Assembly (NCBI GenBank): GCA_021798795.1
Contig: JAJZBR010000017.1
Coordinates: forward strand, 1 to 32,879
Source: Pseudomonadota bacterium
GTDB taxonomy: Bacteria; Pseudomonadota; Gammaproteobacteria; JAKAQQ01
Direction of reading: 5' to 3'
Length of the DNA stretch: 32,879 nucleotides
Shown: in pieces, positions 1-32,879 of the stretch
Layout of the letters: every line of letters starts with the position of its first letter
Numbering within the stretch: the first letter of the stretch is position 1
Notes under the pieces: model-generated
Told to the model about the DNA's origin: nothing
Seen by the model: only the letters and a program-made list of their open reading frames with translations
Database searches by the model: none
Translations under genes and position numbers: made by a program

Positions 1-207
1 CAAACCGAGAACTTGTTCGTTCCCTTCTTCACGACCAAGCCGGGCGGGAGCGGGATCGGCCTTCTGGTCGCGCGAGAAGTAGCCGAGAATCATGGGGGCA
101 GCCTCGAACTCCGCGACCGGGATGACCATAGTGGTGCGATCGCACGACTGCATCTCGCAAAAATGCCACAGGTCACCTGGGTCCGCTACAACCGTCAGAA
201 CCCGTGA
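1..207 (+). CDS. Sensor histidine kinase, C-terminal fragment (5' end outside window)
   Basis: The reading frame is open from base 1 to the TGA at 205-207, so this is the last 68 codons of a gene that starts outside the window. The residues form the end of a histidine-kinase ATP-binding (HATPase_c) domain. An F-box-like FVPFFTTKPGGSG is followed by the G2 box GSGIGLLVAREVAENHGG, then a final beta-strand (ARLHL). The phosphoacceptor histidine and N box lie upstream and are not visible. The wording resembles the NtrY/ZraS-like kinase class, but a fragment this short cannot fix the subfamily. It is followed by 223 non-coding bases and then the DUF4124 gene. Whether it partners NtrC further downstream is only a possibility from proximity. 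Confidence 0.85.
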   Translation, partial: QTENLFVPFFTTKPGGSGIGLLVAREVAENHGGSLELRDRDDHSGAIARLHLAKMPQVTWVRYNRQNP

Positions 208-281
208 TGGTTAGAAGAACTTGCGAAATGTGTGGCGCATTCGAGATCCGCGCGCCTGAGACGCTTACCGGCTAGCGGTGT

Positions 282-301
282 TTCGAGGAGTGATCCTCGA
301 A
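282..301. repeat. Inverted repeat in the gap before the DUF4124 gene
   Basis: TTCGAGGA and TCCTCGAA form a perfect 8-bp stem around a GTGA loop. No T-run follows on the plus strand, so it is not a convincing intrinsic terminator for the kinase gene. It could be an RNA hairpin or an operator. The rest of the 208-430 gap shows no clear promoter; a GATAAT hexamer at 358-363 lacks a -35 partner. Confidence 0.4.
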
Positions 302-430
302 TGGGGTGTTCGAGAGGGAGCCATGAGTTCTCACCCCTACCCCATCGGTTACCTTTCGATAATTGAGGGTTTTCAAGGCCGCTGGCAACGCTGCTTGTCT
401 CCGCTTTCCCCAAGAGGTAAGCTTACGGAC

Positions 431-1024
431 GTGAACCGACGGATCCCACTCACGATCGTTTTGGGGCTTTGCCTCATGGTTACGGCGACGGCCCAGGCCG
501 CCATCTATACCTGGATCGGACCGCATGGGGTGCGACATTATTCCGATGTCCCTCATCCGGGCGCTTCGCGCCTTAGGCTTGGAGCGGGACTCAGCACCTA
601 TACCGTTAAAACGGTGGTCATGCCCGTATCCCCGGCCGAACCCGTCCGTCTGGGTAGGCCCACTCACCCCTACGCCCAGCTCTCGATTCTGAGCCCCACT
701 CCCAATCAATCCCTCTTCAATATCGGGGGTGTTTTGACGGCATCGGTTCAGGTTTCTCCACCTCTTGCAATGGGGGACCGCTTTTTATATCTCCTGGATG
801 GGAGGGCCGAGGGCGGTCCCACGCGACTCACTGCAGAGGTGCTCCATCGGGTCTATCGCGGCACCCACCGGCTCACGGTCGAAATCCTCTCTCCCACGAA
901 CAAGGTCCTGGCACACCGGTCCGTCACGTTTTTCGTCCACCAGCACTCGATACTGGCCGGGCGCCCCTTGCTCGGACCGCCGCTTTTCAAAAATACAGGG
1001 CCGATCAAAGCCATCCCGCATTAA
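431..1024 (+). CDS. DUF4124-domain exported protein
   Basis: A 197-residue protein. I chose GTG at 431 because a purine-rich ribosome binding site (AAGAGG, about 411-417) precedes it and because it gives a clean signal peptide: basic N-terminus, hydrophobic core IVLGLCLMVTATAQA, cleavage near AQA-A. The mature N-terminus begins AIYTWIGPHGVRHYSDVPHP, the DUF4124 signature (usually IYKWVDE.G..HYSD.P). The C-terminal half (about residues 75-185) is predicted beta-rich, with regularly spaced strands, and may be an Ig-like fold. DUF4124 proteins of unknown function commonly lie between glnA and ntrB in gammaproteobacteria, and this one lies directly upstream of ntrB. Its role is unknown; a periplasmic location is inferred from the signal peptide. 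A longer in-frame extension up to 278 exists but lacks a signal sequence. Confidence 0.8.
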   Translation: MNRRIPLTIVLGLCLMVTATAQAAIYTWIGPHGVRHYSDVPHPGASRLRLGAGLSTYTVKTVVMPVSPAEPVRLGRPTHPYAQLSILSPTPNQSLFNIGGVLTASVQVSPPLAMGDRFLYLLDGRAEGGPTRLTAEVLHRVYRGTHRLTVEILSPTNKVLAHRSVTFFVHQHSILAGRPLLGPPLFKNTGPIKAIPH

Positions 1025-1067
1025 CGGGGCGCATAAAGACGCCTTGCAAAAGCCAGTCCGCCTCTTT

Positions 1068-1084
1068 TGCACTATGATGGTGCA
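1068..1084. promoter_or_regulatory. NtrC (NRI) binding site at the ntrB start
   Basis: The 17-bp sequence TGCACTATGATGGTGCA matches the enterobacterial NtrC consensus TGCACCA-N3-TGGTGCA at 13 of 14 specified positions. The right arm is perfect. It ends immediately before the ATG at 1085. In E. coli an NtrC site overlaps the glnL promoter and represses it, so negative autoregulation of ntrBC is the straightforward reading. The TATGAT within the site (1073-1078) could serve as a -10 box, which would make the transcript start at or very near the ATG. Confidence 0.75.
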
Positions 1085-2143
1085 ATGGCTGCGGTCTCAT
1101 ACAGGAACCGGTTCCCGACCGATCTGGCCGTGCTTCTGGACGTTCTGGCCACGGCCATCGTCCGGCTGGATCCTGAACTGCGGATTCTCTACGCCAATGC
1201 CGCGGCAATCGATCTCCTCGAGCTGCCCCACCTCATCGATGGACGTCAGCTGGTTGAGATCCTTTCCGGATTCAAGCCCCTCGCCTCCCTGCTTTTGGAA
1301 CAGATACCGAAGCGCGAGATGCGAACCTACCGCGAAGTCGAAATCAGTCTCGGCAAGCGTTCCATTACCCTCGACTGTGTGGCCACTCCGCTGGGTCTGG
1401 AAGAGCTCATCCTCGAGCTCTATCCGCTCGATCGGCACCTCCTCATCAGTCGCGAGGACGCACTGACCGAACGATACCAGTCCAACCGGATGCTGCTTCT
1501 GCGTCTCGCACATGAAATCAGAAACCCGTTGGGAGGCATGCGAGGTGCCGCCCAGCTCCTGGAATCCGAGCTTCACGATCCGGGTTTGCGCGAGTACACG
1601 AGGATCATTCTCACTGAAGTCGACCGTCTGAACAGCCTCGTCGAAATGCTTCTCGGTCCGTTGAATCCGCCAAAGCCTATCTCGCTCAACATCCATGAGC
1701 CGATTGAGCATGTCCTCAAGCTGGTCGAGGTCGAGCGTCCCCAGGGGCTCCGGTTGAAACGGGATTTCGACCCCTCTCTGCCCGATCTCGTTTTGGATCG
1801 CGATCTTTTGATCCAGGCCCTGATCAATCTCGTACGCAACGCCCGGGAAGCGCTCGCGGATCGAGGCGTCCTCTCGGTCTGCACCCGGATCGAACGCCAG
1901 TATACGATCCAGGGGCGAAGGCATGCCTTGGCCATTCGCGTCGATGTCAAAGACGATGGTCCGGGTGTGCCGGCTCCCCTGCGTGAAAGGCTTTTTCTCC
2001 CGCTCGTGAGTGGCCGGAGCGGCGGATGCGGACTCGGTCTTGCGATCGCCCAGGACCTGATTCAGCGCCAGGGCGGGCTCATCGAGTGGCATAGCCGTCC
2101 CGGCGAAACGGTCTTCTCCCTGCTTCTGCCGCTCGCAAGCTAG
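1085..2143 (+). CDS. glnL: Nitrogen regulation sensor kinase NtrB (NRII)
   Basis: A 352-residue soluble kinase, close to the 349 of E. coli GlnL, that phosphorylates or dephosphorylates NtrC according to PII and nitrogen status. An N-terminal PAS-like domain covers about residues 10-125. The H box is LAHEIRNPLGGMRGAAQLLE with His143. The N box is NLVRNAREAL (about 248-257), the G1 box DVKDDGPGVP (about 287-296), and the G2 region SGRSGGCGLGLAIAQDLI (about 309-326), all in the GlnL style. No membrane segment is present. ATG at 1085 is preferred on length. A TTG at 1067 would add six residues, but it lies inside or just before the NtrC operator, and neither start has a good Shine-Dalgarno. The ntrC gene follows after four bases, so the two are surely co-transcribed. 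Confidence 0.95.
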   Translation: MAAVSYRNRFPTDLAVLLDVLATAIVRLDPELRILYANAAAIDLLELPHLIDGRQLVEILSGFKPLASLLLEQIPKREMRTYREVEISLGKRSITLDCVATPLGLEELILELYPLDRHLLISREDALTERYQSNRMLLLRLAHEIRNPLGGMRGAAQLLESELHDPGLREYTRIILTEVDRLNSLVEMLLGPLNPPKPISLNIHEPIEHVLKLVEVERPQGLRLKRDFDPSLPDLVLDRDLLIQALINLVRNAREALADRGVLSVCTRIERQYTIQGRRHALAIRVDVKDDGPGVPAPLRERLFLPLVSGRSGGCGLGLAIAQDLIQRQGGLIEWHSRPGETVFSLLLPLAS

Positions 2144-2147
2144 CGCC

Positions 2148-3566
2148 ATGCCGACCGATGCTAAAGCCGTCTGGGTCGTCGACGACGACGAGTCCATGCG
2201 TTGGGTACTCGAAAAGGCTCTCCAGAAGCAAGCCTACCGGGTGCGAACCTTCGCCCGGCTGGACGGTCTCCGTGAGGCGCTCGATCGGGAGACTCCAGAC
2301 ACCCTGATCATGGACATCCGCCTCCCCGACGGAGACGGAATCCGGTTTTTGCCGGAATGGATCGGCCGGTACCCGGGTCGACCGGTCATTGTCGTGACGG
2401 CCCACGCCGATTTCCAGAATGCCGTTACGGCGTACGAACAGGGCGCGTTCGAATACCTGCCCAAGCCGGTTGATCTACGCGAACTCATGGCGGTATTGAG
2501 CCGGGCACTCGAGCTCAAGCCAGCCATCTCCGCGCGCCCGGGCACATCCCGACCCCGCTCCCCGCTCATCGGCGCTGCTCCGGCCATGCAGCGGGTCTTC
2601 CGCCAGATCGGACGTCTGGCCCGGAGCGAAGTGAACGTACTGATCAGTGGGGAGTCCGGAACCGGCAAGGAACTCGTGGCTCGTGCACTCCATGCGCACA
2701 GCCCGCGCGCGCGGGGGCCCTTTGTGGCCATCAACGCAGCCGCAATACCTGGAGAACTTCTCGAATCCGAACTCTTCGGCCACGAACGGGGTGCCTTCAC
2801 CGGTGCGGTGGCCGAGCATCGCGGCCGTTTTGAACAGGCCCAGGGCGGGACGTTGTTCTTTGACGAGATCGGAGACATGCCGCTTGCCCTTCAGACCCGG
2901 CTCTTGCGTGTCCTCGCTGAACGCGAGTTCTTTCGCGTGGGTGGGCGCGAATCCATTTCAACCGATTCGCGGATCATGGCGGCGACCCATCAGAATCTCG
3001 AGGATCTGGTACGAGATGGCCGGTTCCGGGAAGATCTCTACCACAGGCTCAACGTCGTAGCGATTCACCTGCCACCGCTTCGCGACCGGGTGAGCGATCT
3101 GCCATTGCTACTGGACCATTTTCTCCACGATGCCGCCCAGGAACTCGGGGCCGCTCCGCCGCGACTCACCCCGGATGCGATGGCCGAACTCAAACGCTGG
3201 CCGTGGCCCGGAAACGTGCGCGAACTCATCAACTTTTGCCGCAAGCTCGCGCTCGAAACACCGGGTCCGGTCGCCTCGCTCGAGGACCTTCTCCCTCTCG
3301 CGCCCCGGGGAGACTCCCCAAAGCCGGATGAGTGGCTGGATGGGTTTCGGATCTGGCTCAAGACGGCATCGGATGGAGCCTTTGCCAGCGTTCTCGGCTC
3401 GGTCGAGCGGGTACTGATCGAGGAGGCTCTCCTGCGCACGGACGGCCACCGCCAGGAGGCAGCCCGCCTTTTGGCCATCGGGCGCAATACGCTGACCCGA
3501 AAGATCGAAAAGCTCGGAACCGATTCGTGTTTTCGGCCACCTGCACGGGACAGAGGCCGGTCATGA
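2148..3566 (+). CDS. glnG: Nitrogen regulation response regulator NtrC (sigma-54 activator)
   Basis: A 472-residue NtrC-family enhancer-binding protein. The receiver domain covers about residues 5-120, with the acidic pocket VVDDDE near 10 and phosphoacceptor Asp56 in TLIMDIRLPDGDG. The central AAA+ domain carries Walker A GESGTGKE (168-175), the sigma-54 contact loop GAFTGA (215-220), Walker B TLFFDEIGD and an arginine-rich sensor segment (GRFREDLYHRLNVV). The C-terminus has a Fis-type helix-turn-helix (EALLRTDGHRQEAARLLAIGRNTLTRKIEKL). All features needed for sigma-54 activation are intact. Its final codons overlap the ATG of the hydrolase gene by four bases (ATGA). The operator at 1068-1084 implies autoregulation. 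Pairing with NtrB next door is secure on family knowledge. Confidence 0.96.
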   Translation: MPTDAKAVWVVDDDESMRWVLEKALQKQAYRVRTFARLDGLREALDRETPDTLIMDIRLPDGDGIRFLPEWIGRYPGRPVIVVTAHADFQNAVTAYEQGAFEYLPKPVDLRELMAVLSRALELKPAISARPGTSRPRSPLIGAAPAMQRVFRQIGRLARSEVNVLISGESGTGKELVARALHAHSPRARGPFVAINAAAIPGELLESELFGHERGAFTGAVAEHRGRFEQAQGGTLFFDEIGDMPLALQTRLLRVLAEREFFRVGGRESISTDSRIMAATHQNLEDLVRDGRFREDLYHRLNVVAIHLPPLRDRVSDLPLLLDHFLHDAAQELGAAPPRLTPDAMAELKRWPWPGNVRELINFCRKLALETPGPVASLEDLLPLAPRGDSPKPDEWLDGFRIWLKTASDGAFASVLGSVERVLIEEALLRTDGHRQEAARLLAIGRNTLTRKIEKLGTDSCFRPPARDRGRS

Positions 3567-4330
3567 TCGCCTGTGAAATCGTTGGATCGGGCGGCCCCTA
3601 TAGCATTTTTGTGCATGGGTGGCTGCGTGCCGGATCCGCATTCGACCCGCTCAAGGCAATCGCTTGTGCGCACTCACAACGCTGGATCCTGGTCGATCTC
3701 AGGGGGTATGGCCGATCGAGGGGAGAGGCAGGGCTTTATACGGTGGATGAGGCCGCCGACGATCTCATCAGGCTGGCGGATGCGCTCGCAATCCCGCGGG
3801 CGCGCTGGGTCGGGCACTCCATGGGTGGACTCATCATCCAGAAGGTGGCAGAAAAGGCTCCCGCAAGGGTCACGGACCTGGTCGGCATCGCACCGGTTCC
3901 CCGATCCGGCATCGCGCTCGATCCGCGCGCACACGAGCTATACGAAGCGTCCTGCCATGATCCGGAAGCCCGGACCCGGATCCTGCGCCATCTTGCGGCC
4001 GGAATCCGGTTCGAACCCCCTCCCGAATCCTGGATTGCGACGAGTTTGCGGGAGACCATTCCCGGCGCGCTCCGTGCCTACCTCGAGTCCTGGGGGCGAG
4101 TGGAGCGGGTGCCGGATCCTGCTCGGCCCTGCCCCATTCCGATGACACTGCTGGTCGGTTCGCGGGATCCGGCGATCACGGATGCTTTGATCGAACGGGA
4201 GTTTGTGCCCGCTTATCCCGCACTCACCATCCACCGGATAGAGGATGCCGGGCATTTCCCGATCGAGGAGCAACCGGATGCCCTATGCGCGTACTTCAGC
4301 CGGTCAAACGAGGCGAGTGGCAGTCAGTAG
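3563..4330 (+). CDS. Alpha/beta hydrolase
   Basis: A 255-residue alpha/beta hydrolase-fold enzyme of about the usual length for single-domain esterases and BioH-like proteins. An oxyanion-hole segment FVHGW lies near residue 16. The nucleophile elbow is GHSMGG with Ser86, the acid is Asp202 in GSRDPAI and the general base is His231 in DAGHFP, so a complete catalytic triad is visible. It has no signal peptide and is probably cytoplasmic. The start is the ATG overlapping the ntrC stop (ATGA), which implies translational coupling to the nitrogen regulator. The substrate is unknown: esterase, thioesterase and BioH-type pimeloyl-ester hydrolysis are all possible. Its 3' end overlaps the convergent mshQ by seven bases, and no terminator lies between them. 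Confidence 0.85.
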   Translation: MIACEIVGSGGPYSIFVHGWLRAGSAFDPLKAIACAHSQRWILVDLRGYGRSRGEAGLYTVDEAADDLIRLADALAIPRARWVGHSMGGLIIQKVAEKAPARVTDLVGIAPVPRSGIALDPRAHELYEASCHDPEARTRILRHLAAGIRFEPPPESWIATSLRETIPGALRAYLESWGRVERVPDPARPCPIPMTLLVGSRDPAITDALIEREFVPAYPALTIHRIEDAGHFPIEEQPDALCAYFSRSNEASGSQ

Positions 4331-7300
4331 ATCTCGTACCAGTAAATCTGGGCGGGGTTCGCGTGATAGAGACCAAAGTTGAGCGTTCCCGCCGGTGCCT
4401 GGTTGTCCTGACCCGTCCCCGCCCAGTCGTATTCAAGCCAGGTGGGCAGGGTCAGGGCTTTGAGGAGGAGCGGTCCGGTCACGTCCGGCGCCTTGAACCA
4501 GAGATTAAAGTTGCCGTTCACGGGCGGTTCGCTGAAATCCTCCCCGGTTTTCCCGCTTCCGCAGGAGAGTCCGCTCTGGTTTCCGGTTTCCCATACACAG
4601 GTGTCGGCGGGGACGATCGGACCCCCCCCCACCGGCTCTGCGAGAGACAGGGTGACTCCCGTCGTGCACTGGTCGTCGGTTGCGGTGACCCAGCCGGTTG
4701 ATGTTCCCAAGTAATACTGGGTCACCATCGGGTCGTTGAGATCGAGTTCCTCGGATCCGTAGGCGTTCGGGATGATGAGCCGTCCCTGCCGGATGGTCGA
4801 GGCATCTCCGGTTGCGAACCCGATCGAGAAGGTGAACGGATTCGGCTGCGAGACGATGCCGTCCGAATCCTCCACGGGAAAACTGACCGTGATGTCGGAA
4901 CTGAAGGGGCTCGCGCTCGGGGCGGGTTGGGCGCCGGTGTCGGGTTGGGTATAGGACAGGGGCCCCGAGAAGGTCGTGGTCACGGCTCCGGGCGTACCCG
5001 GGGTGTTCGAAGTGGTGGGTGGAGCATAGGCGGCTACTCCGGAATCAACCGTCACTCCGAGACTGGATGGGGCATTGGGATCCGCGTAGGTTGGGGCAAT
5101 GGCACCGAGTTTCCACCAGTCTGATCCGGTGCCCGCGGCCGCATAGTTCGTGTAGTCGAGCGTGGTCGCACCTTGCGCGTCGACCGCCGTAATGGTGACC
5201 TGGGGTTGGGTGGAATAGTTGAGCGGTTGTCCGAGATAGCTGAAGCTGCTTCCGCAGCTTGATGCGAAGGCTGGCTGGTTCACCGTCACGTCAAAGTGGT
5301 CGGGTGTAAAGCGCCCCACGAAGCTGCTCGTCGGAAGAGTTCCCGTGTAGTAGCTGTAGCCGATCGCGTTCACGCCGGCGGTATCAAGGTAGTTCGCTCC
5401 CGTCGCTGCGAGCGTCACGCTGCCCACCTCGCTATATTCGAGACTGGAACTACTGCCGGTCCCGCCGGTTACGGTCACTGAGCCGTTCGCGATCGATCCC
5501 AAACTGCCGGCCTTGGGATGGAAGGGGCTTTGGGCCGCGATCGTGACCGGCCAGGAGAAGTGGTTCAGGACGAGGCTCGATGCGGTGTCGATCTTGATGC
5601 CGGATCCGGTGGGCGGCGTGCAGCTCGCCGGACCGGACGGGCCGGGCCCAGGCGGATTGCAGGAATCGGCCGGGGACCAGGCATAGGCGGTCACCGTGGC
5701 CGAAAAGTTCCTTCCGGCTCCGGTGAATACCGGTTCGGTCGGGGATTGGGCACCCGGGTTCCCGCTCACACTGATGAGGAGGTCGTAGGGGATGACCGTG
5801 ATCGGTATGCTGCCGCAGGTTCCCGAGTGGCCTTTGTTGATCTTGCCTAGGCACCAGTTCAGTAAGTATTTGCCGATATCGGTCGTATCCAGGGTGAAAT
5901 CCGCAAGACCCTGTGTAAATGCCAACTTGATATTGGTACCAGATGGCGGAGCAGTCGGCAGTGGATTCACGGTTGAGTTGGTATTGCCCGTCACGCCCGG
6001 CAAAAGGGCGCCCGCGGGCTGATTCGGGGCGAGTGTTAGCCAGACGCTCATATTTTGATTCCCGTGGGTGTTGGTCCTCACGTTGCAACCGTTCATGACG
6101 GTGACGGTCATATCCTGCGGGCGTCCCGCGACGGGCACGGCGAATGCACCGGGCGCGTTCGCGATCGCCAGCGAGCCGTTTTGGAAGGTGATGGGGTTCG
6201 AGGTCGACGCGATACCGGTACCGAAATCCTGGACCGTGACGGTGACGGTCTCGGCGCTGGGATCGGCGAGATTGAGCACGATTTCACCTTGGTCGGCAGG
6301 AACGAACTGGTAGCTCCACTGGGGATAGCCGGTAGTGGGGTTATAGCCGATGAACGTAAGCGTACCTTGGGCCTGGTCGATACTCAGGGTGGCGTTGCCC
6401 GAACCCGAACTGACCGTTATCGTGACGAGTCCCGTGTAGTTCGGGATCACGTTACCAGCCGCATCCAGGGCGGCAATCGTGACGGGAGCGGAGTCGCTCG
6501 CGCAGGTACTGCCGTAGGCTGGCGCCGAGATCGCGAAGTGGTCGAGGAGGTTCGGACTGAAGAGGATCGCTTTGTCGTTCAGCGCCACGATATTATTGGT
6601 ATTTGTGACATAGGGGTAGTTGTAATAGTTGCTCGTCGTATCGATCACCCAGCCGATCGCAGGCAGGTTCCCGTTGGAATCGGTCGGGGGATCGCTCGTG
6701 TTGTTCTCGTACTGGAACGCGAAGGTGCCGTTGGCATAAAGGATCGCCTGCACGCTGAAAGCGGGTGGTGGAGGAAAGCCGGACTGGGGCACGTTGAGCC
6801 AGGTCACGACGAAATACGGTACGCCGGCAGATGTCATTCCGGTTCCATAGAAGACGCCACAGGGGGGATTGGCAGTCGCGGCGCAGAACGTATTTTCAGG
6901 CTTCCCGTTGTATATGGATGGATCCCCGGGATCGAAATCCACGCTGTAGGGAATGATCGTCGTGGTCGGGGTATTGATCGTGTTGCCGGCCGTCGTGGGG
7001 ATCTGGATAAAGGGACCCCCATAACCGCAGGCGCTATTATTGAATTGGAGACGTCCGTTGGCGTCGATCTGGACCGTAGTGTAGGTTGTTCCGCCATAGT
7101 TGAAGCTGAATCCCAGGTTGATCGGCCAGGTGATGTCGTCGTCCGGTGTCGCCCCGTCGTAGGTTCCAGACGTACAGGCCGCCCCGCCCGACCAGGTTCC
7201 TCCGCTGGATCCGGCCACGATCAGGGTTTGCCCCGCGGTATTGATCCAGCCGAAAGTCGTCGGGCTCGCAGCATAGCTCACGATCGCGTGGGCGGGTGTC

Positions 7301-7389
7301 AAAGCCCCCAGAGCGCAGAGGAGGACCACGCCCGAGATGAGGCGGCACCACGAGATTTCCGGGAGCCGGTCAGGTTTCAGGCGGCGCAT
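4324..7389 (-). CDS. mshQ: MSHA pilus locus protein MshQ (large exported adhesin-like protein)
   Basis: A 1021-residue secreted protein at the end of the pilus locus, where MshQ sits in Vibrio and Shewanella. The signal peptide is LISGVVLLCALGALTPAHA. An N-terminal beta-sandwich (about 36-280, nidogen-like in appearance) is followed by repeated bacterial-Ig-like segments, each with DHFA or DHFDV lead-ins and SxCxSxxxxVTIxAxDAxG-type motifs. The C-terminal MshQ/DUF6701 domain ends in LPTWLEYDWAGTGQ and YWYEIY, the usual hallmark. Paired cysteines suggest disulfides. It is predicted to be a surface or pilus-associated adhesin; its exact role in MSHA assembly is not established. A run of nine G residues (coding strand; plus-strand C at 4622-4630) falls near residue 921. 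The start overlaps mshP by 20 bases. Confidence 0.88.
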   Translation of the reverse strand: MRRLKPDRLPEISWCRLISGVVLLCALGALTPAHAIVSYAASPTTFGWINTAGQTLIVAGSSGGTWSGGAACTSGTYDGATPDDDITWPINLGFSFNYGGTTYTTVQIDANGRLQFNNSACGYGGPFIQIPTTAGNTINTPTTTIIPYSVDFDPGDPSIYNGKPENTFCAATANPPCGVFYGTGMTSAGVPYFVVTWLNVPQSGFPPPPAFSVQAILYANGTFAFQYENNTSDPPTDSNGNLPAIGWVIDTTSNYYNYPYVTNTNNIVALNDKAILFSPNLLDHFAISAPAYGSTCASDSAPVTIAALDAAGNVIPNYTGLVTITVSSGSGNATLSIDQAQGTLTFIGYNPTTGYPQWSYQFVPADQGEIVLNLADPSAETVTVTVQDFGTGIASTSNPITFQNGSLAIANAPGAFAVPVAGRPQDMTVTVMNGCNVRTNTHGNQNMSVWLTLAPNQPAGALLPGVTGNTNSTVNPLPTAPPSGTNIKLAFTQGLADFTLDTTDIGKYLLNWCLGKINKGHSGTCGSIPITVIPYDLLISVSGNPGAQSPTEPVFTGAGRNFSATVTAYAWSPADSCNPPGPGPSGPASCTPPTGSGIKIDTASSLVLNHFSWPVTIAAQSPFHPKAGSLGSIANGSVTVTGGTGSSSSLEYSEVGSVTLAATGANYLDTAGVNAIGYSYYTGTLPTSSFVGRFTPDHFDVTVNQPAFASSCGSSFSYLGQPLNYSTQPQVTITAVDAQGATTLDYTNYAAAGTGSDWWKLGAIAPTYADPNAPSSLGVTVDSGVAAYAPPTTSNTPGTPGAVTTTFSGPLSYTQPDTGAQPAPSASPFSSDITVSFPVEDSDGIVSQPNPFTFSIGFATGDASTIRQGRLIIPNAYGSEELDLNDPMVTQYYLGTSTGWVTATDDQCTTGVTLSLAEPVGGGPIVPADTCVWETGNQSGLSCGSGKTGEDFSEPPVNGNFNLWFKAPDVTGPLLLKALTLPTWLEYDWAGTGQDNQAPAGTLNFGLYHANPAQIYWYEIY
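4622..4630. repeat. Nine-base homopolymer inside mshQ
   Basis: Nine consecutive C on the plus strand (G9 in the coding strand) encode the VGGGP stretch near residue 921 of MshQ, just before the C-terminal DUF6701 domain. A one-base slip would remove that domain. Tracts of this type in surface adhesins are classical slipped-strand phase-variation sites. Confidence 0.6.
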
Positions 7390-7825
7390 CGGTTGCGGTG
7401 AAGGCGATCTTGCGTTGAACGAAATCGGGCGTCACTCCGAACGTTCCGTTCGAGGCGTCCGCCTGGATGGCATAGACGTTGAAGGTCGCCCCCCCCTCCG
7501 TATGCGGGGTTGAACTGCAGGTCACGGTCACGGAAAATCCGGAAAGACCCGCTGGGGTCAGGTTGATCGTGGTGGTGGGTGGGCAGGCGTGATTCGTGAG
7601 CGCTTCATGGGCTCCCCACTGGATCCCGCTCTGGGCCGCATCCAGTGCCTCGGCCGCGCGCAGGGCCAAAATCGACGTGGCCTGCCCGGCACCGGTGATT
7701 TCAACCACGAGGAGGGCGAGCGCACCCAGGACCACGATGATGAAAAGCGCGATCAGGATCGAAAATCCGCGCGCCCGGGGCGCTCGCGCGGTACCCTCGA
7801 GTCGTGAGGCGGTTTCAGGGCGCAT
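7370..7825 (-). CDS. mshP: MSHA minor pilin-like protein MshP
   Basis: A 151-residue PilX-like protein. After a basic leader (SRLEGTARAPRARG) comes FSILIALFIIVVLGALALLVV, a type III signal resembling the RGFSL..AL..LVVL pattern of PilX and MshP. It lacks the Glu at +5, as PilX-class proteins often do. The remainder is a short globular domain with two cysteines (residues 84 and 105, approximately). It is probably a low-abundance pilus component processed by the prepilin peptidase, which is not encoded in this window. It overlaps mshO by 11 bases and mshQ by 20, so the cluster is translationally coupled. A run of eight C on the plus strand (7489-7496, G8 in the coding strand) lies in this gene. 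Confidence 0.82.
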   Translation of the reverse strand: MRPETASRLEGTARAPRARGFSILIALFIIVVLGALALLVVEITGAGQATSILALRAAEALDAAQSGIQWGAHEALTNHACPPTTTINLTPAGLSGFSVTVTCSSTPHTEGGATFNVYAIQADASNGTFGVTPDFVQRKIAFTATDAPPET

Positions 7826-8678
7826 TGACCACCTGGACTTCGCGTAGGAGCGTCACGCTCTCATTGTGGCTCGAAAGTGTGAGGGACAAGGTCACGAGTC
7901 CGGCCCGGTAGGCGGTGCCCGGGGTATAGGTGAAGGCGCAGGCGCTCACCTGGTCGCTCGCAAGATTGCCTGCACTCGCACTCACGGGCTCGGTAGCCGA
8001 GATGGCATAGCCGCTCTCGCGCCGGAGCACTCCCGCCTGTGGATCGCAGAACCAGGAGACGGGGCCGCCGACGAGATAGACCCGGTCGTAAGGGGAGGGA
8101 TACTTGAACTCGAATGCGGGGCTGATCGAGACATGGTCTTCGTAGGTACCCGAGACGATCGAGAGGGTGGTGCCGGCGGGGGTGATGACGTTCGGCGGGC
8201 CGGCACTGATGTCGTAGGCGTTGGCTCCGGCCTGCCCGGTATTGTAGATCACGAGATAGTCGGCGGTGGTCGTGAGCGGGAGAGTCAGATTTTCGAAGTG
8301 ACCGAGGACGTTAAAACCTGAGGAGGCGGCGTTGAAGGTGAGGATGTCGGCACTCGAAGTCACGCCGCCGCCCGGACCATCGCGATAGCGGGCACCGTCC
8401 AGCGTTGAGAGCAGCTCCAAAGCAGTGATGCCGCCGCTTTGGGTCGTCCGGATACTGTTCGGCAGCGCCGTGCGTATGTCGCGAGCCATCTGGGTGAGGG
8501 CGGTACTGGCGTTCTCGACGAGCGCGACCCGGCGCCCGGTTGCGAAGAATCCCCGGATCGGGCCGGCAATGATGAGTCCGAGTACGGTCGAGAGGATACC
8601 CAGGATCACGATCACGATCACGAGCTCGATCAAGCTCATGCCGTTCGGCCGGGATGGGAATGGGGATGGCCGATCCAT
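7815..8678 (-). CDS. mshO: MSHA minor prepilin MshO
   Basis: A 287-residue prepilin-like protein with leader MDRPSPFPSRPNG and cleavage before MSLIELVIVIVILGILSTVL. Gly is at -1 and Glu at +5, so it is a good substrate for prepilin peptidase. The long C-terminal globular domain contains the PRGFFxTxRR-like segment and SxNASTALTQMARDIRTALPNS typical of MshO/PilW-type minor pilins. I prefer ATG at 8678, which follows the mshD stop by 16 bases. A TTG at 8705 would overlap mshD and lengthen the leader by nine residues. It probably acts in pilus initiation or tip assembly with MshP and MshQ. Confidence 0.85.
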   Translation of the reverse strand: MDRPSPFPSRPNGMSLIELVIVIVILGILSTVLGLIIAGPIRGFFATGRRVALVENASTALTQMARDIRTALPNSIRTTQSGGITALELLSTLDGARYRDGPGGGVTSSADILTFNAASSGFNVLGHFENLTLPLTTTADYLVIYNTGQAGANAYDISAGPPNVITPAGTTLSIVSGTYEDHVSISPAFEFKYPSPYDRVYLVGGPVSWFCDPQAGVLRRESGYAISATEPVSASAGNLASDQVSACAFTYTPGTAYRAGLVTLSLTLSSHNESVTLLREVQVVNAP

Positions 8679-8694
8679 CAGATCCGGAGTGGGC

Positions 8695-9144
8695 CTAGAG
8701 CGCAAGCCGGTAGCTCGACAGGGTGATGTCGGTCAGGTTGCCGCGTGTCACGTTGACGGAGATGAGTTTGGCGGGGGCGCCGTTCAAGGTGACGGGCGCG
8801 ACCGTGACCTGGATCGTATAGTCACTGAGGCCCGGGATCGGCTGTCCGAACTGATTTTGGGCCCCCGTGTTCGAAAGCCCGTTGTAGTCGTCGACGTCGT
8901 TGTACGTGGAGCGGCTACAGGGGGTCGGGCAGGGGAGCGGCGCGTAGGACTTGCTCTGGATCTCCTCGAGGTACGCCTGCCCGATCGCGATGGCCTGGGT
9001 TTCGGCCATGGGATTTGCGCTCGAGCCCGCCGCCGTGTCGAGTGCGAGAAAAACGGCTGTGAGCGCGATGGCGATCACGACGATCGTGATCACGAGTTCG
9101 ACCAGGCTGAATCCCTTCATCCGGCAGGGTGGGCGATCGGTCAC
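8695..9144 (-). CDS. mshD: MSHA minor prepilin MshD
   Basis: A small prepilin-like protein. The type III signal is RMKG followed by FSLVELVITIVVIAIALTAVF, with Gly at -1 and Glu at +5. The GTG at 9144 overlaps the mshC stop as GTGA and gives 149 residues with an 11-residue basic leader. The ATG at 9120 would give a three-residue leader (MKG) and 141 residues. I report the former because short overlaps are the rule in this operon. The mature domain carries two pairs of nearby cysteines (CPTPC region) likely to be disulfide-bonded. The family is MshD/PilV-like minor pilins, which join the tip or initiation complex. Confidence 0.82.
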   Translation of the reverse strand: MTDRPPCRMKGFSLVELVITIVVIAIALTAVFLALDTAAGSSANPMAETQAIAIGQAYLEEIQSKSYAPLPCPTPCSRSTYNDVDDYNGLSNTGAQNQFGQPIPGLSDYTIQVTVAPVTLNGAPAKLISVNVTRGNLTDITLSSYRLAL

Positions 9145-9662
9145 GGCGTGTGGCTCACAAAACCGGTGCCGCCATTCACCGTGAGCGTTCCCGAAAATCC
9201 TCCGCCGCTGATCGTGACGGTTTCCGTGACCGGGGTCGAACCCTTCGCATCGAAAAGGATGCTCGAAGACACGGGGCTCGTGGACTGGGAGACTCCGCTC
9301 GGTGCATTCGAGGCATAAGGCTGCCCCGTCGCGGCATTCACGACTGGAGTGGTGTAGCTCCCGCTCGTGCATCCTCCGGCCTGCTCGAGATCGTAGCCGC
9401 CCGATCCCAGGGTCACGAGGACCGGGCACTCGGATGCGATGGCCTCCTTGCGGGCGTAGCCCAAGGCGGCATCGAGACTGTCGAAGTATCCGTGCGCGCC
9501 AAAGTCCGTGAGATCGAAGAGGCGGGGGAGGATGAAGAGCGAGAGGACGGAGACGAGAATCATGATGAGGACGAGTTCGGTCAAGGTCACGCCGACCGAA
9601 AAAAAAGGGGGCGCGAGGCGCCCCCTTTGATATCCTTCAATCCGTCTGCCGCGCAACTGCAT
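9141..9662 (-). CDS. mshC: MSHA minor prepilin MshC
   Basis: A prepilin-like protein of about 173 residues. The membrane segment is VTLTELVLIMILVSVLSLFI, preceded by Gly (-1) and with Glu at +5, so peptidase processing is plausible. The +1 residue is Val rather than the usual Phe or Met. The globular part contains FDSLDAALGYARKEAIASECPV, typical of MshC, in which pilin assembly residues precede a helix, and a Cys pair (about residues 92 and 110). The start is uncertain. ATG at 9662 gives a 24-residue leader, and the intrinsic-terminator hairpin at 9599-9628 falls inside this leader's coding sequence. No nearer start keeps the cleavage Gly. It lies 25 bases after mshA. Confidence 0.78.
   Translation of the reverse strand: MQLRGRRIEGYQRGRLAPPFFSVGVTLTELVLIMILVSVLSLFILPRLFDLTDFGAHGYFDSLDAALGYARKEAIASECPVLVTLGSGGYDLEQAGGCTSGSYTTPVVNAATGQPYASNAPSGVSQSTSPVSSSILFDAKGSTPVTETVTISGGGFSGTLTVNGGTGFVSHTP
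9599..9628 (-). terminator. Intrinsic terminator or attenuator between mshA and the minor pilin genes
   Basis: On the minus strand a perfect 11-bp stem (AAAGGGGGCGC, loop CTC, GCGCCCCCTTT) is followed directly by T residues, eight in the run at 9606-9599. Stem, loop and T-tract are textbook rho-independent terminator elements. It lies 60-90 bases after the mshA stop and inside the predicted leader coding region of mshC. Since the genes beyond are clearly intact, it is best read as a partial terminator that lets mshA be made in excess over mshC-D-O-P-Q. Confidence 0.85.
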
Positions 9663-9687
9663 GGCGGCCCGCTTTCCCTCTACCGAA

Positions 9688-10092
9688 TCAGGGTGCGATG
9701 GCGGCGATGACCTGGGCACTTGTTACGACGCTCGTCGAGACCTGCGTGATGGTGCAGGGATAAGCCGTGCCCGCGGTTGCCCCGACCGTACCGGAAACGG
9801 TGTACTGGCTCGCATCCAGGGGTTGCTGCAGAATGCCCCCCGGCGGTCCGCTTAGAATCGTGGCGCACGCTGCACTCACGGTCGAGACGGCGCTCGGGTT
9901 GCCGGCTACGGCACCTGCATAGTTGATCGCGCTGGCCGATTCGACTGCACCTACCACGCCCGCCAAGGCTGCGGTGTCGGCTTGGGTGCTGAGATTGATG
10001 AACTTCGGAATCGCGACTGCGGCCAGAATGCCGAGAATGACGATCACCATGACGAGTTCGATGAGCGTAAATCCAGACTGCTCTCTTTTCAT
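9688..10092 (-). CDS. mshA: MSHA major pilin MshA
   Basis: A 134-residue type IV pilin. The short leader MKREQSG is cleaved before FTLIELVMVIVILGILAAVA, with Gly at -1, Phe at +1 and Glu at +5, the canonical type IVa signal. The alpha-1 helix continues through IPKFINLSTQADTAALAGVVGAVESA, matching MshA. Cys76 and Cys113 are placed to form the C-terminal disulfide loop. It is the shaft subunit of a mannose-sensitive-haemagglutinin-type pilus, used for surface attachment and biofilm initiation in Vibrio and Shewanella. A GAGG Shine-Dalgarno lies about 11 bases before the ATG. Transcription probably starts in the 171-base gap upstream, separately from the kamA cassette. A strong terminator follows the gene. 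Confidence 0.94.
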   Translation of the reverse strand: MKREQSGFTLIELVMVIVILGILAAVAIPKFINLSTQADTAALAGVVGAVESASAINYAGAVAGNPSAVSTVSAACATILSGPPGGILQQPLDASQYTVSGTVGATAGTAYPCTITQVSTSVVTSAQVIAAIAP

Positions 10093-10263
10093 GAATCTAA
10101 AACCTCAGGTGTAAGGATTAAAAATATGGTCAGGTTTGATGCATATCTTTCTGGAATATGGAACCATTTCCCGGCCTTCAGGCTGGTCAGTTTACCTCAA
10201 AGACTGACTGGCCGCCATCCGTTCATCGACCGGATGCTACCGTTTGCCGCCCTGCCCGCAGGC
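10093..10263 (-). promoter_or_regulatory. Upstream region of mshA (promoter not resolved)
   Basis: This gap separates the acetyltransferase stop from the mshA start. It is locally AT-richer near mshA (10110-10160), as expected for a promoter. A GAGG ribosome binding site is visible. A small stem with one wobble pair (CCGGCC/GGCTGG, about 10171-10186) lies in the middle. I could not assign -35/-10 or sigma-54 elements with confidence. No T-tailed hairpin ends the upstream cassette here. Confidence 0.35.
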
Positions 10264-10755
10264 TCAAGACGGTTTGGCGATGAGATCCCGCGCATAGACG
10301 ATTTTATCGTCCCCAGGCCGGTAAAAGCCCGGAAGCTTTGCAATCTCCCGAAATCCGTTGCGCCCGTAAAACGCCCGGGTCGGCTCATAAAGCGGCTGCG
10401 AGGAGGTTTCCGCATAAAGGAGTCGCCCTCCTGACCGGATCGCCTCCTCAGCCGCGGTTTCAACGAGGAGCCGGCCAAGCCCCTGCCCCTGACTGAGCGG
10501 GTGTACCGCGATCCAGTAGAGGTCGAAACTCCCCTCCGTTCCGGCGATGGGTCCGTAACAGGCGAATCCAGCCAATGATCCATCGGGGCCGAACGCGCGC
10601 ATGAAGTGGTAACCGGTGCGGAGGGCACCCTGCGCAAGATTCTGCTCCATGAGCTCGACTGCGATCGCAACCTCCTCAGCGCGGAAGAATCCCGTCGCGC
10701 GGACGATTTCGATCATGGGAGAGACGTCCTCTGGGACAAGTCCTTTGCGGATCAC
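10264..10755 (-). CDS. GNAT-family N-acetyltransferase of the kamA cassette
   Basis: A 163-residue GNAT acetyltransferase. Motif A with the acetyl-CoA pyrophosphate-binding loop is LYWIAVHPLSQGQGLGRLLV. It is followed by the alpha-4/beta-5 region (RLLYAETSS) and the typical C-terminal AFYGRNGFREIAKLPGFY. No membrane segment is present. GTG at 10755 overlaps the stop of the ATP-grasp gene as GTGA. Last of four coupled genes, it most likely acetylates the product, or a precursor, made by KamA and the ATP-grasp ligases. AblB, which acetylates beta-lysine in methanogens and some bacteria, is a GNAT enzyme partnered with a lysine 2,3-aminomutase. This protein is shorter than AblB, and I cannot claim orthology. 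Protein acetylation is an alternative. Confidence 0.85.
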   Translation of the reverse strand: MIRKGLVPEDVSPMIEIVRATGFFRAEEVAIAVELMEQNLAQGALRTGYHFMRAFGPDGSLAGFACYGPIAGTEGSFDLYWIAVHPLSQGQGLGRLLVETAAEEAIRSGGRLLYAETSSQPLYEPTRAFYGRNGFREIAKLPGFYRPGDDKIVYARDLIAKPS

Positions 10756-11765
10756 CTCCGGTTCACCTCGCGCAAGGGTTCATGGGGGGCGGCGTGCTTT
10801 GAATACCCGGCGCAGGCGAGGATTTGTGCGAGAAGTCCCGGGTAATCCCAACCCGCCTGAAATGCGGCCTTTGCGAACCCCGCCAGAGGGTCGAGCGTGG
10901 GGTTCGGGTTGAGATCGATGACCTGGGGCCCACCGTCCGGGCCCACCCGAAAATCGATGCGGGCATAGCCTTTGAGGCCGAAGGCGGAAAAAATCTGACG
11001 CGCGAGCGCGGCCAGCGTTACGAGAAGGATCTCATCGGATCCTTCCGCCTTGGGGAAGTGCCGGATGGTTTTGGCGAAGCGAGGGCTTTGAGTGTCCCAT
11101 TTAGCGGCGTGATCGACGATCTTCGGCATCCCATCCGGCCAGTCCATGAACTGGATCTCGGCGGGAGGCAAGACCAGGGGTTGCCCAACCGGGCTTTCGA
11201 TGACCGACAGGTTGAACTCCCGCCCCTCGATATAGGGCTCGGCAAAAAACGCCGTCCGGTACCGGCTGGATTTCTGCCGGACGAGATCCTCTGCTTCGGC
11301 CAGGGTTTCAACCCGGGCGCCCGGATCGAGCCCGAGCGAGGCGTGCTGATGGCGTGCCTTGACCAGAAACGAGCCCTCGTGATTGTTGGCATCCGGGGTC
11401 GGGATGCCAGCTTGGATCAGGACGTGTTTGAGTGCGAGTTTGTCGTCGGCGAGAGCGAGGACGTGCGGGGGATTGCCCGTGTAGGGCAGGGTGAGGGACT
11501 CGAGAAGTGCGGGCACGCAAGCGGCCAGCCGATCCCTGCCATCGAGTCCCTCAACCAGGTTGAAAACGAGAGCTGGGGGATCCCGCTCGAGTTCGCGTCG
11601 CATCCGGCCGAGATCAAGATCGGCAGAGCTCATCCGCATCGGATGACCCCGCTCGGCGAGTATGCGTTTGATTCCCTCCGCCACCTCCAGATTTTCAAGA
11701 TCCTCGATCGCCTGGCTCCCTCCCGGGGGGATGCCATGCAGGATGAGGATGGTCCCCTCCCTCAC
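10752..11765 (-). CDS. ATP-grasp ligase, second copy of the kamA cassette
   Basis: A 337-residue ATP-grasp enzyme distantly related to D-Ala-D-Ala ligase, joining a carboxylate to an amine through an acylphosphate. Nucleotide-binding elements are SFLVKAR (Lys136) and AFFAEPYIEGREFNLSVIE (Glu176). Metal ligands are Asp271 in ARIDFRV and Asp284/Asn286 in VIDLNPNPTLDPLAG; the glutamate usual at the middle position is replaced by Asp. The small loop that reads EGSS in Ddl is here HQHASLGLD, so the substrate differs from Ddl and probably from its neighbour. GTG at 11765 overlaps the preceding stop as GTGA. No signal peptide is present. Its substrate is unknown, and use of beta-lysine or a beta-lysyl conjugate is inferred only from context. 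Confidence 0.85.
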   Translation of the reverse strand: MREGTILILHGIPPGGSQAIEDLENLEVAEGIKRILAERGHPMRMSSADLDLGRMRRELERDPPALVFNLVEGLDGRDRLAACVPALLESLTLPYTGNPPHVLALADDKLALKHVLIQAGIPTPDANNHEGSFLVKARHQHASLGLDPGARVETLAEAEDLVRQKSSRYRTAFFAEPYIEGREFNLSVIESPVGQPLVLPPAEIQFMDWPDGMPKIVDHAAKWDTQSPRFAKTIRHFPKAEGSDEILLVTLAALARQIFSAFGLKGYARIDFRVGPDGGPQVIDLNPNPTLDPLAGFAKAAFQAGWDYPGLLAQILACAGYSKHAAPHEPLREVNRR

Positions 11766-12772
11766 GCGGGCTGAACCGGGAGCGCTTCGTTTGGGGCCCG
11801 ATGGATTCGGGCGAGCGCGGATTCCACGATCGCCCGGATCAGGTCGGCATAAGACCAACCCCGGGCGCGGGCCAGAATCACGAGATCCGAACGCACCGGG
11901 TGCAGTCCGGCCAGGGGGTTGATCTCAAGAAAACTGGGCTGGCCCTCTCGATCGAGCCGGATATCGACGCGGCTCGCATCCAGGCAGTTGAGAGCCCGGT
12001 GCGCCCTGAGAGCGAGGTCGGATGCCTGGGTGGCCCGCTCGTCCTCGGCAAGGAGGTAGTCGATGCGCAGGTCATATTCCTCCTTGGCCCGGTATCCGTA
12101 GGCCGCTTGGTCCTCTGATGTGCGGCCCTTAATCTCGAGCACTCCGAGCGGATAGGCCGCCTGCCCGCTTCCCAAGATCCCCACGGTGAACTCGGCTCCG
12201 GGCAGGTAGGGTTCGACCAGGATGGGACCTGCATACCAGGTGCGCAGGCGGGAGACCAGACGGTCGAGCTCGCCTCGGTCGGCGACTCTCGATTCTTCGT
12301 CGATCCCCATCCCCGATCCTTCGGCATCCGGTTTCACGAAAAGCGGATAGCCTATGGGGATCGCAATCGGCGCCGCCTGCTCCCGGATCACGATAAAGGG
12401 AGCAGTCGTGACGCCGAGATCGCCCAGGATCGTCTTCGTGACCGATTTGTGGAGTGCCATGGCAAGGGTGAGCGGGCCCGAGAACGTATAGGGGATCCCG
12501 AACGCATCGAGAAGAGCTGGCACCTGCGATTCGCGTGCGGTTCCCCGGAGACCCTCGGCCAGATTGAAGACGAGATCGAAGGATGCGCCTCCGCCAAGGG
12601 CTCGGACGAGCTCCCGGATCCCACCGATCGGGCAGATCGTGTGACCCAAGGCGGAGAGTGCCTCCGCGATGGCATCGATCGTCTCGGGCCGGTCGAACTC
12701 GGCCGTCTCTTCTTCGCTCAGCCCCGATTCGAGATAGGGTTCCCGAAGATCATAGGTCAGGCCGATGCGCAT
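11762..12772 (-). CDS. ATP-grasp ligase (D-Ala-D-Ala ligase-like), first copy of the kamA cassette
   Basis: A 336-residue ATP-grasp enzyme. The N-terminal segment MRIGLTYDLREPYL is followed by a Rossmann-like domain containing DLVFNLAEGL. The ATP-grasp core has PLFVKPDAEGSGMGI (Lys147 and the glycine loop), ILVEPYLPGAEFTVGILG (Glu187), and metal ligands Asp270, Glu283 and Asn285 in RVDIRLD and FLEINPLAGL. All catalytic elements look intact. It is not a housekeeping Ddl: the omega-loop region reads YGYRAKEEYDLRIDYL, and the neighbours are not cell-wall genes. I prefer ATG at 12772, a 16-base overlap with kamA, on family resemblance. An upstream ATG at 12799 has a fair Shine-Dalgarno (AAGGGA) and would add nine residues. 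Confidence 0.85.
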   Translation of the reverse strand: MRIGLTYDLREPYLESGLSEEETAEFDRPETIDAIAEALSALGHTICPIGGIRELVRALGGGASFDLVFNLAEGLRGTARESQVPALLDAFGIPYTFSGPLTLAMALHKSVTKTILGDLGVTTAPFIVIREQAAPIAIPIGYPLFVKPDAEGSGMGIDEESRVADRGELDRLVSRLRTWYAGPILVEPYLPGAEFTVGILGSGQAAYPLGVLEIKGRTSEDQAAYGYRAKEEYDLRIDYLLAEDERATQASDLALRAHRALNCLDASRVDIRLDREGQPSFLEINPLAGLHPVRSDLVILARARGWSYADLIRAIVESALARIHRAPNEALPVQPA

Positions 12773-14124
12773 GGATCGATGGAGGCAATCTTCCCGCATC
12801 CGACCGTCCCTTCGGGATCGGGATAGCGATAGAGGTCCCCCGCGTAGTTCCGAAGCAGGAGATCATCACCGATCCGTCCCGCCACGTAATCGGGCAGGAG
12901 GGGGATCTTGCCGCCTCCGCCCGGAGCGTCCACGACGAAGGTCGGCACCGCATATCCGGTCGTGTGGCCACGCAGACCCTGAATGATCTCAAGTCCTTTC
13001 GCGACCGGCGTCCGGAAATGGGACGAGCCCGCGATCGGGTCGCATTGATAGAGGTAGTAGGGTTTGACCCGGATCTTGAGCAACCCCTGCATGAGGGTTT
13101 TCTGGGTGGGCACATCATCGTTCACACCCTTGAGGAGAACGGTCTGACTGCCGAGCGGGAGTCCGGCATCGGCGAGACGCCCGCACGCTTCCGCGACCTC
13201 GGGAGTGAGTTCATCGGGGTGGATGAAGTGGATGCTCATCCAGAGCGGGTGATACTTCTTGAGCAGACGGGTGAGCCTGGGGGTGATGCGCTGGGGCAGG
13301 ACGGCCGGATTCTTGGTACCGATGCGGAGGAACTCGACGTGCGGGATCCGGCGCAGGCGAGAGAGAAGCCAGTCCAGACGTTCGTCATCGAGGCTCAGTG
13401 GATCCCCTCCCGACAGGAGGACATCCCGGATGCTCGGGGTGGATTCGATATAGGCGAGCGCCGCCTCGAGCTGGTGCTTTTTGAGGCTCCCTTCTCCGCT
13501 CGCGCCAACGAGGCGTGCGCGCGTGCAATATCGGCAGTAGACCGCGCAGAGCCCGGTGACGAGAAAAAGTACCCGGTCAGGGTATCGGTGCACAAGTCCT
13601 GGTACCGGGCTCGTCGCATCCTCGCCGAGCGGATCCAGTGCTTCGCCCGCCGTGTGGGCATACTCCTCAAGCACGGGTACGACCGTCCGGCGGAGCGGCT
13701 GACTGCTGTCTTCGGGGTCGAGGAGGCTCGCGTAGTAGGGCGTGATGCCGAAGGGCAGCGGCCCCACATGACGCTCGATCGCGGCCTTCTCCTCAGGGGA
13801 GAGTTGGAGCAGGCGTTCGAGTTCTTGGGCTGATTTGATCCGGTGGCGCTGCTGCCAGCGCCAGTCATTCCAGTCGGATTGGGAAGCTTCGGGATAGTGG
13901 CGGAGCCGGAACGCTTGGGACTTTGGGCTCGTGACGAATCGGGGGCGGTAGGGTGCGGGGCGGGGGAAGGTGGGTTGGGTTCTTGGGCGTTGGGGAATCA
14001 GGGGGGGGGGTAGAGGGACGCGGATCTCGTAGGAGGATCCAAAGGAGGCGTCCGGGGCGGAAACCGCCGAGGCTTCAAGCGGTCCGGGAGGTTCGGGATC
14101 TTCGGTCTCGGGACTGTCTTGCAT
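12757..14124 (-). CDS. kamA: L-lysine 2,3-aminomutase (radical SAM, PLP)
   Basis: A 455-residue enzyme that interconverts L-lysine and L-beta-lysine. The radical-SAM cluster motif is CAVYCRYC (Cys193, Cys197, Cys200). VLLSGGD and IHFIHPDE follow. The PLP lysine is Lys406 in DAPGGGGK, and the two aspartates that bind the substrate epsilon-amino group in Clostridium KamA are present as Asp362 (YQCDP) and Asp399. Their spacing to the lysine matches the clostridial enzyme (293, 330, 337) exactly, so a lysine substrate is well supported. It is longer than the short EF-P-type EpmB and has a proline-rich extension of about 68 residues at the N-terminus containing a C10 tract. ATG at 14124 follows a GGAG Shine-Dalgarno at eight bases. 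First gene of a four-gene operon. Confidence 0.95.
   Translation of the reverse strand: MQDSPETEDPEPPGPLEASAVSAPDASFGSSYEIRVPLPPPLIPQRPRTQPTFPRPAPYRPRFVTSPKSQAFRLRHYPEASQSDWNDWRWQQRHRIKSAQELERLLQLSPEEKAAIERHVGPLPFGITPYYASLLDPEDSSQPLRRTVVPVLEEYAHTAGEALDPLGEDATSPVPGLVHRYPDRVLFLVTGLCAVYCRYCTRARLVGASGEGSLKKHQLEAALAYIESTPSIRDVLLSGGDPLSLDDERLDWLLSRLRRIPHVEFLRIGTKNPAVLPQRITPRLTRLLKKYHPLWMSIHFIHPDELTPEVAEACGRLADAGLPLGSQTVLLKGVNDDVPTQKTLMQGLLKIRVKPYYLYQCDPIAGSSHFRTPVAKGLEIIQGLRGHTTGYAVPTFVVDAPGGGGKIPLLPDYVAGRIGDDLLLRNYAGDLYRYPDPEGTVGCGKIASIDPCASA
14001..14010. repeat. Ten-base homopolymer in the 5' part of kamA
   Basis: Ten consecutive G on the plus strand (C10 in the coding strand) encode Pro39-Pro41 and the first base of Leu42. 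I see no ATG, GTG or TTG in frame between this tract and the conserved core, which starts near Trp85. A slip by one base would therefore abolish KamA and probably reduce translation of the coupled downstream genes. Confidence 0.65.
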
Positions 14125-14142
14125 CTCTGTCGCTCCAGTTCC

Positions 14143-14161
14143 GGATCACACAGGGTGATCC
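14143..14161. promoter_or_regulatory. Inverted repeat in the kamA leader
   Basis: GGATCAC-ACAGG-GTGATCC is a perfect 7-bp dyad, 19 to 37 bases upstream of the kamA ATG and overlapping the region just before the Shine-Dalgarno. It could be an operator for an unidentified regulator or an mRNA hairpin controlling translation. No T-run follows. Confidence 0.45.
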
Positions 14162-14217
14162 TCGAATACCCCGATCTCGGAGGGGCCGCCGGCGGCCGCG
14201 GGAACTGCGGCGCGCAT

Positions 14218-14246
14218 GGTATAAAGCCTTTTTACGCCCGTTGCAA
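14218..14246 (-). promoter_or_regulatory. Candidate sigma-70 promoter of the kamA cassette
   Basis: On the minus strand TTGCAA (14246-14241) and TATACC (14223-14218) are separated by exactly 17 bases; each hexamer matches consensus at four of six positions. The predicted start near 14211 leaves a leader of about 85 bases that includes the inverted repeat at 14143-14161. This would let the cassette be expressed independently of the pilus genes upstream. Confidence 0.45.
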
Positions 14247-14344
14247 GCCCCCGCCCAGGCAAACTCGGCAGATCCGGTAAATCAAGGGGTTTGAGAATGA
14301 TGCCGGATGGGGCGCGCGGGTTCGGAGGCGTCGTTTTGCGCAGC

Positions 14345-14872
14345 TCAAAGCCTGTGGTTCCAGGTGTAGCGGTTGAGTTGGACGAGCTCGATCCCGGCGA
14401 GATCGTCCGGGGCATGAGCCCGCCCCCGGAAGACCGGTTCCAGCCGGAAACGGATCCGTTTGCGTCCGGGCAGGGGCGAGACGAAGTGGCTTTTGAAACG
14501 GACGACATAGACCAGGGTGCGCCTGCTCCGGTTGAAATACCAGGAACCGCCAGGTATCCGGTGGCGCCCGGGGTGGGCGAAGCTGCCCACGTAGTTCGCA
14601 GGCGGGGTGGCCAGGAACCGTACCGGATTTGCGCCGGCCAGGCGTGCGATGGCAGCGAGTGGTGCGCCGCGGGCGATCTGGGCTGCGACCGCGATCCCGA
14701 GCGCACTTTCGATGGCACCCCGGACTTCAACCACAGCGGTTTTCTCAGCCGCGATCCGGAGTGGCCAGATCCGGTCGATCGCGACGCGGATGAAAATCGC
14801 GATCAGGATCACGACGATCACGAGCTCAAGGAGACTCACGCTCCGGACGCGCTCTGTGAGCCGATCGGTCAT
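14345..14872 (-). CDS. mshF: MshF/MshB-like prepilin-like protein
   Basis: A 175-residue protein at the position of MshF, after MshG. The N-terminus MTDRLTERVRS is followed by VSLLELVIVVILIAIFIRVAI, a type IV pilin-like hydrophobic helix with Glu at +5. The residue at -1 would be Ser instead of Gly, so cleavage by prepilin peptidase is doubtful. The globular part ends in RIPGGSWYFNRSRRTLVYVVRF, the PG.WYF....LVYRV pattern I associate with MshF. No separate MshB gene follows, so this protein may cover both roles. It begins 43 bases after mshG. Its stop is followed by the gap holding the kamA promoter. Confidence 0.7.
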   Translation of the reverse strand: MTDRLTERVRSVSLLELVIVVILIAIFIRVAIDRIWPLRIAAEKTAVVEVRGAIESALGIAVAAQIARGAPLAAIARLAGANPVRFLATPPANYVGSFAHPGRHRIPGGSWYFNRSRRTLVYVVRFKSHFVSPLPGRKRIRFRLEPVFRGRAHAPDDLAGIELVQLNRYTWNHRL

Positions 14873-14915
14873 GATCCGCTCGGGGGAGGCGCGCTCTGGG
14901 TCACGGGAGCTTGGG

Positions 14916-16139
14916 TCAATGCTGGATCACCTGGATCAGGTCCCACATGGGGAGGAACACCCCTAACGCAAGAATAAGGACCAGGAGGCCCAGGACCACG
15001 ATCAGAATGGGTTCGATCAAGGCGCCCATGTTGCGGACGTCGTAATCCACTTCGTCCTCGTAGTAGGTGGCCACCTCGTCCAGCATGTCGTCGGTCGCTC
15101 CGGTTTCATCGCCCACGCGCAGCATCTGGATCACGAGCGGGGTGAAAAGACCGACGGTTTCGGCGGTGCGGCTGAGCGACTCGCCCCGTTCGATTCCGGT
15201 CCGCATGGCGAGGATCCGTTCACCGAGATATTCGTTCCCGACGGACTCGGCAATGAGCCCCATGGCCTGTACGACGGGTACGCCGGAGCGGAAGCTCATG
15301 GCGAATGCGCGCGCGAACCGGGCGAGCCCGCCCCGCAACGCGACGGGGCCCAAAACGGGCATTTTGAGTTTGAGGGCGTCAAATCGATAACGGCCGGATT
15401 CCGTCCGGATGTAGATTCGGATGGCTATGGTCGAGACCACGATCAGGGCCAGGACGAGGAGCCAATAGTGCGATGCGAAGTCGGATACGGCCAGAATGAT
15501 CCGGGTGGGCAAAGGGAGCTTGCTGTGGAATTGGGCATAAACCCGTGCAAAGGCGGGAATGACCTCGACGGTGATGATGCCGATCGCGACCGCGATGGCG
15601 ATGACCACGATCGCGGGATAGCGGAGCGCGCTTTTGAGCTGGTTGCGTGTGGTCTTGTCGCGCTGGAGGTAGGCGTAGAGCTGAAGAAAGGATTCTTCGA
15701 GCTTGCCCGAGTTTTCCCCGACCCGGATGATGCTTGCATAAATCGGCGGAAAGACATCGGGGCAGCGCTGCATCGCGCTCGCGAGGTCGCGGCCTTCCTC
15801 AAGGGATCCCATGAGACTCCGGAGTGCCTCCCGGAGCGCGCCGACCCGGGTGGATTGCGCGAGGCTGTCCAGCCCCTGATTGATGGGGACGCCCGCCCGG
15901 GTCAGTGCGTGCATCTGGCGGCTGAAAAGGATGAGGTCGTCCTGGCTGATGCGGCGGCCGGGCCAGGCTTTTTTGATGGCGGTGAGCCAGGATGGTTCCG
16001 GCGCGCGCAGACGGATCTCGACCGGTGTGATCCCGACTGTGAGGAGTTGGCTCGCAACCGCTTCGGGCCCCTCGGCCTCCCGTTGCCCGGTGACGAGAGC
16101 ACCCCTACGGTCGCGTCCCCGGAATGCGAAGTGGGCCAC
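14916..16139 (-). CDS. mshG: MSHA inner-membrane platform protein MshG
   Basis: A 407-residue PilC/GspF-family polytopic protein that links the pilus to the assembly ATPase. After an N-terminal strand (VAHFAFRGRDRRGALVTG) come two T2SSF repeats, SQDDLILFSRQMHALTRAGVPI onward and GLARFARAFAMSFRSGVPVVQ onward, each with GE.SG or GDETG motifs (VGENSGKLEE, VGDETGATDDML). Three hydrophobic segments are visible, the last being ILIVVLGLLVLILALGVFLPM. GTG at 16139 begins one base after the mshE stop and gives the usual family length; a TTG at 16175 would add twelve residues. Partners are MshE (ATPase) and the MshI/I2/J alignment subcomplex. Confidence 0.9.
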   Translation of the reverse strand: MAHFAFRGRDRRGALVTGQREAEGPEAVASQLLTVGITPVEIRLRAPEPSWLTAIKKAWPGRRISQDDLILFSRQMHALTRAGVPINQGLDSLAQSTRVGALREALRSLMGSLEEGRDLASAMQRCPDVFPPIYASIIRVGENSGKLEESFLQLYAYLQRDKTTRNQLKSALRYPAIVVIAIAVAIGIITVEVIPAFARVYAQFHSKLPLPTRIILAVSDFASHYWLLVLALIVVSTIAIRIYIRTESGRYRFDALKLKMPVLGPVALRGGLARFARAFAMSFRSGVPVVQAMGLIAESVGNEYLGERILAMRTGIERGESLSRTAETVGLFTPLVIQMLRVGDETGATDDMLDEVATYYEDEVDYDVRNMGALIEPILIVVLGLLVLILALGVFLPMWDLIQVIQH

Positions 16140-16140
16140 G

Positions 16141-17874
16141 TCAGTCCGGGACCCGGAGTGGGTCGATTTCGCCAAACAAGCGGATGACCTCGGCGAGGCT
16201 CGTCATGCCTGCCTGTGCATACCCAAGCGCACGGGTTACGAGATTCACATAGCCCACCTGGTGCCTGGCCGTGTCGGTGACGGTATCGGCATCCCCGCGG
16301 CGCAGGGCCCGGGCCAAAGGCGCGTCCATTTCCAGAAGCTCGAAGACCCCGATCCGGCCGCGGAAACCGCTGTTGTTGCAGAAGGGACATCCGCGGCCCT
16401 GGCGCCAGTCGGATCGGGTAGACACCTGCTTCGCCTCGAGCCAGGCGGTTTCATGGTCCTCCGGGATGTGGGGTTCCACGCAGTCCGCGCACAGGCGGCG
16501 GATCAGCCTTTGGGAGATCACTCCGTTCAGGGTGGCCGCAACCAGATAGCCTTGCGCCCCCATATTGAGCAGGCGATCGAGGCAGCTCGGCGCATCGTTG
16601 GTATGCAGGGTCGACATCACGAGGTGACCCATGAGTGCAGCGCGCAGCGCGACCTCCATGGTTTCCTCGTCCCGGATCTCGCCCACCATGATGATATCGG
16701 GATCCTGGCGCAGCGCGGTTCGGAGGATCCTCGCGAAATCCAGGTTGATACGCGGGTTGACCTGGACCTGGCTGATGCGGGGGAGCCGGTATTCGACCGG
16801 ATCCTCGACCGTGATGATCTTGACTTCGGGTTTGTTGATGGCGTTCAGGATCGAATAAAGCGTGGTCGACTTGCCGCCTCCGGTCGGTCCCGTCACGAGG
16901 AACATCCCGGTCGGACGGCCGATCAGTTTTTGAACCCGTGGCATGAGATCGGCCGGCAACCCCAGTTTTTCGAGATCGAGGAGGTTGTGAGTCGAATCGA
17001 GCAGGCGCAGGACCACGGTTTCCCCATAGGGGGTGGGCAGGGTGGCGAGACGCACGTCGGTCAGGCGGTCTTTGACCTTGAGACTGAAACGTCCGTCCTG
17101 GGGGAGTCGTTTTTCGGATATGTCGAGCCCGGCCATGAGCTTGAGACGGGTGATGATCGCCTGACTCACCCGGCGGCCCTCGACCAGTTGCTCGTGGAGT
17201 ACCCCGTCGATCCGCTGCCGGACCCGGAGATGGTTTTCCTCGGGCTCAAGATGAATATCGGAGGTACGCGCCTGGATGGCATCTTCGAAAAGCGATTTGA
17301 GGAGCCGGACCACCGGCTGTTCACCAAGCATTTCACCCTGCCCGAGTTCGTCGATATCGAAGTTGCTCCCTTCCCGGAGCTCGGCCCCGATTTCCTCGGC
17401 CAGAGAGGAGATTTCCTCGGTGCGGCGATAGACGACGTCGATGGCGCGCAGGAGATCCGATTCCTGAACGAGGGCCAGCTTAAGAGGTTTCTTGAGCAGG
17501 CGCGAGAGCTCATCGTAGGCGAAGATGTCGGTCGGATCGACGAGACCCAGAGTGAGCCCCTCGGCCTGTTCCTGTAAAACGATCGCCCGGTATCGGCGCG
17601 CGTAGCTCTCCGGAAGCAGACGCACGGTTTCCGGGTTGAACCGGTAACGCTTGAGATCGACCAGCGGAATCTGCAGCTGCCGGGACAGGAACGTGAGCAG
17701 AGTCTCCTCGTTCACGTATCCGAGTTCGACCAGTACGCGCCCGAGCTTGTGTCCGCTTTTGCGCTGTGCCGCGAGAGCGGCTTTGAGGGCGCCCTCGGAG
17801 ATGATCTTCTCGCGGATCAGAAGATCGCCGATCCGGATCCGTTCCGGTGCGCTAGGGGTGAGGGGGCGGTTCAT
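16141..17874 (-). CDS. mshE: MSHA pilus extension ATPase MshE
   Basis: A 577-residue GspE/PilB-family hexameric ATPase, matching the roughly 575 of Vibrio MshE. The N-terminal MshEN c-di-GMP-binding domain has its two tandem motifs at about residues 13-37 (RIGDLLIREKIISEGALKAALAAQ) and 43-66 (HKLGRVLVELGYVNEETLLTFLSRQ). Walker A is GPTGGGKST (329-337), the Asp box VKIITVEDPVEY and Walker B DPDIIMVGEIRD (392-403). The zinc-binding cysteines 462, 465, 496 and 499 (CADC, CPFC) are intact. It powers pilus polymerisation, and in Vibrio it is switched on by c-di-GMP. ATG at 17874 overlaps mshN by 23 bases; a GTG at 17901 is a weaker alternative. Confidence 0.94.
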   Translation of the reverse strand: MNRPLTPSAPERIRIGDLLIREKIISEGALKAALAAQRKSGHKLGRVLVELGYVNEETLLTFLSRQLQIPLVDLKRYRFNPETVRLLPESYARRYRAIVLQEQAEGLTLGLVDPTDIFAYDELSRLLKKPLKLALVQESDLLRAIDVVYRRTEEISSLAEEIGAELREGSNFDIDELGQGEMLGEQPVVRLLKSLFEDAIQARTSDIHLEPEENHLRVRQRIDGVLHEQLVEGRRVSQAIITRLKLMAGLDISEKRLPQDGRFSLKVKDRLTDVRLATLPTPYGETVVLRLLDSTHNLLDLEKLGLPADLMPRVQKLIGRPTGMFLVTGPTGGGKSTTLYSILNAINKPEVKIITVEDPVEYRLPRISQVQVNPRINLDFARILRTALRQDPDIIMVGEIRDEETMEVALRAALMGHLVMSTLHTNDAPSCLDRLLNMGAQGYLVAATLNGVISQRLIRRLCADCVEPHIPEDHETAWLEAKQVSTRSDWRQGRGCPFCNNSGFRGRIGVFELLEMDAPLARALRRGDADTVTDTARHQVGYVNLVTRALGYAQAGMTSLAEVIRLFGEIDPLRVPD

Positions 17875-18961
17875 GGGATGGGCCTGTTTGATCAATGGCA
17901 CGAATGCGGTTTTTGAGATAGGCGGTCAACTGGGGAGTGAGCATGCCCAAAGAGAGGGCTTTGCGGTCAGCCCGAAGCGCTCCCGGGTCTTGCCCCAGCT
18001 GATCGAGTGCGATGCCCAATCCGGCCCAGGCCCAGCCATTGTCCGGCTGGAGGGAGGAGATCCGGCCGTAGAGCCGGCTTGCCTCGTGCCAGTGATGGGT
18101 TGCCTGGGCGAGCGCTGCCTCGAGAGTGAGGTAGCGCGGATGGATGCGAAGCGGGTTTGGCGCATAGCGCCTGCTCAGGACCCAGGCGGTCTCGCTCATA
18201 CCGGTCCGGGCGAGCCAGTCCAAGGCCCGCTCACGTTTGGCCGGACTCGTCCCCGCGAGCTCGATTCCCTGAACCAGCAGCCGATGCGCGGTGGTGATCC
18301 CTCCGTGCGCGACTTCGAGTCCGACGAGCGACAAACGTGCGGCCCAGAGATCCGGATTGAGTGTGAGGGCGGCTTGAAGGTTCAGGATCGCCCGCTGCCA
18401 TTCGCCCCGGTCATTCGCGCGCAGGGCCCGTGCCAGATCCAGCGAGATCTTGCGTGCCGGTGTCTCGGGTCGGGTGGGCGTGATCTCGATCGTGGTTTGG
18501 GGGAGCCGGATAGCAGCCGGTGCGGGGTGATAAACACGGCGGGAGGTTTCATGGATGAGAGGTGGGGGTGGGGCGATCCGAGCCTGGGCTGGAGATGGGC
18601 GGGATGGCCGATTCCCGGGGCTCTGCTTTGAAGGGGATCTGGCAAATCGGGTGCCCCGTCCAGTTCCGGATGCGAGCCTCGGAAGCGGGTGCGGGCGGTG
18701 GGCTCCCCCGAGTGGGGGAGTAAGCCTTGTCTCGGCAATGACGTGAGTACGGGTGGGTGCAGTTTTGTCTCGCCCCGTCCCGGTCACCCAAATCGTAAAG
18801 GCGAGCAGGATGCCGATCAGCCCTGCGAAGATTCCCAATCTGCCCCAGGGTTTCGGACGGCGCCCAGGAGCTTTGGGGACAACCGCTATCCCGGGCGTCG
18901 AGTGGGCCGATCGGGGCTCACGCTCGGCCAGATCCCGCAGCATGTCGTTGATGAGGCTCAA
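17852..18961 (-). CDS. mshN: MSHA biogenesis TPR protein MshN
   Basis: A 369-residue bitopic protein. The start is TTG at 18961, which overlaps the mshM stop (TTGA), has a GGAG Shine-Dalgarno six bases before it and yields MSLINDMLRDLAERE, the conserved MshN beginning. One transmembrane helix follows at about residues 46-63 (LGIFAGLIGILLAFTIWV). Next is a long proline/arginine-rich linker, then TPR-like helices (WQRAILNLQAALTLNPD, HWHEASRLYGRISSLQPDNGWAWAGLGIALDQLG). The likely topology puts the TPR domain in the periplasm, where it may help secretin or pilus assembly. Order and overlap with mshM and mshE match other MSHA loci. Confidence 0.86.
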   Translation of the reverse strand: MSLINDMLRDLAEREPRSAHSTPGIAVVPKAPGRRPKPWGRLGIFAGLIGILLAFTIWVTGTGRDKTAPTRTHVIAETRLTPPLGGAHRPHPLPRLASGTGRGTRFARSPSKQSPGNRPSRPSPAQARIAPPPPLIHETSRRVYHPAPAAIRLPQTTIEITPTRPETPARKISLDLARALRANDRGEWQRAILNLQAALTLNPDLWAARLSLVGLEVAHGGITTAHRLLVQGIELAGTSPAKRERALDWLARTGMSETAWVLSRRYAPNPLRIHPRYLTLEAALAQATHHWHEASRLYGRISSLQPDNGWAWAGLGIALDQLGQDPGALRADRKALSLGMLTPQLTAYLKNRIRAIDQTGPSHEPPPHP

Positions 18962-19809
18962 GGCCGGCTCCAGAGCCGGTTGGACCAGGAGAGATGGGAA
19001 CGGAGCGTTTCCGTATCCGCTGCCGCCCGGAGCACATGGCGTGGTCGGACGCGCTCGGCGCCTTCCCCGAAAGCGGACAGGAGGGCTTTGTGGGCGCAGA
19101 GATTGACGAGCCGCGGGACGCCCCGGCTGACATGCGCCACCAAGCGGGCGGCCCGCGGGGTGAACAGATTGTGATCCCTGGATCCCGCCACCATCAATCG
19201 GTGTGTGAGATATCCCGACACGATGGCGGGGGCCATCGGTTTGAGCCGGTAGCAAAAGCTGATCCGTTGTGCGAGCTGGCGGAGTTCGGGGCGCCGGAGC
19301 CGGACATCGAGTTCCGGCTGACCAAAGAGGATGATATGGACGAGCTTGTATTTTTCGGTTTCGAGGTTGGACCAAAGCCGGATCGCCTCGAGTGCGGCAT
19401 CGGAGAGTTCCTGGGCCTCGTCGATCAGGATCACGACCCTGAGTCCGGAGTGGGCCAACTCGAGTACACGGGTCTGGATGGCTTCGGTGAGGCAGGGGGC
19501 GGTCGTCTTCTCGCCGATCGCGATGCCGAGTTCGCGCGCCAGGGCGTTCCGGATTTCATGCGCGTCCAAGTGGGGGTTCGGGAGATAGGCGGTCGCGAAG
19601 CTGTCTTTCAGACGGTTGAGGAGGGTTCGGCAGAGGAGCGTTTTCCCGAGCCCCACCTCGCCTGTGACCTTGAGAAACCCATCCCGGGAGGCGAGTGCTA
19701 CGAGCAGGACGTTCAGCGCTTCCTGGTGGCTGCCGTAGGCGTAGAAAAAATCCGTGTCCGGGGTGAGATTGAACGGATACTCGCGAAAGCCGAAATGCTC
19801 AAGATACAT
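18958..19809 (-). CDS. mshM: MSHA biogenesis AAA ATPase MshM
   Basis: A 283-residue ExeA/GspA-like AAA ATPase. The start is ATG at 19809, giving MYLEHFGFREYPFNLTPDT, the typical opening of this family. Walker A is GEVGLGKT (50-57) and Walker B VVILIDEAQ. A sensor/arginine segment ELRQLAQRISFCYRL follows. Unlike ExeA it has no C-terminal transmembrane helix and peptidoglycan-binding domain, so it is cytoplasmic. Family knowledge links such ATPases to placing the secretin in the envelope. It begins seven bases after the mshL stop, and its own stop overlaps the mshN start. Confidence 0.9.
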   Translation of the reverse strand: MYLEHFGFREYPFNLTPDTDFFYAYGSHQEALNVLLVALASRDGFLKVTGEVGLGKTLLCRTLLNRLKDSFATAYLPNPHLDAHEIRNALARELGIAIGEKTTAPCLTEAIQTRVLELAHSGLRVVILIDEAQELSDAALEAIRLWSNLETEKYKLVHIILFGQPELDVRLRRPELRQLAQRISFCYRLKPMAPAIVSGYLTHRLMVAGSRDHNLFTPRAARLVAHVSRGVPRLVNLCAHKALLSAFGEGAERVRPRHVLRAAADTETLRSHLSWSNRLWSRP

Positions 19810-19816
19810 GGACGCT

Positions 19817-21574
19817 CTAATGATCCCCGTGGTGGAGAAGATGGCCGTAACCGCGGAAATAGCGGGATTCGCGCCGGGCATAGCGGGCCCAGGAGCGCCG
19901 GGTTCCCACGACGATCGGGCGCAGGAGGATCACGAGTTCGGTCTTGACCGTCTTCTGGAGCCGCTGTTTGAACAGGTTCCCAAAAAGAGGAATATTGCCG
20001 AGGACCGGGGTCTCGTAGACCTGGTTCTCGATCTCGTTTTTCATGAGTCCGCCGATGACAATCACCTGTCCCGAGTGTGCGCGGACCACGGTATCGGATT
20101 CGCGCACCTGGCTCAGTGCGAGCGGCAGGGTACTCGATTGCCCGGAAACCGTGTAGGAGGTGATCTGGGTTGTCACTTTGCTCACCGTCGGATGGATCTG
20201 GAGGATCACCGAGCCATGACTTGTGATCTGGGGCGTCACATCGAGGGAGATCCCTGAGAAGAACGGCGTGAGAATGACATTGCTCGCGGTACTGACCGCG
20301 GTCAGCGCCACCGTATTGCTGTTCACGCCGGTCACAAAATACTGGTCCGTGCCCACCTTGATGACAGCCTGCTGGTTGTTGAGTGTGGCGACACGCGGAC
20401 TCGACAGGACATGGACCTGGCCTTGGGTCTGGAGCAGCTCGATGAAGCCGCTGAAGTCACCCAGGTTGAGTGCGGTGGCAAAGGTTCCGCCGAATGCCGT
20501 GGTCGGGAAACTCGAGATCGGGGTCGGGTTGTTGGGTTGAAGGGCGATCGGTTGACCGGCAAGCGTCGAGACACCCTGGTTGAAAAGATTTTGTCCGCCG
20601 ACCTGTCCAGCCAGGATGGTCTTCCCGGCACCGGGTTGACCGAGGGCTGCCCAGTTGATACCGGTCTGGAATCCTTTATTCAGGGTGACCTCGAGAATCT
20701 TGGCTTCGATCACCACTTCGCGATCGAGACTGCCTTGAACCGTTTTGAGGTAACGGGCGGCCAGCCGGATCTCCTCGGGTGTCGCGCGCACCACGACGAC
20801 GCCGGATGCCGGGCTCACGATGATCTTGCGCCCGCCGGTTGTGCCGATGATCGAATCCAGGGCTTTCTGGATGTGTTTCCAGAAATCGGACTGGAACTTC
20901 GTCTCGACGCTGGTGCTGGCCTCCTGGCCGGAAGGCAGGTACAGCTGCTGGCCCAAGCCACCCTGCATGCCGGAATAGCCGGTCATGCCCCCCCCGATGC
21001 CGCCGTACATGCCGCCGTACATGCCGGCTCCGTAGCCGTTATTCTCCGGTACGTTCGTGGTCTCACCGGATGTCACCATCGTCCGGGTGATCCCTTTACG
21101 GCTCACATCAAGGTAGTTCACCTGGAACACGCGGGTGACGAGTCCCTTGGGCAGTACGAGGTAGCCACCGGGAATGCGCTGGTAATGATATCCGTAGGTT
21201 GCCTCGAGGATCGCGAGTACCTCAGGAATGGTGACGCGTTTCAGTGTGAGCGTGACCCGTCCGCGAACCTTGGGGGCGACGACGATATTGTAGGGCGTGC
21301 CTTTGACGAGTCCGAGAAAGAATGCGCGGGCCGGTACATTGTGCACGGAAAGATCGAAGTGTTCGGGAGACAGGTGTCCGCGCGCGTGGCCGATGGGCGG
21401 CAGAAAACTCGCTGCGAGAGCGGCGGGCGGCGGAAGCGTCCGGGATGGCGCTTTCGGATGGATCCGGCCCGCCTGGCTCAGGAGGGAGGCTGGACTCGAA
21501 TGGGGAGGAGTGGTGACACAGCCGGTCAGGGCTAGAAGAACCAGTACCGACTGGGAGAGGAAGAATCGCTTCAT
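19817..21574 (-). CDS. mshL: MSHA outer-membrane secretin MshL
   Basis: A 585-residue secretin that forms the outer-membrane gate for the pilus. The signal sequence ends in a lipobox (LALTGC, Cys19), so it is probably a lipoprotein. An STN/N-domain region covers about residues 75-150. A Gly/Met/Tyr-rich insertion (GAGMYGGMYGG and relatives) lies at about 180-208. The secretin core runs from about 290 to 555, with VHVLSSPRVATLNNQQAVIKVG, the signature RESDTVVRAHSGQVIVIGGLM and the tail VLGNIPLFGNLF before ELVILLRPIVV. The start overlaps the mshK stop (ATGA). Length and context match MshL of Vibrio. Confidence 0.95.
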   Translation of the reverse strand: MKRFFLSQSVLVLLALTGCVTTPPHSSPASLLSQAGRIHPKAPSRTLPPPAALAASFLPPIGHARGHLSPEHFDLSVHNVPARAFFLGLVKGTPYNIVVAPKVRGRVTLTLKRVTIPEVLAILEATYGYHYQRIPGGYLVLPKGLVTRVFQVNYLDVSRKGITRTMVTSGETTNVPENNGYGAGMYGGMYGGIGGGMTGYSGMQGGLGQQLYLPSGQEASTSVETKFQSDFWKHIQKALDSIIGTTGGRKIIVSPASGVVVVRATPEEIRLAARYLKTVQGSLDREVVIEAKILEVTLNKGFQTGINWAALGQPGAGKTILAGQVGGQNLFNQGVSTLAGQPIALQPNNPTPISSFPTTAFGGTFATALNLGDFSGFIELLQTQGQVHVLSSPRVATLNNQQAVIKVGTDQYFVTGVNSNTVALTAVSTASNVILTPFFSGISLDVTPQITSHGSVILQIHPTVSKVTTQITSYTVSGQSSTLPLALSQVRESDTVVRAHSGQVIVIGGLMKNEIENQVYETPVLGNIPLFGNLFKQRLQKTVKTELVILLRPIVVGTRRSWARYARRESRYFRGYGHLLHHGDH

Positions 21575-21924
21575 CGCGGTGGCCTCTGGGCGGTTCGCAT
21601 ATGGAGGGGATAGAGAGTCAGGCGTTTGAGGCGGCCGGAAGGCAGTCTCAAGCGGACGGTATCCGGATGGATGGCAAGGATTCTCGCACCTGCGAGAGAG
21701 CCACCGACCCCGAGGCTCACCCCATTGATCACGGCCAGTCTCCGGTCCCGCGCGATCAGGATGGCGGTGAGCTCGAAACCCGTCTTCGGGTGCGCTCGTA
21801 GGGGTGCGATGAAATCCGGAGGGCGGGTGGGATCGATCAGCTCCCGGGCGAGCGCGGTGGCAATCCCTCCGGTCAGGGTTGCAAGCGCCATCCAGGCGAG
21901 GAGACTAGGAACGCAGTAGCGCAC
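21571..21924 (-). CDS. mshK: MSHA biogenesis protein MshK
   Basis: A 117-residue exported protein with a signal peptide (MALATLTGGIATALA) and a mature start RELIDPTRPPDF, the DPTRPP motif of MshK/PilP-like secretin partners. A short beta-domain follows (LTAILIARDRRLAVINGVSL...), resembling the homology region of GspC and PilP. The annotated start is GTG at 21924, which overlaps mshJ by 20 bases; ATG at 21891 would still leave a signal peptide. It probably connects the inner-membrane MshJ/I2 complex with the secretin, by analogy with PilP. Confidence 0.85.
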   Translation of the reverse strand: MRYCVPSLLAWMALATLTGGIATALARELIDPTRPPDFIAPLRAHPKTGFELTAILIARDRRLAVINGVSLGVGGSLAGARILAIHPDTVRLRLPSGRLKRLTLYPLHMRTAQRPPR

Positions 21925-22561
21925 GGTTGAGACTCAGGGTATGGACGATGAGGATCGTCCGGTTTTGGGGGTAGTGCAGGGTCTTGAGATCAAATCGGTC
22001 CCAGTAAAAATGCCAGGGCAGGCGATTGAGTGCAAGAAGGTAGTCCAGCGTCGCGATAAAACTCCCCGTGAACTCGATTTTCAGGGGGTGGCTGAACAGG
22101 TCGATGCCGCTTTGGGCGGCCCGGGGATTCTTGAGCAACGGTCGGGGGGGGAGGTTTTCGGCGCGGACGAGCGTGAGCCCGTGCTGTTCGTTGAGGACGG
22201 CCTCGAGGAGTGCGGCCATGGCGCCTGGATTGACCAGTCCGGTCGTTTTCCGCTCGAGTTTACGGTCGACCGCATGGGTTTCCCGGGTGATTGCAGCAAT
22301 TTCCTGGCGCATGCGCCGGTTCGGGTGTACCGAACTCGCACGGGCCAGCTTCCGCGCAGCGAGACCCAGTGCGTGCACGTGGCCTTCTGATGCGGCGATG
22401 GCAGCCTCCCGCCTGGTGATCGTCCGGTTAAGGGGGGTGAGGAAGAAGCTCTGCCCAAGATAATAGATCACGGCAGCGAGCGTGACGAGCAATAACAGCC
22501 GCTCCCTAAGATTCATCTGGTCGATGCGGTTGAGGATCTTGTGCCAGCTCGCGCGGATCAT
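21905..22561 (-). CDS. mshJ: MSHA biogenesis protein MshJ (PilO-like)
   Basis: A 218-residue bitopic inner-membrane protein. A short cytoplasmic N-terminus (MIRASWHKILNRIDQMNLRE) precedes a transmembrane helix (RLLLLVTLAAVIYYLGQSFF), then a coiled-coil stretch (RTITRREAAIAASEGHVHAL to about residue 105) and an alpha/beta ferredoxin-like domain ending in the strand-rich TILIVHTLSLNRALL. This is the PilO/GspM architecture. ATGA overlap with the mshI2 stop. A run of eight G on the plus strand (22144-22151, C8 in the coding strand) falls in this gene. Confidence 0.87.
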   Translation of the reverse strand: MIRASWHKILNRIDQMNLRERLLLLVTLAAVIYYLGQSFFLTPLNRTITRREAAIAASEGHVHALGLAARKLARASSVHPNRRMRQEIAAITRETHAVDRKLERKTTGLVNPGAMAALLEAVLNEQHGLTLVRAENLPPRPLLKNPRAAQSGIDLFSHPLKIEFTGSFIATLDYLLALNRLPWHFYWDRFDLKTLHYPQNRTILIVHTLSLNRALLRS

Positions 22562-23169
22562 CGGCGTTTGACCCCTCGCCCCTTGGCTTTTGTCGAGATC
22601 ATGAAGTCGAGGTAGCCCGCATCCTTCGGTCCCTGGTGGATGAGGAGGCGATGAATGGAAAGTGAAAGCCTGGTTCGGGACAGGTTTTCAAGGTAGCGCG
22701 GGACATCGGCACCTTTGAGCGCGTGGCCTGCGAGGGTCAAGATGCGGCCACCGCCGCGGATCCGGATGGCTTCGAACCAAAGACCCGGGACAATCGCCCG
22801 CGAAAGCGTCTCGAGTTCCGTTGAAAATCCCTTGAGGTTGCCGTAGCGGCGGGTATTCAGGAGTTTGAGCGCGTTTTCCTTTTCCAAAAGCGCGCGCCGG
22901 AGCTTTCTGAGACGCGCTTTTAAAAGCGGGCTTTTCCGTTCCAGGTGTACCTCGCGCGAGAGGATGGCCAGCCGTTTGGTGAGATGAGTCTCTTCGCTGT
23001 TCAAGTGGCTGAGACTCGTGTCTGCAGAAGCCAGCGCGGTCCATTCATAGGCGTAGACGAGAACGATGCCGAGAAGAAGCAGGAGGAGCATCTGGGCCAT
23101 GGCCTTACCGGAGACCGGGATGGCTCGCTTGTGGAAAAGGGGCTGATAAAGATTGATCTCCTGTTGCAT
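22558..23169 (-). CDS. mshI2: MSHA biogenesis protein MshI2 (PilN-like)
   Basis: A 203-residue bitopic protein. The N-terminal cytoplasmic peptide MQQEINLYQPLF is the PilN-like motif (INL.P) that docks onto the PilM-like MshI. A single transmembrane helix (AMAQMLLLLLLGIVLVYAY) is followed by a coiled coil (about 50-110) and a ferredoxin-like domain (VPGLWFEAIRIRGGGRILTLAGHA). It starts one base after the mshI stop and overlaps mshJ by four bases, as expected for an MshI-I2-J alignment subcomplex. The name follows Shewanella usage. Confidence 0.87.
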   Translation of the reverse strand: MQQEINLYQPLFHKRAIPVSGKAMAQMLLLLLLGIVLVYAYEWTALASADTSLSHLNSEETHLTKRLAILSREVHLERKSPLLKARLRKLRRALLEKENALKLLNTRRYGNLKGFSTELETLSRAIVPGLWFEAIRIRGGGRILTLAGHALKGADVPRYLENLSRTRLSLSIHRLLIHQGPKDAGYLDFMISTKAKGRGVKRR

Positions 23170-23170
23170 C

Positions 23171-24094
23171 TCAGGCGCTCCGTTCGAGTCTCAAGGCGGC
23201 GCCAATGGCCAGGAGCCCACGGATTTGCTCCGCCCGCTCGAGCTTCCGTTCGCCATCAAGGCACGTGTTGAGATCCAGGCATCGTGCCGCGAGGCCCGTG
23301 TGCGATCCGAGTTCATGGGCGAGCGGCGCATCTGCCGTTTCGGAAGGCAGGATGAGGATCGTCTGGGGAATCGCCAGATGAAAATGACGGTCGCAGTAAT
23401 CGATCGAGCGCTGGATCTCGAGTGCCAGCACTTCGACCACTCCGGGATCGGCGGCAATGGCTGCGCTGCCGAACTCCAGTCGCCGCGCGAGGTAGAGGGT
23501 ATGCTGGCGGGTGATCACAACCAGTCCGCGCTGGGCTTCGAGATGGACGCTCACGAGACCCTGTTGATCCTCGGGTGCAAGCGCGGCCAGATTCCGGATA
23601 CACATCTCCGGAATGTCGATCACGGCGAGACGGGCTGGGGTTTCGCTCACGAGTCCGGTGAGATCGCGGATGATCTCCATGCGGGCGGCAATGCAATAGA
23701 GGCTCGCACGGGTCTCCCCGGACCGCGTTTCGGCGGGCAGTTCGAAGACGTCGATCAGGGCGTCGTCGACATGAAAGTCGATGAGATCCTTGACTTTCCA
23801 GCGTAAGGCGCTCCGGAGCTCGTGGGCGGGCACATCCGGCGCGTCGACCAGCAGGATGCGATAGGCTTCCCAAGGCGTGACGAGGCACAGCCGGTCGCGG
23901 GAGCGGGTTCCTTCGCGGATGAGGTGCTCGAGCTGCTTTCCAGGCTGGGCATCGGAGGCGGCCTCAGCGTAGCGTTCGAGACAGGGTTTGCGGCCGGGGT
24001 CGCGGCTGATCTTGGCGAGTGCCAGGGTCTCCCCGAACGGGACAATGCCGGTCAATGCGGCCTTGGCGCCGGACGATTCACCGAGTTTCCACAT
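23171..24094 (-). CDS. mshI: MSHA biogenesis protein MshI (PilM-like)
   Basis: A 307-residue cytoplasmic protein, first gene of the biogenesis operon. It has the divergent actin-like/PilM layout: an early strand (ALTGIVPFGETLALAKI), a conserved VTPWEAYRILLVDAPDVP segment, ELRSALRWKVKDLIDF, and a later ALEIQRSIDYCDRHF helix preceding ILILPSE. No membrane segment is present. By analogy with PilM it recruits the INL motif of MshI2 to the inside of the membrane. The ATG at 24094 has GAGG about 11 bases upstream. The gene is preceded by an AT-rich gap with a candidate promoter. Confidence 0.87.
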   Translation of the reverse strand: MWKLGESSGAKAALTGIVPFGETLALAKISRDPGRKPCLERYAEAASDAQPGKQLEHLIREGTRSRDRLCLVTPWEAYRILLVDAPDVPAHELRSALRWKVKDLIDFHVDDALIDVFELPAETRSGETRASLYCIAARMEIIRDLTGLVSETPARLAVIDIPEMCIRNLAALAPEDQQGLVSVHLEAQRGLVVITRQHTLYLARRLEFGSAAIAADPGVVEVLALEIQRSIDYCDRHFHLAIPQTILILPSETADAPLAHELGSHTGLAARCLDLNTCLDGERKLERAEQIRGLLAIGAALRLERSA

Positions 24095-24175
24095 GCGCCC
24101 TATATCCTCGAGAGCAGAATCAACGAATCCCGTGCCACCCTCCGCTCCGAAGTCCGGTGCACAAGATTGGGGTCA

Positions 24176-24204
24176 AGAGTAGACTAAAGTCTTCTGTTTG
24201 TAAA
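24176..24204 (-). promoter_or_regulatory. Candidate promoter of the msh biogenesis operon
   Basis: In the AT-rich gap 24095-24268, on the minus strand, TTTACA (24204-24199, five of six to the -35 consensus) is 17 bases from TACTCT (24181-24176, a poor -10). A short dyad AGACT-AA-AGTCT (24181-24192) lies within the spacer. A TGGCAC further down (near 24139) loosely resembles a sigma-54 -24 element, but the matching -12 GC is absent. Confidence 0.28.
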
Positions 24205-24268
24205 TAATGTTATTTTATCAAAGGGTTTATGCCGGAAGTGGACCGGTTTTCGAGCTCGGGCTGAGCCG

Positions 24269-25246
24269 CTAACGCCCGGGACGAACAAGGGCCCCCGTGA
24301 TCTCCTTCAGATCCAGGTGAGTTTCATCGAGATAGGCGCAGAGTCCCTGATTGACGCGCCTGGGCAGGAGCGGGTCATAGAACAGCCCGGTACCGAGACC
24401 GATGAAGCGCGCACCCGCGAGCAGAAAGTCGATCGCATCTTCCGCAGAACAGATGCCGCCCTGGCCAATGATCGGGATCCCCAGGGGTCGACTCACTTCG
24501 GCCACTTCGGCCACCTTGAGCAAGGCAATCGGCTTGATCGCAGGCCCGGACAGGCCACCCTGTCCATAGGAAGGCAGCGGCACGCGGCGCTTGCGGTCAA
24601 TCGCCATCCCGGTCACGGTATTGATGACCGCAAGTGCATCGGCGCCTGCCTCGATACAGCGTCTGGCGTTGGTTTGGATATCCGTCTGGTTGGGTGACAG
24701 CTTGACGATCAGGGGTTTCCGGGTTCGCGCCCGGCAGGCCTCGACGACCCGCGCCGACATATCCGGGTCGTTGCCGAAATGAACACCGCCCTCCTTCACA
24801 TTCGGGCAGGAGATGTTGATCTCGATCGCATCGATTCGGGAATCATCAAAGCGCCGGGTGACTTCGGCGTATTCTTCGAGGGTCGAGCCTGAGACATTCG
24901 CGATGTAGCGTGTTTCGGTGAAATCCAGGCGGGGAAGGATCTCCGTCACCACGGTTGTCACGCCGGGATTCTGCAAACCGATCGCGTTGAGATAGCCTGA
25001 TGCGGTCTCCCAGAGTCGATGCGGCGCATTTCCGAGCCGGGGCAGGAGCGTTGTGCCTTTTAAGCAGACCGCCCCGACCTGGTCCAGGGAGAAACCTTCG
25101 ATCCGGGTGTATTCCTCACCGAATCCGACACAGCCGGACAGGAGCACGACCGGCGTCTTGAAGACAAGCCCGCGCCAGGAGCATTCGAGTCTCGGATCCG
25201 GTTGGGCGGACGAACCGGGATCCGGTGGCGTCATCGTCTTATGCAT
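24269..25246 (-). CDS. pyrD: Dihydroorotate dehydrogenase, class 1B-type catalytic subunit
   Basis: A 326-residue FMN enzyme of pyrimidine synthesis (dihydroorotate to orotate), a TIM barrel. Class 1 signatures are visible: VGAVCLKGTTLLPRLGN, NAIGLQNPG, INISCPNVKEGG with the catalytic cysteine, VKLSPNQTDI, GGLSGPAIKPIAL and IIGQGGICSAEDAIDFLLAGA. It lacks the membrane-targeting N-terminus of class 2 PyrD, the type usual in gammaproteobacteria. Class 1B enzymes normally work with PyrK, which is not in this window. The start is uncertain: ATG at 25246 overlaps the gpsA stop by eight bases, and ATG at 25234 follows it by four. It is the last gene of the yibN-grxC-secB-gpsA operon, and I saw no terminator after it. 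Confidence 0.88.
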   Translation of the reverse strand: MHKTMTPPDPGSSAQPDPRLECSWRGLVFKTPVVLLSGCVGFGEEYTRIEGFSLDQVGAVCLKGTTLLPRLGNAPHRLWETASGYLNAIGLQNPGVTTVVTEILPRLDFTETRYIANVSGSTLEEYAEVTRRFDDSRIDAIEINISCPNVKEGGVHFGNDPDMSARVVEACRARTRKPLIVKLSPNQTDIQTNARRCIEAGADALAVINTVTGMAIDRKRRVPLPSYGQGGLSGPAIKPIALLKVAEVAEVSRPLGIPIIGQGGICSAEDAIDFLLAGARFIGLGTGLFYDPLLPRRVNQGLCAYLDETHLDLKEITGALVRPGR

Positions 25247-26252
25247 CTTTCGGGAACTCGGCGGTGCGGTTCCGCTCAAGCAGCCGCTCGAGTGTTTGGC
25301 GCGGGTCGGCTCCATGGTTCAGGATCGAATCGAGCGCTTCGGTGATGGGCATTTCGACGCCCGCTTGCCGTCTGCGTTTTTGCAGTGCAGGCAGGGTGCG
25401 TGTGCCTTCAGTCACCTGGCCGATCCGGCTCTCTGCCGCATCGAGGCTCAGTCCTTCGGCGAGGAGCCGTCCGAGACGGCGGTTGCGGGATTGGTCGTCG
25501 GTGGCCGTGAGTATGAGATCCCCCACTCCGGACAGACCCATGAAGGTTTCGAGATGGGCACCCTCGCGCACTCCTAAGCGCACGAGTTCCGCCAGTCCAC
25601 GTGTGATCAGGGCGGCACGGGCATTTGCGCCCATCTTGAGGCCATCGGCCAGTCCGGCTCCGATCGCGATGATGTTTTTGACGGCACCGCCCAGCGCGAC
25701 GCCGATCAGATCCTGCCCGATGTACGCCCGGAAAGAGGATCCATGGAGCGCATCCGCAAACTGATGGGCGACTGTCGCATCTTCGCAGGCGATCGTGACG
25801 GCAGTGGGGAGGCCACTGGCCACTTCTCGGGCGAAACTCGGACCGGACAGAAGCGCCAGGGGGCCATCGGGTCTCGTGGCGCGGGCAATCTCATGGGGCA
25901 GGAGAGCGGTCCCGGATTCCATTCCCTTGGCGGCAATCAGAATGGGAAGTCGAGCAAGGCCCCCGCGGAGAGCGTCCTCGAGTGTGCTCCGGAGTGCCTC
26001 AGTGGGTACCGCGAGAATCGCCCCCGTCGCGCCCGCGAGAGCTCGAGCGAGATCGGCTGTGACGACGAGCGCATCGGGCAGAGGCAGGCCCGGCAGGTAA
26101 CGGGTGTTCTCGCGGCAGCCGTCAAGTTGCGCCACCAAAGCGGGGTCGCGGCCCCAAAGGCGCGTGCCCTGACCATTCCTGACCAGCTGGAGCGCCAGTG
26201 CCGTTCCCCAGGATCCGGCACCGAGAACCGCAATGGAGGCGCCCGGCTTCAC
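25239..26252 (-). CDS. gpsA: Glycerol-3-phosphate dehydrogenase [NAD(P)+]
   Basis: A 337-residue cytoplasmic enzyme making sn-glycerol 3-phosphate for phospholipid synthesis. The nucleotide-binding motif is IAVLGAGSWGTALA (residues 7-20). Also present are the family motifs NTRYLPGLPLP, AAKGMESGT, LSGPSFAREVASG with its loop serine, the catalytic lysine in GGAVKNIIAIGAG, and LSGVGDLILTATDDQSRNRRLG. Length matches E. coli GpsA (339). The start is GTG at 26252, nine bases after the secB stop. Order secB-gpsA as in E. coli. Confidence 0.96.
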   Translation of the reverse strand: MKPGASIAVLGAGSWGTALALQLVRNGQGTRLWGRDPALVAQLDGCRENTRYLPGLPLPDALVVTADLARALAGATGAILAVPTEALRSTLEDALRGGLARLPILIAAKGMESGTALLPHEIARATRPDGPLALLSGPSFAREVASGLPTAVTIACEDATVAHQFADALHGSSFRAYIGQDLIGVALGGAVKNIIAIGAGLADGLKMGANARAALITRGLAELVRLGVREGAHLETFMGLSGVGDLILTATDDQSRNRRLGRLLAEGLSLDAAESRIGQVTEGTRTLPALQKRRRQAGVEMPITEALDSILNHGADPRQTLERLLERNRTAEFPKDA

Positions 26253-26261
26253 GGAATCCGC

Positions 26262-26759
26262 TCAGGCGTGTCCCGGGCTGGTCTGACTCGCCTGCATGAG
26301 ATGCTGCTGGTAGATCGCATCGAAGTTGACGGGTTGCAGGAGAACCGACGGAAATCCTCCGCGGTTGATCAGGCTCGCCAGGAGTTCCCGTGCGTAGGGG
26401 TAAAGCAACCCGGGCGCGTAGGCGCCCAAAAGTGGGCCTTTTTCCTCTTCCGTGAATCCGCGTAACTGCAGGAGTGCCGCCTGATGGATCTCGGCCAGAA
26501 ACGTCACCCGCTCCTGCCAGCGTGCCTCGAGTGTCACCGTGAGCACCACCTCGTTCAAATGGGGGTTGTCGCGGATCCCATTGATGGCCGTCTGCAGGTT
26601 CACCTTGATTTCGGGAGCGAGATTGGGTGTACCCAAAATAGCCGGTGCGAGAGGCGACTCGAAGGAGCAGTCCTTGAGATAAATTGCCTCGATCGAGAAT
26701 TGCCGGTCCGGGAGATCAGCCGGCGCGGGGCCTGGGGCAGGTGGAAGAATCTCATTCAT
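26262..26759 (-). CDS. secB: Protein-export chaperone SecB
   Basis: A 165-residue tetrameric chaperone that holds preproteins unfolded and delivers them to SecA. Signatures: FSIEAIYLKDCSFESPLAP, VTLTVTLEARWQERVTFLAEIHQAALLQL, the conserved GAYAPGLLYPYARELLASLINRGGFPSVLLQPVNFDAIY. Slightly longer than E. coli SecB (155), with a proline-rich N-terminus. The start overlaps the grxC stop (ATGA). Confidence 0.97.
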   Translation of the reverse strand: MNEILPPAPGPAPADLPDRQFSIEAIYLKDCSFESPLAPAILGTPNLAPEIKVNLQTAINGIRDNPHLNEVVLTVTLEARWQERVTFLAEIHQAALLQLRGFTEEEKGPLLGAYAPGLLYPYARELLASLINRGGFPSVLLQPVNFDAIYQQHLMQASQTSPGHA

Positions 26760-27052
26760 GGTGCGTACTCCCGGGGGTCGGGTGGAGGGGCTGGGGTTTG
26801 CAATACCATCCGGACGAGCGCACCCGAATCATCCATGATCTTGAGCTCCTCGAAGCCACCGATCGGGTGGTGGTTGATGAAGATCTGGGGGACGGTTTTG
26901 CGCCCGGTGATCCTGACCAGGGTGTCACGGGCAGTGGGATCGGATGCGACATCGACCTCACGAAAGTCGAAGCCGCGGCTTTCCAAAAGCTGTTTCGCGA
27001 GACGGCAATAACCGCAATGGGGGGTTGTGTAGATCACGATTTCAGAAGTCAT
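26756..27052 (-). CDS. grxC: Glutaredoxin GrxC-like
   Basis: A 98-residue glutaredoxin. The start is ATG at 27052, overlapping the rhodanese stop (ATGA); an upstream in-frame start at 27100 would sit inside yibN and adds a segment unlike the family. The active site is CGYC (Cys13, Cys16), not the CPYC usual in GrxC. The GSH-binding TVP (cis-proline) motif and GGFEEL are present. It reduces disulfides with glutathione. The Gly at the second position is shared with certain eukaryotic glutaredoxins that can hold a [2Fe-2S] cluster, so such binding is a possibility, not a finding. Operon position as in E. coli (yibN-grxC-secB-gpsA). Confidence 0.94.
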   Translation of the reverse strand: MTSEIVIYTTPHCGYCRLAKQLLESRGFDFREVDVASDPTARDTLVRITGRKTVPQIFINHHPIGGFEELKIMDDSGALVRMVLQTPAPPPDPREYAP

Positions 27053-27513
27053 GACGATCCCCGACTTTTCTGGACCAACGGAAAGTTTTCCTGTCTCCAC
27101 TGCGAGAGGCCGTTTTTGAGAATGGCCACCGGAGTTGCGGACAGGCCTGCAGCCCGTTTCGCACTCCGCTTGGATTGTTCTCCATTCTGGCAGTAGAGAA
27201 TAATCGCGGGCGGATTCGATTTCGCGAGCGCCAAAACCCGGTCCGCAAGATCGGCGGCATCGATTCGGATGGCGTTCGCGATATGGCCCTCGTCGAACGC
27301 CTTGCGGTCGCGGAGGTCCAAGAGACTCGCGCCCCGGTTGATCAGCTGGGCGGCTTCCTGGGCGCCGATTTCGCGGTAACGCCGGGTTTTCCGCTCCACC
27401 TCGTCGGCAATGATGAGAACGAGGATGAAGACGAACGCAGCGACCAGAAGATAGTGGTTCGAGGAAAAGAGCGCCAGTCGGTCCAACACAGCCTGATCCA
27501 AAACGGAAGTCAT
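27049..27513 (-). CDS. yibN: Membrane-anchored rhodanese-like protein YibN
   Basis: A 154-residue protein with one N-terminal transmembrane helix (about residues 20-37, HYLLVAAFVFILVLIIAD), then a rhodanese domain containing LLDLRDRKAFDEGHI and the active-site loop YCQNGEQS (Cys108). Sulfurtransferase or persulfide-carrier activity is the family expectation; YibN's true substrate is not settled. It begins the operon with grxC, secB, gpsA and pyrD. No Shine-Dalgarno precedes the ATG at 27513. Confidence 0.9.
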   Translation of the reverse strand: MTSVLDQAVLDRLALFSSNHYLLVAAFVFILVLIIADEVERKTRRYREIGAQEAAQLINRGASLLDLRDRKAFDEGHIANAIRIDAADLADRVLALAKSNPPAIILYCQNGEQSKRSAKRAAGLSATPVAILKNGLSQWRQENFPLVQKSRGSS

Positions 27514-27523
27514 AAGTCGGCTA

Positions 27524-27529
27524 ATTATA
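27524..27529 (-). promoter_or_regulatory. Candidate -10 box of the yibN operon
   Basis: TATAAT on the minus strand (27529-27524) sits 10 bases before the yibN ATG. A start about seven bases downstream would leave a leader of only a few bases, consistent with the lack of a Shine-Dalgarno. No good -35 hexamer is visible at 16-18 bases, which weakens the call. Confidence 0.35.
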
Positions 27530-27634
27530 GCGCCCCGGGCTCCGGGAACGTATCGATTGAACTCTGGGAGCGCTTGTTTGACCGGGGATGATGGAACGAC
27601 CCAACGGGCTCAAGCGGGCCGTCGGATTCAATGG

Positions 27635-27666
27635 GGTACCCTGATGGATAATTGGTACCAGGTACC
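27635..27666. repeat. Three GGTACC palindromes upstream of envC
   Basis: GGTACC occurs at 27635-27640, 27654-27659 and 27661-27666, with a GATAAT hexamer (27647-27652) between the first and second. They lie 54-85 bases before the envC start. This could be a regulator site around a -10 element or chance. The rest of the 27514-27719 gap shows nothing else I can assign. Confidence 0.3.
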
Positions 27667-27719
27667 GGGCGATCTTCGGGGCATGCCGCGATCGGCTGAC
27701 TCGATCGACGGGGGGGTCG

Positions 27720-28883
27720 GTGAAAGCGACAATCGGGTGGATACTGCTTCTCGCGGGATCTCTCCTCTGGGGAGCGCATACGGGGTGGGCGTCTGTGCCC
27801 CAGGCCAAGGGGTCCCGGATCCGGGTTCAGCTCCAGGAAACCAAGAAGCGACTGATGGGTGCGCGTGCCCGTCACGCCCGGGTGCTGCGCGCGCTCCAAC
27901 GAACGGTCTGGGCGCTCGGAAAGAGTCGAGACGAGGTCGTTCGACTCAAGCAGCGGATCGGCGGGCTCGAAGCACGAGAGCGGCTTCTCACGCGGCAGGT
28001 CCGCTCAGCTCATCAGCAGTTGGGGCACGAGCGGGAGGCTTTGATCCATCTCATCCAGGCACGCTTCATTTTGGGTAGAGAAGCGAGACTCCGATTTCTG
28101 CTCGGGGGTGGATCGGTGAGTCGGCTCTCTCGCCTTTTGGGCGAATGGGCTCTCGTGAACCACGCGATTGCGGTTCGACTCCGGGCTCTCGATGGATTGG
28201 ATCGAACCCTCGCCCGGGACCGGGGAGGGTTGAGGCAGGCAGTCGTGCGATCGAGGCGTCTTGAGGCCCACCGGATGCGGACGGTTTTGAATCTCGAGGC
28301 CGATCGGGCCCGGCGACTCGCGTTGCTTGCGGTTCTTTCGGCGCGCATCCGGCGCGGGCATGCCCGGCTGGACGCGCTCCGGGTCCGCTACCGGGAACTG
28401 ACGGCCATGTGGCAGCGTCTGCGGGCTCCGGCGCACGGGTTGTCCGCATCAGCCAACCAGTTGGTCTTGTCGCCTTTCCCTCGCTTGCGTGGGCGCCTGC
28501 CCTGGCCGGTTCGGGGAACGATCGTGCGCGGCTTCGGTTCTCCGGAGGCAGGTGGGCGCCTGCTCAGCCACGGCCTTCTGATTCGCGCGCACCAAGGCGC
28601 CCGCGTCCGCGCGGTGGCACACGGTGAAGTCGTGTTTTCCGGATGGCTCCCCAACTTCGGGTTGATCACGGTGGTGGCACAGGGACGGGGTTACTACACT
28701 GTTTATGCCGACAATACGGCCCTCTACAACCGGGTTGGCGACTGGATCAACGCAGGGGATCCGATCGGGCGTCTCGGATCCGTTCCGGCGCATCGCCCGG
28801 ATCTCTATTTCCAGATCCGCAAAGGTGCCGAACCGATTGATCCCACCCCGTGGCTCATGCCCGGTGGTGGCCTGTCCCATTGA
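27720..28883 (+). CDS. envC: Murein hydrolase activator EnvC
   Basis: A 387-residue periplasmic protein. The signal peptide is IGWILLLAGSLLWGAHTGWA. Two coiled-coil stretches (about 30-130 and 165-240) precede a LytM/M23 domain (about 262-380). The domain is degenerate as in EnvC: the metal-binding HxxxD/HxH set is missing (SHGLLIRAHQG, LYFQIRKGAEPIDPTPWL), so it should not cut peptidoglycan itself but activate the amidases AmiA/B at the septum. A GTG start follows a run of G residues acting as the ribosome binding site. In E. coli envC also lies divergent to yibN, with gpmM between; gpmM is absent here. No terminator was seen after the stop. Confidence 0.9.
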   Translation: MKATIGWILLLAGSLLWGAHTGWASVPQAKGSRIRVQLQETKKRLMGARARHARVLRALQRTVWALGKSRDEVVRLKQRIGGLEARERLLTRQVRSAHQQLGHEREALIHLIQARFILGREARLRFLLGGGSVSRLSRLLGEWALVNHAIAVRLRALDGLDRTLARDRGGLRQAVVRSRRLEAHRMRTVLNLEADRARRLALLAVLSARIRRGHARLDALRVRYRELTAMWQRLRAPAHGLSASANQLVLSPFPRLRGRLPWPVRGTIVRGFGSPEAGGRLLSHGLLIRAHQGARVRAVAHGEVVFSGWLPNFGLITVVAQGRGYYTVYADNTALYNRVGDWINAGDPIGRLGSVPAHRPDLYFQIRKGAEPIDPTPWLMPGGGLSH

Positions 28884-28932
28884 GGGAGGGGGCGGTGAGG
28901 GGGAGCGGCCCACAGAGACAATCCGGGTTGGC

Positions 28933-28974
28933 TATAATCACGAGCCATGACCTGCGGAATCCGTGCGTACGGAT
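28933..28974 (+). promoter_or_regulatory. Candidate promoter and leader hairpin of the outer-membrane protein gene
   Basis: TATAAT at 28933-28938 is a perfect -10 hexamer without a recognisable -35. About 20 bases downstream ATCCGT-GCGT-ACGGAT (28959-28974) forms a 6-bp stem with a tetraloop in what would be an 85-base leader. The two elements suggest a separately transcribed gene after envC. Confidence 0.38.
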
Positions 28975-29030
28975 GTCCTTAGGTTACTCCATCTGATTGA
29001 CCATTCGACAACTTGCCTTGGAGAGAGAGC

Positions 29031-29663
29031 ATGAACAAATTGAAGCTGATAGGGGTACTCGGAGCTGTTGTGATCGTGGGGCTCAGCGGACGGCTTGGGG
29101 CCAAGGGGTTCGACTACACATACGTCGGTGGCGGTTTTGTTTCATACTCGCCTTCGGGCGGTGGCTTGAATGGCATAGGACCTTATTTGGACGGGTCCTA
29201 TAACTTCAATCCACACTTCAATGTTGTGGGCGGCTACCAGTACTTGAGTTATGGTCATGGGATCAACGCCAACGATCTGGGTGTCGGCGTCGGGTTCCAT
29301 ACTGCTCTCACGACGCGTCAACCGATCGACTTCGTAGCCGAGGCCTTGTTCCTTCATTCCCAGTTCGATATCAGTTGCGGGCTGCCTGGATGCGGGGGGG
29401 CATCGGCGAGCGCCAACGGGTTCGGCCTGGCAGGAGGAGTGCGGTGGCATCCGATGGTGCACAAGCTTGAGATCGACGGTCTGGTCGGCCTCGATGCCTA
29501 TAGCAGTTGCGCCGGCTGCCAGTCTTCCTACGAAACCGTCACCGGAGCGGCTCAATACTTCTTTACGCCTCGTCTGAGCGGGATTGCGAGTCTCAGCGTT
29601 GGGACGAACAGCTACGGCGATCAGTTTACAGTCGGGGTGAACTACTACTTTCCCAAGCCCTGA
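29031..29663 (+). CDS. Small outer-membrane beta-barrel protein, function unknown
   Basis: A 210-residue exported protein. The ATG at 29031 follows a strong GGAGAGA Shine-Dalgarno; an in-frame TTG or ATG just upstream would be unlikely. The signal peptide is LIGVLGAVVIVGLSGRLGA. The mature part alternates short aromatic/glycine strands (YTYVGGGFVSYS, YLDGSYNFNPHFNVVGGYQYLSYG, LGVGVGFHTAL, ...) and ends in a terminal strand TVGVNYYFPKP, consistent with an eight-stranded barrel of the OmpA/OmpW kind. Two cysteine pairs (CGLPGC, CAGC) are unusual for outer-membrane barrels and would sit in loops. I do not recognise the family. It is convergent with ybbP, whose end is 26 bases away. Confidence 0.72.
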   Translation: MNKLKLIGVLGAVVIVGLSGRLGAKGFDYTYVGGGFVSYSPSGGGLNGIGPYLDGSYNFNPHFNVVGGYQYLSYGHGINANDLGVGVGFHTALTTRQPIDFVAEALFLHSQFDISCGLPGCGGASASANGFGLAGGVRWHPMVHKLEIDGLVGLDAYSSCAGCQSSYETVTGAAQYFFTPRLSGIASLSVGTNSYGDQFTVGVNYYFPKP

Positions 29664-29689
29664 CCGCGTATCTCGCGCGAAGTCAGACG

Positions 29690-32185
29690 CTACGCCGTGT
29701 TGAGTGCCCGCCAGAAGCGGGTTCGACTTGCGGAGAGAGGTTGTGCCATCGCCAGAAAGCCGAGTGCGAGCGTAGCTAAAGCAGTGATCAACGGGGTGGC
29801 GACGAGAATCGGCCAATCCGGGTGGAACCGGACATGGAGCAGCGAGCGGGCATCGAGCCATCCCATGATTCCTGCGGCCAACGCGCCGAGGGTGCCCGAC
29901 AGGAGCCCGAGGAGGGCGAACTCGATCGCGAGCCAGGCGATGATTTTCTGGAGGCGGACCCCGAGTGTCCGTAACAAGATAATTTCGTGCCTGCGTTCTT
30001 GCCGGGTCAGGGCAACGACCAGGTAAGCCAGGAGCAACGATGCGGCCAGTGTCGAGAGCATGAGGACGGATACCGCCTGGGTGGCACGGGTCAGCAAGTG
30101 TCTCAACTCGCGGATGAGAAGATGGATGTCGATCACTGTGACTCCGGGGAACCGGGATGGGAGATCGGCCAGGAAGGTACGCGCCGCGGGCGGAGCCTTC
30201 ACGGATGTGAGGTAACTGTGGGGCAACCCCCGGACCGCGATCGGGGAAAGCAGGACGAAGAAGTTCGGCGTCATGTGATCCCAGCGCACCGATCTGAGGC
30301 TCGTCACACGCGCCGAAAACGTGCTCCCGGCAATTCGGTATTCGAGCCGATCACCCAGGCGGACCCCCATCGTATGCGCGAATCTCCGAACCAGGGAGGC
30401 GTCAGGATGATCGGTTCCGGCCCGCCAGAAATGTCCCCCGACGATCCGGTCGCCTGCAGGCAGCGCGGAACTCGCGCTCAGGCTCTGGTCATGCCGGATC
30501 CAGAACCGACGACCCGGATTGCGGGTCAGACGGGCTCGGAGCGGGTGACCATTCAACGCGACGAGACGAGCCACATAAAGCGGGGCGAATGGATGGGGGG
30601 CGACCCGATGCTGCCGGAGTAGTGCCACCAACCGGGCGCGTTCGCCCGGCTCGACGCCCAGAACGAACCAGTTCGGAGTCGTGGATTTGAACATCTCGTG
30701 ATAGCCCGCGAAGAGGCTCGTCTGGGCGGTCTCGAGAAATACGAGAAAGAAAATAATGAGGGTGAGCGACGCGAGAGAAAGTGCCACAAAGGCCGGTCGT
30801 CGATTGAGGCTCGAGAGTACCCAGCCGAGCTCTGCATGGATCCAGGACAGGGGACCCCCGAGTAGCCGGAGAAACAGGAATGCGAGGGTCGAGACGACAA
30901 GCACCAAGGCCAGAGCGAACGCGAGGTAACGGAAACTCCCCCCGCCGCCCAGGGCGTACCAGAGACCGTAAGCCAGAACCAGTATGACGAGACTGGCCAG
31001 AGCTTGTCCGGCTCCCCAACCCTCGCGGGGTGGATCCATCCGGAGCGTTTCCGCCGGAGAGACCCGAAGGAGCCAGAGCCAGGCCGGCAGCGCACTCAAA
31101 TAGGAGAGGAACGCGGCTGCCGCGAGCGTCGCGATGAATGTGGGTAGCGGCGAAAATCCCCCTCCCGCGATCGCCAGGTTCGGCGCAACCGCGCTCAAGA
31201 CGAGTGCGTAGCATCCAAAGCCCAGGATTCCACCGAGGAGCACCCCAGTGCCGACCTGGATCCCGCGCTCCAGCATGAGACGACGCAAGAGTCGGGTACG
31301 GTTCAATCCCCAGGCGCGGAGCAGGGCGACTTCGGGACGCTCCAGTCGTGCGGCGTCGCGGGCGCTCAAGAGAAGGGTGAGAAATGCCAGAAAGAGGGTG
31401 CCGGTGATCGCGAGGGAGAGAAAACGTTCCGTGCGGTCCAGGGCAGCACTGATCCGCGCCGCCTGTTTGCGAGGAGTCAGAACTTGGATCGCGAGGCCTC
31501 GATCCTCTTGATGGATGCGGGCACGAAAAATCGCGAGGGAGGGGGTCGACCCGCGCGCGAGCAACTCGTAGGAGATCCGGCTTTGGGTTCCGACGAGGCG
31601 TGTTTGGGGGAGCGTTTGCCGATTGATCAGGATGGGTGGGGCAAACAGGTCAAAACCGGTTGAGATGGCCGGGGCAGACGAGAGGAGTCCCGAGATGACG
31701 AATGTCGCGTATCCGACCGTGACCCGCCCTCCCACCCGGGCCCCGAGTGCCGCGAGGAGCTCGGGGGTGATCCAGACCGAACCGGGTTCGGGACCTCGTC
31801 TCAGAGATTCGGATGCCTGACTGAGCGTGCGGCGCAGGCGCACCTGACCCAGGAGGGGGTAGTGGGATCCCGTGGCATTGAGTTCGGCGAGGTGGGTCTT
31901 CCCTCCCGAGACCACCACGGTTGGAAATCGAATCAGGCTGGTTTCAGTGATGCCCGGTGTGCGGATGGCTCTGAGGAATCGATGGGGGAAAGGCGCGCTC
32001 CTTGTCAACACGAGGTCTCCGCCGAATGCGACCGCCGCGTGACGGGTGAGACTTGCGCGGAGGCGTCCATCGAGCAGGGAAACCGACGTGAGTGCTGTCG
32101 ACGCGAGAATCAGTGCCACGAGAAATGGCAGGGTGCGGCCGAAACTCACAGGGCGCAACACCTGCCACCTTGGACCGGGCCTCAC
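29690..32185 (-). CDS. ybbP: ABC transporter permease YbbP-like
   Basis: An 831-residue FtsX/MacB-superfamily permease. The start is GTG at 32185, overlapping the ybbA stop (GTGA). An N-terminal transmembrane helix (LPFLVALILASTALTSVSLL) is followed by a large periplasmic domain (about 50-260), a cluster of helices (SLAITGTLFLAFLTLLLSA, GVLLGGILGFGCYALVLSAV, FIATLAAAAFLSYLSALPAWLW and more), a second periplasmic domain (about 480-690) and a final helix group (SVLMLSTLAASLLLAYLVVAL, ...). The duplicated plan matches E. coli YbbP. Together with YbbA it should form an exporter or envelope-lipid or protein-release machine; its substrate is unknown. Confidence 0.88.
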   Translation of the reverse strand: MRPGPRWQVLRPVSFGRTLPFLVALILASTALTSVSLLDGRLRASLTRHAAVAFGGDLVLTRSAPFPHRFLRAIRTPGITETSLIRFPTVVVSGGKTHLAELNATGSHYPLLGQVRLRRTLSQASESLRRGPEPGSVWITPELLAALGARVGGRVTVGYATFVISGLLSSAPAISTGFDLFAPPILINRQTLPQTRLVGTQSRISYELLARGSTPSLAIFRARIHQEDRGLAIQVLTPRKQAARISAALDRTERFLSLAITGTLFLAFLTLLLSARDAARLERPEVALLRAWGLNRTRLLRRLMLERGIQVGTGVLLGGILGFGCYALVLSAVAPNLAIAGGGFSPLPTFIATLAAAAFLSYLSALPAWLWLLRVSPAETLRMDPPREGWGAGQALASLVILVLAYGLWYALGGGGSFRYLAFALALVLVVSTLAFLFLRLLGGPLSWIHAELGWVLSSLNRRPAFVALSLASLTLIIFFLVFLETAQTSLFAGYHEMFKSTTPNWFVLGVEPGERARLVALLRQHRVAPHPFAPLYVARLVALNGHPLRARLTRNPGRRFWIRHDQSLSASSALPAGDRIVGGHFWRAGTDHPDASLVRRFAHTMGVRLGDRLEYRIAGSTFSARVTSLRSVRWDHMTPNFFVLLSPIAVRGLPHSYLTSVKAPPAARTFLADLPSRFPGVTVIDIHLLIRELRHLLTRATQAVSVLMLSTLAASLLLAYLVVALTRQERRHEIILLRTLGVRLQKIIAWLAIEFALLGLLSGTLGALAAGIMGWLDARSLLHVRFHPDWPILVATPLITALATLALGFLAMAQPLSASRTRFWRALNTA

Positions 32186-32874
32186 GATTGCTCCGGATTC
32201 TTTTGAAGGGTGCCTCCAGTGAGGACGGAACGGTATGCACAACGCCCGGCCAGTTCACGGTCATGTGTCGCAAGAATCAGCGTGGTCCGATGGATGCGGT
32301 TCAGTTCAAACAGCAAATCGGCGACCACCCGGGCGCTTTGCGAATCGAGATTTCCGGTCGGCTCGTCCGCGAAGAGCACCTGTGGCGCTCCGGCGAACGC
32401 ACGCGCGATGGCGACACGCTGTTGCTCCCCACCCGATAGACGCGCCGGTTTGTGCATGAGCCGGTGTCCGAGACCGACAGCTTCGAGTGCGGAGCGGGCC
32501 CGCTCGCGCGCGTCCGGCAGGCGGCGGATCCTGAGCGGGAAGGAGACATTCTCCCAGGCGCTCAAGGTCGGGAGCAGATGAAAGGACTGGAAAACGAAAC
32601 CGACCGAGGTGAGCCTGAGATCGGAGCGCAGATCGTCATCCAGCTCATCCAATGCCTGGCCAAGCAGCCGGATGCGACCCTGGCTCGGGAGTTCAAGCCC
32701 CGCGAGAAGGGACAGGAGCGTGGTTTTCCCCGATCCCGATATCCCGATCAGGGCCCAGGACGAACCCGACTCGATCCGAAGGTCGATCTCCCGTAGAATC
32801 TCGATCGGACCATCGGATCCGGAATAGTGATGGCTCACATTTTGAGCTTGCACGGCAGGAGGGGATTCAGACAT
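32182..32874 (-). CDS. ybbA: ABC transporter ATP-binding protein YbbA-like
   Basis: A 230-residue ATPase of the LolD/MacB class. Walker A GISGSGKTT (about 44-52), Q-loop VGFVFQSFHLLPTLSAWENV, signature LSGGEQQRVAIARAF, Walker B VLFADEPTGNLD, and the H-loop in LILATHD are all intact. The wording follows E. coli YbbA closely. ATG at 32874 lies five bases from the window edge, so the upstream promoter and ribosome binding site are not visible. In E. coli ybbA is divergent to tesA; that cannot be checked here. Confidence 0.93.
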   Translation of the reverse strand: MSESPPAVQAQNVSHHYSGSDGPIEILREIDLRIESGSSWALIGISGSGKTTLLSLLAGLELPSQGRIRLLGQALDELDDDLRSDLRLTSVGFVFQSFHLLPTLSAWENVSFPLRIRRLPDARERARSALEAVGLGHRLMHKPARLSGGEQQRVAIARAFAGAPQVLFADEPTGNLDSQSARVVADLLFELNRIHRTTLILATHDRELAGRCAYRSVLTGGTLQKNPEQS

Positions 32875-32879
32875 TCTGG

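Follow-up and report, generated by a model that had tools for sequence, protein, structure and literature searches.

Our analysis supports a model in which a hairpin inside the first codons of the minor pilin gene mshC acts as an intrinsic terminator for the major pilin gene, mshA, within an mshA-mshC-mshD operon. We consider it probable that read-through of this terminator feeds the minor pilins, and that its strength, rather than a switch, sets the ratio between the pilins. Judged by sequence, the hairpin and the T tract behind it are a predicted intrinsic terminator of a known kind that lies in an unusual position, among the leader codons of mshC. The window, by which we mean the whole 32,879-nucleotide stretch of DNA analysed here, is contig C96 of a 1.76-Mb assembly that is about 80% complete.

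The MSHA locus and the mshA-mshC junction

The minus strand of the window carries an MSHA-type type IVa pilus locus. Downstream of mshA lie mshC, an mshD-like pilin gene and a DUF6701 (MshQ-like) gene, and further upstream are T2SSF, MshE-type ATPase, AAA protein, secretin and PilN-like genes. The mshA, mshC and mshD pilins with DUF6701, and an MshE ATPase, a secretin and T2SSF nearby, are the gene content of an MSHA-type IVa pilus operon. Orthologues of mshA in the same family are 70-84% identical. From the protein families we infer that mshA is abundant and that mshC and mshD are, by comparison, of low abundance. The features of the junction, listed from upstream to downstream, are as follows.

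9688..10092, minus strand: mshA, major pilin, 134 aa, MKREQSG^FTLIELV (N_methyl Pfam match, 5.5e-9)
9676..9680, minus strand: GAGGG, possible mshC Shine-Dalgarno sequence, 13 nt before the ATG (duplex -6.3 kcal/mol)
9141..9662, minus strand: mshC, minor pilin prepilin, 173 aa including the leader (GspH Pfam match, 2.2e-7)
9594..9662, minus strand: mshC leader codons M1-V23 (MQLRGRRIEGYQRGRLAPPFFSV), 69 nt (by translation; of equal length and in open frame in the same-genus genome G002)
9604..9628, minus strand: predicted terminator hairpin, perfect 11-bp stem and 3-nt loop, mshC codons 12-20 (by sequence and fold, with arms conserved in G002)
9599..9606, minus strand: T8 tract (the U tract of the RNA), encoding FF of the leader; predicted RNA 3' end at about 9599-9601 (by sequence)
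8698..9123, minus strand: mshD-like minor pilin, the next gene of the operon (N_methyl match)

The 94 bases between the mshA stop codon (9690-9688) and mature mshC hold the mshC ATG (9662-9660), the hairpin and the T8 tract. Read 5' to 3' on the minus strand, the hairpin (9628-9604) is AAAGGGGGCGC-CTC-GCGCCCCCTTT, and three T of the tract double as the foot of the stem, which leaves five unpaired. The same bases serve as codons: in the mshC leader GGGGGCGC...GCGCCCCCTTTTTTTT specifies RGRLAPPFF, and hairpin and tract together encode QRGRLAPPFF. A first-pass annotation of this DNA had described a perfect 11-bp stem followed by eight T between mshA and mature mshC, and both are present (9628-9604 and 9606-9599). 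The interval it gave, 9599-9662, is correct for the leader reading frame plus the terminator and too wide for the hairpin itself, 9662 being the start codon.

From ATG 9662 the prepilin reads MQLRGRRIEGYQRGRLAPPFFSV^GVTLTELV, and its -1 Gly (9593-9591) is invariant across five family members. The annotation had taken the leader to be translated straight through the hairpin, and the predicted frame does run from ATG 9662 to this glycine with no stop, as does that of G002. It had also warned that a later start would forfeit the cleavage glycine, and rightly so: the stretch from the hairpin to the -1 Gly contains no ATG, GTG or TTG start codon of mshC, and the next in-frame start is a GTG immediately past that glycine. 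A start 3' of the hairpin was therefore rejected, and if a processable prepilin is made, the leader must be translated through the hairpin. The mshC start codon sits upstream of the hairpin, and this is what places the terminator inside the mshC coding sequence. An upstream GTG start at 9719 was rejected as well, being absent from G002 and having a poor site. In G002 the mshC ATG occupies the identical offset, 25 nt past the mshA stop, with a weak Shine-Dalgarno duplex (-2.4); neither genome offers mshC a ribosome-binding site that is both strong and well spaced.

Two observations concern the surroundings of mshA. At 10264-14124 on the minus strand, genes for a GNAT acetyltransferase, a pair of D-Ala-D-Ala-ligase-like ATP-grasp proteins and a radical SAM protein resembling lysine-2,3-aminomutase separate mshA from a pilin-like match further upstream (14594-14839). 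The spacing from the pilin to mshA is alike in G001, G002 and G004, and the block suggests a conserved insertion in the MSHA locus; that it performs beta-lysine chemistry is a guess. In another genome (G008, locus L005), the mshA orthologue is followed by an apparent frame of the dihydrodipicolinate reductase type, identified by eye, and not by mshC.

The hairpin and T tract across genomes

A GC-rich hairpin with a directly adjoining T tract on the coding strand is the form of an intrinsic (Rho-independent) terminator, and the window has both. The RNA fold of a 36-nt piece reaches -21.0 kcal/mol (z = -5.3), and 0 of 200 shuffles did as well. In 20 Mb of dinucleotide-matched random sequence, both strands counted, we met just one perfect stem that had 9 bp or more and a directly adjoining T5, and no 11-bp stem of this kind. 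Within 313 kb of the window genome there is a single other hairpin of at least 9 bp with a five-T tail. The terminator score is strongly positive in the window. A bidirectional terminator was rejected, the plus strand having no T tract past the stem, and no known RNA families were found in the window.

Same-genus comparison drew on one other genome with an mshC junction, G002, two genomes in all; in G001, the third genus member, the contig ends inside mshA and mshC was not found in the genome. The G002 junction has the same 94-base length, and its hairpin also lies inside the mshC leader frame. The 9-bp arms are identical at 18/18 positions between the two genomes, against 1/5 for the loop and 33/65 (51%) for the remainder (Fisher p = 5e-5, arms vs remainder). 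In the hairpin, 6/6 codons for identical residues are kept in G002, vs 68% in mature mshC, too few sites to be decisive, which makes the nucleotide comparison between arms and remainder the stronger evidence. The T tract of G002 is broken (TTTTCTTT) and its terminator score is weaker than that of the window. In the sister genus (G006 and G004), leaders of the RGG...PSPF type keep a G run and a C run, lack a T tract and score negative as terminators; a stable hairpin lacking a T tract stays at the junction. Another genome, G003, has a plain basic mshC leader and a large hairpin, also lacking a T tract, upstream of the ATG.

These alignments suggest that the genus has kept the hairpin arms, and that terminator function is restricted to this genus when set against the sister genus. 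The first-pass annotation had asked whether related loci conserve the hairpin: the arms are conserved in G002, and the T tract is weaker there and absent from the sister genus. With its tract broken in G002 and missing from the sister genus, the terminator is dispensable for the operon. Both genus genomes also fold a hairpin around the mshC ATG, in registers that differ, and we make no claim for a conserved start-codon hairpin. In G004 (locus L035) no in-frame mshC ATG, GTG or TTG follows the mshA stop, the ATG being out of frame by one base across a G6 run; since coverage of this contig is 3.2x, we treat the frame break as a probable assembly error.

MSHA loci were sampled from genomes of the class and from named genomes, and a pilin gene directly upstream of mshC was required. 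By one strict rule, an intrinsic terminator is predicted at 14/47 mshA-mshC junctions, vs 0.35 expected from dinucleotide shuffles, and 33/47 have none. The identical rule found 0/52 at later pilin-pilin junctions of these loci (Fisher p = 9e-6), controls that may be shorter than the mshA-mshC junctions. The terminator-bearing junctions (L071-L073, L075, L086, L090, L092, L126, L128, L141 and L151, with the window, G002 and L135) span many families, and outside the genus their sequences are mutually unrelated. In the other MSHA loci the hairpin mostly precedes the mshC ATG, sometimes by a few bases only, whereas in the window the start codon comes first. The terminator overlaps the leader frame in the window and in G002, and perhaps also in G340 (L135). 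Since the sister genus lost the T tract and the terminators of other loci mostly precede the mshC start, the leader overlap is not the conserved element. Terminators past the major pilin in diverse MSHA loci, and not at later junctions, suggest a general and simple means of keeping minor pilins scarce. Our literature search found no usable description of an mshA terminator.

Individual junctions vary. That of L135, AAACCGGCACATGCCGGTTTTTC, has a weaker 8-bp terminator-like hairpin and three in-frame ATGs, one of which lies within the loop and is a possible mshC start. Two Janthinobacterium loci from cultured relatives (L058 and L059) have an mshC frame with only TTG starts and a terminator-like hairpin with T6 inside that open frame, which the strict rule missed in L058.

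Proposed partial termination and its rivals

We envision that most RNA polymerases transcribing mshA would be released at the T8 tract, and that the minority reading through would supply minor pilin mRNA at a low level. The ratio of the pilins would then be fixed by the strength of hairpin and tract, with no switch involved. The order of the genes, mshA and then mshC and mshD on one strand, is that of a terminator setting stoichiometry within an operon, and termination in the cell, partial read-through and an effect on the pilin ratio are all probable. In the competence pilus of V. cholerae the ratio of minor to major pilin matters for dynamics (PMC13249403). The leader peptide, which is cut off in any case, would tolerate residues dictated by the hairpin. 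That the terminator overlaps the minor pilin's leader codons in this genus is an unusual arrangement, and it would cost one non-stop mRNA per termination: terminated transcripts would include the mshC ATG with about 21 codons and no stop, and ribosomes starting on them would need rescue by tmRNA, the gene for which is present in the window genome. A weak or distant mshC ribosome-binding site would presumably limit this cost.

Several other explanations account for parts of the evidence. The hairpin could act mainly as a 3' barrier shielding mshA mRNA, or as a site of selective RNA processing and stabilisation (SRPS), so that decay more than termination sets the ratio. SRPS stem-loops are reported to set operon stoichiometry in clostridia (PMC8219983), and the stable hairpin of the sister-genus junction and the large one of G003, neither of which has a T tract, would suit such a role. 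A hairpin that served stability alone would not require a T tract, however, whereas the T8 of the window makes a canonical intrinsic terminator and T-tract terminators recur in other MSHA loci; we regard a barrier or processing site as unlikely. The T8 within coding sequence also raises phase variation, in which slippage in this tract or in the G and C runs would break the prepilin frame by one base and alter the U tract, and the frame break across G6 in G004 would fit. Yet G002 has no long T run (TTTTCTTT) and an assembly error is the likelier source of the G004 break, which leaves phase variation very improbable.

Equally remote in our view is a hairpin that arose from a run of basic and then proline codons and plays no part in transcription. 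The sister-genus leaders, with their G and C runs and no T tract, are what favours it. Against it stand the conservation of the arms amid a diverged loop and surround and the recurrence of terminators of unrelated sequence at the mshA-mshC junction, and the counts in random sequence and in 313 kb of the genome led us to reject a chance origin.

Leader translation and comparison with known systems

The first-pass annotation had proposed an attenuator, in which a ribosome translating the leader could keep the hairpin from forming and termination might depend on mshC translation. Spelled out, the ribosome would cover the 5' arm, block the hairpin and let transcription continue, so that the supply of minor pilins would track mshC translation. 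A terminator between major and minor pilin, with a plausible part in setting their ratio, survives from this proposal; dependence on mshC translation is not supported by the geometry, in which the stem begins 59 nt past the mshA stop and 31 nt past the mshC ATG. The predicted hairpin does lie wholly within the translated leader frame in both genus genomes, ribosome-blocked terminators are known upstream of pilus genes (S. gallolyticus pil1, PMC3894217), and the 25 nt from the mshA stop to the mshC ATG would permit termination-reinitiation. In E. coli, however, a terminator escapes repression by a ribosome at a stop codon once the gap exceeds about 27-30 nt, which puts a ribosome at the mshA stop too far away, and in the W48 construct, with its terminator 30 bp past the AUG, translation reduced termination efficiency by only about 10%, since initiation lags behind the passing polymerase (PMC4824070). 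By these thresholds, which come from one terminator in E. coli and could differ in the window organism, a ribosome would not reach the 5' arm in time. The mshC ribosome-binding site looks poorly spaced or weak, and for translation to control a terminator this near a start codon, a dedicated pause of the pyrBI kind would be required. We therefore find such an attenuator unlikely. A more active form, in which a pause or mshA-to-mshC coupling ties mshA termination to leader translation and the start region senses ribosome supply to set the ratio, is likewise quite doubtful.

We thus favor a partial terminator of fixed strength, and four systems place it among known cases. W48 has nearly the geometry of the window, with a terminator 30 bp past the AUG in a downstream reading frame behind another gene, but is artificial and uses tR2 of lambda; its upstream expression fell by about half, which the authors attribute to non-stop mRNA decay (PMC4824070). 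At the E. coli pyrBI attenuator a reading frame is also translated through the terminator hairpin, but pause sites of its own hold the polymerase for the ribosome (discussed in PMC4824070). In pil1 of Streptococcus gallolyticus, a terminator stands ahead of pilus genes and a leader reading frame can enter or cross it; that frame, which stands ahead of the entire operon and contains GCAGA repeats, encodes a distinct, phase-variable leader peptide, and pil1 relies on a long leader with a decisive stop-codon position (PMC3894217). The window has no such design, and its overlapping frame is the minor pilin itself, starting only 31 nt before the stem. The ABC importer operons of Ruminiclostridium cellulolyticum, in which internal terminators past the abundant component set stoichiometry, share with our model a stem-loop past the gene for that component and expression of the remainder by read-through (PMC9045158). 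Their loops are intergenic, whereas the window terminator, for which we propose the same function, extends over leader codons of the gene that follows.
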